From Candidatus Calescibacterium sp. (GTDB lineage: Bacteria > DRYD01): a stretch of 64,000 nt of DNA. Below the pieces are notes generated by a model, which saw nothing but the letters and a program-made list of their open reading frames with translations, was not told the DNA's origin and did not search any database. Made by a program: the position numbers and the translations under genes. Location of the stretch: positions 1-64,000 of the forward strand of contig JANXBF010000002.1 of the NCBI GenBank assembly GCA_025057615.1, written 5' to 3'. Of the stretch, positions 1-64,000 are shown in pieces; position 1 is the first letter of the stretch, and every line of letters begins with the position of its first letter.

Positions 1-1044
1 GAGCTTCTGTCACAAATTTATACTCCTGTAAGTATACCTTTTCAGCAACAAAATGGAGATTTAGTTGTTAACTTGGATACGTTGAATGTTCAGCAGAGAA
101 CTGCTTTGGCCACCTTACACGTTAATGGTGGTAATGTGATTATGATGCCCCCAAGTAATGGTAACGCCTCTCTTTCTGTTAATAATCCAAATGGTGTTCC
201 ACAGCCTTTTGATTTGACGGTAATATCAACAAGATTTAATAATACTGATAACATTCGAAATAGAACGTTTTATGCTCAGTCGACCAATCAGCCAGTTGAT
301 CAAAGGATTGGTGGTTGGAGTTTACCAGGTAATGGTAGCTTTACCCCCAATAATTTCATGGTTGACTTAGGTGGAACTAATGGAGTAAACTATGTATTAC
401 CTTCTCAAGACCCCGGAAGTTATGACAGAAGAAGACAAGTGATTAGAACTTTGGAAGGAAACGTTATAATTCAAGATTTCAATGATCAAATTGGTACTGG
501 CCAAATTGGTATAAGAGACGATGGTGAAAATGGAGGTTATGTAGGATTTAATATTAGTCAAACACCAAATTCTATTAACCCACGTAGAGCTGGTGGAAAG
601 CTTTCTATTTTAAGCCATAATTTTGTTTTACTGAATTATCAATTTAGTCAAAATCAGAGACCCGTATTTAATGGAAATAATATACGAGCAGGTTTAGCCG
701 CAGATATAATTTCATATAGAGGAAGTTTACAAATTGTGGATGAGGATTCATTCAGATTCTTACTTGATACTGGTAGGTTTAGAAGAGCTGAAGCTGAGAA
801 TTTCCTCAATAATATCACAACGAATGATAGATTGTATTGGTATGGAAAATATATAGCTAATTTCGCTAACGTAGAGGGAATAATGCTCCAAAGTGGAACT
901 ATAAGAGGGTTTGGAGAGACCATAATTGACGCAAGTGATTACAACTTTAATTTACCCAGATCTACACGAAGAGATTATAGAGTATTAATAAATAACAGAA
1001 CAGTAATACTTTTTGATATAATTCAATTCCAAATAAACAAGTAG
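1..1044 (+). CDS. C-terminal part of a large surface/pilus-like protein (5' end outside window)
   Basis: The frame is open from base 1 (first codons read ELLSQIYTPVS), so the TTG start at 73 in the ORF track is not the real start and the gene begins upstream. The visible ~347 residues are rich in Asn, Gly and beta-prone segments. They include a GGKLSILSHNFVLLN-type strand followed by a segment read as NIRAGLAADIISYRGSL, and no enzyme motif. This strand pattern recalls DUF4900-type proteins found with type IV pilins in several diderm phyla; that is an inference from general appearance, not a profile match. A similar kind of protein is broken at 56.1-57.6 kb, and a prepilin follows that one. 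It converges on the minus-strand gene at 1074. Confidence 0.6.
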   Translation, partial: ELLSQIYTPVSIPFQQQNGDLVVNLDTLNVQQRTALATLHVNGGNVIMMPPSNGNASLSVNNPNGVPQPFDLTVISTRFNNTDNIRNRTFYAQSTNQPVDQRIGGWSLPGNGSFTPNNFMVDLGGTNGVNYVLPSQDPGSYDRRRQVIRTLEGNVIIQDFNDQIGTGQIGIRDDGENGGYVGFNISQTPNSINPRRAGGKLSILSHNFVLLNYQFSQNQRPVFNGNNIRAGLAADIISYRGSLQIVDEDSFRFLLDTGRFRRAEAENFLNNITTNDRLYWYGKYIANFANVEGIMLQSGTIRGFGETIIDASDYNFNLPRSTRRDYRVLINNRTVILFDIIQFQINK

Positions 1045-1073
1045 GAGATAATTTTAAAATTAAAATTAATTTT

Positions 1074-1811
1074 TTAGAACAGGTTTAAAAAATACTTTAT
1101 TAAGGGTAGTTGGTAGTCAACGATTTCTTTTTGTTCAGGATGGTATTGGACAGCTAAAATGGGTAGCTCCATATGTTTCATTATTTCAACTATTCCATCC
1201 TTACTTAAAGCCAATATTTCTAAATTTTTACCCAATTTTGATATTGCTTGATGATGTCTACTATTGGTATACATAAAATTTTCTTTTTTTATATTTTCAT
1301 CAAAATGGAGGTAATCAAATATTTTTCCCTTAATTATATGTCTTAATTTTCTCTTATCTTCGAATTTTTCTATTTCTGGATAGATTTTGTGAGCATTGTC
1401 AATAACTGTACCTCTGATATCATAGGGTAAGTGTTGGAAAAGGGCTCCTCTGAGGAATACATTGATAATTTGGATTCCTCTACATATGCCGAAGATAGGT
1501 TTAGTTTGATGAAACTTTTCAAGTATCTCTAATTCTATTTCGTCTCTTTCTTTATTGAAGTTATATAAGCTTTCTGAGTATTTCACTTTGCTGTTATAAT
1601 ATTCAGGATGAACATCTTCTCCACCTGATAAAACTATGATATCAATTTCTCTTAATTTCTGATTTATTTTACTGTTTATTTCTAATATTTCTATTTCAGA
1701 ATTTTTGGATAGTTTTTTATTGATTTCATTCTGCATTAATGAACAAAAGTTTATATATTCTTCAAACACTATATGATTTGTATCTTTTTTAATAACCAAT
1801 CCAACTTTCAT
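1074..1811 (-). CDS. Class I glutamine amidotransferase, gamma-glutamyl hydrolase type (peptidase C26)
   Basis: Cytoplasmic hydrolase of the PuuD/peptidase C26 family, which cleaves gamma-glutamyl amide bonds (for example gamma-glutamyl-GABA). The oxyanion-strand region is LSGGEDVHPEYY (about residues 61-72), the nucleophile elbow is FGICRGIQ with Cys110, and the catalytic His-Glu pair is in QYHPEQ (His224, Glu226), giving the complete triad. Length 245 aa is normal for the family. It is the last gene of a minus-strand run after osmC (24-base gap). The substrate cannot be decided from sequence. A role in polyamine or glutamyl-peptide turnover fits the amino-acid-catabolic content of the window but is inference. 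Confidence 0.85.
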   Translation of the reverse strand: MKVGLVIKKDTNHIVFEEYINFCSLMQNEINKKLSKNSEIEILEINSKINQKLREIDIIVLSGGEDVHPEYYNSKVKYSESLYNFNKERDEIELEILEKFHQTKPIFGICRGIQIINVFLRGALFQHLPYDIRGTVIDNAHKIYPEIEKFEDKRKLRHIIKGKIFDYLHFDENIKKENFMYTNSRHHQAISKLGKNLEILALSKDGIVEIMKHMELPILAVQYHPEQKEIVDYQLPLIKYFLNLF

Positions 1812-1835
1812 TACTTGACCTCCATCATGATTTCA

Positions 1836-2249
1836 TTATTCTATTATTCTAATTTCATACTCTATTTCTGTGGACTTTTTGAGCATATGACTTACAGAAC
1901 AATATTTTTCTTGTGATAACTCGACTGCCTTTCTTATATTTTCATAACTGAGATTTTTTCCTCTGAATTGATATATGAGTTTTATTTTTGTAAATATTTT
2001 GGGATGTTCTTCTTTTCTTTGTCCCTCAAAAAAGATTCTGAAATCTTCTACCTCTTGCCTCATCTTTTTTAGAATGGATATTACGTCCATTGCTGTACAA
2101 CCCATTAGAGCTATTGAGAGGATTTCCATAGGAGTAGGAGCTGACTCAAAACCACCCACATCTTTTTTACTATCTAATATAATTGCATGGTTGGATTCTG
2201 TAACTCCTATAAATCTTAATCCTTCGTTCCAAATTAACTCTGATTTCAT
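1836..2249 (-). CDS. OsmC/Ohr-family protein
   Basis: Small cytoplasmic OsmC-like protein. Members with two redox cysteines reduce organic hydroperoxides or act on thiols. The two expected cysteines are present, in the helix segment MGCTAMDV and in KYCSVSHML. The ORF track starts at a GTG at 2258, but AGGAG lies 8 bases before the ATG at 2249 (product MKSELIW...), and the GTG overlaps that ribosome binding site. I therefore use 2249, giving 137 aa. The N-terminal beta region is short, as in YhfA-type rather than Ohr-type members. It lies between an M16-like gene and an amidotransferase; oxidative-stress protection is the likely role. Confidence 0.85.
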   Translation of the reverse strand: MKSELIWNEGLRFIGVTESNHAIILDSKKDVGGFESAPTPMEILSIALMGCTAMDVISILKKMRQEVEDFRIFFEGQRKEEHPKIFTKIKLIYQFRGKNLSYENIRKAVELSQEKYCSVSHMLKKSTEIEYEIRIIE

Positions 2250-2288
2250 AATAATCACTCCTTTTTAGTATCTATAAGTTTATATTCT

Positions 2289-3497
2289 TTATTCTACTAT
2301 GAATATAGACTCCTTAGTTTTAAAGACATTCCTTAAATCATTTATTTCATCTATGGATGTTTTTTTTATGATATCTATATGTTTTGTTAAGTATTCATCA
2401 GGGAGATTATAAGCCTTTATTTTTGCTAATATTGCATTTCTGAAACTTCTTTTCTGTAGTGCTGATGCAAATAATCCTATTATATAATTCTTTGCAGTTT
2501 CCAACTCATCTTTATTAAAACCATTATTAATAATGTTTAATATTTCTTGTTTAAGAGCATTTATTGCCTCTTTTTTCTTTTCTTTTGATGTTAACATTAA
2601 TAATTTTATATTTCCTTTGCCAAAGGGTATGGGATCATAGACTGATGTTATAGCGTAAGCTAATTCTTTTTTTTCTCTTATGTTAATAAATAGTCTACCA
2701 GACATTGAGCTCAATATTCCATTTAAAATTTTGAATTTTATGGACTCAAGTGAGATAGAGGGAGCCTGATAAACAAAAGCTATTCCTGTTTCCTTTTTAC
2801 CTAAATTTTTAGTTTTTTTACTTGTTTTTATATCAAAATTTTTCATCATATCATAGTAATTGTGATCTATTTGAAGAATTTTGTTGAAATGTTTGTATAA
2901 ATATTTTTCTAAATTTTCGTTACAATAACCACTTACTACTATTATTTTTTTTACGTTTTTACTTAATACTTTGGATTCCATCCACGATATCAAATTATTT
3001 CTTGTTATTTCTTTCAAAGTTTTTGGAGTTCCTCTAGTATCCCAACTTAGAAAAGAATTATAAAATACCGTATCAGCATTTTCATATAGATATGTCCATA
3101 CATCATCTCTTGAAATTTTTATTGAGTTTATTAAGTCTCTTTTGCTTTCATCTATGTCCTCATATCTGAATTTGTAATTTGTTAAAACTTCTTTTAGAAT
3201 ATCCACAGCTTTTTTATAGTTGTAGAATGGAAAAGAGATTGATATTCCACTACTAAAATTACCAGTTGAAGAACTTAATGATACTGAATTCTTCTCAAGA
3301 TAATATTGAAATGAATCATAATTCATTGATTTTGTTGACCTAACAATTGTTTTAAAACATAGATTATTTATTCCCATATTGTTTGGCTTTTCTAAATAGT
3401 TGCCAACTAAAAATAATATTGATATGTAAGTTATCGGTATACTGTTATCTTGAACAATAAATATTTTGTTTTCAATATTTTTATATTTTATTTCCAT
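2289..3497 (-). CDS. M16 family peptidase-like protein lacking the zinc motif (B-subunit type)
   Basis: 402-aa pitrilysin/insulinase-fold protein. The second M16 domain is clear, with SGRLFINIREKKELAYAITS holding the Arg...Tyr pair typical of the non-catalytic half, and a following YNLPDEY region. Where active M16 enzymes have HxxEH this protein reads NNLCFKTIVRS, so no zinc ligands are present. In two-subunit M16B peptidases one subunit carries HxxEH and the partner carries the R/Y pair; this looks like that partner. No HxxEH subunit is encoded in the window. No signal peptide is visible. It overlaps the end of murB by 10 bases, suggesting co-translation. Confidence 0.8.
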   Translation of the reverse strand: MEIKYKNIENKIFIVQDNSIPITYISILFLVGNYLEKPNNMGINNLCFKTIVRSTKSMNYDSFQYYLEKNSVSLSSSTGNFSSGISISFPFYNYKKAVDILKEVLTNYKFRYEDIDESKRDLINSIKISRDDVWTYLYENADTVFYNSFLSWDTRGTPKTLKEITRNNLISWMESKVLSKNVKKIIVVSGYCNENLEKYLYKHFNKILQIDHNYYDMMKNFDIKTSKKTKNLGKKETGIAFVYQAPSISLESIKFKILNGILSSMSGRLFINIREKKELAYAITSVYDPIPFGKGNIKLLMLTSKEKKKEAINALKQEILNIINNGFNKDELETAKNYIIGLFASALQKRSFRNAILAKIKAYNLPDEYLTKHIDIIKKTSIDEINDLRNVFKTKESIFIVE

Positions 3498-4414
3498 ATT
3501 TCCACTTCTTCTTCTAAGTTTATCCCTTTTTTCAAAGAATCATTCTTTATTTTTTGTATGATGTTTATAACATCACTAAATTTTGCATTATTGAAGTTAA
3601 CGATGAAGTTGGAATGTTTTTCTGAAACTTTGGCTCCACCTACGGTGTATCCTCTGTAGCCCAAGTCTGAGACTATTTTCCAAGCAGGTGTGTTTGATAA
3701 GTTTTTAAATACACTACCACATGATTTTTGGTTAATTGGTTGAGTAATGATTCTTTTATGCCATGTATCCTTATATATCTGTTTCAATTTATTTTTATCA
3801 GTTATGTTTTTTGATGGAAATTCGAATACAAATGAAACTAAATCTAACATATTACCATTCATATTTTCTTGCTTAAAAAAAGAATTTCTATATGAGAAGA
3901 ATGTTTTATCAACTTCAATTGATCTTATTGATTTTCTCTTTCTATCAAAAAATGTGACTTTTTTCAAAAAATCTGATATTTCCACGTTTTTTATGCCCGC
4001 GTTATTGAATACTGCTCCACCTACAGTTGCTGGTATTCCAGCTAATTCTTCATAACCACTTATACCGTTATCTATTAGAAGTTTAATAAAATATTGTAAT
4101 TCTGTGAAAGAAGTGGAAAATACCCTTATCTTTCTTTCATCCCTAAAAATCCTTACAATTCTGTATTTACCTGTAATTATAAAGAAATCCAATCTTTCAT
4201 CATTTGCTAAGATATTACTGCCTTTTCCTAATATTCTATACGGAACTCTGTTTGATATACTATATAAAGTTTTTATATATTCCTGGTGATTATTTACAAA
4301 TATAACACCAAGCGGCTTTCCACCTATTCCATAAGTGGTTAATGTGGATAAACATATATCATCCCTACAATTGTGGACTTTGAGGTTGGTTAAAAAGGTA
4401 TTCTTTTTTGACAC
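3488..4414 (-). CDS. murB: UDP-N-acetylenolpyruvoylglucosamine reductase
   Basis: FAD-dependent reductase forming UDP-MurNAc in peptidoglycan precursor synthesis. Visible family motifs are STLTTYGIGGK and LGKGSNILANDE (FAD-binding domain), ELAGIPATVGGAVFNNAG, FSYRNSFF, and CGSVFKN with the proton-donor serine. These are followed by GYRGYTVGGAKVSEKHSNFIVN and a C-terminal LEEEV carrying the expected glutamate. The 308-aa length and absence of the E. coli loop indicate a type II MurB. It starts at GTG 4414, 7 bases after the rplO stop, with no strong ribosome binding site, so it probably depends on coupling to the ribosomal genes. Confidence 0.95.
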   Translation of the reverse strand: MSKKNTFLTNLKVHNCRDDICLSTLTTYGIGGKPLGVIFVNNHQEYIKTLYSISNRVPYRILGKGSNILANDERLDFFIITGKYRIVRIFRDERKIRVFSTSFTELQYFIKLLIDNGISGYEELAGIPATVGGAVFNNAGIKNVEISDFLKKVTFFDRKRKSIRSIEVDKTFFSYRNSFFKQENMNGNMLDLVSFVFEFPSKNITDKNKLKQIYKDTWHKRIITQPINQKSCGSVFKNLSNTPAWKIVSDLGYRGYTVGGAKVSEKHSNFIVNFNNAKFSDVINIIQKIKNDSLKKGINLEEEVEIWK

Positions 4415-4421
4415 AAATTTT

Positions 4422-4910
4422 CTATTTTTTGGTCTTTTTGGTCTTTCTAAACTTATTCTTTAAGGGAGGTAATTTTGTAAATGTTGAGTTAGTACTTCGT
4501 AATTTTTCTAAGGCATTTTTTGTTATTTTATGTGCATATAAATTTAAAGTTTTTGTTAGTTGACCGTTACCTAATATTTTTACTTCTTTTTTTATGTCTT
4601 TGATTAGTCCCTTTTGTAATAGATTTTCTGGTTTTACAACATCATTGTTCTCAAAAACATTTAGATCTTGTAGTTTGACGATGTGATATTCTTTTTTAAA
4701 TATATTTTTGAATCCTTTTGATGGTACTCTGAGGTACAGTGGATTTTGTCCGCCTTCAAACCATTCGGGTTTTGCTCCTCCGCTTCTGGATTTCTGCCCT
4801 TTTGTTCCTCTTGTTGAGGTTACACCATGACCACTACCTAAACCTCTTCCAACTCTTTTTCTTTTGTGTTTGCTATTGGGAAATGGTTTTAAATCTTGTA
4901 ATTTATACAT
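4422..4910 (-). CDS. rplO: 50S ribosomal protein L15
   Basis: Large-subunit protein uL15. The N-terminus LQDLKPFPNSKHKRKRVGRG and the following GSGHGVTSTRGTKGQKSRSG are diagnostic. The ORF track starts at GTG 4919, and an ATG at 4916 is also possible. I prefer ATG 4910 (MYKLQDLKP), which matches the usual L15 N-terminus and has AGGTGA about 6 bases upstream. The gene follows rpsE directly with no rpmD (L30) between them, and is followed by murB instead of secY. The C-terminus is unusually lysine-rich (KNKFRKTKKTKK). Confidence 0.95.
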   Translation of the reverse strand: MYKLQDLKPFPNSKHKRKRVGRGLGSGHGVTSTRGTKGQKSRSGGAKPEWFEGGQNPLYLRVPSKGFKNIFKKEYHIVKLQDLNVFENNDVVKPENLLQKGLIKDIKKEVKILGNGQLTKTLNLYAHKITKNALEKLRSTNSTFTKLPPLKNKFRKTKKTKK

Positions 4911-4915
4911 TTTCA

Positions 4916-5548
4916 TCACCTACTTTTTTTGTAGTATTTAGAACTTTTGGAAAAGTTTTTTCTTTCAAATTTTTTTCTTTCTTCATTTTCTTCATTTTTT
5001 TCTTCTTTTTCAATAGGTTTTTCACTTTTTGAAGCTTGGTAATATTTATCAAATTCATCTTCTTTGTATTCTGCAGTTAAAATTTCTCTGTATTCTTCTT
5101 TGGTTTTTAGTTTCTTGAGTGCATCTATTGTTGCCCAAACCAGGTTTATGTGGTTATTACTACCTAGTGATTTTGTTAGAACGTTTTTATAACCGGCTTT
5201 TTCTAATACGCTTCTTACTGGCATTGATGCTATAATACCAGTTCCTTTACCTGCAGGTTTTAGTAAAACTTTCGAAGTTGTGTTTGAACCAAATACTTCA
5301 TGTGGTATTGTACCATTAATTATTGGAACTTTAATAGTATTCTTTTTTGCTTTATTTTCAGCTTTTCTTATTGCTAATAAAGCTTCTGGAGCCTTAGCTA
5401 AGGCCACACCTACGTTACCTTGTCCGTCTCCTACCACAACTAAAGCACTAAACCTGAACCTTTTGCCACCTTTCATTACCCTCGTAACCCTTCTTAAGGA
5501 AACTAATACGCTTTGATATTCTGATGTTTGTTCTAAAGTTTCCAGCAT
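4916..5548 (-). CDS. rpsE: 30S ribosomal protein S5
   Basis: Small-subunit protein uS5, involved in decoding fidelity. The double-stranded-RNA-binding N-terminal domain reads [21 protein letters not shown], followed by [13 protein letters not shown]. The C-terminal domain has [20 protein letters not shown] and [15 protein letters not shown]. At 210 aa it is about 45 residues longer than the common form because of a charged Lys/Glu tail ([18 protein letters not shown]). It starts at ATG 5548 with GGGAGGG correctly placed. It follows rplR by 11 bases and overlaps the upstream edge of rplO, the usual L18-S5-L15 order. Confidence 0.96.
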
Positions 5549-5559
5549 TATTACCCTCC

Positions 5560-5934
5560 CTATACTTGTATTCCTTTTTCTCTTAAAGTATCAGCTATCT
5601 TTTTTATGTTACCGTGATATTTGTATCCGCCTCTATCAAAAACAAGTTTGTTTATATTTAATTTTTTACATCTTTCTGCCAATCTTGAAGCAACTTCTAT
5701 AACTATATCCTTGTATTTCATTTCTTTCTTTTGATATTTATCTTTTATGTCTTTTTCTAAGGAGTTGGAATATGTTAGTGTTCTACCTGTTGTATCATCT
5801 ATTACACTTAAGTAGATATTCTTATTGCTTCTGAATACGTTACATCTGGGTTTTTGGGGATTACCTTTTATTTTCTTTCTTAGCCTTTTATGTCTTATTT
5901 TTCTTTTTTCATTCCTGCTTATCTTTTTTATCAT
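5560..5934 (-). CDS. rplR: 50S ribosomal protein L18
   Basis: 5S-rRNA-binding large-subunit protein uL18, 124 aa. Diagnostic segments are [32 protein letters not shown] and the C-terminal [32 protein letters not shown] precedes the ATG. In most bacteria rplF lies immediately upstream; here the upstream neighbour is an alcohol dehydrogenase, so the spc operon is broken just before rplR. A promoter may lie in the 78-base gap, but I see no convincing -35/-10 pair. Confidence 0.96.
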
Positions 5935-6012
5935 TGTGCTGCACCTTCCTTAGTTTTTAATACTTTCTATATAAGATTCTATTTTATTTTTTATTTTCCT
6001 TTGTTTAAAAAT

Positions 6013-7029
6013 TCAGCTTACTTTTAGAACTGCTCTGAGTTTTGCTTTGCCTTTTCTAACTATTTCTAATGCTCTAGGTAATTCATGAAATTCAAACGTT
6101 TCTACCATAGGTTTTAAATTGTTTGATATTGATAATTTAATAGTTTCTATCAAATCTATTCTACTTCCAACAGCATTACCTGTGAGAACTAGATTTTTAG
6201 AGATTAAACTTATTGGTTGGAATGAAATTTCATTTATGTGTGCTCCTACGAAAGATATTTTTCCATAAGCTTTCAGATAGGGTATAAATTTCATTGCTAT
6301 TTCTGAATTTGGTAATGTGGATAGAACTATATCTAACTTACCAACTTTTTCTATTTCATCATATGTTAGGAATTGATCTGCTCCTAATTTTTCTGCTAAT
6401 TTTTTCTTGGAAATATCTGATGAAAAAACTATTGTATATGCTCCAAAAGTTCTGGAGTATTGAACTGCCATATGTCCCAAGCCACCTAATCCAAGTATTG
6501 CAACTCTCATCATTGGTTTTATATTGAGTTTTTTTAAAGCTGTATAGGTTGTTAATCCAGCACAGTAAAGAGGAGCAATTTCTTCCAATTTCCAATTGTC
6601 TATGTTTACCAATTTGTTCACAGGTATTGCAAATTCTCTTCTTAGAACACAATATTCTGAATAGCCACCTATGGTGTTAATTCCAGTTATTTTCCTATTT
6701 TCACAGAATTGTTCATTTGACGACAAACAGTACTCGCAATCTAAACATGAAGAATGAACCCATGGTAATCCAACTATATCATTTATATCCACTTTGTCTA
6801 CATTTTTCCCTTTTTTAACAACTTTTCCTATGACTTCGTGTCCTGGTGTGAGTGGATAATTTACAAACCCTCTTGAATTCCAATCTCCATCAATTATGTG
6901 TATATCACTATGACAAATCCCACAATAATCAACTTTAATTAGGACTTCATTATCATCTATTTCATAAATTTCAGATCTTTCTAAAGTTATATCAGATGGT
7001 TTATTACAAACCCATCTTCGGTATTCCAT
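6013..7029 (-). CDS. Zinc-dependent alcohol dehydrogenase, CAD-like
   Basis: Medium-chain NAD(P)-dependent alcohol dehydrogenase interconverting alcohols and aldehydes. The catalytic zinc ligands are in CGICHSD and PGHEVIG. The structural zinc site is CLDCEYCLSSNEQFC, and the Rossmann motif is GLGGLGHMAVQ. The sequence most resembles the cinnamyl-alcohol-dehydrogenase/YahK subgroup that reduces aldehydes. The ORF track begins at TTG 7077, but the family N-terminus starts at MEYRRW (ATG 7029), which I use; neither start has a clear ribosome binding site. It lies just upstream of rplR on the same strand and is divergent from the gene at 7155. Confidence 0.9.
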   Translation of the reverse strand: MEYRRWVCNKPSDITLERSEIYEIDDNEVLIKVDYCGICHSDIHIIDGDWNSRGFVNYPLTPGHEVIGKVVKKGKNVDKVDINDIVGLPWVHSSCLDCEYCLSSNEQFCENRKITGINTIGGYSEYCVLRREFAIPVNKLVNIDNWKLEEIAPLYCAGLTTYTALKKLNIKPMMRVAILGLGGLGHMAVQYSRTFGAYTIVFSSDISKKKLAEKLGADQFLTYDEIEKVGKLDIVLSTLPNSEIAMKFIPYLKAYGKISFVGAHINEISFQPISLISKNLVLTGNAVGSRIDLIETIKLSISNNLKPMVETFEFHELPRALEIVRKGKAKLRAVLKVS

Positions 7030-7154
7030 AATAAAATAATTACAATAAATATTTGTTTTAACCTTTAGATTGATCAATTTTGAATAGGAAAAGGTGTAAT
7101 CAAAGTGGAATAGAATATAAAATAGGGGATAAGAAAGAATAAAAGGGGGGTTCT

Positions 7155-7982
7155 ATGAAAACTTTTTTCAAAGTTTTTTCCATAGGTGTTTTGCTTTTGA
7201 TAGTTATAGCCGTTTTTGCTTTTGCACAACAGTTGTATATTTTTATACATAACAAACCCTACAAAGGGGATTATATTTACCAAGGTAACAGAATTTATGT
7301 TGAAATAAATCAATTTGTAAAAATGACTAATCTCAAAATGTATAACCAAGGTAATTATTATGTTCTGAGTGATAAAACTATAGTTCCACCTGCTTCTTTC
7401 ACCAGTTTAGTTTATTACAATAATAAGCCTCTTAAGTATGTTATATTTCAGAATTCCAAGGTTTATGTCGATCTTTTTGAACTATCTTATTTTACAAATG
7501 CTGTGGTTGAATTTAATAAAGAAACAGGCATTGTTGACTACTATAGCAAAGCTAAAGTTGAATTAACTGCCCAACAGGTATATCAAGCATCTGAGCAAAT
7601 TTATAACACCCAAAAAGACATATATTCAACTGATAAGAAAAAGATACAAGTTGGTGAAAAACCTAAAATACCTGCCGATGCCATAAAGATTGTCGATGAA
7701 AACCCACAATATGATGACAAAAATAATAGAGGAGAACTTAGATATACAGCTAAGGTTAAAAATACTTATAAAGAAACTATTGAAGATATAAAAATAAAGA
7801 TAAAAATAGTTAGCCCAGCGAATGATGTTCTTCATGAGGAAAAATTTTCTTTTTCCCTACTCAAACCAGGTGAATCAAAAGAAATAAGTTTTTATTGGAT
7901 AAATAACACCTCTATACCTTTACCTCAAATAAAATACGAGATAGATTTTAAAGGTAAAGAAGAACAAGAAAAAGATAAATGA
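7155..7982 (+). CDS. Secreted protein, copper-amine-oxidase N-domain-like plus C-terminal beta domain
   Basis: 275-aa exported protein of unknown function. A signal peptide is evident (MKTFFK, then a hydrophobic run IGVLLLIVIAVFAFA ending near AFAQQ). Residues ~30-130 (IFIHNKPYKGDYIYQGNRIYVEINQF and so on) show short beta hairpins of the type in copper amine oxidase N-terminal domains of Firmicutes and Thermotogae surface proteins. The C-terminal ~90 residues (ELRYTAKVKNTYKETIEDI... LLKPGESKEISFYW) look like a CARDB/FxLYD-type beta sandwich. Both assignments are by appearance. GGGGGG upstream of the ATG serves as ribosome binding site. It overlaps the next gene by ATGA. Confidence 0.75.
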   Translation: MKTFFKVFSIGVLLLIVIAVFAFAQQLYIFIHNKPYKGDYIYQGNRIYVEINQFVKMTNLKMYNQGNYYVLSDKTIVPPASFTSLVYYNNKPLKYVIFQNSKVYVDLFELSYFTNAVVEFNKETGIVDYYSKAKVELTAQQVYQASEQIYNTQKDIYSTDKKKIQVGEKPKIPADAIKIVDENPQYDDKNNRGELRYTAKVKNTYKETIEDIKIKIKIVSPANDVLHEEKFSFSLLKPGESKEISFYWINNTSIPLPQIKYEIDFKGKEEQEKDK

Positions 7983-8566
7983 AAATTAAATTTTTAAATA
8001 AAATAAGAAACAATGTCAGAAATTTTATACATAAAAACCTGGTTTTCTTAGTTCCTACATTGATTTATGATAATATAGAGAAAATAACACCCCAAAAGTT
8101 AAGGGAACTGAATGTTGATACAATATTACTCGATTTGGATAATACTCTGGTTCCTTGGAATAAAAAACAAATACCCAATGCTATATGTAAATATCTTTCA
8201 TCTTTAAAGGAAGCCGGGTTTAAAATTTGTATAGTTTCTAATGCTTTGCCCATAAGAGTTAAAAAAATAAGTGAAGAGCTGAATATACCATATATTGCTT
8301 TGGCAGCTAAACCATCCACCAGACCACTAAGAAAAGCCATTAAGATACTCAACTCCAATATTGAAAATACTGTGATAATAGGAGATCAGCTTTTTACTGA
8401 TATTCTTGCGGGTAACAGATTGGGAATAAAAACCATTCTTGTTAGACCATTGGCTAAATTTGAACTTGTAACATCAAAATTTATTAGGCTAATAGAAAAG
8501 AAAATACTGTCATATTTAGCTAAAAAAAATTATATATCCTCCAAAGAGGTTAAAATTGAAAAATGA
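7979..8566 (+). CDS. YqeG-family HAD IIIA phosphatase
   Basis: Haloacid-dehalogenase-superfamily phosphatase of the YqeG type (mitochondrial PGP phosphatase relatives), 195 aa. HAD motif I is ILLDLDNTLVPW, with the nucleophile and acid aspartates. Motif II is CIVSNALP, the motif III lysine lies in AAKPSTRPL, and motif IV is VIIGDQLFTDILAGN. The substrate is not certain; some YqeG/Gep4 relatives dephosphorylate phosphatidylglycerophosphate, so a role in membrane phospholipid synthesis is possible. It overlaps both neighbours by 4 bases (ATGA), so it belongs to an operon from 7155 onward. Confidence 0.88.
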   Translation: MKIKFLNKIRNNVRNFIHKNLVFLVPTLIYDNIEKITPQKLRELNVDTILLDLDNTLVPWNKKQIPNAICKYLSSLKEAGFKICIVSNALPIRVKKISEELNIPYIALAAKPSTRPLRKAIKILNSNIENTVIIGDQLFTDILAGNRLGIKTILVRPLAKFELVTSKFIRLIEKKILSYLAKKNYISSKEVKIEK

Positions 8567-9222
8567 AAAAGGGAATAATATGGTCATACACTAAAGGAGA
8601 ATTCGTTATATTTGATCATTACTACTTTTCAACTCTTTATAATTATATAAATTCTAATTATAAGTTAGAAATACCAACTAAGTTCAATGAATTAATAAAA
8701 ATAGCAAGTCAAGATGAATATAAAGCGATTATATTTAATTATCCAGAAAAGTCGTTTACATCCAGACAAATTGAAGCGTTGCTTGAACTTTTTTACAAAG
8801 GAAAGACTCTGGTATTTTTAACATACTATAAAAATGAAGATAGGAGTAGTGAAATTGTTAATTCTATACTCACTAAAGTCGGATTAAAGATAAATTATGA
8901 TGAAGTATTGCAACTAAGTAATATACATAATAATGATAAATATTTAATCATTACTTCACAAGTAAGTGATAAATTAAAAAATGGTTTGAAAAGTGTAATA
9001 ATGCCATGTACCTCAAGTATTGATATTATAGAAAAAGAGGGTTATGTTTATGATGTATTACTTAGAAATGATAGTGGGGATAAAGTAATAGCTGCTGAAG
9101 TTGGGAAAAAAGGTAAAATTATCGCTTTCGGAACTTGTGTATTCTGGGATAATTTTTCCATATCTCTTTATGATAACTTTCAATTTACTAAAAAATTAAT
9201 AAATTACTGTTTGGAGGTATAA
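8563..9222 (+). CDS. Conserved hypothetical protein, possible glutamine-amidotransferase-like fold
   Basis: 219-aa soluble protein that I do not recognise with confidence. The pattern GIIWSYTKGEFVIFDHYYFSTLYNYI, then YKAIIFNYPEKSFTSRQIEALLELFYKGKTLVFLTYY, and the C-terminal KKGKIIAFGTCVFWDN resembles DUF4350/GldG-like domains, in which a flavodoxin-like fold ends with a gatekeeper strand 'GKGRVVVFGDSDFL'. No catalytic Cys-His pair of true amidotransferases is evident. It is translationally coupled to the YqeG phosphatase (ATGA overlap) and followed 2 bases later by the coiled-coil gene, whose ribosome binding site GGAGG lies in its last codons. Confidence 0.6.
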   Translation: MKKGIIWSYTKGEFVIFDHYYFSTLYNYINSNYKLEIPTKFNELIKIASQDEYKAIIFNYPEKSFTSRQIEALLELFYKGKTLVFLTYYKNEDRSSEIVNSILTKVGLKINYDEVLQLSNIHNNDKYLIITSQVSDKLKNGLKSVIMPCTSSIDIIEKEGYVYDVLLRNDSGDKVIAAEVGKKGKIIAFGTCVFWDNFSISLYDNFQFTKKLINYCLEV

Positions 9223-9224
9223 CT

Positions 9225-9713
9225 ATGGAGAATTTGTATAGGTTGATAGATAAACTTGAAGCCAATTTGAGAAGATCCAGATTGTTTGGTTTATCTTTTG
9301 TTAAATCCAAAGAAAGTATTTCCATTATAAACAAAATAAGACAAATATTGGCTGAAAGTTATACTCCAACAGAAGAATTAATAAGGTTAAGAAAGGAACT
9401 CGAATCAAAAGAAAGAGAACTTAATGATATTAAAAATAATATTATTGAAAATGAGGAAATAGTAAAAATGGCTTATCTAAAAGCACAAGAAATAGAGAAA
9501 AATGCAAAAGAGGAAGCCCAAATATTGATAAATAACGCAGAGAAATATGCTCTTAGAGTATTAGATCATTTTGAGGAAGAACTTAAAAAATTGGTATCTA
9601 CAGTTCAACAAAGTAAAAAAAATATTGAAACAGAAATACAAGCCGAAACCAATAAGGTTGGTGCTAAGAAAGCCGATCAAGAGTTAAAGAAAGTTAATAT
9701 TAAGATCAAATAA
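9225..9713 (+). CDS. Coiled-coil protein, DivIVA/ATPase-subunit-like
   Basis: 162-aa, highly charged, mostly helical protein. The N-terminal pattern ENLYRLIDKLEANLRRSRLFG, followed by a IINKIRQILAESYTPTEELIRLRKE helix and a long Glu/Lys-rich coiled coil, matches the layout of a small conserved family in Firmicutes and Thermotogae often labelled 'ATPase' or DivIVA-domain protein. No nucleotide-binding motif exists here, so the label ATPase would be misleading. The helical part at residues ~70-150 resembles F- or V-type ATPase b/E stalk subunits only in composition. It is the last gene of the 7155-9713 operon. GGAGG is 8 bases before the ATG. Confidence 0.65.
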   Translation: MENLYRLIDKLEANLRRSRLFGLSFVKSKESISIINKIRQILAESYTPTEELIRLRKELESKERELNDIKNNIIENEEIVKMAYLKAQEIEKNAKEEAQILINNAEKYALRVLDHFEEELKKLVSTVQQSKKNIETEIQAETNKVGAKKADQELKKVNIKIK

Positions 9714-9721
9714 TTTTATTG

Positions 9722-9768
9722 CCGCTTAACTGGAGAGCGGTATATAAATCTCCAGTGAAAACAGGGAG
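9722..9768 (+). promoter_or_regulatory. Overlapping alternative hairpins upstream of the gene before glnA
   Basis: Two inverted repeats share bases. CCGCT (9722-9726) pairs with AGCGG (9736-9740), and ACTGGAGA (9729-9736) pairs perfectly with TCTCCAGT (9749-9756). The second arm's CTCC (9750-9753) is also complementary to GGAG in the ribosome binding site (gggagga, 9764-9770). The foldings exclude each other and one would cover the Shine-Dalgarno of the next gene, so a translational switch is plausible. The structure is seen; the function is inference. Confidence 0.45.
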
Positions 9769-9775
9769 GAAAAAT

Positions 9776-10489
9776 ATGAACCAGATAAATCTTGAATATA
9801 AAATGAAGGAAGGTCAAACTTATCTTTATGATGTTTATATCACTAATACAAAAATATTTAAAGAAGGAGATAAAGAAGAAAAGGAAACTGATGAAATAAA
9901 ACTGAAATTATCTCAAAAAGTTAGCAAAGTTTTGCCTAATCAAACATATGAATTGGAAGTAGAAATAGAACCAATAAGTTTTCTCAGAAATTCTAATCCC
10001 CAGGAGATACCTATTCCAACACAGACAATGAAGATGACAATGGATAGAAAAGGAAAAGTTTTGGCCAGTACTATGGATAGTCCTGTTAACTCCCCAACTT
10101 TTCCTGATAAACCCGTGTCCTTGGGAGAAACTTGGATATCTCCTGCAGAATTGAAATTACAGGACGGTGGAAATATAAAAATTAATTACTATTATACAGC
10201 TAAAAGTATAGAGAAATATAAGAATTACGAGACTGTTCTTATCGAGGTCAATAGTGATGAATGGTCCAATACTGCTCAAGATGTTACCCAATATCTTAAA
10301 TCTAAGGGAATGACTTTGTTTTCTGTAGAATACGGGGCTCTTATGAAATCAAAAGTTGAGACTGAAGTTAAAGCGAGTATAGAAAATGCTAATCAACATT
10401 TCATATCCATAGTTGAAGTTTTGGTTGAGCTTGATAAATTAACACAAAAAGATCTCACTGAAACCGATGAAGGATATATTATAAAATAA
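9776..10489 (+). CDS. Hypothetical protein with DUF6263-like pattern, upstream of glnA
   Basis: 237-aa protein without signal peptide. The track's TTG start at 9719 is rejected because GGGAGG is 6 bases before the ATG at 9776 (MNQINLEYK). The body has long beta-prone stretches, and the segments MTMDRKGKVLAS and FPDKPVSLGETWISP recall DUF6263-type proteins (MD..G.v ... P..pv..Gd.W). Those are normally exported, whereas this one has no export signal. The gene ends 19 bases before glnA and very likely shares its transcript. Its 5' leader carries the alternative hairpins described separately. Function unknown. Confidence 0.7.
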   Translation: MNQINLEYKMKEGQTYLYDVYITNTKIFKEGDKEEKETDEIKLKLSQKVSKVLPNQTYELEVEIEPISFLRNSNPQEIPIPTQTMKMTMDRKGKVLASTMDSPVNSPTFPDKPVSLGETWISPAELKLQDGGNIKINYYYTAKSIEKYKNYETVLIEVNSDEWSNTAQDVTQYLKSKGMTLFSVEYGALMKSKVETEVKASIENANQHFISIVEVLVELDKLTQKDLTETDEGYIIK

Positions 10490-10508
10490 TAAAAAGAGGT
10501 GACTAATA

Positions 10509-11840
10509 ATGGTTAAAACGCAGGACGTTATTTCTATTTTGAAAGACCAAAAAGTTCAAAGTATAAGAATGATGTTTGTAGATATATTAGGAATTCCTAA
10601 AGGTGTACAAATCCCCGTTTCTCAAGCTAAAAAGATGCTTGATGGAGAAATACTATTTGATGGTTCTTCAATACAGGGATTCGTTAGAATTGAAGAATCA
10701 GATATGAAATTGGTCCCAGATCTCAATACTTTTGTTGTTGCTGACCTTAAAGGATACAACGAAGCCTTTGTTGTTTGTGATGTTTATTATCCAAATGGTA
10801 AGAGGTTTGAGGGTGATCCGAGATTTGTTCTTCAGAAAGTATTGGAAAAATCTAAAAAGATGGGATTTATTCCAATGGTTGGTGTTGAAGCCGAATTTTT
10901 CCTGTTTCCCATGAATACTGGTAAAGGATTTGCTAGTGCCCCTGTTTTAGAACATACGGATTCAGGTGGATATTTTGATATGTTGTATCTTGATTCAGCT
11001 GAGCAGGTTAAATTGGATATACTAAAAAAATTAGAGGAATTTGGTTTTGAGGTTGAAGCTCTACATCACGAAGTTGCCCCTTCACAACATGAAATAGATT
11101 TTAAATACAGCGATGCTTTGACTACAGCTGATAGATTGTTACTATTCAAAATAATTGTTAAAACAATAGCCCTAAGATATGGTTTGCATGCCACATTTTT
11201 ACCAAAACCAATAAAAGGTATAAACGGGTCTGGATTACATATGCATCAGTCTCTATTCAAAGGAGAAACTAATTCTTTCTATGATAATAGATCTTCAAAT
11301 GGTATTAGCGAAACGATGTTGAACTATATTGGAGGCATATTTAAACATGTCAAAAGTTTTACTGCAGTAACTAATCCTTTGGTTAATTCATATAAGAGAT
11401 TGGTTCCTGGTTATGAGGCTCCTGTATATATTTCTTGGGGAGAACATAATAGGAGTCCTCTAATAAGGATACCTGCCAAAAGAGGAAATTCTACAAGAAT
11501 AGAGCTAAGAAGTCCCGATCCTTCGTGTAATCCTTATCTTGCTTTCTCCGTAATAATTAACTCCGGACTTGATGGAATAAATAACAAATATCAACCTCCT
11601 AAACCAATTGATTTAAATGTATATGAATTGGATAATCAAACTATGAAAAAATATAAAATAGAGCAATTACCATCTAATCTATATGAAGCATTGATTGAAA
11701 TGCAAAAAGATAGCTTTATTAAAGAAACACTAGGGGAACATATATACTATAACTTTATAAACTCAAAAATGAAAGAATGGAAGGATTATTCCACTGAGGT
11801 AACAGATTGGGAACTACAAAAATACTTCAGTATATACTAA
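10509..11840 (+). CDS. glnA: Glutamine synthetase, type I
   Basis: Forms glutamine from glutamate, ammonia and ATP; dodecameric cytoplasmic enzyme. Motifs run in order: N-terminal VQSIRMMFVDILGIPKG, FDGSSIQGFVRIEESDM (latch region), VEAEFFLF, HHEVAPSQHEIDF, NGSGLHMHQSL, NPLVNSYKRLVPGYEAP (Asn/Arg substrate loop), and WGEHNRSPLIRIP with TRIELRSPDPSCNPYLA. The 443-aa length and the lack of the ~25-residue insert indicate the GSI-alpha group, so regulation by feedback inhibition or protein partners is more likely than adenylylation. AGAGGTG lies before the ATG. The preceding hypothetical gene is co-transcribed, and ispE follows after 15 bases. Confidence 0.97.
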   Translation: MVKTQDVISILKDQKVQSIRMMFVDILGIPKGVQIPVSQAKKMLDGEILFDGSSIQGFVRIEESDMKLVPDLNTFVVADLKGYNEAFVVCDVYYPNGKRFEGDPRFVLQKVLEKSKKMGFIPMVGVEAEFFLFPMNTGKGFASAPVLEHTDSGGYFDMLYLDSAEQVKLDILKKLEEFGFEVEALHHEVAPSQHEIDFKYSDALTTADRLLLFKIIVKTIALRYGLHATFLPKPIKGINGSGLHMHQSLFKGETNSFYDNRSSNGISETMLNYIGGIFKHVKSFTAVTNPLVNSYKRLVPGYEAPVYISWGEHNRSPLIRIPAKRGNSTRIELRSPDPSCNPYLAFSVIINSGLDGINNKYQPPKPIDLNVYELDNQTMKKYKIEQLPSNLYEALIEMQKDSFIKETLGEHIYYNFINSKMKEWKDYSTEVTDWELQKYFSIY

Positions 11841-11855
11841 ATAATGACCCCATAA

Positions 11856-12764
11856 ATGGAACCAAATAAATGGACTATAAAATCATACGCAAAGATAAAT
11901 TGGGTTTTAGAAATACTAAATATCAGGAAAGATGGTTATCATAACATATCGTCTATATTTGATATAATAGAACTTTTCGATATAATAACAATAGAATTTT
12001 GGGATGATGAAAAGTGGAGTGTTGATATACACTCTAATGTAAAAGAGTTAGAAAGAGAAAATATAATATATAGGGTTTTCGAAGAATTGAATTCTGTGGA
12101 TACCAGGGGTAAGTATAGGGTAAACATAAAACTTGAAAAGAACATTCCGTTGGGTGGGGGGTTGGGAGGTGGCAGCTCTAACGCAGCTTCTATCATATAT
12201 TTCCTATATTACAAACGAATAATAGATATACCTTCCGCGTTTAGAATGTGTAAATCTTTGGGAAGCGATGTTTTACCTATTTTTATGACTTATCTGTATA
12301 AGAATCATTATATTTTTTGTTTTGAAAGACAGAATATATGTGTTCCCCACACTAAATTTTATAATTCAATCTATAATTTTTTTTTAGTATTTTCTCCTTT
12401 TCGTGTTAACACAAAACAAGCTTATGAAGAATATGACAAGATGATAAAAAATAGAGACTTATTCATAGGATATAGAACTTACAGATTTCTTAGCTTTTTA
12501 AAAAAAGGAATGATTAGAGAATATTTTTATTACCTAATACATAATGATTTTGAGAAAATTATTTATGATTATTACAAGAATATTTATTTCATAAAGGAAA
12601 TGATTTACGATTGTTGTGGTAAAGAAAATGTTAGGGTATTCTTGTGTGGAAGTGGATCGACTTTAGCCGTTATTACAAAAGATGAAAGATGTGATGTTAG
12701 TACGTTGAAAAAGGTTATAGAAGATGCGGGATTGGTTTTCAGGGAGGTAAATGTATGGTTCTGA
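11856..12764 (+). CDS. ispE: 4-diphosphocytidyl-2-C-methyl-D-erythritol kinase
   Basis: GHMP-family kinase phosphorylating CDP-methylerythritol in the MEP isoprenoid pathway; dxr of the same pathway is at 33.2 kb. Motif 1 is SYAKINWVLEIL, with KDGYHNISSIFD after it. The glycine-rich ATP loop is PLGGGLGGGSSNAAS, and motif 3 is LCGSGSTLAVI near the C-terminus. The 302-aa length is normal. The middle of the protein is unusually rich in Tyr, Phe and Asn. No ribosome binding site is visible before ATG 11856, 15 bases after glnA. It overlaps the VWA gene by 10 bases. Confidence 0.93.
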   Translation: MEPNKWTIKSYAKINWVLEILNIRKDGYHNISSIFDIIELFDIITIEFWDDEKWSVDIHSNVKELERENIIYRVFEELNSVDTRGKYRVNIKLEKNIPLGGGLGGGSSNAASIIYFLYYKRIIDIPSAFRMCKSLGSDVLPIFMTYLYKNHYIFCFERQNICVPHTKFYNSIYNFFLVFSPFRVNTKQAYEEYDKMIKNRDLFIGYRTYRFLSFLKKGMIREYFYYLIHNDFEKIIYDYYKNIYFIKEMIYDCCGKENVRVFLCGSGSTLAVITKDERCDVSTLKKVIEDAGLVFREVNVWF

Positions 12765-13483
12765 TTAGGCCTGAAAAATGGGGTGCAATAGGGGAAGTTG
12801 AGTTACTTATATTCATGCTTGATGGTTCCGCTAGTATGTATGAAACTAATACTTTTGACGGGAGAAGGAAATCTGACCACCTCGTTAATATTGTATATGA
12901 TACTTTGGAGAGGTTGAGAGCAAGTAGCAGAAGTAACAGTTTTAGAGCTTCATTGGTGTATTTTTCTGATAGTGTTATAGTTCCTAAAGTTGATGGTATA
13001 CCATATTATAGTCTGGAGGAGGCAATCAATGAGATAACTGATCCTGTAATAAAAATGGCTGGAGGAGGAACATCTATAGCTAATGCTCTCAATGAAACCT
13101 CCAAAATTATTGATGAATTCAACAGAGATATAGGACTACCTGATGAGAAACATATAACTGTTTTTCTTTTTACCGATGGTAACGAAAATATAAAAACTAC
13201 AAAGGATGTTATTAATGAAGCACTTAAAATAAAAAGTATGGGAGTTACTATATGTTGTATATCTCTTGGAAATGATTGTGATGAAAAATTACTTGTAGAA
13301 ATATCAAGTGTTGCAAGTTTAAGACAGGTTAAAAGAATGGATTTGGCCAATATGTTAGACTTCTTAACCAAGGAACATGAAAACTATAAACTTTTTTTAA
13401 AAGGCCATGTGGACGGTAAGATAAGTAAGAGTATCTCTGAAGCAATAAGAAGCTTTATGAACATATTAAGTGAAACAAGATAA
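12755..13483 (+). CDS. VWA-domain protein, TerY-like
   Basis: 242-aa cytoplasmic von Willebrand factor A domain protein with a complete MIDAS metal site: DGSAS (Asp23, Ser25, Ser27), Thr106 in GGGTS and Asp141 in FTDGNE. No signal peptide or membrane segment is visible. Free-standing VWA proteins of this size next to a protein kinase resemble TerY of the described TerY-P triad (VWA, PP2C phosphatase, kinase); no PP2C gene is present here. GGGAGG precedes the start by 8 bases inside the ispE tail. The stop overlaps the kinase start by one base (TAATG), so the pair is coupled. Substrate scaffold or metal-dependent adaptor for the kinase is inference. Confidence 0.88.
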   Translation: MVLIRPEKWGAIGEVELLIFMLDGSASMYETNTFDGRRKSDHLVNIVYDTLERLRASSRSNSFRASLVYFSDSVIVPKVDGIPYYSLEEAINEITDPVIKMAGGGTSIANALNETSKIIDEFNRDIGLPDEKHITVFLFTDGNENIKTTKDVINEALKIKSMGVTICCISLGNDCDEKLLVEISSVASLRQVKRMDLANMLDFLTKEHENYKLFLKGHVDGKISKSISEAIRSFMNILSETR

Positions 13484-15258
13484 TGTCTATAATATTTAAA
13501 TTAGAAGATAATAAGACTATTAAGATAGAAATCGAGGACTTAAAAGATCCTATATTTGGTGGACAGGGAAGAATATATTTTTATAGGGATTACCTTTTAA
13601 AAGTTCTTCCGCTTGATGATGATACTGAATCTATACCACGGAGATTCAAAACTTTAAAGAAAGTTTGTGCTAATCTTAATGATGAAATAAAAAAATTCAT
13701 AGTTTACAGAGGAATACCATTATCTATATCTGTTGACTTTAAAAACTATTTCAATTTCAGAACAACAGATAAAGCTATTCTCTTACTCTTTAATTTTCTT
13801 GATGGTGAAGATCTGTTCAATTTTCTCAAGGATGAACTACCTCTTAGCCAAAAAAGAATAAATGTATACAGAAAATTGATAGATATACTTATTGCTGTTA
13901 ATTCGGTGGGTATAATTCATGGCGATCTTTATCCAGATAACTTTTTGGTAGACAAAAATGAAGATGTTTATATTCTTGATTTGGAAGGTGCTGGTATATT
14001 AATTGATAGAAAAGAATGGGAGTGGAAACCTCTTGTTATTGGAAAAGAGAGTCTTTTCCCCTTACCTCCAGAAGTGAAGTTTAAAAATGAATTCACCATC
14101 TATTCTGATGTTTGGACTGGGGTTTATTTGCTCTTTTTTATTCTTACTGGTATAAAACCGTTAGATTTTATGTTAAGAAATGATCATAAATATTTACAGA
14201 GTATTATACCTAGTATTAACAAATCAAAGAATTCTTGGCCGCCAGAATTACCTGTTAATTCCATAAGGGAACAAAGAAAGTATGCAGATTTTCATTCTTT
14301 TTATAGCTCTCTATTTAAGAAAAAAAAGTTGTCAGAAATACTTATTAATACCTATATTAAAGGATATCTTGATTATACTTACAGACCTAAGTTTGAAGAA
14401 ATTAAAGAGGCTATTGATTATGAATTGAATATTCAACATTATCAAACACTCTTGGATCAAAGAATATTAAATCCAGTAATCGAAAATGTACCAGATAAAC
14501 ATGTTCTAAGTAATACTGATTTAAGTATTATAGAAGAAAAAGATTTGTTACAAAAAATGGAAGGGCAGAAAAAAGAACAAGATCAGAAATCAGAAAAAAC
14601 TGAAAAAGTTGAACAAAACAAAATTGATTTATCAGAACTTGACAAATCAGATGATAAAAAATATAGATTTCAGAATTATATTAACAACCTTCCTGTATCT
14701 ACTAGAGAATACTTAAACAATATTATTTCATCTTTGAAAAATGAAAAATTATATGGAGAGGAAATTGAAAAAGCTATAGAAGAACTCATAAAAATGAAAC
14801 ATACGGAAATTATTGTTAATACTTTCATAAAAACAAAGGATATTCATTTGGTTGCTTTATTTTTAAAGTTCATTTATGCTGGATACTGGCAGAATTTACT
14901 AGATTCTTTATACGCTCTTTCCAATGTCTCAAACCTTGGGGTCTACAGAATAATAGAGCAAAAAGTTTTACCAATTATTGTTAAGACTAGGAGGAAGAGC
15001 GAAAATATTTTGGATAACTATAAAGAAATTTTTGAACATATATATTCTTCTATAAATAAAGAAATATCTTTTTACTCAAGTAAAAAAGCGGAGATTGTCT
15101 CAAATTATTTGCTTGTCACCTTTTGTTTTCTTTCTTTTATTGTTCCTTTTGTAATGTTCTATTTTTTTAAAATGAGTTATGTTTCTATGATTTTGATATA
15201 TCCATTTTTACTTATTTTGTTTTTGATTGTTTTCAGGATGGTTTTCATTTTTGTATGA
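13483..15258 (+). CDS. Serine/threonine protein kinase-like protein with C-terminal membrane anchor
   Basis: 591 aa. The kinase domain covers roughly residues 20-310: Gly-rich loop FGGQGR (25-30), a putative ATP-binding Lys40 in LLKVL, and catalytic loop HGDLYPDNF (His146, Asp148, Asn153). The metal-binding motif is DLE (Asp166) in place of DFG. A GEDLFNFL helix and a plausible APE-region PPEVKF follow. Residues ~345-385 form a charged linker, then a helical region, and the C-terminus carries two hydrophobic segments (LLVTFCFLSFIVPFVMFYFF and the final ~25 residues). The kinase therefore faces the cytoplasm from a tail anchor. Coupled upstream to the VWA protein and downstream (ATGA) to the SAM hydrolase. 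Confidence 0.85.
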   Translation: MSIIFKLEDNKTIKIEIEDLKDPIFGGQGRIYFYRDYLLKVLPLDDDTESIPRRFKTLKKVCANLNDEIKKFIVYRGIPLSISVDFKNYFNFRTTDKAILLLFNFLDGEDLFNFLKDELPLSQKRINVYRKLIDILIAVNSVGIIHGDLYPDNFLVDKNEDVYILDLEGAGILIDRKEWEWKPLVIGKESLFPLPPEVKFKNEFTIYSDVWTGVYLLFFILTGIKPLDFMLRNDHKYLQSIIPSINKSKNSWPPELPVNSIREQRKYADFHSFYSSLFKKKKLSEILINTYIKGYLDYTYRPKFEEIKEAIDYELNIQHYQTLLDQRILNPVIENVPDKHVLSNTDLSIIEEKDLLQKMEGQKKEQDQKSEKTEKVEQNKIDLSELDKSDDKKYRFQNYINNLPVSTREYLNNIISSLKNEKLYGEEIEKAIEELIKMKHTEIIVNTFIKTKDIHLVALFLKFIYAGYWQNLLDSLYALSNVSNLGVYRIIEQKVLPIIVKTRRKSENILDNYKEIFEHIYSSINKEISFYSSKKAEIVSNYLLVTFCFLSFIVPFVMFYFFKMSYVSMILIYPFLLILFLIVFRMVFIFV

Positions 15259-16121
15259 TATACTTAATAACTGATTACGGAGAAAGAGATTATTTTGTTT
15301 GTGCTATAAAGACTGTGATTATTAACTTTTGTAGAGTTTTAAATGTGGATTTACCTTTAATTTTTGACATAACTCATAATATTTGCAGTTATGAGCCTAT
15401 TCCAGCAATTTTGAATATCAAGTCTATGTTAGATCTAATTCCTCATAGATCTATTATTGTTTGCGTTGTTGATCCTGAAGTCGGATCTTCCGTTTTGCCC
15501 TGCCTATCTAAACACGTATATAAAAAAAAGGAAATATTCTTTATTGGAAGGAATAATGGTATTTTGGGTGCTTTTGCAAATTCTAAACATTCTTTTACTT
15601 ATCAGATATCTATTAAAAAGATAGAACGGGATATAAAACGTGGTGGTTTGTTCTATAAATCGGGTATAAAAAATATAAGTAATACTTTTCATGGGAGAGA
15701 TGTATTTGCCCCAATTGCTTCAATTCTCTATTGTGATTTGGTAAAGGGTTCAAGTAACATACAAAGATTTATTAGTAAAAAAATAAAGCCATCATATTTG
15801 AAGATACCTGACCCTCTGGTTAGTGAGAATCAAATTTGTGGCAGAGTGGTGTATTCAGATAAATTTGGAAACCTCGTAACCAATATACCTTCTTCCATTC
15901 TATCTTTAAAGATCAGGAGAATAGATATTGAAATCAATGGAAGTGTCTTTACGATTGATAGGGTTTACAAAAACTATTTGGAAGGTCAAAATAGGGATCT
16001 AATTGTTATTGCTAACAGTTTTGGATACCTTGAGATCAGTAGATTTAAACAGAGTGCGGAAGATTTCATAAAAAACTTTGGAAGCATTAAAAATGTAAAA
16101 ATCTGTATAAGTTTATCATAG
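15255..16121 (+). CDS. S-adenosylmethionine hydrolase (hydroxide adenosyltransferase, DUF62)
   Basis: Member of the SAM hydroxide adenosyltransferase / fluorinase fold family, which splits SAM to adenosine and methionine. The N-terminal motif is LITDYGERDYFVCAIK. The middle has VCVVDPEVGSS and FIGRNNGILG, where most members read VDPGVG and ApDNGlL. The catalytic-region histidine lies in TFHGRDVFAPIAS, and the second domain starts at GRVVYSDKFGNLVTNIP. At 288 aa it is slightly longer than typical (~260). It is the last gene of the ispE-VWA-kinase operon and its stop overlaps the convergent hutI by 6 bases. The changed Gly and Asp in the two middle motifs make full activity less certain. Confidence 0.85.
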   Translation: MIYLITDYGERDYFVCAIKTVIINFCRVLNVDLPLIFDITHNICSYEPIPAILNIKSMLDLIPHRSIIVCVVDPEVGSSVLPCLSKHVYKKKEIFFIGRNNGILGAFANSKHSFTYQISIKKIERDIKRGGLFYKSGIKNISNTFHGRDVFAPIASILYCDLVKGSSNIQRFISKKIKPSYLKIPDPLVSENQICGRVVYSDKFGNLVTNIPSSILSLKIRRIDIEINGSVFTIDRVYKNYLEGQNRDLIVIANSFGYLEISRFKQSAEDFIKNFGSIKNVKICISLS

Positions 16122-17309
16122 TAATATCAATGGTTCAATTATTTTTTTGTCTAATGAAAAACATATTTCTTTCCAATTATCTGTTTTTAAAATGTTGAAT
16201 ATTCCCATGTATTTTTCTCTTATTTGACCTGCTTTTACATTAAGTAAAAAAGCGGGGTTTGCAGTTATGTATGATAATATTTTTTCTGGTTGTAGTTTCA
16301 AGTAAATTGATGAAAGATTGCAAACCATGAGCATGGAAATTACGTTTGAAGATCCGGCATTGTAATCTGTGGCTAAGCATATTGGAATATCCCTTTCCAA
16401 AAGTTTATAAACTGGGCTATATTCTTTACCTAGAAACCAAGAAGTTGATGGCATAATCACTGCAAAAGATTTCAGCTTCTTTATAATATCTGCTGTTTCT
16501 TCGGGTAAAACTAAAAGGTGATCAAAACTTCTTATATTTATAGAATTTTTGTAATTCAAATAAAGCTGTTTTATTAGTCCATCTTCACCAAATTCGTTTG
16601 TATGAAACCTAAAGTAAAAATTTTGATCTTTTAGTGTTTCTATTATTTTTAGTGTTTGCTCTACAGAGAAAGCTGTTTTGTCACAAAAAATGTCAAAAAA
16701 TTCTGTAAGAGATCTTATTTCAAACTTTTTCTTTCCCAAATGTTCTATGTATTCATTAAAATTTTCTGGTGGTATGTGTGCTAAAAATGTTGGGATTATC
16801 TTTATTGGTGAAAATTTTGAGATCTCTTTAATCAGTTTTAGGTGTTCTATTTCTTTATCTATTTCTATAGCGTATCCATTTTTTATTTCTATTAATGTTG
16901 TTCCATTGTTAATGCTATCTTTTATTCTCTGTATTAGAAGTTTTTTTAGATTCGGTGAGTTAATAGTTTGGTTAACTGTATATTTTATTCCACCTCCTTC
17001 TTGAGCTATTTCTTGATAAGTCTTTCCTTGTTGGCGTTTGAGAAAATCCGTGATTCTTTTACCATCGAATAGTAGGTGTGTGTGGCAATCTATGAAACCT
17101 GGGCATAAGTAATGGTTAGAAATATCTATGATTTTTGTTTCCTTATTTATTTCTGATTTTAGATCTTGGTATTTCCCTATTTTTTCTATTGTTCCTTTTT
17201 TTAAGGATATACAATATTGGTTGTATTCATATAATTGAGGATTATTTGTTATAGGGGTATCTGTGAGGGGAGTGATTATATTTGCATTGACGATTAAATA
17301 TTCCATCAT
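16116..17309 (-). CDS. hutI: Imidazolonepropionase
   Basis: Amidohydrolase opening 4-imidazolone-5-propionate to N-formimino-glutamate in histidine degradation. Metal ligands are in CPGFIDCHTHLLF, FHTNEFGEDG and the final Asp in CLATDYNAGSSNVISM. The family segments EGGGIKYTV, TAFSVEQ and MPSTSWFLG are present. 397 aa is normal. The first ATG overlaps the stop of the M32 carboxypeptidase (ATGA), so the two are co-translated. HutH, HutU and HutG are not in the window. The pairing with a carboxypeptidase fits use of peptides as growth substrate. Confidence 0.92.
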   Translation of the reverse strand: MMEYLIVNANIITPLTDTPITNNPQLYEYNQYCISLKKGTIEKIGKYQDLKSEINKETKIIDISNHYLCPGFIDCHTHLLFDGKRITDFLKRQQGKTYQEIAQEGGGIKYTVNQTINSPNLKKLLIQRIKDSINNGTTLIEIKNGYAIEIDKEIEHLKLIKEISKFSPIKIIPTFLAHIPPENFNEYIEHLGKKKFEIRSLTEFFDIFCDKTAFSVEQTLKIIETLKDQNFYFRFHTNEFGEDGLIKQLYLNYKNSINIRSFDHLLVLPEETADIIKKLKSFAVIMPSTSWFLGKEYSPVYKLLERDIPICLATDYNAGSSNVISMLMVCNLSSIYLKLQPEKILSYITANPAFLLNVKAGQIREKYMGIFNILKTDNWKEICFSLDKKIIEPLILL

Positions 17310-18787
17310 ATGTTCTGAAGTTTTTTTTCTAAGTATTTTATGAAGTGGTCTGGATTGATTTTTTCATTAGTTATTTTCTCAACTAATTCCTGGGTTGTGT
17401 AAGTTTTTCCTTTTAAGTAGATATTTTCCTTTAGAAAATTGATTATATTTTCAAATTTTCCTTTTTCTATTTCTTCTGTTTTGATGTTGTTTTGTAGGGT
17501 ATTGTATATTTGTGCTGCTATTAGGTTTCCGAGTGTGTAGGTTGGGAAATATCCGAACAGCGATTCTGCCCAATGTATGTCTTGCAGAATTCCTTCGCTG
17601 TCATCTTTGGGATAATATCCGAAATATTCTTTGAATGTTTCATTCCACAATTCTGGTATTTCTTGAATTTTTATATTTTTGTTAAATATTTCTCTTTCAA
17701 TATTGAATCTCATGATTATGTGCAGATTATAAGTTGTTTCATCTGCTTCAGTTCTTATTGGTTGTAATTCTATCCTATTTATAGATTTTACAAATTCTTC
17801 TAGTTTAATTTTCTTGACCTCAGGGATATATTTTATTAGTTCATCATAGAAGTAGTTCCAAAAGTTCAGACTTCTTCCTATTAGATTTTCAAAGAATCTT
17901 GATTGGGATTCGTGAATACTGAGTGATGCGCTTGATGATACTGGTTGCCCAAAGTATTTGTCTGTTGGTAGGTAGTAATCATATATTGCGTGTCCGAGTT
18001 CGTGTAATGTGCCAAATATTGCACTTTCAATGTTAGTGTACCTTGTTGTTATTCTTACATCGAATGGAGATATTGCGGTTGCAAATGGATGGGATGTGGG
18101 GTCTAATCTTATATCTAAGTTACTGATTTTTTTTACTAGGTATTTACAAAATTGTTCCAATTTTTCTTTTTCGAATTTTATATTTTTCAGGTTAGTTTTT
18201 GTTTCTGTTTTGTCTTTATATTTTTTTATCAATGGTATCAGTTTTTCTTTTAATTTTGTAAATATTTTTTCTATTTGTTTAGGATTAATGTCGATTTCAT
18301 ATCCCTTAACTAGTGCTTCATATGGTTCTTCTTCATATCCCCATTTTTCTATCATTTCTCTATTGATTTCTATTATTTTTTTTAGGAACGGTAGCAAATG
18401 TTTGAATTTTTTTTCTTTTTTATCTTGTTCCCAAGCTTGTAGTGATGATGGTATTAGTTGTGACAATTTTGTGATTAATTTGGGGGGTATTTTTATGTTT
18501 CTTTCATATTCAAATTTCCACCATTTTATATTTACCCATTCTGGACTATATTTTTCATATTCTTCTGGGCTTATGGATTCTATTAATTTTCCATAGTTTT
18601 TTGAGGTCTTTTGTTTGTGTATATATTCTGTAATTATTGCTATTTGTTGTCCTCTATATTTTGCAGCTTTGGGATTCATACATACTCTGTCATCCCAATA
18701 CAGTAAACTCAGGATGCTTTCGTAATGCCCAAGTTTCTCGTTTAACTTTAATAATTTTTTGTAGTTTTTGTTTTTTAAGCTTAACAT
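17306..18787 (-). CDS. M32 family carboxypeptidase (carboxypeptidase Taq)
   Basis: Zinc metallocarboxypeptidase releasing C-terminal amino acids from peptides, cytoplasmic. The zinc motif is HELGHAIYDYY, with the third ligand glutamate in SIHESQSRFFEN. Other family signatures are the C-terminal-domain EADETTYNLHI and GILQDIHWAESLFGYFPTYTLGN. 493 aa is typical. AAGGAGGG precedes the ATG. First gene of a two-gene operon with hutI, divergent from the HPRT-like gene across 113 bases. The Thermus, Pyrococcus and Bacillus enzymes are the named precedents. Confidence 0.95.
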   Translation of the reverse strand: MLSLKNKNYKKLLKLNEKLGHYESILSLLYWDDRVCMNPKAAKYRGQQIAIITEYIHKQKTSKNYGKLIESISPEEYEKYSPEWVNIKWWKFEYERNIKIPPKLITKLSQLIPSSLQAWEQDKKEKKFKHLLPFLKKIIEINREMIEKWGYEEEPYEALVKGYEIDINPKQIEKIFTKLKEKLIPLIKKYKDKTETKTNLKNIKFEKEKLEQFCKYLVKKISNLDIRLDPTSHPFATAISPFDVRITTRYTNIESAIFGTLHELGHAIYDYYLPTDKYFGQPVSSSASLSIHESQSRFFENLIGRSLNFWNYFYDELIKYIPEVKKIKLEEFVKSINRIELQPIRTEADETTYNLHIIMRFNIEREIFNKNIKIQEIPELWNETFKEYFGYYPKDDSEGILQDIHWAESLFGYFPTYTLGNLIAAQIYNTLQNNIKTEEIEKGKFENIINFLKENIYLKGKTYTTQELVEKITNEKINPDHFIKYLEKKLQNI

Positions 18788-18900
18788 TATTCCCTCCTTA
18801 TTTGGTTTTTATAATTATTTCAACTCAGGTTTTTATTAAACCTCCTATAGGAAATGTTTTACATAGGAAGAATAATTATAAAAAATGAAAAATATATAAG

Positions 18901-19398
18901 ATGGAATTGCTGTTTGATAGAATAAGTATAAACAAAGCTTTAGATAAAATATTTACGGATATCAAATGTTATCTTTCTGATATTAGTGGGGATGTTCACT
19001 TTATTACCATTCTTAAAGAGGGTATTCATTTCTCGGTCGATCTATCAAAAATGTTAAATGAATATGATTTAATTTTTGATTACATTTTTTTAGAAAACAT
19101 TAATCCAGATAATAGAGAGCTGGCTATAGAAAAGGATATTTTTTTGCCTGTCAAGAATAAGAGAGTGATTGTTTGTTCAGTTTTAACAAGGAGTGGTTAT
19201 GAATTGAGTTTTATGGAAAATTATTTGAGAATAAGAGGTGCCTTGGAAGTTAAGACTGTTTCCTTGATATGTAAAGAGGGTGCTAATAAAAAGCCGGATT
19301 TCTATTTTTTTGAAGTTCCTTCGAGTTACTATCTTGTTGGTTATGGTCTTGGATTTGATGAGAAGTATAGGAATTTGGAAGGAATATACAAGTTATAA
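18901..19398 (+). CDS. Hypoxanthine phosphoribosyltransferase homologue with degenerate PRPP motif
   Basis: 165-aa type I phosphoribosyltransferase fold. The LKEGIHFSVDL segment matches the LKGA-type N-terminal loop, and the C-terminal PDFYFFEVPSSYYLVGYGLGFDEKYRNLEGI is a near-perfect HPRT tail. The PRPP-binding loop, normally V-E-D-I-I-D-T-G, reads VCSVLTRSG, so both acidic pairs are lost. The flexible loop also lacks the usual SYG motif. By family knowledge such a protein should not catalyse the standard reaction, so a regulatory or ligand-binding role is possible. No ribosome binding site is visible. The exonuclease gene follows after 3 bases. Confidence 0.8.
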   Translation: MELLFDRISINKALDKIFTDIKCYLSDISGDVHFITILKEGIHFSVDLSKMLNEYDLIFDYIFLENINPDNRELAIEKDIFLPVKNKRVIVCSVLTRSGYELSFMENYLRIRGALEVKTVSLICKEGANKKPDFYFFEVPSSYYLVGYGLGFDEKYRNLEGIYKL

Positions 19399-19401
19399 AA
19401 G

Positions 19402-20247
19402 ATGCTATTTTTAATTGATACTTATAGTATTCTGTATCGTCTTTTTTTTGCTCTACCTAAGCTTTCTTATAATGGTATTCAGCTTAATTCAATATATGGA
19501 ATATCAAAGTTAATGATAAAATTGACTAAACAATATAGACCGAAATATTTGGCTTTCTGTATAGATAAAGGTAGATCTAATCGCAATGAAGTAATTAAAG
19601 AATACAAAATGAATAGGAAGCCAACATTGGATGAGTTCAAACAGCAGATACCTATATTTTATGAATTTGCAAACTCTGCGGGATTCATGGTTTATGGTAT
19701 TGATAATCTGGAAGCCGATGATGTTATTTTTACTCTAACTCGGATTTTTAAAAACCAATCTGAAATTTACGTTCTTACTGGAGATAAAGATTTACTACAA
19801 GTTATAGACGACAATGTTAATGTTTTACTAATGAAAAAGGGGATAACGGATATCGATTTTTTCAATTACATCAATTTTGAAAAGGAGTTTGGATTTTGTA
19901 GTAAGTTTTATCCTTATTACAAAGCACTTGTTGGAGACCCTTCGGATAATATAAAAGGAGTAAAGGGTATTGGACCTAAAAAAGCAACTCAAATATTGAA
20001 AAATATCCAATCATTGGAAGAAATATACAAACATTTGAGCCCATCCGAGACTAAAATTTTCAATGATAATCTTTCTGTAATTATACTTAAAGATTATTCT
20101 AAAAATTTGAAAATCGAAATAAATCTGGATGATCTTAAAGTTGTATATGATTGGTACAAAAATGAAGAGTTTGTTAAATTTCTGAAGAATTACTCGTTTG
20201 TGAGTATTTTGAATGAAGTGGAGGATAAACAGTTAAAATTATTCTGA
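19402..20247 (+). CDS. Stand-alone 5'-3' exonuclease (DNA polymerase I N-domain / FEN type)
   Basis: 281-aa flap endonuclease-like nuclease acting on 5' flaps and RNA primers. The N-terminal LLFLIDTYSILYRLFFALP-type start has the first metal aspartate. The acidic cluster is NLEADDVIFTL and LTGDKDLLQV, and the C-terminal SDNIKGVKGIGPKKA forms the helix-hairpin-helix that binds DNA. No polymerase domain is attached, so the polymerase must be elsewhere. It is followed 14 bases later by tRNA-Ser(CGA). No ribosome binding site is seen in the 3-base gap after the HPRT-like gene, suggesting coupling. Confidence 0.92.
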   Translation: MLFLIDTYSILYRLFFALPKLSYNGIQLNSIYGISKLMIKLTKQYRPKYLAFCIDKGRSNRNEVIKEYKMNRKPTLDEFKQQIPIFYEFANSAGFMVYGIDNLEADDVIFTLTRIFKNQSEIYVLTGDKDLLQVIDDNVNVLLMKKGITDIDFFNYINFEKEFGFCSKFYPYYKALVGDPSDNIKGVKGIGPKKATQILKNIQSLEEIYKHLSPSETKIFNDNLSVIILKDYSKNLKIEINLDDLKVVYDWYKNEEFVKFLKNYSFVSILNEVEDKQLKLF

Positions 20248-20261
20248 TGAGGAGATTTTTG

Positions 20262-20350
20262 GGAGGGATGGCTGAGCGGTCTAAGGCGGCGGTCTCGAAA
20301 ACCGTTGTGGGATTTTATTCCCACCGGGGGTTCGAATCCCCCTCCCTCCT
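20262..20350 (+). tRNA. tRNA-Ser (CGA)
   Basis: The acceptor arms GGAGGGA / TCCCTCC pair fully. The anticodon loop is CTCGAAA on stem GCGGT/ACCGT, and the long variable arm GTGGGA...TCCCAC is typical of serine tRNA. The T-arm is GGGGG-TTCGAAT-CCCCC. The discriminator base is T instead of the usual G73. CCA is not encoded. A coding region starts 9 bases downstream. Confidence 0.97.
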
Positions 20351-20359
20351 TAGATTCTG

Positions 20360-21619
20360 ATGGATATAATTGAGATAAAGAAAATAATTTCTGAGTGGAA
20401 TCAATCTATATCTAAACCCGATAATTATAAAATGATAAAAACCATTCGTGAAATAATAGGTGTTTATTCTAAATTGGATGAAAAACAAAAAGAATTATTT
20501 ATTTTTAATTTTAAGCCTATTCAGAAAAAAATATTTGATAATATATATTCTAATGATCCTTTGTTGAGAAGGTCTGTTGTTAATCTTGCCATTTCTCTTA
20601 ATACTAATGAATTGATAGCAGACGTTATAAAATATCTGAAAGTTGAGAAGGATTACGAGAATATAATGGTTTATTTGAAATATATAGATAAATTTAAGGT
20701 TGTGGGTTTTATAGAAAACTTGTTTGGCTTCGCTAAACAGGTTGACCTTCCATTGATTATCAGGTTTAAGACTTTTTCTATTATATTTTCATTAGCAATA
20801 AATTATAAAAATAATTCTCTTATTTTAGACCATTTTTTTTCAATGTTAAATGAGTTAGTGAGAAACCAAAATTTTAATTACTCTGTTTTATCGTTATTTT
20901 TAAAAAACTTGATTAATGATCTTTTAGTTTATTATAGAGGGGATGATGTTCCAAAAGTTGTTTCTATTTTTTCTGACTTCTATAACAGTCTTTTCTTCAA
21001 AATATTTGATTTTATCAGGTATTTTTTGGTTAGAGTTGATAATGAGGAAAAATCGGAAATTTTGGTTTTGGCCTTTATTTTAATTTTTCTAATATCTGTA
21101 ACATTAGATAAGATAGGATACTTTTCTGATGAAAAGAATATTTCTGGTGTTAAGGGGTTATTGTACAAGGATTTAGATTTGGTTTCCTTTTTAAAACAGA
21201 TAGTCCTTGAGCTAAAAAACAAAACTTACTTTTTTTTATTTTTTAGTAATTTCTTGAAGGATTACGGTCTTTTGAATGAGTTGAAGAAAATTTTGGATAC
21301 AGATCAAAGTTTTACTGAAATTCTTGTTAGTTTACTTTCTAATGATAATGAAAAGTTGAATTATCAAATTTTGAGTTTAATTTCTGAATTTGATTTGACA
21401 ATTGGACATAATGGATTGAAAAAAATAGCCGATTTTGCTAAAAATAGTTTTAATGAAAATATTGTTTATACTTGTCTGGAAATATTTGATAAAAATGGAT
21501 ATTATGAAGATATTTTTTATTTTGCGAAATATTCAAGTTCTTACGGTGAAAGGATTAAAATTAAGATTAAGGAATTGTTAAAAAAAATGACGAAAGGAAA
21601 AACTGAGGATGAAGGATAG
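20360..21619 (+). CDS. Hypothetical all-helical (HEAT-like) protein
   Basis: 419-aa soluble protein with no enzymatic motif. It is almost entirely predicted alpha-helical. Spaced helix pairs such as DPLLRRSVVNLAISLNTNELI and VEKDYENIMVYLKYIDKF suggest degenerate HEAT/ARM-type repeats, so a protein-protein interaction scaffold is the best guess. Its ATG lies only 9 bases after the 3' end of tRNA-Ser, with no Shine-Dalgarno. Its last 11 bases overlap pth. Unusually rich in Phe, Leu, Asn and Lys. Not recognised as a named family. Confidence 0.65.
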   Translation: MDIIEIKKIISEWNQSISKPDNYKMIKTIREIIGVYSKLDEKQKELFIFNFKPIQKKIFDNIYSNDPLLRRSVVNLAISLNTNELIADVIKYLKVEKDYENIMVYLKYIDKFKVVGFIENLFGFAKQVDLPLIIRFKTFSIIFSLAINYKNNSLILDHFFSMLNELVRNQNFNYSVLSLFLKNLINDLLVYYRGDDVPKVVSIFSDFYNSLFFKIFDFIRYFLVRVDNEEKSEILVLAFILIFLISVTLDKIGYFSDEKNISGVKGLLYKDLDLVSFLKQIVLELKNKTYFFLFFSNFLKDYGLLNELKKILDTDQSFTEILVSLLSNDNEKLNYQILSLISEFDLTIGHNGLKKIADFAKNSFNENIVYTCLEIFDKNGYYEDIFYFAKYSSSYGERIKIKIKELLKKMTKGKTEDEG

Positions 21620-22208
21620 GTTAACAATTTTTGTTGGTCTGGGAAACCCTGGAAAACAATACAAAAATACACGTCATAATGTTGGTTTTATTGTCTTGGA
21701 GAATTTTTTAGAGAATTTGCGTGATCTTTCGGAAATAAGGAAAGATTATAAATTTAATAGTATTATAAATGAGTTTATTTTATTTGACTCTAAAGTTGTT
21801 TGTGTTTTTCCCTTAACTTATATGAATTTAGCTGGTATAGCAGTAAAACAGATAATCAATTATTATAAAGTTAATGATTTAAGGAATAGCCTTGTAGTTA
21901 TCAATGATGATATGGATGTTGATTTGGGTTATTTTAAGTTGCGGATTAATGGAGGTGATGGTGGACATAATGGGGTTAGATCTATTATTGATCATATAGG
22001 TAAGGATTTTTGTCGTATAAAGGTTGGAATATCTAGACCCGCTGATAAAAATTATAAAGAGTATGTGCTTCAAAATTTCTCTGATGAAGAAATTATTAGG
22101 ATCAAAGAAATATTACCTACTTTGTCTTTGGTATTAAAAAATATTATAAAAGAGGGTTTTGTTTTAACGATGTCTAAAGTAGGAACATTCTTGATAAAAA
22201 AAAATTGA
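21609..22208 (+). CDS. pth: Peptidyl-tRNA hydrolase
   Basis: Releases peptides from peptidyl-tRNA that has dropped off ribosomes. The substrate-binding and catalytic segments are FVGLGNPGKQYKNTRHNVGF (Asn and catalytic His), PLTYMNLAG (Asn), and NDDMDVDLGYFKLRINGGDGGHNG with the catalytic Asp. IKVGISRP follows. 199 aa is normal. It overlaps the HEAT-like gene by 11 bases. Confidence 0.97.
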   Translation: MKDRLTIFVGLGNPGKQYKNTRHNVGFIVLENFLENLRDLSEIRKDYKFNSIINEFILFDSKVVCVFPLTYMNLAGIAVKQIINYYKVNDLRNSLVVINDDMDVDLGYFKLRINGGDGGHNGVRSIIDHIGKDFCRIKVGISRPADKNYKEYVLQNFSDEEIIRIKEILPTLSLVLKNIIKEGFVLTMSKVGTFLIKKN

Positions 22209-22227
22209 TTGAAAGGGGTTTTTATCT

Positions 22228-23583
22228 ATGGATAAGCAAAAATTTTATGAAATAGCTACGAAGAGGCTAATACCTCATTTTGCATTGTGGAAAGAAATAG
22301 AAAAATATGGACCAAGAATAATTTCTCGTGCTAAAGGAGTGTATCTTTGGGATATTGATGGGAACAAATATGTTGATGCAATGTCTATTCTTTGGGTTGT
22401 TAACGTTGGACATGGAAGAAGAGAAATTATAGATGCTATGAGGGAGCAAATGGAGAAGATAAATTATGTTTCTCTTTTTGGGGGTTATCATCATGAAAAA
22501 GCTCTTGAGTTGGCTGACTTGATTTGTTCAATCTTGCCCGTTGAATCAGTGTTTTTTTCTAATAGTGGTAGTGAAGCCATAGAAACTGCTATAAAGTTAG
22601 CAAGGCAGTATCATCACATTGTTGGTAACTCTCAGAAATACAAGATTGTTGGAAGATGGCATTCTTATCATGGGGTTACTTATGGTGCATTGAGTGTTTC
22701 TGGTATAAGACAGAATAGGAATTTTTTTGAGCCTTTGGTTCCAGGTTTTATTCATTTTGAGGTGCCTTATTGCTACAGATGTCCTTTTAATCAACGTTTT
22801 CCTGAGTGCGGGTTAAGGTGTGCAGATGATTTTGAGAGATTGGTTGAGAATGAAGGACCTAAGACCATTGCTGCTGTCATTGTTGAGCCTATTATGTCAG
22901 CTTTGGGTTCTGTTTATCCTCCTGATATTAAAAGATATTATTCTAAAATAAGGGAAATTTGTGATAAATATGATATTCTCTTAATATTTGATGAGGTTAA
23001 TAATGGTTTTGGTAGAACGGGTAGATTTTTTGCTTATGAACATACTGGAGTTATTCCTGATATGTTTGTATTTGGAAAAGGAATAACAAGTGGTTATGCT
23101 CCGTTAGGTGCTACTGCTGTTAGTAAAAAAATAAGTGATGTTTTTAAGGATTGGATGTTTGTTCATGGGTTTACTTTTGGGGGACATCCGGTATCCTCAG
23201 CTGCTTCTATAGAAAATATAAAAATAATACAGAATGAGAGGTTATATGATAATGCGCGTGTTATGGGTGAGTATCTCCATCAAAGGTTACAGGAGTTGTA
23301 TGAGTTTGATATTGTTGGTGATGTAAGGGGTATAGGTTTACATTGGTCTATTGAATATGTGGATGATAAGAAGACAAAGAAAAGTATTCCTTCTAAATTC
23401 TGGGTTGCTTCCAAAATTGAGAAAGAGCTTTTGAAGAATGGAGTATATTTAGCTCGTGCTTCTGTGGATAGAACCTATATTGCGCCTCCTTTGATTATTA
23501 ACAAAGAAGAAATAGACTATATAGTAGAGGCTTTAAAGAAATCTATTTATGCTGTTCAAAAGGAATACAAATCGGCTGTATAG
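22228..23583 (+). CDS. Class III (omega) aminotransferase with four-cysteine insert
   Basis: 451-aa PLP enzyme of the class III aminotransferases (4-aminobutyrate, beta-alanine, taurine and adenosylmethionine-8-amino-7-oxononanoate group). Visible: SNSGSEAIETAIKLAR (phosphate binding), WHSYHGVTYGALSVSG, LIFDEVNNGFGRTG (PLP aspartate; Asn-Asn where many have Gln-Thr), and FGKGITSGYAPLGA with the Schiff-base lysine. Residues ~176-196 hold CYRC...C...C, spaced C-x2-C-x8-C-x3-C, shared with the second aminotransferase at 25.6 kb. GAAAGGGG precedes the ATG. Substrate undetermined; amino donor such as beta-alanine or taurine is plausible. tRNA-Thr follows. Confidence 0.88.
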   Translation: MDKQKFYEIATKRLIPHFALWKEIEKYGPRIISRAKGVYLWDIDGNKYVDAMSILWVVNVGHGRREIIDAMREQMEKINYVSLFGGYHHEKALELADLICSILPVESVFFSNSGSEAIETAIKLARQYHHIVGNSQKYKIVGRWHSYHGVTYGALSVSGIRQNRNFFEPLVPGFIHFEVPYCYRCPFNQRFPECGLRCADDFERLVENEGPKTIAAVIVEPIMSALGSVYPPDIKRYYSKIREICDKYDILLIFDEVNNGFGRTGRFFAYEHTGVIPDMFVFGKGITSGYAPLGATAVSKKISDVFKDWMFVHGFTFGGHPVSSAASIENIKIIQNERLYDNARVMGEYLHQRLQELYEFDIVGDVRGIGLHWSIEYVDDKKTKKSIPSKFWVASKIEKELLKNGVYLARASVDRTYIAPPLIINKEEIDYIVEALKKSIYAVQKEYKSAV

Positions 23584-23619
23584 AGGGTTTAGGAATTTTT
23601 TATTGAATATTATTTTTGT

Positions 23620-23691
23620 GCCGGTGTAGCTCAGTGGCAGAGCAGGTGATTTGTAATCACCAGGTCAGGGGTTCAAATCCCCTCACCGGCT
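23620..23691 (+). tRNA. tRNA-Thr (TGT)
   Basis: The acceptor arms GCCGGTG / CACCGGC pair fully. The anticodon stem-loop is GTGAT-TTTGTAA-ATCAC region with anticodon TGT. The T-arm is AGGGG-TTCAAAT-CCCCT. Discriminator T; CCA not encoded. The pilT-like gene begins 12 bases downstream. Confidence 0.96.
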
Positions 23692-23703
23692 TAAATTCCA
23701 ACT

Positions 23704-24831
23704 ATGTCTAAAAGTGAGGTCATTTTCAATGAGCTCTTAAGAGCAATGGTTGCCAATAGAGCTTCTGACCTCTATATTAAACCTTTACATAGTCCTATTT
23801 TTAGAATAGAAGGGGAGCTTTATCCTGTTAAGATAGATGATATATTACCGAATTTTACAGAGGATATATTGGACCTTGTTGCCACTCCAAGTCAAAAGAA
23901 ATCATTTGAGACCTCTCCTGAGCTCAATTTGATGTATTCTGTACCTGACGTAAGGGACAGGTATAGGATTAATTTCTATAAAAATAAAGGATATATTTCT
24001 TTGGTTGTTAGGAGGATAAATTCTGTTATCCCGACTATTGAAGAATTAAATTTACCTTCTATATTGAAAAAGTTTGTTCTTTATAAAAGGGGATTGGTTA
24101 TAGTTTCTGGTGCTACCGGAACAGGTAAGTCAACAACTTTGGCTTCCATGCTTGATTTTGTTAATCAGAATTATAGAAAACATATAGTTACAATAGAAGA
24201 TCCAATTGAATTTATAATAGAGGATAAGAAATCCTATATTTCACAAAGAGAAGTTGGGATAGATACCAATAGTTTTTCTGATGCTTTGAAAAGTGTTGTT
24301 AGACAGACACCTGATATAATAATGGTTGGAGAGACAAGAGACAAAATAACTGCATCAAGTATCCTTCAGTTATCTGAGACCGGGCATTTGATATTGACAA
24401 CTCTGCACTCTCCAAATACCGTACAGGCTATAATTAGGATATTACAGTTTTTTGAACAATCTGAACATAGAGAAATTGTCAATTACTTAGCTTCCAATCT
24501 TATAGCTGTTGTTAGTCAGAGACTTATCCCTCGAATTGATAAGAAGGGAAGAGTTCCAGTTGCTGAAGTTTTGATAATAAATGCAAGAATGCAGGAATTG
24601 TTGATGGATATGGAGTTTAAACGAATGAAATCAGAAATAGATAGTTTTTTGACTGATGGTATGCAGTCTTTTGATATTTCATTAATAAGACTCTATGCTA
24701 AGGGATTAATTAGCTTAGAGACTGCTCTGGAATATGCTGAAGTTCCACATGATTTACAGTTAAAAATAAGAACTTGGGGTGTAAAACCAGGTGGAGAGTT
24801 GCCTGAAAATCTCGAAGCACTATCTGAATAA
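23704..24831 (+). CDS. PilT-family type IV pilus retraction ATPase
   Basis: 375-aa hexameric secretion ATPase of the GspE/PilT superfamily. The N-terminal NRASDLYIKP is the PilT-type start. Walker A is GATGTGKST (136-144), the Asp box is TIEDPIEF, Walker B is DIIMVGETRD and the His box is HLILTTLHS. The C-terminal AIRNLIRE motif of classic PilT is not present; the region reads QELLMDMEFKRMKSEIDSF, so a PilU- or PilT2-like role is possible. Its ATG is 12 bases after tRNA-Thr with no Shine-Dalgarno. Pilin-like genes are at 56-58 kb; the assembly ATPase PilB and PilC are not in the window. Confidence 0.92.
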   Translation: MSKSEVIFNELLRAMVANRASDLYIKPLHSPIFRIEGELYPVKIDDILPNFTEDILDLVATPSQKKSFETSPELNLMYSVPDVRDRYRINFYKNKGYISLVVRRINSVIPTIEELNLPSILKKFVLYKRGLVIVSGATGTGKSTTLASMLDFVNQNYRKHIVTIEDPIEFIIEDKKSYISQREVGIDTNSFSDALKSVVRQTPDIIMVGETRDKITASSILQLSETGHLILTTLHSPNTVQAIIRILQFFEQSEHREIVNYLASNLIAVVSQRLIPRIDKKGRVPVAEVLIINARMQELLMDMEFKRMKSEIDSFLTDGMQSFDISLIRLYAKGLISLETALEYAEVPHDLQLKIRTWGVKPGGELPENLEALSE

Positions 24832-24881
24832 AGGAAAAAGATGATATTTGGTGTATTAAAAAATAGGAGGTAGAAGTTTGT

Positions 24882-25076
24882 ATGTCAAGAGTATGTTATC
24901 TTTCAGGTAAGAAAACTGTTACCGGTTTTGCTGTTAGTCATTCAAACAGACATACGAAAAGAAAATGGAAAGTAAATTTGAGAAAAGTTAGGGTTGGAGA
25001 TAAGGTTATTAAAGTTTCAGCCAAATACTTGAGAAAGTTTGGTGTTATTCTTAAATCTGGAAATATGAATATCTAA
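24882..25076 (+). CDS. rpmB: 50S ribosomal protein L28
   Basis: 64-aa bL28. MSRVCYLSGKKTVTGFAVSHSNRHTKR is characteristic, with a single N-terminal cysteine retained and the paired C-terminal zinc cysteines absent. The C-terminal RVGDKVIKVSAKYLRKFG is also typical. AGGAGG is 11 bases before the ATG. It is followed by rplU after 24 bases, an order different from the common L21-L27 pairing. Confidence 0.95.
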   Translation: MSRVCYLSGKKTVTGFAVSHSNRHTKRKWKVNLRKVRVGDKVIKVSAKYLRKFGVILKSGNMNI

Positions 25077-25100
25077 AATTTTAAAAGAGAGGGAGATAAT

Positions 25101-25415
25101 ATGTTGGCAATTGTTGAAATAAAAGGACATCAATATACTGTTAAGGATGGTCAAGTAATAACAACAGAAAAAATAGATGAAGAGCCTGGTAAAGAAATAG
25201 AAATAAAAAATGTTCTTTTACATTATGATGGTAAAGAACTGAAATTGGGAAAACCATATTTAGACCCCAGTAGTTTGAATATTAATTTAAGAGGTAAAAT
25301 TTTGAGACATTTTAAAGGACCTAAAATAATTGATTTTAAATATACACCTAAAAAGAGATATAGAAAAAAAAGAGGACATAGACAAGAATTAACGGAACTA
25401 CAAATATTGTTTTGA
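25101..25415 (+). CDS. rplU: 50S ribosomal protein L21
   Basis: 104-aa bL21, 23S-rRNA binding. Family features are MLAIVEIKGHQYTVKDGQ at the N-terminus, LHYDGKELKLGKPYLD in the middle and KYTPKKRYRKKRGHRQELTELQI at the C-terminus. AGAGAGGGAGAT precedes the ATG. rpmA (L27), its usual downstream partner, is not here; a hairpin overlapping the stop region suggests that transcription ends after this gene. Confidence 0.96.
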   Translation: MLAIVEIKGHQYTVKDGQVITTEKIDEEPGKEIEIKNVLLHYDGKELKLGKPYLDPSSLNINLRGKILRHFKGPKIIDFKYTPKKRYRKKRGHRQELTELQILF

Positions 25416-25440
25416 TTTTTTGTAATATTAGTTCTCTTTT
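25395..25440 (+). terminator. Putative intrinsic terminator after rplU
   Basis: GAACTA-CA-AATATT (25395-25408) can pair with AATATT-AGTTC (25424-25434) apart from a CA bulge, followed by TCTTTT. The left arm lies inside the last codons of rplU. AT-rich stem, so moderate confidence. Confidence 0.45.
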
Positions 25441-25555
25441 GTAGTGATTATATTCTTTCCATGCAGATCGCCATGTTAATTTGGTTTGTCTCTAATTCAT
25501 ATATAAAGGGATAAATATCTGTTGTGTAGTATTATATTGAGTAGGGTAGAATTAT

Positions 25556-25632
25556 GGTGGGTGTAGCTCAGCGGTTAGAGCAGTGGACTGTGGATCCACG
25601 GGTCGGGGGTTCAAGTCCCCTCACCCACCCCA
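25556..25632 (+). tRNA. tRNA-His (GTG)
   Basis: The acceptor arms GTGGGTG / CACCCAC pair fully, with the extra 5' G (25556) opposite discriminator C, the histidine-specific G-1:C73 pair. The anticodon loop CTGTGGA gives GTG. The T-arm is CGGGG-TTCAAGT-CCCC(T). The bases after the discriminator read CCA, so CCA appears encoded, unlike the other three tRNAs here. The next gene starts 8 bases after it. Confidence 0.96.
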
Positions 25633-25640
25633 AGTAAAAA

Positions 25641-26969
25641 ATGTCAATAAAAGTTACTCAAATACCGGGACCAAAGGTTGAAGAAATAGCAAGAGAAGAA
25701 AGAGAATTATTAGCCACATCAACTAAATGTTGGGATACTCCAGCAGGTCCTGTTGAGGCCAAGGGAATATACTTTAGAGATAAAGATGGTAATGTTTTGA
25801 TGGATTGGACAAATGGAATGGTTGTTATCTTGGGTCATAATCATCCTAGATGGAATGAATCTGTAATAGACCAGATAAATAAATTTGTTTATTTCAATGG
25901 TCCAGATTTTGTTTATGATGTTCAGAAAGAGGCTGCAAAGATTCTTACCCAGATAACTCCAGGTAACTGGAAAAAGAAAGTTTTCTTTTGTAACTCAGGT
26001 ACTGAAGCTAATGAAGCCGCTATGAAACTTGCCAGAATATCTCAGAAAAAGAACTTAATTATAGGTTTTCTTGGAGCATTTCATGGCAGAACTCAAGGTT
26101 CCCTATCTGTTACAGCTAGTAAGAGTGTTCAGAGAAAAGGTTATACTTCTTACTTAAATAACTCTTTTTCTGTTCCTTATCCTTATTGTTATAGATGTTG
26201 GTATAATATGACCTATCCTTCGTGTGATCTTTATTGTATTAGAGTAATAGAGAGATATTTTCAGCATAATTTACCTCCTGATGATGTTGCTGCTTTTATA
26301 TTTGAGCCTGTTCAAGGAGAAGGTGGATACATTGTTCCTCCACAGGAATCGTTTAAATTGTTGAAATCGATATTGGATAAGTATGGAATTTTAATGATAG
26401 CGGATGAAGTTCAGACAGGTTTTGGAAAAAGTGGTTACATGTTTGCTTCTTCATACTTTGGAGTAGAACCAGATATAATCACTATCGCCAAAGCCATATC
26501 GAACGGTCTTCCCATGGGTGCAACAGTTTTCAGGGCTTCATTGGATTTTAAAGAGCAGGGGATGCACTCCAACACTTTTGGTGGAAATCCCTTATCCTGT
26601 AGATCTCTTATAGAAGTCTATAATATCATACAAGAAGAAAGTTTGTTAAAAAGAGTTGTGGATATGGGAAATTACTTCAAACAGAAGTTGTATGAACTTA
26701 TGGAAAACAGCAGAACCATAGGTGATGTTAGAGTTTTGGGTATGTTAATTGGTATAGAGTTTGTTAAGGATAGAAGTACCAAGGAACCTGCTAAGGAAAT
26801 AAGAGATTTTGTGGTAAAAAGAGCATATGAAAAAGGGCTGTTACTTTTATCTTGTGGGCAATCTGTAATTAGAATAACTGCTTCTTATATTATTACTCAA
26901 CAGGAAATAGATGAGGGTATTAGAATAATTAAAGAGGCGGTTGAGGAGGCTGAAAAGCTATTTTTATAA
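25641..26969 (+). CDS. Class III aminotransferase, 4-aminobutyrate/ornithine type
   Basis: 442-aa PLP-dependent omega-aminotransferase. Motifs: DWTNGMVVILGHNHP, CNSGTEANEAAMKLAR, FHGRTQGSLSVTASK, FEPVQGEGGYIVPP, IADEVQTGFGKSG (PLP aspartate), IAKAISNGLPMGA with the PLP lysine, and NTFGGNPLSCRS. The complete FEPVQGEGG and DEVQTG signatures make GabT-like activity more likely than for the paralogue at 22.2 kb. It shares the C-x2-C-x8-C-x3-C insert (CYRC...C...C) with that paralogue. Its ATG is 11 bases after the tRNA-His discriminator base with no Shine-Dalgarno. Confidence 0.9.
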   Translation: MSIKVTQIPGPKVEEIAREERELLATSTKCWDTPAGPVEAKGIYFRDKDGNVLMDWTNGMVVILGHNHPRWNESVIDQINKFVYFNGPDFVYDVQKEAAKILTQITPGNWKKKVFFCNSGTEANEAAMKLARISQKKNLIIGFLGAFHGRTQGSLSVTASKSVQRKGYTSYLNNSFSVPYPYCYRCWYNMTYPSCDLYCIRVIERYFQHNLPPDDVAAFIFEPVQGEGGYIVPPQESFKLLKSILDKYGILMIADEVQTGFGKSGYMFASSYFGVEPDIITIAKAISNGLPMGATVFRASLDFKEQGMHSNTFGGNPLSCRSLIEVYNIIQEESLLKRVVDMGNYFKQKLYELMENSRTIGDVRVLGMLIGIEFVKDRSTKEPAKEIRDFVVKRAYEKGLLLLSCGQSVIRITASYIITQQEIDEGIRIIKEAVEEAEKLFL

Positions 26970-26971
26970 AA

Positions 26972-27451
26972 TTGAGGCGCTTATTAATTTTATTCGTTTT
27001 ATTATTTTCACTGACTATTTCTGTGGGTCAGGAGTTACTAAAGATTAAAAATATGACTTTATTTTATCCTTCATATTATATAAAAGTTGAGTTGTATAAT
27101 CAGTATCAGACGGTTGTTCTTCTTGATTCAAGAAATCAAAACAGGAGCTTATATGTTGAACTGTTGAGAACTGATATTAAGGATTATATAAAGCAAAACC
27201 TTTTGGATCTATATAGCCTTTATGAAGGGAAATATAAGGTGATTACAAATGAAGTTAGGAATTATAAGGGAAGAAATTTGTATGTTTTGGAGTACACTTT
27301 TGTTCAGCTTAATGAAGAGTATAAGACTGTAAAATACTTTTGGGAGTTTGAGAGTGGTTCTTATTTGGGTTTGTATTGTTTATCTCCTTTTGCTGAGTTT
27401 TCTCAAATTTATAGTGATTTTGTAAATCTTTTTCAATCAATTAAGGAGTGA
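26972..27451 (+). CDS. Small exported protein, unknown function
   Basis: 159 aa starting at TTG, two bases after the aminotransferase stop. The N-terminus MRRLLILFVLLFSLTISVGQE is a clear signal peptide, supporting this start. The mature part (FYPSYYIKVELYNQYQTVVLLDSRN..., ending FSQIYSDFVNLFQSIKE) resembles the layout of small PsbP/DcrB-like lipid-environment proteins, but no lipobox cysteine is present. AGGAGG lies about 22 bases upstream, too far to act directly, so coupling to the upstream gene is likely. Confidence 0.7.
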   Translation: MRRLLILFVLLFSLTISVGQELLKIKNMTLFYPSYYIKVELYNQYQTVVLLDSRNQNRSLYVELLRTDIKDYIKQNLLDLYSLYEGKYKVITNEVRNYKGRNLYVLEYTFVQLNEEYKTVKYFWEFESGSYLGLYCLSPFAEFSQIYSDFVNLFQSIKE

Positions 27452-27458
27452 GTATATT

Positions 27459-28826
27459 ATGACAAATTATATTGAATTTTCTAAAGAGGACGTATGTAGT
27501 TTAGAAAGGAAAGATATTGATATTCCTGATTTTTCTGAATTGGAAGTTGTAAGATATTTTACCAATTTGAGTAGGATAAATTGGGCTGTTGATGTTGGTT
27601 TTTATCCTCTGGGTTCCTGTACTATGAAGTATAATCCTAAGATTAATGATTTTATAGCCAATAAGTTTAATGATTTTCATCCTTATTTGGATGATGCTCA
27701 ACCAATTTTGGAATTATTGAAGAAGTTGGAGCATAGTATAGCTTATTTGGTTGGTTTGGATGCTGTGTCTCTTTTACCCGCTGCTGGTGCCCAAGGGGAA
27801 TATACAGCTTTACTTATTGCAAAGAAATATTTTAATACAAAATCTGAGTTGAGAGATACTGTTTTGATCCCAGACAGTGCACATGGGACCAATCCTGCTT
27901 CTGCCTCTATGGCAGGTTTCAATGTTATTACAATAAAAAGTAATAATCAGGGTCAGATAGATATTGATGATTTGAAGAATAAACTTGGTTCTCATGTTGC
28001 AGTGTTTATGATTACTAATCCTAATACTTTGGGAATTTATGAAAAAAATATAGAAGATATTACAAGGTTGTGTAGAGATTATGGGGTTTTGACTTATTAT
28101 GATGGAGCAAATTTCAATGCTATTATTGGTAAGTTAAGACCTGGGGATATGGGATTTGACATGGTTCACTTGAATTTGCACAAGACTTTTTCTACTCCTC
28201 ATGGTTCTGGAGGACCTGGTGCTGGACCTATTGCAGTTAGAGAGTTTTTGAAAAGGTTTCTCCCTGTTCCAGTGATCTCTTACAATGGTAAATACCGTTT
28301 GGATTTTGATTTGCCTGACAGTATTGGAATGATTAGAGATTTTTGGGGTAATATTGGTGTATTGGTAAGAGCTTTGGCTTATATATTATCCTATGGTAAA
28401 GATATAAGAAAAGTTTCTGAGTTTGCTGTTCTAAACGCAAATTATTTGAGAAAGAGGCTTAAAGATTATTTTGTTGATCCTTATGACCAGGAGTTTTGTG
28501 CACATGAGTTTGTCTTGTCTGCTTCAAATTATAAACCTATTAAAGCAATGGATATAGCAAAAAGAATGTTGGATTATAATGTTCATTCTCCGACAACTTA
28601 TTTTCCTCTTATTGTTGAGGAAGCTTTGATGATAGAACCGACGGAGACGGAAACTATTCATACTTTGGACCATTTTGTTGAGGTTGTGAAATCAGTTGTT
28701 AACGATATTAATACAGATCCTTCTTTACTCACAGAGGCTCCATTTAATACTCCTGTTGGTAGAGTTAATGATGCTCTTGCTTCAAGGGAACCTAAGCCTA
28801 CTAAAAAGAGTCTGAACAAAGAATAG
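27459..28826 (+). CDS. gcvPB: Glycine dehydrogenase (decarboxylating) subunit 2
   Basis: P-protein subunit 2 of the glycine cleavage system; the PLP-carrying half in two-subunit enzymes. Motifs: GFYPLGSCTMKYNPK, LPAAGAQGEYTALL, DSAHGTNPASASMAGF, MITNPNTLGIYE, YDGANFNAI and HLNLHKTFSTPHGSGGPGAG with the PLP lysine. 455 aa is slightly short for the subunit (~480). AAGGAG precedes the ATG. Subunit 1, GcvT and GcvH are not nearby. It abuts lnt (TAGTG overlap of one base). Confidence 0.95.
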   Translation: MTNYIEFSKEDVCSLERKDIDIPDFSELEVVRYFTNLSRINWAVDVGFYPLGSCTMKYNPKINDFIANKFNDFHPYLDDAQPILELLKKLEHSIAYLVGLDAVSLLPAAGAQGEYTALLIAKKYFNTKSELRDTVLIPDSAHGTNPASASMAGFNVITIKSNNQGQIDIDDLKNKLGSHVAVFMITNPNTLGIYEKNIEDITRLCRDYGVLTYYDGANFNAIIGKLRPGDMGFDMVHLNLHKTFSTPHGSGGPGAGPIAVREFLKRFLPVPVISYNGKYRLDFDLPDSIGMIRDFWGNIGVLVRALAYILSYGKDIRKVSEFAVLNANYLRKRLKDYFVDPYDQEFCAHEFVLSASNYKPIKAMDIAKRMLDYNVHSPTTYFPLIVEEALMIEPTETETIHTLDHFVEVVKSVVNDINTDPSLLTEAPFNTPVGRVNDALASREPKPTKKSLNKE

Positions 28827-30310
28827 TGATTTTATCTGTTTTACTTTTTTATTTTTGTTTTTTTTTAACTTTTTATTTTGATTTCGAGTTCAATGGTTTC
28901 TTATTTTTATTTGCATCTTTTTTTCTCGTGAGGAAATTGTTTGAGTATCAGATTGATTTGAAGAGGGTTTGGTTTTTCAGTTTGGGGCTCGGTTTTCTGT
29001 GTGTTCTATGGATGTGGTTTATTGTCAATTATGTTGGGTTTTTTTTCACTATACTGGCAATGTCGTTATCAATTTTTATTTTGAGTATTTTTTTTAGTTT
29101 GATGTTTTTACCATTTATTTGGATGAAGGCGAAAAGAGGGATTTTGGTATATTCATTGATTTATGGACTATATTTTGTTTTGTGGAATTATCTTTTTTAT
29201 ATTTTTGATGATTTAGGTCTGAGTTTTTTACAGTTCTATTTTACACAGAGTAGTATTTACTTGTTTTATCCCTTGTTTTCTATACATCCGATTCTTGTCA
29301 ATTTTGTTATGGTATTGTTGGTGTTTTACTTTGTTTATTTGGCATTTTTTAAAAATGTGAAAATGGTTTATTGGATTTTAGGAGTTCTTGTTTTATCAAA
29401 TTTGATTGCTAAGTTTTACTATGACTTTCTTTCTGGTATGATTTTGGGATATTTGAATGATAAGTTGAATAGAGAGAATGTTTTTTTATTTTTTATTTCT
29501 ACAGATACTGTTGCCCAGCCTCCAGATTATAGAATTAGGAACGAGAATATGACTTTTTATAAGTTATCCGTTGCTCTAGCATCAGCTTATTCCACTAAAA
29601 GGAATAATAAATCAATTTTTATTTTTTTCTTACCAGAGGGATCTTTGAGTAAGGATGAAAGGTATACGTTTAATTTGAATAATCCAAATTTAAGTTATTC
29701 AATAACTAATTTGAAATATAACATGAATAATTTGATTGGTAATCGGGATTTTTTTTCTATTTTTGGAAATAGCTTTCTTTTTTTTAATCCGACTTCTGTA
29801 GATTATGAAATAAAGAAGATATTTAATAGTGTTGTTTTATTAAGTTTTAATGATATAAATAACTTGAGAATTATTGATTATCAGATATACAGTAAACGTT
29901 TTTTGGTTCCATTTACTGAGGTTACACCTGGTTTTTTCAAATCCATTTCCAAATTTTTATCCAAATGGATAGTTCTTTACAAGTATCTCGATTATAGTGA
30001 AGGTAAAGATTATTTTAAAGAATTTGCTATTAGGGATATAAAATTCGTTCCACTTATATGTTTTGAAAGTTTTAAACACATATATCCTATATCGATTTAT
30101 TCTAATGTTGATTTTTTAGTGGTTTCTTCCAATGATAGTTGGTTTAAAAATAACCCGATGTTGTTTTTACATTTGAAAAGTGTTAGAGTTCTCTCTGTTG
30201 TTAAGAGAAAACCTGTTATTTTCTTAGCTAATGGTTATGAAAATAGGATCTTTATTTTCAGTGATAAGACTAGGAATATAAGAAATACAATTCATATAAT
30301 TAGTTTTTAG
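28826..30310 (+). CDS. lnt: Apolipoprotein N-acyltransferase
   Basis: Inner-membrane enzyme adding the third acyl chain to lipoproteins; implies a diderm envelope. The N-terminal ~200 residues form about six to seven hydrophobic helices, and a C-terminal nitrilase domain follows. The catalytic glutamate is in FLPEGSLS and the catalytic cysteine in PLICFESFKH. NDSWFKNNPMLFLHLKSVRVL matches the conserved 'NDaWF..s....qH...a..RA.E' region. 494 aa fits. GTG start overlapping the gcvPB stop. Very AT-rich with many Phe codons. The catalytic lysine between the two motifs cannot be placed by eye. Confidence 0.85.
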   Translation: MILSVLLFYFCFFLTFYFDFEFNGFLFLFASFFLVRKLFEYQIDLKRVWFFSLGLGFLCVLWMWFIVNYVGFFFTILAMSLSIFILSIFFSLMFLPFIWMKAKRGILVYSLIYGLYFVLWNYLFYIFDDLGLSFLQFYFTQSSIYLFYPLFSIHPILVNFVMVLLVFYFVYLAFFKNVKMVYWILGVLVLSNLIAKFYYDFLSGMILGYLNDKLNRENVFLFFISTDTVAQPPDYRIRNENMTFYKLSVALASAYSTKRNNKSIFIFFLPEGSLSKDERYTFNLNNPNLSYSITNLKYNMNNLIGNRDFFSIFGNSFLFFNPTSVDYEIKKIFNSVVLLSFNDINNLRIIDYQIYSKRFLVPFTEVTPGFFKSISKFLSKWIVLYKYLDYSEGKDYFKEFAIRDIKFVPLICFESFKHIYPISIYSNVDFLVVSSNDSWFKNNPMLFLHLKSVRVLSVVKRKPVIFLANGYENRIFIFSDKTRNIRNTIHIISF

Positions 30311-30427
30311 ATTGAGGTAATTTTTTATATATTATCTTTTTTACATTTTTTTTACAAATGAACCTCTTTATTTGTGTAAAAGTGATCAAAAAGAACGTTA
30401 AAATAATCATTAAGGAGGTAAATAATC

Positions 30428-31996
30428 ATGGCAAATATAAATAACAAGATTGTATATCCTGGAGTAAATCCGTTTATACCATTTTCTTCTGAGCCTGTTG
30501 TCTGGAATAAGGATGTTCCTGTTGACTACGATGTAAAATTGGATGATAGTTATAATGTTGAGCAGAGCGTGGGAGAGGAGGGGAAAAGGAAGAAATGGTT
30601 GGTTATACATTATGGAGCAGGAGATAATAACTTGGCAAAGATGATATTTTCTGATACTGATGAATTAGAAAAAGTTGGTTCTGACATTAATACACATATT
30701 GTCTCCATACTTGATGTTGGTAAGCAATGGGGTGTTCCGTTTAAAGGTGCCAGAATTTTTTACTTGAAGAAGGACGATGTTTCTGGTAAGATAAACTCAC
30801 CTGTTTTAAAGAACTTGGGACAGGTAAATACTGCTGACCCTGCATTTATGGCAAGTGTATTGAAAGAGATTATAAAGAGGTTCCCTGCTGATAACATCGC
30901 TATATTTATAGGTGATCACGGGGCTGGCTGGGAAGGTGCTATTGAAGATGATAGTTCTAATGGAAAGTTTATGAAAATAGGAGAGATAAGAGAGGCCTTA
31001 GAAAGTGTTGCTCAAAGTTTGGGTAAGAAAATAGATGTTTTGGCTTTTGATGCTTGTTTAATGGCAATGGCAGAAGTTGGGTATGAATTGAAGAATGCTG
31101 TTAAATATATGGTTGCAAGTGAGCAATTGGAAGGTGGGGGTGGATATAACTACACTATACTTTTCTCTAAGGCAATGGCTGATGCTATTAAAAATCTTCA
31201 ACAGGCAAATTTGGTAAAGATAAAGGTTGGTCCTGAAGAGTTTGCCAAACTTATAGTTAATGCTGCTAAAGAATATAGTAGAGATATAGAAACAATATCA
31301 GCAGTTGATTTGGAAAAAGTTTCCGATTTAGCAAATTCTATAAACCTATTTGCTGAGACTGTTATATCTAAAGCCAAGGAATCACAAATCTATGAAGCAC
31401 TTAGTAATTATCAAAAATTGACAGAGGAATTGAAATCTTTAAAATCGCAGAAGACTGAAGTTGATTATGATAAAGTCATAGAAATTTTGAAGAACTATAA
31501 TAATTTGATGCAAACTTTAGCTAATATTCTTGGAAGTGGTTCTAAGAGCGATCTAGATTTAGAGAAACAGTTGTCTCAATTGAAGGAGTTCGACGCTAAA
31601 CTGAATCAATTCTTATCTGCTTATTCCGCACTCAGTTTGTCTTCTAAGGTTCAAGATTTATTTGCTGAGCTCAATAATACCGATGCTAAAAAAATAAGAG
31701 AAAAAATAACTAAGACTCAGGGATTCTATGGTTCTTTCAGAGATCTGAAACATTTTATGCAGCTAATAGCTGAGGATAATACAATAAGTTTGGATGTTAG
31801 AGAAAAAGCAAAGGAAGTTATCAAATCTCTGGATCAATATGTTATAGCGGAGTTTCATGTTGAAAAGTATCCAAATGCAAATGGTGTAACAATAGAGCTT
31901 CCTTCATATGGTGGTGTCAAATCAGATTATAAGGATACCATGTTTGCAAAAGATACGAAATGGGATGAAATGTTGGATAAATTAAACAAGGTTTAA
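30428..31996 (+). CDS. Clostripain-family (C11) cysteine peptidase, apparently cytoplasmic
   Basis: 522-aa caspase-fold peptidase. The catalytic dyad is His164 in IGDHGAGW and Cys210 in LAFDACLMA, with the WLVIHYGAGDNNLA strand typical of the C11 family before it. Residues ~315-430 are helical and charged (a coiled-coil insertion) before a final beta segment. No signal peptide precedes residue 1, unusual because characterised clostripains are exported. AAGGAGG is placed 9 bases before the ATG, in a 117-base leader, so it is probably a separate transcription unit ending at the hairpin at 32037. Confidence 0.88.
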   Translation: MANINNKIVYPGVNPFIPFSSEPVVWNKDVPVDYDVKLDDSYNVEQSVGEEGKRKKWLVIHYGAGDNNLAKMIFSDTDELEKVGSDINTHIVSILDVGKQWGVPFKGARIFYLKKDDVSGKINSPVLKNLGQVNTADPAFMASVLKEIIKRFPADNIAIFIGDHGAGWEGAIEDDSSNGKFMKIGEIREALESVAQSLGKKIDVLAFDACLMAMAEVGYELKNAVKYMVASEQLEGGGGYNYTILFSKAMADAIKNLQQANLVKIKVGPEEFAKLIVNAAKEYSRDIETISAVDLEKVSDLANSINLFAETVISKAKESQIYEALSNYQKLTEELKSLKSQKTEVDYDKVIEILKNYNNLMQTLANILGSGSKSDLDLEKQLSQLKEFDAKLNQFLSAYSALSLSSKVQDLFAELNNTDAKKIREKITKTQGFYGSFRDLKHFMQLIAEDNTISLDVREKAKEVIKSLDQYVIAEFHVEKYPNANGVTIELPSYGGVKSDYKDTMFAKDTKWDEMLDKLNKV

Positions 31997-32014
31997 GATT
32001 AAACAAGGTTTAAA
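31981..32014 (+). repeat. 17-bp tandem duplication at the end of the C11 gene
   Basis: ATTAAACAAGGTTTAAG is followed directly by ATTAAACAAGGTTTAAA, duplicating the last codons and stop of the peptidase gene. Only one copy is coding. Looks like a recent slippage or duplication event. Confidence 0.9.
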
Positions 32015-32036
32015 TTGGGTTTTCATAGTCATTACC

Positions 32037-32066
32037 AAAGGGAGGTTGTAAATTACCTCCCTTTTG
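32037..32066 (+). terminator. Strong intrinsic terminator after the C11 peptidase gene
   Basis: Perfect 10-bp stem AAAGGGAGGT / ACCTCCCTTT with 8-base loop tgtaaatt, followed by TTGGATT. The T-run is short, so termination may be partial, but it is the best hairpin in the region and separates the peptidase gene from asd. Confidence 0.7.
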
Positions 32067-32108
32067 GATTATGTAAAAAATAATTTAATTATAAAGGAGG
32101 TAGTTTTA

Positions 32109-33065
32109 ATGAGAGTTTCTATTGTTGGTATTAATGGTTTGGTTGGTAAAGAATTAGAAAAATTGATAAAAGATAATACTAATTGGGATATTGAGGGTTT
32201 TGGTTCGTCTGATAAAATAGATTACGAAAAAATGAGAAAAAAGGATATTGTATTTTTATGTGTTGACAATGATGTTAGTGCTTCTATAGCTCCACATATA
32301 TATGATTACACTACTGTTATAGATAATAGTTCTTATTACAGGATGGATAGTGATGTGCCTCTTGTGGTTCCAGAAGTGAACATGGTTTATGATTGGGATA
32401 GTAGGAAATCAAAGAGAATAATTGCTAATCCTAATTGTTCAACCATTCAGCTTGTTATACCTTTGAAGCCAATTTTTGATAGTTACGGTATTGAGGAGGT
32501 TTTCGTTGCGACGTATCAATCAGTTTCCGGAGCGGGTAAGAAAGCTCTTGATGAGTTTAAGGATCAAATAAAGAGTAATCACTTTGAGAATAAATATTTG
32601 CCATATCCAATTGCATATAATTTGTTTCCTGTTATTGGAAATTTTTTTGAGGATAATATAGAAAACATTGTCTGTACTGAAGAAAAAAAGATTATGGAGG
32701 AAACGAATAAAATATTAAACTCTGATATAAATGTTCATCCTTTTACGGTAAGGGTTCCTGTTATAAGAGCTCATAGTCAGGCTGTTTTTGTAAGAACTAA
32801 GAGGGATTTTGAATATGAGCAACTTATTGGTTTACTTGATGAATTTGCAAGGTCGGGTGGTTTGAAAGTCTGGGTGGATAACAGTGTTTTACCACAACCA
32901 TATACTGTTTCAAATACAAATGAAGTTCATATTTCAAGAATAAGGAAGCTTGGTAGTAAATTAATCGGTTTTTGGAGTGTTTCTGATAATTTACTTCGTG
33001 GTGCTGCTTATAACGCTTTCCTGATTGCAAAGAAAATATTACAGAACAAAGTTGCTACTAAATGA
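32109..33065 (+). CDS. asd: Aspartate-semialdehyde dehydrogenase
   Basis: NADPH-dependent reduction of aspartyl phosphate to the semialdehyde, for lysine/diaminopimelate, threonine and methionine. I use ATG 32109 (MRVSIVGINGLVGKE) because AAAGGAGG lies 8 bases upstream and this is the family N-terminus; the track's TTG 32064 is inside the terminator region. Signatures: NPNCSTIQ with nucleophile Cys110, QSVSGAGKKALDE, and VIRAHSQAVFVRT with the catalytic histidine. 318 aa. No other lysine genes adjoin. A weak hairpin follows its stop. Confidence 0.95.
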   Translation: MRVSIVGINGLVGKELEKLIKDNTNWDIEGFGSSDKIDYEKMRKKDIVFLCVDNDVSASIAPHIYDYTTVIDNSSYYRMDSDVPLVVPEVNMVYDWDSRKSKRIIANPNCSTIQLVIPLKPIFDSYGIEEVFVATYQSVSGAGKKALDEFKDQIKSNHFENKYLPYPIAYNLFPVIGNFFEDNIENIVCTEEKKIMEETNKILNSDINVHPFTVRVPVIRAHSQAVFVRTKRDFEYEQLIGLLDEFARSGGLKVWVDNSVLPQPYTVSNTNEVHISRIRKLGSKLIGFWSVSDNLLRGAAYNAFLIAKKILQNKVATK

Positions 33066-33163
33066 AATGCTTTTAATAAAATTTTTTAATGAAATTTTTA
33101 AGTTAGGTTTTTACTTATAAAAGAAAGGATAGTTATCTTTTTTGTTGAAAAAACTTTTATAGA

Positions 33164-34324
33164 ATGAAGAACATTTGTATATTGGGTTCTACTGGTTCGA
33201 TAGGTTTCCAATCTATGGATGTAATATCCAAGTATCCGGAAATTTTGAGGGTTTATTCTATTGCTGCTTATGGAAGAAACCCGAATAGTATAATTGCTCA
33301 GATAAAGAGGTATAACCCGAAATATGTTGCTGTTTTTGATGAGCAAACTGCAAAGAAAATATCCAGTGAGGTTAATGTTAAAATTTTTACTGGTATGGAT
33401 GGTTTAATGAAATTGGTTGAAGATGATAATGTGGATTTAGTTATCAGTGCTATGGTTGGATTTGTTGGATTAAAACCAACACTTTATGCTTTAGAAAAAG
33501 GTAAATATGTTGCCTTGGCTAACAAAGAATCTGTTGTTGTTGGTGGACCTTTAATACAGAAGTATATAGATAAAATCATTCCTGTTGATAGTGAACATAG
33601 TGCAATATTTCAGCTTATAGAAAATAAGAATAAAAGCGATATAAAAGAGATTGTAATTACTGCTTCTGGTGGACCGTTTTGGAAAAAAAAGGAGAGTCAA
33701 CTTAAAAATGTTAGAATTGAGGATGCTCTTAAGCATCCTGTTTGGAAAATGGGAAACAAAATAACTATTGATAGTGCAACTTTGATGAATAAGGCTCTTG
33801 AGATAATAGAGGCATACTTTTTATTTTCTCTTCCTTATGATAAAATAAAGGCTGTAATTCATCCACAGAGTTATATTCATTCACTCGTAATTTTTAATGA
33901 TAATAATGTTTTTGCTCATATTGCAAAGCCTGATATGAGGATACCTATTACTTATGCTCTATTCTATCCCCATAGAGTTGAGAACCAGTTCTCAGAATTC
34001 AGCTTTGCTGATTTATATAATAAGAGGTTGGAGTTTTATGAAATACCTTCTCATTTCAGGTCTATAAAATTTGCTTATTCTGTTTTATCAAATGGAGGTG
34101 TTTTTCCAACTATTATGAACGCTTCAAATGAAGTCGCAGTGGATTTATTTATTCAAAGAAAAATAGGGTTTACTGATATTTTTAATATAGTTGAAGATAC
34201 TTTATGTTGTTATGGTGGTCCTAATTATGATGATTTGAATTTGGAAATACTTGAGCAGGTTGACTCGTGGGCCAGAAGGACAGCTGTTGATTTGGCTAAG
34301 AAATCAAAAATATTTATAAACTGA
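33164..34324 (+). CDS. dxr: 1-deoxy-D-xylulose 5-phosphate reductoisomerase
   Basis: Second step of the MEP isoprenoid pathway. NADPH motif ILGSTGSIGFQSMDVI, then LANKESVVVGGP, PVDSEHSAIFQ (metal-binding Asp and Glu region), ITASGGPFW, HPVWKMGNKITIDSATLMNKALEIIEA, and the C-terminal domain with ASNEVAVDLF. 386 aa is standard. No convincing ribosome binding site before ATG 33164. Its TGA overlaps the ATG of the NERD gene by one base. ispE is at 11.9 kb, so pathway genes are dispersed. Confidence 0.97.
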   Translation: MKNICILGSTGSIGFQSMDVISKYPEILRVYSIAAYGRNPNSIIAQIKRYNPKYVAVFDEQTAKKISSEVNVKIFTGMDGLMKLVEDDNVDLVISAMVGFVGLKPTLYALEKGKYVALANKESVVVGGPLIQKYIDKIIPVDSEHSAIFQLIENKNKSDIKEIVITASGGPFWKKKESQLKNVRIEDALKHPVWKMGNKITIDSATLMNKALEIIEAYFLFSLPYDKIKAVIHPQSYIHSLVIFNDNNVFAHIAKPDMRIPITYALFYPHRVENQFSEFSFADLYNKRLEFYEIPSHFRSIKFAYSVLSNGGVFPTIMNASNEVAVDLFIQRKIGFTDIFNIVEDTLCCYGGPNYDDLNLEILEQVDSWARRTAVDLAKKSKIFIN

Positions 34325-34989
34325 TGGCAAAGATAATTTCCCCGGCTGCTATTAGTACTAGAAAATTAGAAATTCAACGTAAGAACAAGTTAATAATAAT
34401 TTATATCACTGCTTTTGTTTTGTTAATTATTATCATTTTTTTTATTGTAAAATCTAATGTTTGGGCAGTCATTTTTGTTGCTTTTGTGTTGTCTTTTTTT
34501 TTATATAACATAATAATTTTTTCTAAGAAGATTAATGATGCCAAGATAGGTGCTAAAGCAGAAAAATATTTATCAGATTTTTTGGATACTCATCTTTCTC
34601 CAGCTTATTGGGTTGTTAATGATGTGAAAATTAAATATGGTAATATAGATTGTTTAGTTATTGATACAATCAAGAATTGTATTTTTCTATTAGAGATAAA
34701 GTCTTCAAAGAGGTTTGATTCTTCTAAGGTTTCTAAGTGGATAAAGCAGTGTAAATTGAGTGAAAAATTATTAAAAAGTATTGTTTTCAGAGTTTTGGGG
34801 CAAGAAGTTCCTATTTTTACTATTGTCTCTTTACCTTTTTTGGATAATCAGGATTATTCTTATCATTTTGAAAATTCTAATGTTTGGATGTTTGGAAACA
34901 GAAAGTTATTGGAATTTATAGACAGTGTTCCTAAAAATAACAGCAAGGTAGATTGGTATAAATTTATAGATGATATTTGCAGTAAATAA
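34324..34989 (+). CDS. Membrane-anchored NERD-domain nuclease-like protein
   Basis: 221 aa. Two hydrophobic helices (about residues 23-43 and 47-67) are followed by a NERD domain with the restriction-endonuclease-like core: GAKAEKYLSDFL, a DVKIKYGNIDCLVID strand with the metal aspartate, and LLEIKSSKRF supplying the ExK. NERD proteins are presumed nucleases or nucleic-acid-processing proteins; precise function is unknown. Encoded between dxr and smpB and overlapping both (1 and 20 bases), so firmly in a housekeeping operon and not in a mobile context. Confidence 0.83.
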   Translation: MAKIISPAAISTRKLEIQRKNKLIIIYITAFVLLIIIIFFIVKSNVWAVIFVAFVLSFFLYNIIIFSKKINDAKIGAKAEKYLSDFLDTHLSPAYWVVNDVKIKYGNIDCLVIDTIKNCIFLLEIKSSKRFDSSKVSKWIKQCKLSEKLLKSIVFRVLGQEVPIFTIVSLPFLDNQDYSYHFENSNVWMFGNRKLLEFIDSVPKNNSKVDWYKFIDDICSK

Positions 34990-35419
34990 GAAGCTCAGAG
35001 ATTTACAAATATTAGAAACTTTTGAGGCTGGAGTTTCTCTTATTGGTCCTGAAGTAAAAGCTATTAGAAATAAGAATTTATCAATAAGTGAAGCTTTTAT
35101 TAAAATAAAGAATGGAGAAGTATTCATAATAAATATGAATATTATACCTATTTCTCAAAATTCCTTTTTTGGAAGGTTTAATCCTGTTAGATCTAGAAAA
35201 TTATTATTAAAGAAGAGTGAAATAAAAAGGTTAATTGGTAAAGTGGAGGAAAAAGGGTTAACCATAGTTCCTACAAAGGTTTATCAAAAAGGGAAGTGGA
35301 TAAAAGTGGAGATTGCTATTGCTAAACATAAAACTCAATACGATAAGCGCCAAGAAATAAGGAAGAAGGAAGTCGATAGAAAAATTCAAGAAATAATGAA
35401 AAGGAGGGGATTAAGATAG
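34970..35419 (+). CDS. smpB: SsrA-binding protein
   Basis: tmRNA-binding partner in trans-translation. Features: LETFEAGVSLIGPEVKAIRNKNLSISEAF, IPISQNSFFGRFNPVRSRKLLLKKSEI, KGLTIVPTKVYQKGKWIKVEIAIAKHKTQYDKRQ, and the basic tail. 149 aa is standard. Overlaps the NERD gene by 20 bases. The ssrA gene itself is not in the window. Confidence 0.95.
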   Translation: MIFAVNKKLRDLQILETFEAGVSLIGPEVKAIRNKNLSISEAFIKIKNGEVFIINMNIIPISQNSFFGRFNPVRSRKLLLKKSEIKRLIGKVEEKGLTIVPTKVYQKGKWIKVEIAIAKHKTQYDKRQEIRKKEVDRKIQEIMKRRGLR

Positions 35420-36042
35420 TGTCTAAAGGTTTACTTTCTATTTTCCCTAAACATGTCGATTTTTTTAGATACCTCTGTGAATGTTCTGAAATACTTATTG
35501 AAGTATGTAAAGAATTAAAGGTTTTATATGATGACCCTAAGGAGGAAATTTTTAACAAGATAATTGAACTTGAGCATAGAGCAGATAAGTTGGTTTATGA
35601 ATACAGACATAAGCTAAATGAGGTATTTATAACACCTCTTGATCGTGAAGATCTTCATCAGTTGATTATAGAACTTGATGATATAATAGATTTTGCTAAA
35701 TCTTCTGCAGAGAAGTATTTTCTTTATAAACCAAAAGGTAAATATGATTTTATAGACCAGATACTGGAGGTTTTAATGAAGTCTGCTCAAAAAGTTAAGG
35801 ATTTGATGAAAATTCTGAAAAATCAGAATAACGAGATAATAAAAATAGTGAATGAAATATGTGACTTGGAAAAGCAAGCTGATGTTATAAATAGGAGAGG
35901 TATTGCTAACCTCTTTAATAATGGACAAGATATTCTTGAAATAATCAAAGTGAAAGAAATCCTGTCTCAATTGGAAGAAACTATTGATAGAACGCAAATG
36001 CTTGCTATAACTATTGAAAATAGTATTTTTAAACATATATAG
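35419..36042 (+). CDS. PhoU-like DUF47 protein, phosphate-transporter accessory
   Basis: 207-aa all-helical PhoU-fold protein of the DUF47/TIGR00153 family that accompanies Pit transporters. Characteristic acidic metal-binding stretches are IIELEHRADKLVYEYRHKL, ITPLDREDLHQLIIELDDIIDFA and ICDLEKQADVINRRGI. GTG start overlapping the smpB stop by one base, with AAGGAGGGG inside the smpB tail. Two bases separate it from pit. Expected to modulate phosphate uptake. Confidence 0.92.
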   Translation: MSKGLLSIFPKHVDFFRYLCECSEILIEVCKELKVLYDDPKEEIFNKIIELEHRADKLVYEYRHKLNEVFITPLDREDLHQLIIELDDIIDFAKSSAEKYFLYKPKGKYDFIDQILEVLMKSAQKVKDLMKILKNQNNEIIKIVNEICDLEKQADVINRRGIANLFNNGQDILEIIKVKEILSQLEETIDRTQMLAITIENSIFKHI

Positions 36043-36044
36043 TT

Positions 36045-37040
36045 ATGGAATCTGTTACAATTCTATTAATAATAGTTATACTGTTAGCTTGGATTTTCGA
36101 TTATACTAATGGTTTAAATGATTCCGCAAATGCTATTGCTACTGTTGTTTCAACTAGAGTTCTAAAACCTTTTGCTGCTGTTGCTCTGGCAGCAATATTC
36201 AACTTTCTTGGTGCTTTTATTACTGTTGAAGTTGCTACGACCATTGGTAAAGGCATAGTTGATCCTAAGTCAATAGATATATATACCATACTTTCTGCTT
36301 TGATTGGTGCTACTTTTTGGAATATTTTTGCAACTTATCTGGGGTTACCTATAAGTGCCAGTTATTCACTAATTGGTGGTATAGTGGGTGCTTCTATTTC
36401 TCATGCTTCATTAAGTGTGGTAAATATGAGTGGCTTGATCTCTAAGTTTATGGTTCCTTCGATATTGTCTCCTTTTTTGGGTATGTTGGCTGCCATTTTG
36501 TTTTTTTCTATTTCTTATTTTGTAGCTTCTTGGTTGAAAGCGACTACAGTAAACAGGGTTTTTAGTGTGCTTCAACTTATTTCAGCTTCGTATATGGCTT
36601 TCAGTCATGGTTCAAATGATGCTCAAAAAACAATGGGAGTGATTGCTATGGCTCTGGTGACTGGTGGTATGTTGTCTAATTTTGAGGTTCCTTTTTGGGT
36701 AAAATTCAGTGCTGCCTTTTTTATTTCTTTGGGAACTCTTATGGGTGGATGGAAGGTTATAAAGACTCTGGGTATGAAATTGACAAAATTGAGACCAATA
36801 GATGGATTTTCTGCTGAGACTGCCGCTGCCACTACCATAATAACAGCTTCATTTCTGGGTATGCCCATAAGTACTACATACGTTATAACATCCTCTGTTA
36901 TGGGAGTTGGAATGTCCAAGAAAATCAATGCAGTAAAATGGAGCCTTTTTTCTACAATAATACTGGCTTGGTTATTTACTATTCCAGGTTCTGCTATTGT
37001 AGCCTTTGTTTCATACAAATTGATCAAGCTGTTATTTTAA
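36045..37040 (+). CDS. pit: Low-affinity inorganic phosphate transporter, Pit family
   Basis: 331-aa inner-membrane phosphate:cation symporter. The two PHO4 repeats carry the family signatures FDYTNGLNDSANAIATVVSTRVLKP near the N-terminus and AFSHGSNDAQKTMGVIAMAL in the second half. About nine to ten hydrophobic helices are visible. It directly follows its DUF47 partner. A T-rich stretch follows the stop, with a possible new promoter for the next gene. Confidence 0.95.
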   Translation: MESVTILLIIVILLAWIFDYTNGLNDSANAIATVVSTRVLKPFAAVALAAIFNFLGAFITVEVATTIGKGIVDPKSIDIYTILSALIGATFWNIFATYLGLPISASYSLIGGIVGASISHASLSVVNMSGLISKFMVPSILSPFLGMLAAILFFSISYFVASWLKATTVNRVFSVLQLISASYMAFSHGSNDAQKTMGVIAMALVTGGMLSNFEVPFWVKFSAAFFISLGTLMGGWKVIKTLGMKLTKLRPIDGFSAETAAATTIITASFLGMPISTTYVITSSVMGVGMSKKINAVKWSLFSTIILAWLFTIPGSAIVAFVSYKLIKLLF

Positions 37041-37062
37041 TAAATCTTTTACAATTTTTTTG

Positions 37063-37068
37063 TATAAT
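37063..37068 (+). promoter_or_regulatory. Possible -10 element (TATAAT) before the gene at 37122
   Basis: A perfect TATAAT stands 54 bases before the ATG in the gap after pit. No good -35 hexamer is found 16-18 bases upstream (the region reads ataaat), so this is tentative. Confidence 0.3.
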
Positions 37069-37121
37069 TCATAGGGAATTTCACTATTAAATGCATAAAT
37101 TTAGATTGGGAGGTTTTGTAT

Positions 37122-37748
37122 ATGTTTCGAGATGTGAATATTGGAAAGTATATACCCTTTTTAAACAGAGAGGTTGAAAACATATCGTCGAGTAATTCTT
37201 CAATCCAAAATAATGACAAAAAAATAGATGTTGATGCTATTCTTAGAGATCTTTATAAAGGTAAGGTTGAAATGACCAGGGATGGGGTTAAAGTTTCTGG
37301 TTTTTTTGGAGAGGAAGAGGTGAAAATTTTTGGTGATGATCTTGAGAAGATGCCTGACCAATCCTTATTCGAAGGTATAATAAAAGGATTATTAGTTGGA
37401 TTACTTGGTATAAGTTATCCACTTTTCCTTGCTATTGCTAAATCAATTCGAGGATATTTTGATGGAGCTGGAGCTGCAATAGGTGTTGGATTGAGTTTAA
37501 AAGATAGTATAAAAGCTGGTGGAATTCTTGCTCTTCATGGTGCAGCAAAAGCATTACCTCATGGTATTATAGATTTGATTGGTATTATGGCATTCAATGC
37601 TGCTTGGCATGCTCTATTTGGAGGACCTGTGTCAATTGGGATTACTGCTCTAGTTGGGGGTTTTTACAACCTTTTCAAGGATGATTTTAGACATATTTAT
37701 AAGAGAATCCAGGAGAGAAAGGAAAATTTAGATAGTACCGGAGAGTAG
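37122..37748 (+). CDS. Hypothetical protein with glycine/alanine-rich hydrophobic C-terminal half
   Basis: 208 aa from ATG 37122 (MFRDVNIGKY); GGGAGG is 8 bases upstream, so the track's TTG 37116 is not used. The N-terminal ~85 residues are polar and charged. Residues ~90-185 contain hydrophobic Gly/Ala-rich segments (GIIKGLLVGLLGISYPLFLAIA, GAGAAIGVGLSLKDSI, IDLIGIMAFNAAWHALFGG) that could be membrane-associated amphipathic helices, followed by a basic tail. No known family recognised. Downstream is a decayed region and tRNA-Pro. Confidence 0.7.
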   Translation: MFRDVNIGKYIPFLNREVENISSSNSSIQNNDKKIDVDAILRDLYKGKVEMTRDGVKVSGFFGEEEVKIFGDDLEKMPDQSLFEGIIKGLLVGLLGISYPLFLAIAKSIRGYFDGAGAAIGVGLSLKDSIKAGGILALHGAAKALPHGIIDLIGIMAFNAAWHALFGGPVSIGITALVGGFYNLFKDDFRHIYKRIQERKENLDSTGE

Positions 37749-37777
37749 TGTAAATGATAAATAAATTGGGATAAGGA

Positions 37778-38169
37778 TTGTGTGCTCCGAAGTTACCCAT
37801 AATTTTTCTCAGATTCAGTGGGCAAAGAAAAGATAATTATGTTCTAAAAAAATATTATCCTATTAGTGAGTACGCTGTTTAAATCTATTGATGGGTATAG
37901 AAAAATTTATGACTCTGGTAGGAAAGTAGGTTTGGAAGGGTGTAACATTATAAGATCAGATTTAAGGGGAATTTGGGTAGTGGATAGATTTACTCATCAT
38001 TTTTGTATTTTATATTACTGCACTAACAGGTATGGGTATGGTTATAGTAGTCCTTTTGGGTAATGCTATCATAACGGTTTTTGGTGAAAGATTTTGTAAC
38101 CTGCTGAAAGATGCTTTGAGGAATGATTGGTTAATTTTGGATTATTTATGTGAAGGTTTTTTGGGGTAA
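37778..38169 (+). pseudogene. Frameshifted remnant of a small membrane protein gene
   Basis: The 449-base gap between the gene at 37122 and tRNA-Pro holds coding-like sequence in three frames in succession. KLPIIFLRFSGQRKDNYVL...ISEYAV ends at TAA 37880. Then comes the 65-aa track ORF (SIDGYRKIYDSGRKVGLEGCN...), then a third frame reading DLLIIFVFYITALTGMGMVIVVLLGNAIITVFGERF...EGFLG and stopping at 38169. The last piece has two membrane segments and looks strongly coding, but only an internal ATG (38032) could start it. Either a pseudogene with two frame changes or sequencing errors. Family not recognised. Confidence 0.5.
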
Positions 38170-38197
38170 GTTGTAGAATTTAAGAAAAGAAAGGGTA

Positions 38198-38272
38198 CGG
38201 GGTGTAGCTCAGCCTGGCTAGAGCGCGTGCCTTGGGAGCACGAGGTCCGCGGTTCAAGTCCGCGCACCCCGA
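38198..38272 (+). tRNA. tRNA-Pro (TGG)
   Basis: Acceptor arms CGGGGTG / CACCCCG. Anticodon stem CGTGC/GCACG, with loop CTTGGGA giving TGG. T-arm CGCGG-TTCAAGT-CCGCG. Discriminator A; CCA not encoded. The gene at 38282 starts 9 bases later. Confidence 0.97.
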
Positions 38273-38281
38273 TAATAATAA

Positions 38282-38836
38282 ATGAAAATCAAAACCACTT
38301 TTGTTTCTTCCTCGTTTGAAAATAATGTTTATCCCAAAGGTATAGCTTGTGTTCAATGTACCGTTCAAACCAAAGATTCAGAAGTATCCTTTATGTTTAT
38401 TAGAAAGGCCGATGAAAATACCGTGGAATCGTTTGTTGAAAATGATAATATTTGTCAAAAATTTGCTATTCAAAAGACGTTGAAAATCATTAAGTACATA
38501 GAAAACTATGGTTTTGATGAATTATCCGAAATTCCTCAATATACTGAAGTCAATTATCGTAATGATATAGGTTATCGTAAAGAAGAAAAAAAGAATATTT
38601 CTTATAAACAAAAAGTTATTGAACTTGTAAATTTGTTAGATTGGAGTATTGAAAAGTTATCCAAATTTGTTCAAAAGTATAGCAAGAAAAAGTTGAGTGA
38701 GCTGACAGAAAATGAATGGGCAAGAATTTATGATTATCTTTCTAAAATGAATACGACGTATAATGTAAATAATGAAAAAATTGATGATGTAGAATCTGAA
38801 ATTATAAAACCTGAAGAATGGGAAGAAATAATATAG
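38282..38836 (+). CDS. Hypothetical protein following tRNA-Pro
   Basis: 184-aa soluble protein of unknown function. The N-terminal ~85 residues form a beta-rich segment (FVSSSFENNVYPKGIACVQCTVQTKDSEVSFMFIRKA), ending in a helix and a charged linker. The C-terminal segment KVIELVNLLDWSIEKLSKFVQKYSKKKLSELTENEWARIYDYLSK looks like a small helical module often seen at the end of phage and recombination proteins; similarity by eye only. The ATG is 9 bases after tRNA-Pro with no Shine-Dalgarno. It abuts the ABC ATPase directly (no gap). Confidence 0.65.
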   Translation: MKIKTTFVSSSFENNVYPKGIACVQCTVQTKDSEVSFMFIRKADENTVESFVENDNICQKFAIQKTLKIIKYIENYGFDELSEIPQYTEVNYRNDIGYRKEEKKNISYKQKVIELVNLLDWSIEKLSKFVQKYSKKKLSELTENEWARIYDYLSKMNTTYNVNNEKIDDVESEIIKPEEWEEII

Positions 38837-39562
38837 ATGCTTGAGATTCAGGATATTCACAAAACCTATAGAAAAGGTAATCAAATCATAAATGCTCTTA
38901 GGGGTTTGAGCTTTGTGATTAATGAAAATGAATCTTTTGCTCTCATTGGTCCAAACGGTGCTGGTAAAACTACAACTATAAAAGCGATTCTTAATTTGAT
39001 AAAAATTGATAAGGGGAAAATATTAATTAATGGAGTTGATGCTACTCTTGACGAGAATAGAAAATTAATAGGTTACGCTCCTGAGATACCATATTATCCT
39101 ACTCATATGCCAGCAATAAACTTACTTAAAGTATATCTTGATATATACGGAAAAAATATATCTTATGATAAAATAGAATATTACTTTGAACTTGTTAACC
39201 TGAAGAAATTCATTAATTCTCCTTTGTCTAATTATTCTAAAGGTATGTTGCAAAGATTTAGTATTTTGCAGGCTATTATTGTTGAACCCAAATTACTTAT
39301 ATTGGATGAGCTAACCAGTGGGCTTGACCCAATAGGACAATATGAGATAATTGAGATAGTTAAAAGTTTAAAGCAAAAAACTACTATACTATTTACTTCT
39401 CATAATTTGGCAGAAATAGAACAAATATGTGACAAAGTGATGATAATAAACAAAGGGCGTGGAATCTTTTATGGTTCCATATCAGACCTGAAAAACCAGT
39501 TTGGTAAAGATCTATACAGAATATTTTTTGAATTGATTATGAATGATAATAAAATGGAGTGA
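38837..39562 (+). CDS. ABC transporter ATP-binding protein
   Basis: 241-aa nucleotide-binding subunit. Walker A GPNGAGKTT, Q-loop region GYAPEIPYYP, degenerate signature NYSKGMLQRF (canonical SGG often replaced by SKGM in exporters of the CcmA/NatA/DrrA type), Walker B LLILDELTSGLD, and switch histidine in LFTSHNL. This subfamily drives drug, lipid or ion export with an ABC-2 permease; no permease gene adjoins. It is preceded by a hypothetical gene and followed after 6 bases by an acyl-CoA synthetase. Confidence 0.92.
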   Translation: MLEIQDIHKTYRKGNQIINALRGLSFVINENESFALIGPNGAGKTTTIKAILNLIKIDKGKILINGVDATLDENRKLIGYAPEIPYYPTHMPAINLLKVYLDIYGKNISYDKIEYYFELVNLKKFINSPLSNYSKGMLQRFSILQAIIVEPKLLILDELTSGLDPIGQYEIIEIVKSLKQKTTILFTSHNLAEIEQICDKVMIINKGRGIFYGSISDLKNQFGKDLYRIFFELIMNDNKME

Positions 39563-39568
39563 TATATT

Positions 39569-41506
39569 ATGGAAATGAATCTTGAGAATCTTAAAATTGT
39601 TTATACTCCCGCTGAGGAGGACATATTTAATTCAAATATCTATAGAATTTTGAAAGAAGAAAATATTAACTATCAGGAATTTTATGAAAAGTCTATAAAA
39701 GATGAGGATTGGTTTTGGAAAAGGTTTTTTAATGATATTCAGTTTAAATGGATCAAGTATCCCGATAAGATAGTTGAGAAAGATGGTTTAAATACAAAAT
39801 GGTTTTTGGGTGGAATTCTTAACATATCATCCAATTGTTTGGATGCTCCAAAGGAAAAAATTGCTGTTATTGATGTTGATGAGAATTTGAATGAAGTTAT
39901 TATTTCCTATGGTCAATTGGAGATTATGGTTAATAAGTTGGCTAATTTTTTGGCTAATAGTGGCATAGGTGTTGGAGATAGGGTGGCTCTGTATATGCCT
40001 CTCTGTTATGAGAGTGTTGTTTGTTTTCTTGCTATTGCAAGAATTGGAGCTATTGTTGTCCCTCTTTTCTCTGGATTTGGTAAGGATTCTATTAATATTA
40101 GACTTAAAGCTTCAAAATCAAAAATGGTCATATCTTTTACTTCTAATCTTAGAAGAGGTAAGCTAATCGATATGAAAAATATTCTCTTTTCTGCAATTGA
40201 TGATACATTTGTTGAAAAAATATTATTTATAGATAGGTATGATGATTATGGTAAATATCAGAGATATGATAAGGTTAAAATATATTACTATGATGAAATT
40301 GAGGATTGTGCTTCAAATATAAAGGTTCCATACTTCAGTTCTGATCATCCTTTAATGATAATATATACTTCTGGAACTACCGGTTTACCTAAAGGGATTT
40401 TACATTTTCATGCTGGTTTTCCTATAAAGGCCTCTCAGGATATGTTCCATGTTTTTGATATTAAACAGAATGATGTGGTAACATGGATAACTGACATAGG
40501 TTGGATGATGGGACCTTGGTTGATTTATGGAACTCTTATAAATAGAGCAACTATATTTATTTATAATGGTTCTCCTGATTATCCTGATGTTGATATTATT
40601 TGGAAGTTGGTTGATAAATATGGGGTTACCTGTGTTGGATTGTCTCCTTCGTATGTGAGAGCTATTTCTACCAGATCACAGGTTGAAAGAATGGAATTGA
40701 ATTCTCTTAGGATGGTAGGTTCTACTGGTGAGGTTTGGGATGAGCATCATTGGAATTGGGTTTTCCAAAAAGTTTGCAAAAACAAAAAACCTATAATAAA
40801 CTATTCTGGTGGTACTGAAATAAGCGGCGGTATACTGGGAAATGTAATCGTTAAACCTATAAAGCCTTTATCTTTTAATACAGTTGTTCCAGGAATAGAG
40901 GCTGATGTTCTTGACGATAGTGGTAAAAGTGTAAGGGGTGAAGTTGGGTATTTATGTGTTAAGAATCATAATCCTGGTATGGCTACAACATTTTTGGATG
41001 ATCATCAGAGGTATATAGATACTTATTGGTCAAGATTTGAGAATGTATGGTTCCATGGAGATTTGGCATATGTCGATAAAGACGATTTTTACTACATTCT
41101 TGGTAGGGCCGACGATACTTTAAAGATAGCTGGTAAGAGGATAGGCCCTGCAGAATACGAAACTATAATAAATGACATTGAAGGTGTAAGGGAGTCTGCG
41201 GTAGTTGGTGCACCCGACGAATTGAAAGGTATGGTTCCTGTGGCTTTTGTTGTTATTGATAGTCATTCAGAAGATGACATAAAGAAGCAGATAATATCAA
41301 AAATTATTGAGATGCTAGGTAAACCATTTGCTCTCAAAGATGTATTTTTTGTGGAGGATTTGCCAAAAACCAGAAACTTTAAAATAATGAGAAGAATATT
41401 AAGGGATATAGTGGTTTATGGTTATATAAAAGGAGATACCAGTAATTTGGTTAATCCAGAAGTTTGTGAAAAGATAATAAATAAGGTTAAAAGGGTGAGC
41501 TTATGA
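39569..41506 (+). CDS. AMP-forming acetyl/propionyl-CoA synthetase-like enzyme
   Basis: 645-aa ANL-superfamily acyl-CoA ligase resembling acetyl-CoA synthetases and acetoacetyl-CoA synthetases. P-loop IYTSGTTGLPKGI, WITDIGWMMGPW, IINYSGGTEISGG, WFHGDLAYVDKDDFYYILGRADDTLKIAGKRIGPAEYE (ATP-binding and hinge), and PKTRNFKIMRR carrying the catalytic (acetylatable) lysine. The residue pair before that Lys is Asn-Phe rather than Ser-Gly, an unusual variant. Overlaps leuS by ATGA. Physiologically could activate acids from amino-acid fermentation; substrate not decidable. Confidence 0.87.
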   Translation: MEMNLENLKIVYTPAEEDIFNSNIYRILKEENINYQEFYEKSIKDEDWFWKRFFNDIQFKWIKYPDKIVEKDGLNTKWFLGGILNISSNCLDAPKEKIAVIDVDENLNEVIISYGQLEIMVNKLANFLANSGIGVGDRVALYMPLCYESVVCFLAIARIGAIVVPLFSGFGKDSINIRLKASKSKMVISFTSNLRRGKLIDMKNILFSAIDDTFVEKILFIDRYDDYGKYQRYDKVKIYYYDEIEDCASNIKVPYFSSDHPLMIIYTSGTTGLPKGILHFHAGFPIKASQDMFHVFDIKQNDVVTWITDIGWMMGPWLIYGTLINRATIFIYNGSPDYPDVDIIWKLVDKYGVTCVGLSPSYVRAISTRSQVERMELNSLRMVGSTGEVWDEHHWNWVFQKVCKNKKPIINYSGGTEISGGILGNVIVKPIKPLSFNTVVPGIEADVLDDSGKSVRGEVGYLCVKNHNPGMATTFLDDHQRYIDTYWSRFENVWFHGDLAYVDKDDFYYILGRADDTLKIAGKRIGPAEYETIINDIEGVRESAVVGAPDELKGMVPVAFVVIDSHSEDDIKKQIISKIIEMLGKPFALKDVFFVEDLPKTRNFKIMRRILRDIVVYGYIKGDTSNLVNPEVCEKIINKVKRVSL

Positions 41507-43953
41507 AAACATTGAATTTTCAAGAGATAGAGCGTAAGTGGCAGAAATATTGGGAAGACAACCAGATATATAAAGCTGTGTTTGATAAAACCAAACCCAA
41601 ATATTATGTTTTGGAGATGTTTCCCTATCCCAGTGGTCAGCTTCATATGGGTCACGCCAGGAATTATTGTATAGGTGATGCCATTGCAAGGTATTACTTA
41701 TTAAAGGGGTATAATGTTTTGCATCCGATAGGGTGGGATGCTTTTGGGCTACCTGCTGAAAACGCCGCTATAAAGCATAAAATACATCCAAAGAAGTGGA
41801 CAGACAACAATATAGAAAATATGAGAAAGCAACTCAAACAGTTGGGTATATCCTATGACTGGTCAAGAGAGATTAATACTTCTCTACCAGAGTATTATAA
41901 ATTCACACAATGGATGTTTCTAAAACTGTATGAAAATGACATGGTTTATAGGAAAAAAGGAATAGTAAACTGGTGTGCTTATTGTAATACCGTTTTAGCA
42001 AATGAGCAAGTTATTGATGGAAAATGTTGGAGATGTCACAATATTGTTGGTAAAAAAGAACTTGAACAGTGGTATGTGAGAATAACCAAGTATGCTGATA
42101 GTCTTCTATCTGAGCTGGATAGTTTGGAAGGTTGGAGCGATTATGTTAAACAAATGCAACGCAATTGGATAGGTAAAAGTAGTGGTGCAAAAATAAACTT
42201 TAGGGTTCCTGAGTTGAACGAATTTTTAGAGGTTTTTACAACCAGAGCTGATACTTTACCAGGTGTTACTTTCATATCTATTGCTCCCGAACATCCGATG
42301 GTCAGAAAAATTTTGGAAAAAAATAGTAATCCTGAATTGGATTTATACCTTCGAAGATCAATGTCTTTAACTACCACTGAAAGAACAAAAGAAAAAACAG
42401 GGGTATTTACAGGACTCTATGCTGAGAACCCTTTAAATGGTAATTTAATTCCTATTTGGGTTGCTAATTATGTTTTAGTTGATTATGCCACGGGTGCAGT
42501 TATGGGGGTTCCTGCCCATGACCAAAGGGATTATGAATTTGCTAAAGTTTATAATCTACCTATAATTCCTGTTATTATGCCTGAGTATGAAGTAGAAAAT
42601 GCTGCTTATGAGGAAAGCAAAGGAAAGATGTTTAATGTTGGTTTTGTTGGCGGTATTTTAGTTGATGGCATGGATTGCAACGATTTTAGAAAATTTGTTG
42701 TAAAGTATTTAGAATCAAGAGGAATTGCTAAAGAAGACATAAATTACAGATTAAAGGATTGGTTGATTTCCCGGCAGAGATATTGGGGAGCACCTATTCC
42801 GATAGTTTACTGTGATTCTTGTGGTGTTGTTCCAGTACCATTTGAAGATTTGCCTGTTATGTTACCAGATGATATAGAGATAACTGGAAAAGGTGATTCT
42901 CCTTTGGCTTACTCTTCTGAATTTGTTAATACCTTGTGTCCAAAATGTAAGGGGAAAGCTAAGAGAGAAACAGATACAATGGACACTTTCGTTTGCTCAA
43001 GTTGGTATTTTTGGAGATATACGAGTCCTAATGAGACAGATAAACCATTCGATCCTGAAGAATTGGGTTATTGGATGCCCGTCGATCAATATATAGGTGG
43101 GATAGAACATGCTGTTATGCATCTGTTATATTCTCGTTTTATGAGCCACTTTCTGTATGATTTGGGAGTTGTTCCTACTAAGGAGCCATTCAAAAATTTG
43201 CTTAATCAGGGAATGGTATGCAAAGATGGTAAGGCTATGTCTAAATCTCTTGGGAATATAGTTTCTATTGAAGAAATTATTGAGAAGTATGGTGCAGATA
43301 CTGGAAGAGTATTTGAATTGTTTGTTGCTCCTCCAGAAAAAGATATAGAATGGTCAGATAATGGTATAGAAGGTGTACATAGATTTTTAAACAGATATTT
43401 TAAGTATTGTATTGAATTAATAAATAGTGAAGTTTATAATCATGATCAAGAAGTTGATCATAAAAGGATATTAAATAAAGTATATAAATCTCTGTATAAG
43501 ATAACGGAAGAATTCGAAACGCAGAGATATCATTTCAATACTTCTATAGCATCACTTATGGAAATGTTGAATTACTTAGAGGATAATAAAGATAGTGTTA
43601 GAAGATTGAATATTAAGCATAAGGAAATATTGATAAATATATTGATAAAGGTGTTAGCTCCGTTTGCACCCCACATAGCTGAAGAGCTATGGAGTTTATG
43701 GGGTAAGAAAGATAGTGTTTTTAAGGACAAGTGGCCAGATATAAATACAGAGTATCTTGTAGAAGAAAAGATAACTATTCCTGTTCAGATTAATGGTAAA
43801 TTGAGAGGACAAATTGAAATAGAAAATAACGCAGAAATAGACCAAATAATGGATTGTATAAAAATGGACCATAAAATTTACAAGCATATAAGTGATAAGA
43901 CAATAAAAAATATTATTTTTGTAAAGAATAAAATAGTAAATATAATTGTCTAG
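41503..43953 (+). CDS. leuS: Leucyl-tRNA synthetase
   Basis: 816-aa class I synthetase. HIGH motif in PYPSGQLHMGHARNYCIGD, WDAFGLPAENAA, a CxxC pair cluster (CAYCNTVL...CWRCHN), CP1 editing segment TTRADTLPGVTFISIAPEHP with VMGVPAHDQRD, second cysteine cluster CDSCG...CPKCKG followed by TMDTFVCSSWYFWRY, and KMSKS in GKAMSKSLGN. The C-terminal domain is complete. The start overlaps the synthetase gene upstream by ATGA. Confidence 0.98.
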   Translation: MKTLNFQEIERKWQKYWEDNQIYKAVFDKTKPKYYVLEMFPYPSGQLHMGHARNYCIGDAIARYYLLKGYNVLHPIGWDAFGLPAENAAIKHKIHPKKWTDNNIENMRKQLKQLGISYDWSREINTSLPEYYKFTQWMFLKLYENDMVYRKKGIVNWCAYCNTVLANEQVIDGKCWRCHNIVGKKELEQWYVRITKYADSLLSELDSLEGWSDYVKQMQRNWIGKSSGAKINFRVPELNEFLEVFTTRADTLPGVTFISIAPEHPMVRKILEKNSNPELDLYLRRSMSLTTTERTKEKTGVFTGLYAENPLNGNLIPIWVANYVLVDYATGAVMGVPAHDQRDYEFAKVYNLPIIPVIMPEYEVENAAYEESKGKMFNVGFVGGILVDGMDCNDFRKFVVKYLESRGIAKEDINYRLKDWLISRQRYWGAPIPIVYCDSCGVVPVPFEDLPVMLPDDIEITGKGDSPLAYSSEFVNTLCPKCKGKAKRETDTMDTFVCSSWYFWRYTSPNETDKPFDPEELGYWMPVDQYIGGIEHAVMHLLYSRFMSHFLYDLGVVPTKEPFKNLLNQGMVCKDGKAMSKSLGNIVSIEEIIEKYGADTGRVFELFVAPPEKDIEWSDNGIEGVHRFLNRYFKYCIELINSEVYNHDQEVDHKRILNKVYKSLYKITEEFETQRYHFNTSIASLMEMLNYLEDNKDSVRRLNIKHKEILINILIKVLAPFAPHIAEELWSLWGKKDSVFKDKWPDINTEYLVEEKITIPVQINGKLRGQIEIENNAEIDQIMDCIKMDHKIYKHISDKTIKNIIFVKNKIVNIIV

Positions 43954-43972
43954 ATTGGAAAGGAAATTTTTG

Positions 43973-45016
43973 GTGTCAAAGGAAAAATTTTTAAACCAAG
44001 CTACTTCAGTAGATAACATAGAAAAATTCTTAGAAATTTTAGGAAAATTTTATATAATGTTTGACCAAAATAAGATAACATATAATGAAGATGTTTTCAG
44101 GGATGTTTTTCTACCAAATGATTTTATTAAATCTTTGATTGATAAAGTTAGAAATTTCTATTTTACTAATATCGAAAATATTGATAAAATAAATACTGCA
44201 ATTATTACCACTTCTTTGCATGGGAGAGAAATGAATTTAGAATTCATCATAATCAATAAAGATAATAAATACTTTTTTGTTCTTTCGAATGATAGCTATA
44301 TTCGCTATGAATTTTTTAGAACTAATATTTTAAACACTCTTTCTCATGAACTTAAAACTCCTTTGACGATAATAAAGGGATATGTACAGTATGTTATGAA
44401 ATCTTTACCAGAGAGGAATGCTCTTATGAACATTATGTCCGTTATTTTGAATGAGACTTATAGATTGGAAGAAATAATATCTGAGTTAATAGAAGTTTCA
44501 AAATTTTACTCAAATTCGGTCATTATTAAAAAGGATATCTTTTCTGTTAATAGTTTGATTAATATGGTTATAAATAAGTTTGAGCCTAAGATTAAGTCTA
44601 AGGGAGTTTCTATGTCTGTGGAAATACAGAATAATGATTTTGAAGTAGTTGCGGATTTTGAAAAGATGAGATATGTTATTTCTGAATTAATAGAGAATTC
44701 CATAAAATATGGTAAAGATAAGATTTTTTTGAGATGTTTTGAAAATACAGAAGGTTTTTATTTTGAAATTATTGATAATGGTAAAGGAATGTCAAAAGAA
44801 ATTATCAAAAACTTATTTAACTTGTTTATTAGGACGGAGAATGAGCTTAACAGAAAGATATATGGGCTTGGTGTAGGATTGTTTCTTGTTAAAAAGATAG
44901 TTGAAGCTCATGGAGGAGAAATATACATTAAATCTAAGCTTAATAAAGGAACCAGAGTGATGATATTTATACCGAGGACTTTTTCTGCAGCTGGTAGCCT
45001 ATTTGCAGGTGAGTGA
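43973..45016 (+). CDS. Soluble sensor histidine kinase
   Basis: HisKA phospho-acceptor helix LSHELKTPLTIIKGY; ATPase N-box ELIENSIKYG, G1 DNGKGMS, F-region LFNLFIR and G2 GLGVGLFLVKKI. The ~110-residue N-terminal sensor part shows no transmembrane segment and no recognised PAS/GAF signature. The track starts at TTG 43946; AAGGAA lies upstream of GTG 43973 (product MSKEKFLNQ), which I prefer. Located between leuS and a tryptophanase-like gene; the nearest response regulator in the window is the CheY-like one at 63.2 kb, so a partner is not evident. 347 aa from this start. Confidence 0.9.
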   Translation: MSKEKFLNQATSVDNIEKFLEILGKFYIMFDQNKITYNEDVFRDVFLPNDFIKSLIDKVRNFYFTNIENIDKINTAIITTSLHGREMNLEFIIINKDNKYFFVLSNDSYIRYEFFRTNILNTLSHELKTPLTIIKGYVQYVMKSLPERNALMNIMSVILNETYRLEEIISELIEVSKFYSNSVIIKKDIFSVNSLINMVINKFEPKIKSKGVSMSVEIQNNDFEVVADFEKMRYVISELIENSIKYGKDKIFLRCFENTEGFYFEIIDNGKGMSKEIIKNLFNLFIRTENELNRKIYGLGVGLFLVKKIVEAHGGEIYIKSKLNKGTRVMIFIPRTFSAAGSLFAGE

Positions 45017-45018
45017 TT

Positions 45019-46359
45019 ATGAAAAGTTTTGATATCTACAAATATAAAGTTGTTGAAAAAATAAATATCTTGAGTATAGAAGAACGGGAAAAGATACTAG
45101 AAAAAGCCGGATATAATTTATTTAATATTAGTTCTAAGAATGTAACTATTGATTTGCTTACAGACAGTGGTACAAACGCTATCAGTGATTTACAGTTATC
45201 TATGATGATGCTTTTTGATGAGTCTTATGCAGGTTCATCGAGTTTTGAAAGATTCTTAGAAAGTGCTCAAAATTTCTGTAATAAAAAATATATAATTCCT
45301 GTACATCAGGGTAGGGCAGCTGAAAAGATAATAGCAGATATATTTTGCAAGGAAGGAAACTATGTTTTAAGTAATACTCATTTCGACACTGGATTTGCTA
45401 TATACAGATATAAAGGCGCAATTCCTATAAATATACCTACACCTGAGATAGATGATGATAGTTTTTGTTTCAAGGGTAACATTGATCTTTCTAGGTTAGA
45501 GTATCTACTTACAAATGAATGCAATAGAATTAGTCATGTTGTTATGACTATTACGAATAATGCATTGGGTGGCCAACCTGTAGATATTGAAAATCTAAAA
45601 CAAGCCTATTTACTTGTTAAACGTTATGATAAACCGTTTATTATAGATGGTTGCAGAATAGCTGAGAATGCAATGCTTTATAAAAAAGCAAAGAATGTGA
45701 ATTTAAACATACGAGAAATCATACATTCATACACTTCTTACTGTGATATTTTCTATATGAGTACAAAGAAAGATGGGATTGCTCATATGGGTGGTTTTTT
45801 AGCGACTGATGAAGAGAAATGGGTATCAAAAATTAGGCAGCTGGCCATAATTTTTGAAGGTTTCCCTTCATATGGTGGTCTTTCGGGTAAAGATATGGAA
45901 ATAATAGCTCGGGGATTAAATGAGGTTCTCTCAGAAGATTATTTGAATGATAGAATAAATCAGGTGTCTTTTTTGGGTTCATTACTTCACAAAGAAGGAA
46001 TACCAGTAATAAAGCCATTTGGTGGACATGCTATATTTGTGGATGCCCAGAAATTTATTGAACATATAACTCCTGATGATTTGGTAGGTCAGAGTTTGGT
46101 TGTGGAACTTTATAGACTTGGGGGAATAAGGGCTGTCGAAGTTGGTAATCTTATGTATGGAAAAGATGCTATTAAAAATCTCGTTAGGTTGGCTATACCT
46201 CGTAGAGTTTATACATATAGCCATCTGGAGTATGTTTGCGAAATTTTTAAAGAAATAAAAAATAATAAGAAAAATTTAACTGGTTTTGAAGTGGTTTCAT
46301 CAGATCCTTTAGTTCCTCATTTTACTGCTGTTCTTAGACCTAAAAAGGTAGGTGGATAG
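45019..46359 (+). CDS. tnaA: Tryptophanase / tyrosine phenol-lyase family beta-eliminating lyase
   Basis: 446-aa PLP lyase splitting tryptophan to indole, pyruvate and ammonia (or tyrosine to phenol). Motifs: IDLLTDSGTNAISDLQ, SYAGSSSF, IPVHQGRAAEKI, ITNNALGGQPV, IIDGCRIAENA, YMSTKKDGIAHMGGF with the PLP lysine, and IPRRVYTYSH. The residues HFDTGF and GIRAVEVGNL follow the tryptophanase pattern (YFFDTT; GIRAVEIGSF) more than the tyrosine phenol-lyase pattern (YFTTT; GVRSMERG), so tryptophanase is favoured. ATG 45019 has AGGTGAG upstream, and the track's GTG 45013 overlaps the kinase stop. Shorter than E. coli TnaA (471). Confidence 0.82.
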   Translation: MKSFDIYKYKVVEKINILSIEEREKILEKAGYNLFNISSKNVTIDLLTDSGTNAISDLQLSMMMLFDESYAGSSSFERFLESAQNFCNKKYIIPVHQGRAAEKIIADIFCKEGNYVLSNTHFDTGFAIYRYKGAIPINIPTPEIDDDSFCFKGNIDLSRLEYLLTNECNRISHVVMTITNNALGGQPVDIENLKQAYLLVKRYDKPFIIDGCRIAENAMLYKKAKNVNLNIREIIHSYTSYCDIFYMSTKKDGIAHMGGFLATDEEKWVSKIRQLAIIFEGFPSYGGLSGKDMEIIARGLNEVLSEDYLNDRINQVSFLGSLLHKEGIPVIKPFGGHAIFVDAQKFIEHITPDDLVGQSLVVELYRLGGIRAVEVGNLMYGKDAIKNLVRLAIPRRVYTYSHLEYVCEIFKEIKNNKKNLTGFEVVSSDPLVPHFTAVLRPKKVGG

Positions 46360-46402
46360 GTTTTTAGGTTGTTAATTTTTTGTTAATTTTTTTTCGAAAA
46401 AC

Positions 46403-46430
46403 TTGACAAAACAATTTTTTACGATATTAA
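46403..46430 (+). promoter_or_regulatory. Sigma-70-type promoter for the HD-GYP gene
   Basis: TTGACA (46403-46408), 16-base spacer, TATTAA (46425-46430), 16 bases before the ATG, with a GGGGAGAG ribosome binding site after it. Perfect -35 and good -10. The upstream sequence contains TTGTTAATTTTTT twice in tandem (a T-rich stretch that may also end the tnaA transcript). Confidence 0.6.
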
Positions 46431-46446
46431 TTCAGGGGAGAGTAAA

Positions 46447-47487
46447 ATGCCTCAAATAAAAGTTTTTTTTGATATAGAAAATAGTAAAGTAGAAAAATTT
46501 CTAAGGGATATTATTCGCAATTATGGAGAATTTGATTTAGCAGAGGGAATAGGAAATTGCCAATTGATATTTACTGACAAAGAAACAAAATATACCATAA
46601 TAAATAGCGATAATTTTATTCTATCTCCATCTGAACCTACTGTAAATAAATCAATATTTGTCATAAAAGTTATAGAAAAGATTAATAATTACGATTTTGA
46701 GGATTTAAACCAGAGTGATTTACCAGTATTGATTGTTGATTTTAATGATCCTTTAAAAACATCTACAAATGTTAGAAATGTCCTAATTTTTTGTAAGAGA
46801 ATTTTTCAATGTGGGTATCCTGATGAAATATCTGCTCTAAAAAGGAAAATAGAAGAATTAGATAATCAAGTTATTGTTATTAGCAAAGGTTTGCAAGAAA
46901 CTCTTGAGGAGATGATATTGAGATTATCATTAGCTGTTGAAGCACGGGATTATTTCACAGGGGATCACGTAAAGAGAGTTGCTAACTATTGTAAAGTAAT
47001 AGCTGAATATATTGGTCTTCCTTCTGATTTAGTTAATAAAATTTATTTAGCTAGTCCATTACACGATGTTGGTAAGATAGGTATCCCAGATAACATACTT
47101 CTTAAGCCCGGTAAACTGACAACTGAGGAATTCGAAGTGGTTAAAAAGCATACTTTAATAGGGGCTCAGATACTTTCAAATTCTAAGCACGATGTTATAA
47201 AAAAGGCCGAGATAATAGCCTTGACACACCATGAAAAATATAATGGTACAGGGTATCCTTTGGGATTAAAGAAGGAGGAAATACCAATTGAGGGTAGGAT
47301 AGTTGCTGTTGCAGACGTTTTTGATGCTTTGACAACAAGAAGACCATATAAAGAGCCATGGACAGTGGAAAATGCAATGATGCAAATAAAAAAGGAAGCA
47401 AATCAACATTTTGATCCTGAAATTGTTAACGCCTTTGTTAAGTGTATTAAAAAGATAATCGAAATTAAACATACTTTTTCTTGTTAG
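46447..47487 (+). CDS. HD-GYP domain cyclic-di-GMP phosphodiesterase
   Basis: 346 aa. The N-terminal ~130 residues form an alpha/beta domain (DLPVLIVDF strand) resembling a degenerate receiver without a clear phospho-acceptor Asp. A helical linker follows, then HD-GYP from ~155: AVEARDYFTGDHVKRVANY, SPLHDVGKIGIPDNILLKPGKLT, IALTHHEKYNGTGYPLGLK (GYP motif as GTGYP) and IPIEGRIVAVADVFDALTTRRPYKEP. Metal ligands are complete, so hydrolysis of c-di-GMP is expected, linking to surface or pilus behaviour. Has its own promoter. Confidence 0.92.
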   Translation: MPQIKVFFDIENSKVEKFLRDIIRNYGEFDLAEGIGNCQLIFTDKETKYTIINSDNFILSPSEPTVNKSIFVIKVIEKINNYDFEDLNQSDLPVLIVDFNDPLKTSTNVRNVLIFCKRIFQCGYPDEISALKRKIEELDNQVIVISKGLQETLEEMILRLSLAVEARDYFTGDHVKRVANYCKVIAEYIGLPSDLVNKIYLASPLHDVGKIGIPDNILLKPGKLTTEEFEVVKKHTLIGAQILSNSKHDVIKKAEIIALTHHEKYNGTGYPLGLKKEEIPIEGRIVAVADVFDALTTRRPYKEPWTVENAMMQIKKEANQHFDPEIVNAFVKCIKKIIEIKHTFSC

Positions 47488-47502
47488 AACCTTTTATTTT
47501 AA

Positions 47503-47916
47503 TTATTCTATCTTTTTTATTTCTTTTTCTATTATCAATTCTATAGAATTTTCGGTTTCTTTAACCAGAAATTTTGAACACAAGTAAGTTAGTATATGAA
47601 TTGTTAGACCATTCTTTGAAAAATTTTGAAGAATATATTCACTTATTTTAGTGGAAATATTTATTTTTAAGAGTATTTTTTGATCCTCATCTTCAAGATT
47701 AAATTTGGTCGTTATATGGTTTTGTTTATTCATATCTATTAGTAGGTTGATTGCTTCAGAAACAATTAATTTTATATTCTCTATTTCTTCTAGAGTTATT
47801 TTTTGGGTTGATAGTAACCCTGAGATTACAAGTCTGGGTATTATTATTATATTTTCTTGTGAAGGGAAAGTTATAGTTATCTCGAGATTAGTTTTTGTGT
47901 TTTCCACAATTTTCAC
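47503..47916 (-). CDS. RsbW-like anti-sigma factor / serine kinase homologue, degenerate
   Basis: 137-aa GHKL ATPase-fold protein. The segment NIIIIPRLVISGLLSTQKITLEEIENIKLIVSEAINLLID aligns with the RsbW/SpoIIAB start and N-box helix, where the Asn-box Asn is placed differently (SEAINLLI in place of SEACTNVI), and no clear glycine-rich ATP lid is visible. This suggests reduced or absent kinase activity. Start lies within the end of the Fur-family gene (29-base overlap), so it is the last gene of the heat-shock/metal operon. No anti-anti-sigma (STAS) gene is in the window. Confidence 0.72.
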   Translation of the reverse strand: MKIVENTKTNLEITITFPSQENIIIIPRLVISGLLSTQKITLEEIENIKLIVSEAINLLIDMNKQNHITTKFNLEDEDQKILLKINISTKISEYILQNFSKNGLTIHILTYLCSKFLVKETENSIELIIEKEIKKIE

Positions 47917-48289
47917 ACGTTCCTTCTAAATATATGTTTACTTTTTCTACATAGAAATCGTTGGGAAAGATTTCTATTTTCAACTCTTTTAGAGGTATAT
48001 CAAAGATTTTTTTACATAGTTTACAGTAGAAGTTTAAATGTTCTTCTTCCATAAAATCAAATCTCTGTTCTTCTTTTATTTTTATATCGTGAATTATTTT
48101 TTTTTGTAAAAATAGATTCAGGTTAAGGTATACCGAGGTTTTGGATAGTGTTGGCAATTCTTTTTTGAGATGTGAATATATTTCATCTGCGGTAGGGTGA
48201 GTCTTGTTTTTCATCAGATATTCCAATATTTTTACTCTTATTATCGAAGGTTTTATATTATTCTTTTCTAATATTTTTTTTACTTTCAT
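47888..48289 (-). CDS. Fur-family metal/peroxide-responsive repressor
   Basis: 133-aa winged-helix regulator. The DNA-binding half has IRVKILEYLMKNKTHPTADEIYSHLKKELPTLSKTSVYLNLNLF. The dimerisation half has HLNFYCKLCKKIFDI and TCENCGKHKN, giving the two CxxC zinc-site pairs. The common 'HHDH' regulatory metal cluster reads EEEHLNF, so ligand type (Fe, Zn, Mn, peroxide) cannot be assigned. It sits in the same operon as a zinc-type permease and DnaK system. Overlaps the adenosyltransferase gene by 4 bases. Confidence 0.9.
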   Translation of the reverse strand: MKVKKILEKNNIKPSIIRVKILEYLMKNKTHPTADEIYSHLKKELPTLSKTSVYLNLNLFLQKKIIHDIKIKEEQRFDFMEEEHLNFYCKLCKKIFDIPLKELKIEIFPNDFYVEKVNIYLEGTCENCGKHKN

Positions 48290-48867
48290 TGCTCTAATTT
48301 TTTGTTATTTTTTATTATTGATAAGTTTTTGTTAATAAGTAAATCAATTTTGATGGATATAGAAAAAAGTAAATCAGAGATTCTATTTACTATTTTCAGG
48401 ATTAAAGGATTTATATTGTATTTGGAATTTGCTTGTAATAATATTGGTTCTACTTCTCTACATATTGATCTAGCTAAGTGCAAAGAGGCGCTGTAGGGGT
48501 CATTCCCAGGGATTATAAAGTTTTTGAGTTGTGGTAATTCTTCCCATATTTTGTCTATTTGTGATTCTATATACTCAATATCTTTTTCTTCTATTCTTTC
48601 TATATTTTGAATATTTGTTCCAGCTAAGTCTGTCATAATTTTGAAACAAATTATTTGTAGTTTTTCTAACTCGTTTGCTATCTCTTTTATTTTTGCTCTA
48701 CTATTTTTTCTCTTTATTGAACTTATTAATGATTTGGAGAATCCTATGAACGATACTAATGTATCAATTTTACCATACGCCATTACTAGAGGATCATTTT
48801 TAGGGACTGTTTCTCCGCTGTAAAGTCTTGTTGATCCTTTATCTCCTATTTTTGTATATATTTTCAT
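48286..48867 (-). CDS. PduO-type ATP:cob(I)alamin adenosyltransferase
   Basis: 193 aa. Forms adenosylcobalamin from cob(I)alamin and ATP. ATP-binding N-terminus [22 protein letters not shown], substrate helices [40 protein letters not shown], and [12 protein letters not shown]. Several canonical residues are altered (Glu for Ala and Pro for Arg near the 'RR.ER' helix), so activity is probable but not certain. Coupled to dnaJ (start overlaps its stop by 4 bases) and to the Fur-like gene. Implies use of a B12 enzyme somewhere in the genome. Confidence 0.87.
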
Positions 48868-49985
48868 TGTTTTTTCTTGAATATTTTGTCAAAAAAACTT
48901 TTTTTGTTATCTTCTTTTGATTCTGAAAACAGATGTCTAATTGATTCCAATGCTTTAATTTGCTCTGATGATAACTTTTTAGGAAATACTATTTTTAATT
49001 TTATGATAAAGTCTCCTTTTTTGTTTGAATCCTTGGTTGGCATACCTTGATTTTTTATTACTATTTCTGAGCCTGGTTGAGTTGATGGAGGTACTTCTGC
49101 TTCTATGTAACCACTAATATGTGGAACTTTTATTTTTGTTCCCAGTATTGCATCTATGAAATTTATGGGGTATTCTATTATTAAATTGCTATTTTTTCTG
49201 ATTAAAAATGGATGATCCAATATTTTTATTTTTATGTATAAATCTCCATTTCTGCCACCATTTATTCCTTCATTTCCTTGTCCCTGGATTAGTAGAACTT
49301 CTCCATTTTCTACTCCTTTGGGTATATTTATTTCTATTTCTTTTTCTTGTTGTATAAATTTGTTGCCTTGGCATGTGGGACATATTCTTTTTGGTGTATA
49401 GCCCCAACCATGACATTGATCACAGGTGTACGTACTTACGACAGTTCCCCATAAAGATTTCGCTCTATAACTGACTTGTCCAGTTCCTTTACATTTTTCA
49501 CATTTTATCAATTCCTCTTTCGGGAATCCCAATCCTTGACATTGGTGACATACTTTTTTGTAGGGTATTTTTATTTTCTGTGTTTTCCCAAAATATGCAT
49601 CTTCTAATGTTATTTCTAAGTTTAATGTTATGTCTTTTCCTTTTTGCGGTCTATATAGTTCATCTATAGGATTAACTCTGTTGTAAGTAGTGGATTTGAA
49701 AATAAAGTCATCGAATAATTCTGAAAAGATATCGAAAATATCTGATGTTTGAACATTTCCTTGATAAGTATTTTCTATTTTTCCGTAGCGATCATATATC
49801 CTTCTTTTTTCTGGATCGCTTAATACTTGAAAAGCCTCATTTATTTCTTTGAATTTTTTTTCTGCCTCTTCTTTGTTTTCTGCTACATCTGGATGATATG
49901 TTTTAGCCAATTTCCTATATGCTGTTTTTATTTCTTCTTCTGAAGCGTTTCTACTGACCCCAAGGATTTCGTAATAATCTTTCAT
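48864..49985 (-). CDS. dnaJ: Chaperone DnaJ (type I architecture, no Gly/Phe-rich linker)
   Basis: 373-aa DnaK co-chaperone. J domain (1-70) with the HPD motif in YHPDVAEN. The linker (~71-125) is Asp/Phe/Ile-rich and lacks the usual glycine/phenylalanine repeat. Zinc-binding domain has four CxxCxGxG-type repeats: [24 protein letters not shown] and an altered last one, CPTCQGNK. Two C-terminal beta domains follow, with [12 protein letters not shown]. Located 7 bases after dnaK. Confidence 0.96.
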
Positions 49986-49992
49986 ACCCTAT

Positions 49993-51876
49993 TTAGCTTT
50001 CTTTCTTCTTTTTGAACCATGATAATATATCTTCATCTGTTACTTTTTTAATTTGTTCTAATATTGATGAATCTTTGGTTTTCTGTTGAGAAGGTCCTGC
50101 TTCAATTAAGATTTTTTCTTTTTGTTCACTTATTTGTTTTTCCATTATGTTGTACAGTTCTGTACCTAGCGCAAAATTTAAGCTCCTCAACTCTTCTGTT
50201 AATTTTTTTATTTCCTCAAATTTTTTGGAATCTATTGCCAATTTTAATGCTTCCATTACTTTTTTGGCTTTTTCGAGCATTTTTAGATCCAGTAACTCGG
50301 AATGATTTCTTATTATGTTTTCTGCAGAATCAAGTTCCACGCTTGCTTGTGACAATATTTGCTGTTCTTCTCTTATTTTTCTGTCTACTTGAGCATATTT
50401 TGAAGCTTCTTCTAACATTCTCTCTACTTCTGTCCTATCTAAATGTAGAACAGAATGTATTACCACTCTTTGTTTGTTTCCTGTCGCTAAATCTATAGCA
50501 CTAACGTGCAATATTCCATCTGCGTCTATCTCAAAAGTTACTTCTATTTTAGGTACTCCTTTTGGTGCTGGTGGAATACCTACCAAATCAAATCTTGCCA
50601 ATGATTTGTTATACTTTGCTAACTCTCTTTCTCCTTGTAAGATATGTACTTCCACTACTTGTTGCCCATCCTGAACTGTGGTAAATATTTTTGTTTTTTT
50701 GACGGGTATTTGAGTGTTTCTTGGGATTATTTTAGTAAATCCTCCACCTGCTGTTTCAACTCCTAGCGATAGTGATGTAACATCAAGCAAGACCATTTCC
50801 TTAACATTTCCTTCTATGATTCCTGCTTGTATTGCAGCACCAATTGCCACTACTTTATCTGGATCTATATCTTTTCTGGGCTCTCTGTTGAATATTTTTT
50901 TTGCCATTTCTTGAACCATTGGCATCCTTGTTGCTCCACCAACCAAGATTACATCATCTATTTGGTTATATCGCAGATTGGCTGCTTTGAACGCTTCTTC
51001 TACAGGTATTCTTAGTCTTTCTACTAAATCTTTTGTCATCTCTTCAAATTCTTTTCTTGTTAAGGAGTAGTTTATATGCTTTGCTCCTGTGGCATCTGAG
51101 GTTATGAATGGAATTTTTATTGTTGTTTCTTCCTTACTTGAAAGTTCTATTTTAGCTTTTTCTGAAGCTTCTAATATTTTTTGTAGAGCTTCTTTTTGTA
51201 TTTTTAAATCTATTCCGTAGTCTTCATAGAACTTGTTTATTATCCAGTTCATTATTCTTTCATCCCAATCGTCTCCACCTAGGAAGTTATCTCCTGCTGT
51301 TCCGAGAACTTGGTAAATACCTTCTCCTATCTCTAGGATAGATACATCAAATGTTCCTCCACCCAGATCGAAAACTACTATTGTTTGTATTTTTTGTTGT
51401 TTATCGAAACCATATGCCATGGCTGCAGCAGTTGGTTCATTGAGGATTCTGACTACTTCCAATCCTGCAATTGTCCCAGCATCTTTTGTTGCTTGACGTT
51501 GAGCATCATCAAAGTGTGCGGGCACTGTTATAACAGCCTTATCTATTTTTGTTTCCAAATAACTTTCACAGTCCAGTTTCATTTTTTGTAATATCATTCC
51601 GGATATTTCTTGTGGAGTATACTCTTTGTTATCTATTTTAACTTTGTAATTGGTTCCCATTTTTCGTTTTATACTTTTGATTGTCCTATCTGGATTTATA
51701 ATTAATTGCCTTTTGGCAAGAGATCCAACTATCCTCTCACCTGTTTTTGTGAAACTAACTATTGATGGTGTTAGGTATTCTCCTTCAGAATTTGGTATAA
51801 CAGTTGGTTTACCTCCTTCTATTATTGCCATTACACTATTTGTTGTGCCAAGATCTATACCTAAAATTTTGGGCAT
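49993..51876 (-). CDS. dnaK: Chaperone DnaK (Hsp70)
   Basis: 627-aa Hsp70 ATPase. IGIDLGTTNSVMAI-type start (ILGIDLGTTNS), VFDLGGGTFDVSIL, AVITVPAHFDDAQRQATKDAG, LVGGATRMPMVQE, and the substrate-binding domain from VLLDVTSLSLGVETAGGGF with VPKIEVTFEIDADGILHVSA. ATG 51876 has GAGGTG upstream; the track's start two codons earlier is rejected. The C-terminal tail ends in a lysine-rich SWFKKKKES, not the acidic EEVD/DDKK type. Confidence 0.98.
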   Translation of the reverse strand: MPKILGIDLGTTNSVMAIIEGGKPTVIPNSEGEYLTPSIVSFTKTGERIVGSLAKRQLIINPDRTIKSIKRKMGTNYKVKIDNKEYTPQEISGMILQKMKLDCESYLETKIDKAVITVPAHFDDAQRQATKDAGTIAGLEVVRILNEPTAAAMAYGFDKQQKIQTIVVFDLGGGTFDVSILEIGEGIYQVLGTAGDNFLGGDDWDERIMNWIINKFYEDYGIDLKIQKEALQKILEASEKAKIELSSKEETTIKIPFITSDATGAKHINYSLTRKEFEEMTKDLVERLRIPVEEAFKAANLRYNQIDDVILVGGATRMPMVQEMAKKIFNREPRKDIDPDKVVAIGAAIQAGIIEGNVKEMVLLDVTSLSLGVETAGGGFTKIIPRNTQIPVKKTKIFTTVQDGQQVVEVHILQGERELAKYNKSLARFDLVGIPPAPKGVPKIEVTFEIDADGILHVSAIDLATGNKQRVVIHSVLHLDRTEVERMLEEASKYAQVDRKIREEQQILSQASVELDSAENIIRNHSELLDLKMLEKAKKVMEALKLAIDSKKFEEIKKLTEELRSLNFALGTELYNIMEKQISEQKEKILIEAGPSQQKTKDSSILEQIKKVTDEDILSWFKKKKES

Positions 51877-51878
51877 AA

Positions 51879-52664
51879 TCACACCTCACTTTGGTTTCTT
51901 AGTTTAAAAACCTTGACTGATGCTGGTCTTATAACTTTGTCCATTAATTTGTATGCAGGTCTATATTCCTGAGATATTATCCTATCTTTTTCTTCTTGTT
52001 CTGTTTCTTCTGTTTCTATTGCCTCATGTATTGATGGATCAAATTGATCTCCCACATTTGATTTGATTATTTCTAATCCCTCATTTTTTAAAACATCGAT
52101 TAATTGAGTATATATTAATTCTACCCCTTTTATTATTTCTTCTATGTTTTGTGTATTTCTTATTGATTTTAGAGATATTTCAAAACTGTCTATAACTGGT
52201 ATTAAATTATATATTATTCTTTCTTTTGATTCTCTTTTAAGTTTTTCAAAATTTTTTTCTGTTCTATGTATGTAATTTTCATATTCTGTTTTTATGTCTC
52301 TGTATGCTATGCTTAGCTTTTGATATCTGTCAACTAATTCCTGGTATTTATATTCATATTCTTGGACTTGTGTTTTAAGCTCCTTTTCTAAATTTTCTTT
52401 CTCTTGCTTTATTTTTTCATACTCTTCTGTTGAGAATTCCTCTTTTAAGGCTTTGACTTTTTCATTTTCTTTTTCTATGTAATTACTTAATTCAGAGATT
52501 TTTTCTTCAAAAATTGAGCATATTAATCTCAGTAGATCGTTAATTTTATATATATCTTGGGTTTCTTTGATTTTTTCTAATGATTTTTGGAAAGTATTTA
52601 AAAAATCATATTTTTGTATAATTTCTTCTATATATTGTATATTTCTTTGGATTTTGTTTTCCAT
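51879..52664 (-). CDS. grpE: Nucleotide exchange factor GrpE with long N-terminal extension
   Basis: 261 aa, longer than the usual 180-200. Residues ~1-150 form an extended Glu/Lys-rich coiled coil. The GrpE core includes YENYIHRTEKNFEKLKRESKERI, LIPVIDSFEISLKSI, LKNEGLEIIKSNVGDQFDPSIHEAI and the C-terminal YKLMDKVIRPASVKVFK wing. First chaperone gene of the grpE-dnaK-dnaJ set; overlaps the upstream permease gene by 37 bases. No hrcA and no CIRCE element seen. Confidence 0.94.
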   Translation of the reverse strand: MENKIQRNIQYIEEIIQKYDFLNTFQKSLEKIKETQDIYKINDLLRLICSIFEEKISELSNYIEKENEKVKALKEEFSTEEYEKIKQEKENLEKELKTQVQEYEYKYQELVDRYQKLSIAYRDIKTEYENYIHRTEKNFEKLKRESKERIIYNLIPVIDSFEISLKSIRNTQNIEEIIKGVELIYTQLIDVLKNEGLEIIKSNVGDQFDPSIHEAIETEETEQEEKDRIISQEYRPAYKLMDKVIRPASVKVFKLRNQSEV

Positions 52665-53446
52665 ACTATTCCCCGCTTTCTTTTTATTATTTCTGACAGA
52701 AGGAATATGAATACCAATGTTATTGTTATTGTTGAACTTACAGGGATATTAAATGTGAACGAGATAAAGTATCCTGATAAGAATGAAAAAAAGCTTAATA
52801 TTGAAGTTAAAAATATGCATTTTTCAATACTGTTTGAGTTTTTTATTGCTATTGTTGCAGGTATTGTAAGTATCGCAATTAATAATATTATTCCCATTGC
52901 TTTTATTGTGAATACTATTGCTAATCCTACTAATGATAAAATCAATATATTAAACAAATCTGTTTTTACCCCTATTATTTTACTATACTCTTCATCTATT
53001 ATTAAGTTCTTTATTTCTCTATTGAACACCGTATAGATTATTATACAGATTAAAGAAAAAATTGTGGATATTATTATGTCTGAATTATCTGTAAACAATA
53101 TATTTCCAAAAAGGTAGAAAGAAATAGTAGATGAGTAAGTGTTTGACAAGTTTATTAATATTATACCTATTGATACCCCTATAACCCATATTATTGATAA
53201 TGCTATTTCTTCATTAATTTTCTTATTTTGTTTTATGTAATGAATTATTATTGATGTTAAAAATACAAATGGTATTGAAGTTATAACGGGATTTACTTTT
53301 AATATATTTGATAATGCTACGCTTGCAAGCAAAGAATGTGATATACTACCTGCTATTGACGACATTTTTTTTAATACAACTATTGTTCCTATTATACCTG
53401 TTATTATACTAACATTTATAAAAAATAGCAATAATTGAATATCCAC
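52628..53446 (-). CDS. ABC-3 family metal (zinc/manganese type) permease
   Basis: 272-aa polytopic membrane protein with about eight hydrophobic helices. Family segments: GIIGTIVVLKKMSSIAGSISHSLLASVAL (the 'GDAISHA' region), SFYLFGNIL, and AIVFTIKAMGIILLIAILTIPATIA (the 'vG.LLv.aLLi.PAa.A' region). Transports Zn or Mn with an ATPase and binding protein, neither of which is in the window. First gene of the minus-strand operon that continues into grpE by a long 37-base overlap, tying metal uptake to chaperones and a Fur-family regulator. Confidence 0.88.
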   Translation of the reverse strand: MDIQLLLFFINVSIITGIIGTIVVLKKMSSIAGSISHSLLASVALSNILKVNPVITSIPFVFLTSIIIHYIKQNKKINEEIALSIIWVIGVSIGIILINLSNTYSSTISFYLFGNILFTDNSDIIISTIFSLICIIIYTVFNREIKNLIIDEEYSKIIGVKTDLFNILILSLVGLAIVFTIKAMGIILLIAILTIPATIAIKNSNSIEKCIFLTSILSFFSFLSGYFISFTFNIPVSSTITITLVFIFLLSEIIKRKRGIVWKTKSKEIYNI

Positions 53447-53516
53447 AATAATCTATTTTGACGATATTAATTTTTTACCTCTTGCTGACCAATAGGTGTT
53501 TTGTTAAGGATTTTAT

Positions 53517-53552
53517 GGAGGTTATTTAATGTTTTTGTAGAACTTTAAAAAC
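53517..53552 (+). promoter_or_regulatory. SD plus minimal ORF (Met-Phe-Leu-stop) in frame before nuoJ
   Basis: GGAGG (53517-53521) is ideally placed before ATG 53529, but the frame reads ATG TTT TTG TAG, then AAC TTT AAA AAC and the nuoJ ATG in the same frame. The nuoJ ATG itself has no ribosome binding site. Fits reinitiation after a 3-codon ORF, a nonsense mutation of an earlier start, or a sequencing error. Confidence 0.5.
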
Positions 53553-54083
53553 ATGTTATCCGAGGTTGTATACTTGGTTTTGTTGTTAGGGGTATTGATA
53601 CTCAGTTTAGTTGCTATTTTTAGCAGAGAAATTTTTAAGGCAGCCGTTTCTTTGGTTTTTGCCTTTATATTTCTAAGTGGTATGTATTTACTTCTGGGTG
53701 CAGAGTTTCTTGCTGTTATCCAGCTTATAATATACGCTGGTGCTATTGCTATCCTAATACTTTTTGCTATAATGCATACTCCTGCAAAGATAGAGAATTT
53801 GGGTGATGCTAAAATTTTTGACTACAAACCACATTACATCAATGCTTTTATAATCGGAATTATTATTTTTTCAATACTTATGTTTGTAGCAATAGTTATA
53901 TTAAATGAATTAAACATAAATGTTAATAATTATAAAGTTACTTTGGTTGACTTTGCCAATGCTCTTTTCAATATAAAAGATTTTGATAATTATGGAGGTA
54001 GGTTTGTTCTAGTTTTTGAACTTGCAGGAATATTGATACTTGCTTCTATTGTGGCTGCTATAACTGTTGCAAAAAAGGAGTAA
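53553..54083 (+). CDS. nuoJ: NADH-quinone oxidoreductase subunit J
   Basis: 176-aa membrane subunit of complex I type enzymes. The N-terminus MLSEVVYLVLLLGVLILSLVAIFSREI and the conserved FLSGMYLLLGAEFLAVIQLIIYAGAIAILILFAIM match NuoJ very well, including the start position. Five hydrophobic helices, ending in VLVFELAGILILASIVAAITVAKKE (family-typical). See the in-frame TAG ahead of it. nuoK follows after 2 bases, and no other nuo genes are here. Confidence 0.95.
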   Translation: MLSEVVYLVLLLGVLILSLVAIFSREIFKAAVSLVFAFIFLSGMYLLLGAEFLAVIQLIIYAGAIAILILFAIMHTPAKIENLGDAKIFDYKPHYINAFIIGIIIFSILMFVAIVILNELNINVNNYKVTLVDFANALFNIKDFDNYGGRFVLVFELAGILILASIVAAITVAKKE

Positions 54084-54085
54084 TT

Positions 54086-54418
54086 ATGGATAATATACTT
54101 GTAATAACAACATTCATTGTTAGTTTGATAATGATAACCGCTGGATTGGTTGGTATTATATACAGGAGAAATTTGGTTGCTATCTTAATATCTATAGAAG
54201 TTATACTTAATGCTATAAATCTTGACTTCATAATGTTTTCGCGATTGAAATCAAACATGAATCAACTTATTGATGGTCAAACTTTCGCGCTTTTTAACAT
54301 ATTGATTGCCGCAGTTGAAATAACGGTTGGACTGGCCATAATATTTGCCATAAGAAATACAATGCAAACAAGTGATATTGACAAATTGAGTAATATCAAA
54401 GAAATAACAGAAGATTAG
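54086..54418 (+). CDS. nuoK: NADH-quinone oxidoreductase subunit K
   Basis: 110 aa, three membrane helices. GLVGIIYRRNLVAILISIEVILNAINLDFIMFSR carries the conserved membrane glutamate (ISIEVILNA) of the proton/ion channel, and FALFNILIAAVEITVGLAIIFAI the second one. The C-terminal ~15 residues are polar and extra. NuoK is MrpC-like, so without NuoL/M/N the pair could serve another complex; the nuoJ partner makes a complex-I-type enzyme more likely. Confidence 0.95.
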   Translation: MDNILVITTFIVSLIMITAGLVGIIYRRNLVAILISIEVILNAINLDFIMFSRLKSNMNQLIDGQTFALFNILIAAVEITVGLAIIFAIRNTMQTSDIDKLSNIKEITED

Positions 54419-54444
54419 TAATCTTTCTTATCTTCTGTATTTTT
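54407..54444 (+). terminator. Intrinsic terminator after nuoK
   Basis: Perfect 9-bp stem ACAGAAGAT / ATCTTCTGT around a 14-base loop that contains the nuoK stop codon, followed by ATTTTT. Separates nuoJK from fmt. Confidence 0.65.
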
Positions 54445-54466
54445 AAATTGGAAGGGGGAGTAAACG

Positions 54467-55405
54467 TTGAATATTGCTGTTTTTTCATCAGGATCTTTAT
54501 CCTTAGGGATTATTCAATACATTTTTGAGAATTTTTCTAACTTTATTTTGATAACAAAAAGTGATAAACACCAAGGTAGGGGAATGAAAATAAGATCTAA
54601 TATTGTTAAACAAAGAGTCACTGAAGTTTCAGAAAAAGTGAAGGTATATGAATTTGATACTCTAAAAAAAATGGAAAATACCGAAGAAAAAGAAAGATTT
54701 GAAAATCTAAAAGATGATCTCAGAAATACGGACTTAGCTATTTCTTGTGATATAGGTTTAATTATACCTGAGGAACTGATAAATTTACCAAAAATTTTTA
54801 TAAATATTCATCCCTCATTGCTACCATTATACAGAGGGCCTTCTCCTATACAATACACACTACTTAACGGTGACGAGTTAACAGGAATTACTATTTGCTT
54901 ATTATCTAAGGAAGTAGATAAAGGTGACATAATTCTCCAATCTGTTTTAAGAGTTGAAGAAAATGATAATTTTCATACTTTAAAAGAGCGATTATCCAGT
55001 TTGGCTGTTAGTAGTTTCAAAAGGTTTATAAAAATGTATGAAAAAGGAGAACTACAGTATTTTAAACAGGATGAAAATAAAGCAACATATACCAAAAAGA
55101 TTGAGGATACAATTCTTGATTTTTCCAAAAGTGCAGAGTATTTGCATAACCAAGTAAGAGCTTTCTACCCCAATGCTTATATTGTAACAGAATTAAATAA
55201 TCAACTGAAAAGAATAAAAATACTCAAGACTAAAGTATTGGAAAGTATTGATTTTGAAGTTTCTAAGAAAGGCTTATTTCTTTTTTCCAAAGATAGACTA
55301 TTTTTACATAAGGATTCAAAAATGGTTGAAATACTTGAAATTCATGTAGAAGGTAAAAAACCTATCTCTCCTTTATCTTTTATAAATGGATATCTTAAGA
55401 AATGA
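54467..55405 (+). CDS. fmt: Methionyl-tRNA formyltransferase
   Basis: 312 aa; formylates initiator Met-tRNA. Catalytic segment NIHPSLLPLYRGPSPIQYTLLNGDELTG (Asn and His), and LLSKEVDKGDIILQ with the catalytic Asp. The C-terminal OB-like domain starts after YTKKIEDTILDFSKSAEYLHNQVRAFYP. The N-terminal sequence FSSGSLSLGIIQYI replaces the more common F.GTpefA. TTG start with GGAAGGGGGAG upstream. Overlaps the glycosylase gene by ATGA. Confidence 0.93.
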   Translation: MNIAVFSSGSLSLGIIQYIFENFSNFILITKSDKHQGRGMKIRSNIVKQRVTEVSEKVKVYEFDTLKKMENTEEKERFENLKDDLRNTDLAISCDIGLIIPEELINLPKIFINIHPSLLPLYRGPSPIQYTLLNGDELTGITICLLSKEVDKGDIILQSVLRVEENDNFHTLKERLSSLAVSSFKRFIKMYEKGELQYFKQDENKATYTKKIEDTILDFSKSAEYLHNQVRAFYPNAYIVTELNNQLKRIKILKTKVLESIDFEVSKKGLFLFSKDRLFLHKDSKMVEILEIHVEGKKPISPLSFINGYLKK

Positions 55406-55980
55406 ATATTAAGAAAGAAAATTTTTTGGAATTAAAAAAAATAGAAAAGCAGATAAAAGAGTGTAGTAAGTGTAGGTTACATCAGTTCAGAAAAAATGCT
55501 GTTCCTGGAAACGGGGTATATAACACAAAGATCATGCTTGTAGGGGAGGCTCCAGGTAGAAACGAAGATATAGAAGGTTTACCTTTTGTTGGCCAGGCCG
55601 GAAAACTTCTTGAACAAATGTTGAACAATATAGGAATCTCTAGAAATGATATTTTTATTACCAATGTGGTGAAATGTAGACCCCCTGAAAATAGGGATCC
55701 ATTGGATGATGAAATACAAACATGTAAACCATACTTGTTCAGACAAATAGAACTCGTAAACCCGAAACTTATAATTTTGGTTGGTAAATATTCCATTAGT
55801 ACAATATTGAACATTAACATCAAAATATCTCATATTAAAGGTAGAACTTTTGTTAAAGATGGAAGATATATTTTCTGCACTTATCACCCAGCTTTTATTC
55901 TTAGAAACTATTCTTCATATATAGAGGAATATACCTATCACTTTGAAAAAATAAAAAAAATTATAAATGAGTTTTTTTAG
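55402..55980 (+). CDS. Type-4 (iron-sulfur) uracil-DNA glycosylase
   Basis: 192-aa DNA repair enzyme removing uracil. Four cluster cysteines at Cys21 and Cys24 (CSKCRLH), Cys92 (VVKCRPPENRDP) and Cys108 (TCKPYL). Motif A is GEAPGRNEDIEGLPFVGQAGKLL and motif B is TYHPAFILRN. This family-4 UDG type is common in thermophiles and many anaerobes. Co-translated with fmt. Confidence 0.94.
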   Translation: MNIKKENFLELKKIEKQIKECSKCRLHQFRKNAVPGNGVYNTKIMLVGEAPGRNEDIEGLPFVGQAGKLLEQMLNNIGISRNDIFITNVVKCRPPENRDPLDDEIQTCKPYLFRQIELVNPKLIILVGKYSISTILNINIKISHIKGRTFVKDGRYIFCTYHPAFILRNYSSYIEEYTYHFEKIKKIINEFF

Positions 55981-56010
55981 AATTTAATTAAACTTATAGT
56001 TGAGCTTATT

Positions 56011-56040
56011 AGGATATTTTAGGATATTTTAGGATTTTTT
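56011..56040 (+). repeat. Three tandem 10-bp repeats (AGGATATTTT)
   Basis: AGGATATTTT AGGATATTTT AGGATTTTTT in a row, with a further TAGGATA at 56048-56054. Lies in the leader between the glycosylase gene and the broken pilus-like gene. Could be a regulator-binding repeat or slippage product. Confidence 0.85.
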
Positions 56041-56095
56041 ATCATGTTAGGATAAATTGTTATTAGGAATCTTTAAAGGGAGATTTTTTTGGAGG

Positions 56096-57583
56096 ATGTT
56101 TACTAAAGGGTATATACTGTATTTGTGGTTAGCATTGTTCACAGTATTTGTTAGTATATTTAGTTTGATATTATTTGAATACGTCGGAAGTGATATAAAG
56201 GTAGTTAGGAAAATATACATGGAGACAAGAAAGTATTTTATAGATCAATAATCATGGCAGTGGCAGAGATATATAAAGAGACTGAAAGAAAAAGAGGAAG
56301 ATATCAAATAAATTTGGGCGGTATAAGATATAATTTAGAATATGAAATAACAAATTTGAGTGGTACTGATATAATTGTGGACTTGAAAAAAGGAAGACAT
56401 TTAGTAGCACGTGGAATGATTCGTATAAGAGAGAGATTTGATAAATTTGCTTTTATAACAGGGAAGAACCAAATAAATTTAATAGCTGGTAATTATTATT
56501 CATCTGGATGGTTGTTGGGACAGAGAATAAGTATAGAGGGGGATATAGATGTAAATAAGAAACCATTGAGTTTGGTAATGATAAGAGAGGACACTATAGT
56601 TAATGGAAAAGGCTCTAATAACATGGAAAATGTGAAGGAGTTGGAAAAATATGCTGATTTTGTCTCATACGGAGATAACAGACATGTATTGATGAGCTAT
56701 TATAATCAGTTATATGATGAGTTGTACAATCAAACAAGGGATTATAGAGGTATGGAGAGGTTTTATAATGTAAGTGGTTTACCAGCAAATCATCCACATA
56801 ATTTTATAAGGCTAACGCCCTCGGGAATACTTTATATTGGTAGAAATAACTCTTATAAGAATATTGCCTTGCAGTTGTATGGCAATAGTTCTTACAATTC
56901 TATTTCACAGAATATAAGGATAATCGGAGTTAGTAATAATGATAGTTTGGTTGATTTGGGGGAGTTCAATTTTTACAGTAATGTCTCGAAGACTGTCAAT
57001 TACGGAACCATACTTATATCTAATGATCCTGAACTGTGGAAACTATAATAAAGTACGATAAAAGTACTATGCCGGTTCTATCTATCATTTCGGAAATGCC
57101 TATTGATATAGTTGGTTATTATGACTATCGAAGGAGAACTGCTCAAGGTTCTATTGTTCTTTGGAAAATATTGATATTGACTAAAAAATCAGTAATAATT
57201 ATTCTAATCCCTATCCTGAGTTAAAGATAGTAGCAGAAGAGATACTTTTAGACTATAATTATCCTGACATATATAGATATCTTGGAACTGGGGTAAATTT
57301 AGTTAGTCCAAAATTTTTCCTAATGGGAAGCTTTATATCATTTTTTGATAATGATAGTAGAATAGACATTATATCTACTCACGGTGAGATTCCTAGCATA
57401 TACTTTTTTGGTTCTATTCAAGCTTTTAACTTGAATATATTAAATAGAAACGTATCACAAGAATATGTGGTAGATAATAGACAAGCTTGTAAAGATGGAA
57501 ATTCAATGATTGAGCCTTCAAACATCGATAATCAAGTCTATTTGAATACATTAGTTCCCTATTTTATAGAAGTTTATAAATGA
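56096..57583 (+). pseudogene. Frameshifted pilus/surface protein gene, four coding pieces
   Basis: Read as one unit, the region encodes a ~490-aa protein split by frame changes. MFTKGYILYLWLALFTVFVSIFSLIL (membrane helix) runs to KYFIDQ-stop at 56251. Next is SIIMAVAEIYKETERKRGRY... (track ORF 56254-57048), then KYDKSTMPVLSIISEMPIDIVGYYDYRRR (57036-57224), then NIDID-stop-KISNNYSNPYPELKIVAEEI leading into ORF 57323-57583. Each switch moves the reading phase by -1. The N-terminal helix followed by a long beta-rich body resembles DUF4900-type pilus-associated proteins. The last piece ends in ATGA overlapping the prepilin gene, showing that the two were one operon. Real decay or single-base deletions in the assembly. 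Confidence 0.65.
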
Positions 57584-58089
57584 TTAGGGGATTGACAATA
57601 GTAGAAGTTGTAATTTCATTTTCTATAGCTCTAGTGTTGATAATATCATTATATGTGATAGTATATTGGGGATCAAATTTTAATACTGTAAATGAAAAAA
57701 TAATGGAAGTGAATAATGTACTTACTTTTATACAATCTGATATGTTAAAGAACATGACTTTGTACTTTGATTACGATCAGAATACAGGAAATATTTATCC
57801 CAGATCTAATATAGACGTTATAATTCAGGACAGAATAAGAAATAAAGGCTACAAAATAAGATTTGTTGAGAGTATAAATGTTATAAGTTTTGAAAAAGAG
57901 CAAAAGCCGGGGGGTGGAACGTTTGAAAATCTATACAGGGTTGGAATAAGAGTCAGATGGAAACATAAGAATTATAGTAAAAACTACGATGTTGAAATAT
58001 TATTAAGCAGTTACGATTACAAAAAAATAATCTCAGGTCAGAATCTTGGTGCAGTGAGTTTGAGTTTAAATATACCAAGTACTCACTAG
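57580..58089 (+). CDS. Type IV prepilin-like protein
   Basis: 169 aa. The class III signal MIRG|LTIVEVVISFSIALVLIISLYVIVYWG has the prepilin peptidase site after Gly4 and the conserved Glu at mature position 5, followed by the hydrophobic N-terminal helix. The remaining ~130 residues form a beta-rich head (IIQDRIRNKGYKIRFVESINVI...). No terminal cysteine pair. Could be a minor pilin or pseudopilin; the PilT-like ATPase at 23.7 kb would act on such pili. The gene upstream is broken and the one downstream is a remnant, so its activity is uncertain. Confidence 0.82.
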   Translation: MIRGLTIVEVVISFSIALVLIISLYVIVYWGSNFNTVNEKIMEVNNVLTFIQSDMLKNMTLYFDYDQNTGNIYPRSNIDVIIQDRIRNKGYKIRFVESINVISFEKEQKPGGGTFENLYRVGIRVRWKHKNYSKNYDVEILLSSYDYKKIISGQNLGAVSLSLNIPSTH

Positions 58090-58122
58090 TATGTATAACA
58101 CAACTATTCAGAGGCCGTGAAT

Positions 58123-58490
58123 TTAAATTTGTATCTTATCAAAAAGAATTAGGTGTGTGCAGCGAGGTTTTTGTAGCCACATATTTTTTAGCCAGTATTC
58201 ATCATATCCAACGACGTTATTCGAAAAAGCTAGTCTATGGTTAAAATACACTAAATATATCTTATAAAGTATTGATAGATTATCTACTTCATTAGTTGTT
58301 TTTTCCCATGTTTATGATTTAATTGATGGACATAATATTCCTATGTAGATGTTGGATCTATCCGTTCCTGGGTTTTCTACTCTTGAACCGAAAAATAACA
58401 TAGCGTAATCTTTGCTATCCAGATATTTTGAGAAAATTGAAGCTAATTGTTTTTTAGCTTATTTATATCGTAATATTCTAATTTCGTCTC
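58123..58490 (-). pseudogene. Remnant of an MNT-type minimal nucleotidyltransferase
   Basis: The 434 bases after the prepilin gene read on the minus strand as KQLASIFSKYLDSKDYAMLFFGSRVENPGTDRSNIYIGILCPSIKS-stop-TWEKTTNEVDNLSILYKIYLVYFN, ending at TAA 58123. FGSR is the nucleotidyltransferase signature. The usual SDIDIGI is SNIYIGI, and the usual PYKVDLVDF is LYKIYLVYF, so four aspartates are replaced. One in-frame TAA and one frame change at an A-run (58450-58455) break it. MNT proteins pair with HEPN partners (MntA/HepT toxin-antitoxin); no HEPN gene is recognisable here. Confidence 0.6.
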
Positions 58491-58523
58491 AATTTATATT
58501 TTTTATTATTTTTTGAATTATTT

Positions 58524-59210
58524 TTAGACGACTTGTTTGTCAAAAATTTCTCCGGGTTTGAGAACTATACATTTGGTTTCTGTTTGTTTTTCAACCAATT
58601 CTTTGAATTCATAAGGGTTTGCTTTTATTAGATCAAATGTGTTATAGTGCATTGGTATTGTATATTGTGGTTGAATAATTTTCACTGCTTCTACAGCTTC
58701 TTCTATGTCCATTGTGAAAAGTCCTCCTATTGGTAGCATGGCTATTTCAATGTTATAGCGGGGGAGTAATTGCATTTCTGCATTTAGGCAGGTATCACCC
58801 GCATGGTAGATTGTGGTTTTATCTATGTTTATAACAATGGAGGTGGCTAGTCCTGCATAGTTACCCTCAGGAGTTGAGCTTCCATGGAAAGCAGGGAGAA
58901 ATTTTATGTATCCCCATTCAAACTTTATTTTTCCTCCCATATAGGCTCCGTTGGCTTCTATACCTTTGTTGATAAAGTAATTTGATAATTCAAAATTACA
59001 CCATATTTGGCTTCTGAATTTTTTGTATATGTTTTCCACATCTGCTATATGGTCAAAGTGTCCATGGGTAACAAGTACATAATCTATCTTTGGGAGGTTG
59101 TCTATGGAAAGTAATTGGTTGGAGGGGTTGTTATTTATCCAGGGATCTATTATGATATTTTTTGAAGCTAGTACAAGAAAACAAGAGTGCCCAATATATT
59201 GTATTTTCAT
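58524..59210 (-). CDS. UPF0173 family metal-dependent hydrolase
   Basis: 228-aa metallo-beta-lactamase-fold hydrolase. IQYIGHSCFLV, VTHGHFDHIAD (HxHxDH), AFHGSS, AGDTCLN (metal aspartate), ATIPMHYNTF-type C-terminal histidine in YTIPMHYNTFDL. The UPF0173 group is conserved but of unknown substrate. ATG 59210 (MKIQYIGH) has GGGGGTG 7 bases upstream, so the track's earlier start (59234) is not used. Divergent from the solute-binding protein gene. Confidence 0.92.
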   Translation of the reverse strand: MKIQYIGHSCFLVLASKNIIIDPWINNNPSNQLLSIDNLPKIDYVLVTHGHFDHIADVENIYKKFRSQIWCNFELSNYFINKGIEANGAYMGGKIKFEWGYIKFLPAFHGSSTPEGNYAGLATSIVINIDKTTIYHAGDTCLNAEMQLLPRYNIEIAMLPIGGLFTMDIEEAVEAVKIIQPQYTIPMHYNTFDLIKANPYEFKELVEKQTETKCIVLKPGEIFDKQVV

Positions 59211-59405
59211 TCTTCTCACCCCCTTGTGAAACATATTCTCTAAGGAAATTAATTATACCTTTTACTCTTTTAAAAGTATTGTAAATGTATGAATGGATTT
59301 TTACAGAGTTGTATGAAGAACTTTTAAATTTTTCATTTTTTGATTAGGAATTTTTATAAAAATTTTTAAATATAAAATGAGGGATTAATAGAAAGGAGGA
59401 AAAAA

Positions 59406-60668
59406 ATGAAGGTACTTATAACAATAGTATATGTTCTGGTGTTTTTAACGATAGTTACTTTTGCAGAGGATGTAAGAATTAATTTCTGGCATTCTTTCTC
59501 TCCCAAATCTATGACGGGTAAAGCTTTGCAATCGTTGATAGATGAATTTAATCAAAAAGGTTTCAAAATTAACGGCAAAAAAATATTTGTGGATAGTATC
59601 TATAAGGGAGGTCATGGTAGTTTTAATAATCCTTATAATTTTCTATTTTCTGAGCTTTTGAAGGCGAGTTATGAGAAAAAGTTACCTCATGTCTCAATAG
59701 CTTACGAAAATTGGGTTTCACAGTTTTACGAAGTGGATGTCATTAGGGATTTCAACTCTTTTAATAGCACTGAAATTAAGGATTACATTAATAACCTCTA
59801 TCCAGAGTTTAGACGTTCTTCTGAAATTGATGGAAAAGTTTATTCATTGAGTTTTAATAAAAGTTTGTTTGTATTGTATTATAACTCTAAATATGTTGAT
59901 GCTATTCCTACAGATTTTAATAAGTTTATCGTGAAATTGGAAGAAATAAGAAATAAAACCGGTAAAGCTCCTTTATATCTTGAACCAAATGAAGATGTTT
60001 TTATAATTCTCTACCTGCTTTCTGTTTCTGAAGACTTTTTCCGAATGGGTTCTAAAATACAACCTTTATTTTTAGGTGAGAACTTACAAAAAGTTACAAG
60101 ACTTGTAAATGAACTTGAGAGTAAAGGTTTAATAAAATGGACTGATAATTCATATGAGGATTTTATAAAAAACCGAGCACCTATAATACTGGCAACTACT
60201 AGTAAATACACCGATTTGAAAATGAGAAGTCGTGATTACTATATTTCTCCATTACCCGCTGATAAGGGTAAAATATATGCTGCTGGAACAAATCTGGTGA
60301 TATTTAAGTCAAACGAAGAAGAAGAGCTTGCTTCCCTTGAATTTATTAAATACCTTGTGGATCCAGTTAATTTGGAAAAGTTCTGCATCAGTACTGGCTA
60401 TATTGTTCCTACTTTAAGTTATAGCAAAGTTTACAATGAATTTTTGGATACAAACCCAGATTACAAGAGAGTTCTTGAATACAGTAAAGATAGGATTTAT
60501 GTTCAACAGCCTGTATGGGCTTGGGAAAATGTTAGATATTTTCTTAACGATTACATGTTATCAGTTTTTGTAAATAAGCTATCAGTAGAAATACAACAGA
60601 GAGATTTAGAGCAAAAAGTTAAACAGATAATGGTAAATCAGAATTTGAAATATAGAGAGGGGGGATAA
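59406..60668 (+). CDS. ABC transporter solute-binding protein (family 1, sugar/glycerol-phosphate type)
   Basis: 420-aa exported binding protein. Signal peptide MKVLITIVYVLVFLTIVTFAED (no lipobox cysteine). Mature start VRINFWHSFSPKSMTGKALQSLIDEFNQK is typical of UgpB-type family 1 proteins, and SEIDGKVYSLSFNKSLFVLYYNSKYVDAIP and AAGTNLVIFKSNEEEELASLEFIKYLVDP follow the family layout. AAAGGAGG precedes the ATG. No permease or ATPase genes adjoin, so it may use a transporter encoded elsewhere. Confidence 0.9.
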   Translation: MKVLITIVYVLVFLTIVTFAEDVRINFWHSFSPKSMTGKALQSLIDEFNQKGFKINGKKIFVDSIYKGGHGSFNNPYNFLFSELLKASYEKKLPHVSIAYENWVSQFYEVDVIRDFNSFNSTEIKDYINNLYPEFRRSSEIDGKVYSLSFNKSLFVLYYNSKYVDAIPTDFNKFIVKLEEIRNKTGKAPLYLEPNEDVFIILYLLSVSEDFFRMGSKIQPLFLGENLQKVTRLVNELESKGLIKWTDNSYEDFIKNRAPIILATTSKYTDLKMRSRDYYISPLPADKGKIYAAGTNLVIFKSNEEEELASLEFIKYLVDPVNLEKFCISTGYIVPTLSYSKVYNEFLDTNPDYKRVLEYSKDRIYVQQPVWAWENVRYFLNDYMLSVFVNKLSVEIQQRDLEQKVKQIMVNQNLKYREGG

Positions 60669-60671
60669 ATA

Positions 60672-60863
60672 TTGAGTGAATATGAAATAAATGAGTATGA
60701 ATCAAAAGATATGGAGACCGAGAGTCTGGAACGCTTAATGTTAAAGGAATTTAAGAACATTATAAGAATATGTGATATATGTGGTGAAGAGATGCTTCTT
60801 GATGACGAAAATACTTTCATATGCCAAGGATGTGGATATCATCTTAAAGTTGATACGAAATGA
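60672..60863 (+). CDS. Small zinc-ribbon protein
   Basis: 63 aa starting at TTG with GAGAGGGGGGAT upstream. Acidic N-terminal half, then CDICGEEMLLDDENTFICQGCGYHLKV, a CxxC...CxxC zinc ribbon. Could bind nucleic acid or a protein partner. Located between a binding-protein gene and rimO; short gaps (3 and 35 bases) suggest one transcript. Function unknown. Confidence 0.75.
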   Translation: MSEYEINEYESKDMETESLERLMLKEFKNIIRICDICGEEMLLDDENTFICQGCGYHLKVDTK

Positions 60864-60898
60864 AAGGTATAAAAATATATAAGTAGAATAAAATATAG

Positions 60899-62233
60899 AT
60901 GATTAGAACAAAAAATTTTAGCGTCATAACTCTCGGGTGTTCAAAAAATACCGTTGATAGTGAGCTTTTAATTGCTTCTCTAATTGATAAAGGATACAGG
61001 TATTCCGATAACATATTGGATAGTAGTTTTATTATTATAAACACTTGTGGTTTTATAAAACCTGCAATAAACCAGTCTTTAGAAACAATCAAAAATGTTG
61101 TGAAAACAATAAAGGACAATAAAGTCAATTCAAAGGTGATTGTGTCCGGTTGTTTGGTAAGTAGGTATAAAAATAAAATAGTTGATGATCTTAAAGATGT
61201 TGATGCTTTTTATGATACCAATTCTTTTTTTCAAATTCCTTTTGATGTTGAGAAAATAAGGAGCGGTAAAAAAATATTCAGTGTTTCACAATATACCCCA
61301 GATTATTCTTCAAAATTGTCCAAATTTGTATCAACCGGCTATTATTCGTACGTAAAGATAGCAGAGGGATGTAATCATACATGTTCTTTTTGTGCCATTC
61401 CTTTGATAAGGGGTAAGTACAAGTCAAGAACTATAGAAGACATAGTCAGTGAAGTAAAAAAGTTGGTTAACATAGGTATAAAGGAAGTGATTCTAGTTTC
61501 TCAGGATACTTCATTTTATGGGTACGATATATATAAGAAACTTTCTCTAGATAGGTTGTTATATTCTCTTAGTGAGTTGGATGGTGACTTTTGGATCAGA
61601 CTACTTTATTTATATCCAACAACTTTGAATAAATCTGCTTTGAATGTTATCGGTCAGTCTCCAAAAATAGTCAAGTATATTGATATTCCTCTGCAACATG
61701 TTAGTTCCAATGTTCTTAAGGCTATGAGAAGACCAGGAAATAAGGATTTCTATAAAGATATGATTTATCAAATAAGGAATATTATACCTGATGTTGTTAT
61801 AAGATCAACTTTTATAGTTGGGCATCCTATGGAGGAAGAAGAGGATTTCTTGGAGTTGATGGAATTTCTCAAGGAAGTAAAAATAGAAAGGGCTGGATTT
61901 TTTAAATATTACCGAGAAAAAAATACTCCCTCTTATTCCTTGCCACAGGTTGATTATAAAACAAAAAGAAAAAGGTATAGTATGGTAACTTCTCTTCAGG
62001 ATAGGATCCTTAAGGAGTGGTCTCTAAAACAAATTGGTAAAGTATTTAAGACTCTTATTACTGAAGAGAATGAAGATTACTATGTTGGTAGGGCTTATTT
62101 TGATGCTCCAGAAGTTGATTCGAGTATAAAAATATCGAAAAATAAAAAGAAAAAGATTTTAGTTGGGCAGTTCTATGATATCCAAATAACGGGTTTCGAG
62201 GAGTATGATTTTTATGGATCATGTGTTAGTTAG
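60899..62233 (+). CDS. rimO: Ribosomal protein S12 methylthiotransferase RimO
   Basis: 444-aa radical-SAM enzyme modifying Asp of ribosomal protein S12. MTTase domain cysteines: TLGCSKNTVDSE, INTCGFI, VSGCLV. Radical-SAM cluster: CNHTCSFCAIPLIRGKYKSR. ILVSQDTSFYGYD and IPLQHVSSNVLKAMRRPG favour RimO over MiaB. C-terminal TRAM domain present (VGRAYFDAPEVD). No clear ribosome binding site. Overlaps trpS by 29 bases. Confidence 0.94.
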   Translation: MIRTKNFSVITLGCSKNTVDSELLIASLIDKGYRYSDNILDSSFIIINTCGFIKPAINQSLETIKNVVKTIKDNKVNSKVIVSGCLVSRYKNKIVDDLKDVDAFYDTNSFFQIPFDVEKIRSGKKIFSVSQYTPDYSSKLSKFVSTGYYSYVKIAEGCNHTCSFCAIPLIRGKYKSRTIEDIVSEVKKLVNIGIKEVILVSQDTSFYGYDIYKKLSLDRLLYSLSELDGDFWIRLLYLYPTTLNKSALNVIGQSPKIVKYIDIPLQHVSSNVLKAMRRPGNKDFYKDMIYQIRNIIPDVVIRSTFIVGHPMEEEEDFLELMEFLKEVKIERAGFFKYYREKNTPSYSLPQVDYKTKRKRYSMVTSLQDRILKEWSLKQIGKVFKTLITEENEDYYVGRAYFDAPEVDSSIKISKNKKKKILVGQFYDIQITGFEEYDFYGSCVS

Positions 62234-63212
62234 TGGAATGAGACCAACCGGTAAATTACATATAGGCCATATATTTGGAACACTCAGCAACTGGGTTAAT
62301 TATCAGGACAAATATAAGTGTTATTTTATAGTTGTTGATTGGCATGCTTTAACGACAAATTATGAGAATACTAAGGATATATCTTCAAATGTTATAGAGG
62401 TTCTGATTGACTATCTTGCCTTTGGCTTGGATCCATTAAAGAGTACTATCTACCTTCAGTCTATGGTTGAGGAAGTTGCTGTTTTACATCTTATTTTATC
62501 TATGATAACCCCTATAAGTTGGTTAGAGAGGGTGCCTTCTTTTAAAGATCAGATACAGCAGCTTGGAAAAAGTATAGCCACTTATGGTTTTTTGGGTTAT
62601 CCCGTTTTGATGACTTCTGATATACTTATTTTTAACGGCAAATATGTTCCGGTTGGTCAGGATCAGATACCACATCTTGAGTTGGCAAGGGAAATAGCAA
62701 GGAGATTCAATTTTTTGTATGGGGACACTTTTGTTGAACCAGAACCTCTATTAACTGAAACACCTTATATTCCAGGATTTGATGGCAGAAAAATGAGTAA
62801 AAGCTACAACAATGCGATATTTATAGATGAATCAGAAGAAGAAACTGAAGAGAAAGTAAAAAAATATATAACTGATCCCCAGAAGATATACAAGCACTCT
62901 CCTGGAAGACCTGAAGTTTGCAATGTTTTTACCTTACATAAAGCTTTTAAGAATTCTGAAATTGAAGAAATAGAACAAAGTTGTAAATCTGGAAAGCTCG
63001 GATGTGTAGAATGTAAGAAAAAACTATCTAAGTTAATAAACTCTTCTCTAAAACCAATAAGGGAAAAAAGAAGAGATTTACAAAAGAATAAGAATAAGCT
63101 TCTTGAAATATTGATAGATGGTTCTAAGAAGGCTAAAAAGGTTGCAAAACAAAAAATTGAAGAAGTTAATCAAAAGGTTAATATTGGTTTACTAAGGGGT
63201 GTTCAATTATGA
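62205..63212 (+). CDS. trpS: Tryptophanyl-tRNA synthetase with four-cysteine (Fe-S type) motif
   Basis: 335-aa class I synthetase. HIGH-type motif GKLHIGHIFG, VPVGQDQIPHLELAREIARRFN, and KMSKS in DGRKMSKSYNN. Cysteines 239, 260, 267 and 270 give C-x20-C-x6-C-x2-C in the anticodon-binding domain, close to the C-x22-C-x6-C-x2-C that holds a [4Fe-4S] cluster in Thermotoga maritima TrpRS. The start could be ATG 62205 or ATG 62214 (MDHVLVSG). Overlaps rimO and, by ATGA, the response regulator. Confidence 0.96.
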   Translation: MIFMDHVLVSGMRPTGKLHIGHIFGTLSNWVNYQDKYKCYFIVVDWHALTTNYENTKDISSNVIEVLIDYLAFGLDPLKSTIYLQSMVEEVAVLHLILSMITPISWLERVPSFKDQIQQLGKSIATYGFLGYPVLMTSDILIFNGKYVPVGQDQIPHLELAREIARRFNFLYGDTFVEPEPLLTETPYIPGFDGRKMSKSYNNAIFIDESEEETEEKVKKYITDPQKIYKHSPGRPEVCNVFTLHKAFKNSEIEEIEQSCKSGKLGCVECKKKLSKLINSSLKPIREKRRDLQKNKNKLLEILIDGSKKAKKVAKQKIEEVNQKVNIGLLRGVQL

Positions 63213-63592
63213 AAAAGATTATGGTAGTAGATGATGATCCAAATATAGTTGAATTGGTAAGAAAAATACTAGATTTGGAGGGTTACCAAAGTATAGGAGC
63301 GAACGGTTCTAAAGATGCTCTCGTTATTCTTGATGAGTATTGGAAAGATATTGGTTTAATAATTTGTGACTATATGATGCCTGAAATGGACGGTTTGGAA
63401 CTTGTGAGAAATATTAGAAAAAATCCTTTATACAATGATATAAAAATTATAATGTTAACTGCAATAGATACTTATGATATAATAAAACAGAGTATGGTTT
63501 TGGGAGTAGATGATTATATAGTTAAGCCTTTTGACCCACAGGAGGTTATTAATGCAATAGAAAGGATAAAAGAAGATGAAGTCAAGAGTTAA
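63209..63592 (+). CDS. CheY-like single-domain response regulator
   Basis: 127 aa, receiver domain only. Acidic pocket Asp8-Asp10 (VVDDDPN), phospho-acceptor Asp54 in CDYMMPEMDG, Thr84 in MLTAIDT, Lys106 in VKPFDPQE. No output domain, so it acts by protein interaction or as a phosphorelay part. Candidate partner kinases are elsewhere (for example the one at 44 kb); this is a guess. Coupled to trpS by ATGA and overlapping the next gene by 17 bases. Confidence 0.93.
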   Translation: MKKIMVVDDDPNIVELVRKILDLEGYQSIGANGSKDALVILDEYWKDIGLIICDYMMPEMDGLELVRNIRKNPLYNDIKIIMLTAIDTYDIIKQSMVLGVDDYIVKPFDPQEVINAIERIKEDEVKS

Positions 63593-64000
63593 AGTAATTT
63601 TTGTTCTTTTTATTTTTGTTTTTACTGTTGTTTTTTCTAATGTCAGTACGGTGAAGAAATATGAAAGTAGGGCAGAGTCTTCTTATAGGTATGCCAAAGA
63701 GTATGCTTTACAGAGGGATTATATCAAATCGTTAGTTAGTTATGTTGAATCAATAACTTATTACACTTTGGCTTATCACGTTTATATTGATGAGCTCAAG
63801 GATAAGAATAATTTTTTTAGGCTTTCGGATATTGTTCTTAAGTTATCAATAGAAAGTGATGAAATAAATAAGAAAGCTTTTGAACAAACAAAAGATAATG
63901 ACAAGAAAAATAATATACTCAATATAAAATCCTCTAACTATCTAAATATTGCATCTACTTTGCAAAAAATGTATGGAGTTGATTATAAAATTGCAACGGA
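63576..64000 (+). CDS. Exported helical protein, 3' end outside window
   Basis: Not in the ORF track. ATG 63576 opens a frame running to the window end (141 codons). The N-terminus MKSRVKVIFVLFIFVFTVVFSNVS is a signal peptide. The mature part (TVKKYESRAESSYRYAKEYALQRDYIKSLVSYVESITYYTLAYHVY) is helical with a TPR-like pairing. The start lies inside the last codons of the response regulator, suggesting co-translation. No family assigned. Confidence 0.75.
   Translation, partial: MKSRVKVIFVLFIFVFTVVFSNVSTVKKYESRAESSYRYAKEYALQRDYIKSLVSYVESITYYTLAYHVYIDELKDKNNFFRLSDIVLKLSIESDEINKKAFEQTKDNDKKNNILNIKSSNYLNIASTLQKMYGVDYKIAT

Follow-up and report, generated by a model that had tools for sequence, protein, structure and literature searches.

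What is encoded by the short gap that separates a DivIVA-like gene from the operon carrying glnA? In the window analyzed here, a 64,000-nt stretch of DNA from Candidatus Calescibacterium sp., this gap holds two inverted repeats: CCGCT (9722-9726) with AGCGG (9736-9740), and ACTGGAGA (9729-9736) with TCTCCAGT (9749-9756). A preliminary description read them as mutually exclusive hairpins that might form a nitrogen-responsive switch and would then occlude the Shine-Dalgarno (SD) sequence of the glnA operon. The repeats are present, but they do not exclude each other; together they make up a single interlocked pseudoknot. The features of the region are as follows.

9225 to 9713, plus strand: upstream cistron, DivIVA-like, taken from the ORF list (Pfam DivIVA sub-threshold, E 3e-4)
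9722 to 9726, plus strand: 5' strand of stem S1, CCGCT; C/C/G/C/Y is kept across 89 elements
9727 to 9728, plus strand: loop L1, TA; U is the first loop base in 66/89 elements
9729 to 9735, plus strand: 5' strand of stem S2 (S2a), ACTGGAG, complement of 9750-9756; hypervariable in the family, complementarity assessed by permutation test
9736 to 9740, plus strand: 3' strand of S1, AGCGG, partner of 9722-9726; compensated types occur at other sites
9741 to 9749, plus strand: A-rich third loop L3, TATATAAAT, also given as UAUAUAAAU; near-invariant across 89 elements
9750 to 9756, plus strand: 3' strand of S2 (S2b), CTCCAGT, partner of 9729-9735; the relative G002 keeps TCCAGTT opposite AACTGGA
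9764 to 9769, plus strand: Shine-Dalgarno sequence GGGAGG, SD duplex -10.6 kcal/mol
9776 to 10489, plus strand: downstream cistron, a 237-aa protein with its ATG at 9776, followed by glnA at 10509-11840

The Fold at the glnA Operon

The TAA stop codon of the DivIVA-like ORF (9711-9713) lies 8 nt 5' of S1. In the window copy the loop of S1 pairs with sequence 3' of S1, and the 5-bp S1 and 7-bp S2 cross with an L1 of 2 nt, an L2 of 0 nt and an L3 of 9 nt, which is a classical H-type pseudoknot. A9736 is the only base claimed by both stems, and the orthologous gap of G002 together with about 50 other sites retains both stems, interlocked and with compensatory changes; the two-hairpin model, in which only one stem can form at a time, was rejected on this ground. 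RNA folding finds the 65-nt gap more stable than 199/200 dinucleotide shuffles (z -3.6), and a rival nested fold of the window copy, built on an extended stem of UUUAUUG with UAUAUAAA, reaches -18.4 kcal/mol. A search of the plus strand from 9500 to 9776 turned up no site resembling a promoter or a terminator, which fits an operon-internal position, and the window copy lacks the stem followed by a U run of an intrinsic terminator or attenuator.

The orthologue of the downstream gene in G002 is 85% identical, and the gap before it reads CCGCT-AA-ACTGGA-AGCGG-TATAAAAG-TA-TCCAGT. At the same site in G001, G004 and G005 the gap is short and the element absent, its place being taken by purine-rich SDs (AAGGGAGG, AAAAGGAGG and AAGGGGG). 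The 237-aa protein (9776-10489) has no Pfam match; its homologues are restricted to this bacterial family among the 59 genomes searched, with distant paralogues within the same genomes.

A Family of Pseudoknots with a Hypervariable Stem

Queries with the 65-mer and gapped patterns brought up further copies in the same genomes, which are incomplete MAGs with computationally assigned gene starts. A covariance model built on S1 and L3 gave about 20 matches per genome in G000 to G005 and none in G006. The fetched loci comprised about 95 candidates, 89 of which have S1 and an S2 helix, and the family now numbers about 90 members at about 50 gene sites, found in all six family genomes examined at about 18-25 per 1.1 Mb. 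Its consensus is CCGCY-U-[S2a]-N(0-25)-RGCGG-[U/A]AUAUAAAU-N(0-3)-[S2b].

S1 and L3 are conserved in sequence, while S2, mostly 5-9 bp, is hypervariable yet complementary: 75 distinct S2a sequences occur in 89 elements. With one element taken per orthologous site (52) and each loop paired with the 3' flank of another element, the mean S2 score fell from 16.7 to 9.5 +/- 0.4, and 0/500 permutations reached the observed value (z about 19); S2 serves as a criterion for calling elements except in S2-blind tests. Covariation across related genomes, which the preliminary description had proposed as a check, is therefore clearly present. Within orthologous sites, changes on both sides of an S2 pair kept pairing in 9 cases and broke it in 4, against 2/20 in a shifted-partner control, the cells of this comparison not all being independent. 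Simple stacking sums prefer the knot over nested folds in 77/79 cases. S1 occurs as CCGCT/AGCGG, CCGCC/GGCGG, CTGCC/GGCAG, CCGCG/CGCGG and GCGCC/GGCGC, and in the G002 gaps before acetate-CoA ligase, rplL and a small ORF it has been rewritten with compensation (CTGCC/GGCAG, CCGCG/CGCGG and CTGCT/AGCAG). Since such rewriting occurs at orthologous sites, the identity of S1 is not absolute. The compensatory changes across the family bear out the proposal that a structure acting on the RNA strand is under selection before the ORF that precedes glnA. By these comparative criteria the element defines a new RNA family, about 90 members strong and unusually clear in its covariation, and would do so even if its function differs from the one proposed below.

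The same comparisons leave little of the proposed switch. In the window copy CTCC (9750-9753) is able to pair with the GGAG of GGGAGG (9764-9769), as had been suggested, the duplex of S2b with the leader amounting to about -6.4 kcal/mol, but it is weaker in the closest orthologue (-3.4), and across the family the pairing of S2b with the leader is no stronger than with permuted partners (-2.85 observed vs -2.75 +/- 0.18). Anti-SD switching was accordingly discarded as a conserved feature of the family. Nor is the element specific to nitrogen assimilation or to the glnA operon: it precedes many unrelated genes and is missing at this very site in three relatives. A switch made of two exclusive hairpins is contradicted by this pattern of conservation, its stems being compatible, its element generic and its SD pairing unconserved, and it is hardly credible. 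For the window copy only, the nested fold and the local CTCC:GGAG pairing may allow a secondary switching role.

Taxonomic Range

In the set examined the phylum is represented by only seven genomes, and the two genera are about 95% identical in 16S. A strict pattern gave 47 matches in the six family genomes and 0 in 380 others, with 0 in the reversed control. A scan across 84,980 species genomes yielded 42 stretches. About half come from five family MAGs (SKW172, ZGR_13 Tibet, SRR5214706_bin.133, RSWP7 and H1_Bin_METABAT_99), and all of these but one have S2. The remaining stretches are singletons of scattered phyla, mostly without S2; they are for that reason treated as chance, and a wider taxonomic range was rejected.

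Among viral contigs there were 33 pattern matches, of which four independent kinds, in one copy each, have an S2 helix score of at least 15 (L313:8802-8828, L316:3627-3654, L322:8917-8946, also L314/L315/L319); those on L313 and L316 directly follow a stop codon and precede an ATG. They could stem from phages of related hosts or be chance among the 33.

Rfam, searched at the gathering and at a relaxed threshold (E<=10) and also with 20 further loci, returned nothing convincing. The only pseudoknot match was to a viral UPD model, SBRMV1_UPD-PKf, at 16 bits vs a cut-off of 39. The glnA and Downstream-peptide glutamine riboswitch models gave no match, in agreement with the earlier statement that the element belongs to no recognized riboswitch class.

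Placement Between Cistrons

To map positions, genome stretches were joined into 1.13 Mb for G002 and 1.09 Mb for G004 and scanned. G002 contains 18 elements in its 1.13 Mb and 0 in the reversed sequence, and 18/18 have the sense orientation and are flanked on both sides by co-directional genes, an arrangement that holds for every mapped genus-1 copy; in genus 2, 4/26 scan matches have no called co-directional upstream gene. The last structured base stands 8-23 nt 5' of the AUG in most copies, whereas the distance from the upstream stop to S1 is far looser, from -45 to +88 nt, with many copies 0-8 nt past the stop. An accessory hairpin, present in about 18/88 elements, begins directly after S2b and ends 12-16 nt before the AUG; among comparable element-less genes, hairpins ending 11-15 nt before the AUG were seen in 3/208, one of these being a missed element.

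The genes downstream are mostly housekeeping genes, and no common pathway emerges among them. They encode ribosomal proteins S2 (rpsB), S4 (rpsD), L5 (rplE), L7/L12 (rplL), L17 (rplQ), L31 (rpmE) and L32 (rpmF), and include frr, tig, asnS, ssb and the genes for acyl carrier protein (acpP), GAPDH (gapA), malate dehydrogenase (mdh), pyruvate-phosphate dikinase, acetyl-CoA ligase, PRPP synthetase and ATP synthase delta, as well as jag, cutA, a pilT-like gene and csm2.

This placement bears on several readings of the element. A mobile or selfish intergenic repeat without host function would account for gain and loss at single sites between relatives and for a larger multi-copy repeat in G004. REP-like or mobile repeats are oriented independently of their flanking genes, which the uniform sense orientation in G002 is not, and neither the compensatory evolution of S2 nor the tight AUG spacing nor the SD trade-off described below would be expected of them; we regard this origin as very improbable. 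The intercistronic, strictly sense position before abundant proteins (L7/L12, acyl carrier protein, GAPDH) would also suit an mRNA processing or stability element, in which the knot blocks exonucleases or guides intercistronic cleavage and so sets differential transcript levels. Such an element, however, would have no need of tight AUG spacing combined with a loose distance to the upstream stop, and offers no reason for the SD trade-off, which makes it improbable.

About 9 copies of the larger repeat lie in 180-300 nt gaps of G004 (C37:12595, C26, three copies in C11, C4, C8, C2 and C43). It reads GTTAGCC-TAATA-CCGCC-TGCAGACC-ATA-GGGCTAAC..GGCGGAATACAAATAGGTCTGC, then CAAAAGTGTATA..TATACACTTTTG just 5' of the start codon. 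Its additional helix, GTTAGCC/GGGCTAAC, is interlaced with both S1 and S2, which makes a double pseudoknot, and stretches upstream are also partly conserved; five loci scanned against Rfam gave no match.

Exchange with the Shine-Dalgarno Sequence

Both genera carry a normal 16S anti-SD (GGATCACCTCCTTT). With starts defined by orthology and a strong SD defined as a duplex <= -6 kcal/mol, a strong SD is found in 20% of 44 element-bearing gene families vs 61% of element-less starts (n 342, p 1e-5); when the latter are confined to intergenic-like starts, the comparison becomes 20% vs 71% (p 8e-8). In 22 ortholog pairs (20 genes) the SD duplex averages -3.3 kcal/mol in the pseudoknot copy and -9.65 kcal/mol in the pseudoknot-less copy (Wilcoxon p 2e-4), and in 18/20 genes the stronger SD belongs to the pseudoknot-less copy. 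A cruder, unmatched test using first-ATG starts found no difference (p 0.55). The exchange can be read directly in the following leaders.

pilT-like: pseudoknot copy AATTGAAAATCCT; pseudoknot-less copy GTGGGAGGTAATT
cutA: pseudoknot copy CTTAAAAAAT; pseudoknot-less copy AAGGGGGTAAGTT
L5: pseudoknot copy AAGATAAAAAG; pseudoknot-less copy TGGAGGAGATTTT
ssb: pseudoknot copy ATTGAAGA; pseudoknot-less copy AGGGAGGATTTT

The missing SDs are not explained by lack of room, because genus-2 leaders, 18-21 nt long and nearly all A/U, have ample space. Presence of the element exchanges with an SD among orthologues, as an SD-independent initiation element should. The substitution is not absolute, since a strong SD is still present in the window copy and in about one in five of the others. 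The window copy belongs to the minority that combines the pseudoknot with a strong SD (GGGAGG), and here the knot would assist the SD instead of replacing it.

A trade-off of this kind might also result from a bound activator protein that drives initiation in place of the knot itself. More generally, some regulator acting in trans, either a protein or a small ligand, might bind the element and so switch the translation of a broad housekeeping regulon, with the start region exposed or shielded by the knot in the manner of preQ1-type riboswitches or ribosomal-protein leaders. S1 and L3 are conserved beyond the need for pairing, 8-23 nt separate the element from the AUG, and preQ1-I riboswitches use H-type pseudoknots with an A-rich L3 (PMC11625349). 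Yet the downstream genes share no pathway, the element is internal to operons and does not stand in the leaders of transcription units, the SD is mostly absent and not occluded, and pairing of S2b with the SD is not enriched; a regulator site is consequently unlikely.

A Proposed Role in Translation Initiation

The comparison shows the fold, its sense-strand position between cistrons, how closely its last structured base is spaced from the AUG, and that pseudoknot and SD replace each other among orthologues. When the SD exchange, the distance kept to the AUG and the position between cistrons are taken together, the element most likely acts in translation initiation, at the window site as well. 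We propose, with somewhat better than even confidence and from sequence comparison, that the intercistronic H-type pseudoknot represents an undescribed, family-restricted RNA class whose structure would signal translation initiation at the cistron downstream, replacing or supporting the SD.

In the proposed mechanism, S1 and L3 probably form minor-groove contacts that present a recognition face, as in preQ1-I (PMC11625349), and S2 would be a strut constrained in length and stability only, which would explain why its sequence drifts while its complementarity is kept. The S1/L3 face may have the 30S subunit, a ribosomal protein or an RNA-binding protein specific to the family as its docking partner, and docking would put the unstructured, A-rich start region into the mRNA channel. 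Docking through base-pairing with 16S rRNA was rejected, as the conserved strands have no 16S complement longer than 7 nt.

The element might also catch ribosomes fresh from termination upstream. As a specific form of the proposed initiation signal, and not an addition to it, the knot may be a termination-reinitiation bridge that compacts a gap of 45-100 nt. All 18 G002 elements follow a co-directional gene, and many copies begin just behind the upstream stop codon; since ordinary termination-reinitiation reaches no further than about 20 nt (PMC10666635), any coupling would require the knot to span the gap. The distance to the stop is variable, however, the preceding gene being far away from some copies, most of them in genus 2, and we hold this form to be not especially likely. 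In some copies (e.g. L023 and L054) the upstream frame appears to cross S1 and to end at the UAA inside L3 (UAUAUAAA), where terminating ribosomes would open the knot.

A more ambitious version of the initiation signal, which we advance tentatively and hold somewhat short of an even chance, is that the family constitutes a genome-wide, SD-independent ribosome landing pseudoknot for operon-internal genes. It would correspond, in bacteria, to a minimal intergenic IRES in which S2 is a sequence-free strut and S1/L3 the conserved recognition face.

Comparison with Known Systems

A close structural likeness is to the preQ1-I riboswitch (Rfam RF00522), likewise a small H-type pseudoknot near the downstream start region with an A-rich third loop facing stem 1, a feature that the family element shares (PMC11625349). 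The element differs in its hypervariable S2, in preceding dozens of unrelated genes and in having no SD inside the knot. The preQ1 covariance models of Rfam gave no match to the window copy at gathering or E<=10, and none in 20 further loci; no queuosine or preQ1 genes lie downstream of the elements, which instead precede housekeeping genes of many pathways.

Two further systems are bacterial pseudoknots close to a start codon. The autoregulatory pseudoknots of ribosomal proteins (for example S15/rpsO and S4/alpha operon) lie near the start codon, one per regulated operon, and are repressive. Like them, the family element is a pseudoknot by the start codon that would act on translation initiation; unlike them, it is found again and again, before about 50 unrelated genes, and appears to replace the SD. 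The repZ activator pseudoknot of IncI-alpha plasmids, just upstream of the start region, promotes translation of the downstream frame. The family element shares this position immediately 5' of the start region and differs in being recurrent, repZ being a single plasmid gene under antisense-RNA control that retains its SD and does not form a recurrent family.

Viral systems offer two further parallels. The calicivirus TURBS is a eukaryotic-virus signal that works by pairing with rRNA. It too is located at a stop/start junction, where it re-uses terminating ribosomes, but no rRNA pairing was found for the family element. Dicistrovirus-type intergenic IRESs are likewise structured intercistronic RNAs with pseudoknots that direct internal initiation, although they are much larger than the family element. 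The activity of a dicistrovirus IRES in E. coli came from protein S1 and an AG-rich, SD-like stretch and not from the pseudoknots, and these experiments argued against SD-free recruitment by the fold of such RNAs (PMC9458429); fold-dependent initiation in bacteria would for this reason be new. If the landing-pseudoknot proposal is correct, bacteria of one lineage have come to possess, beside the SD, a ribosome-binding signal based on structure, and evolution freely swaps the two at genes for abundant proteins (such as L7/L12, S2, L5 and acyl carrier protein); SD-free recruitment or recapture of the bacterial ribosome by a compact pseudoknot becomes directly testable.
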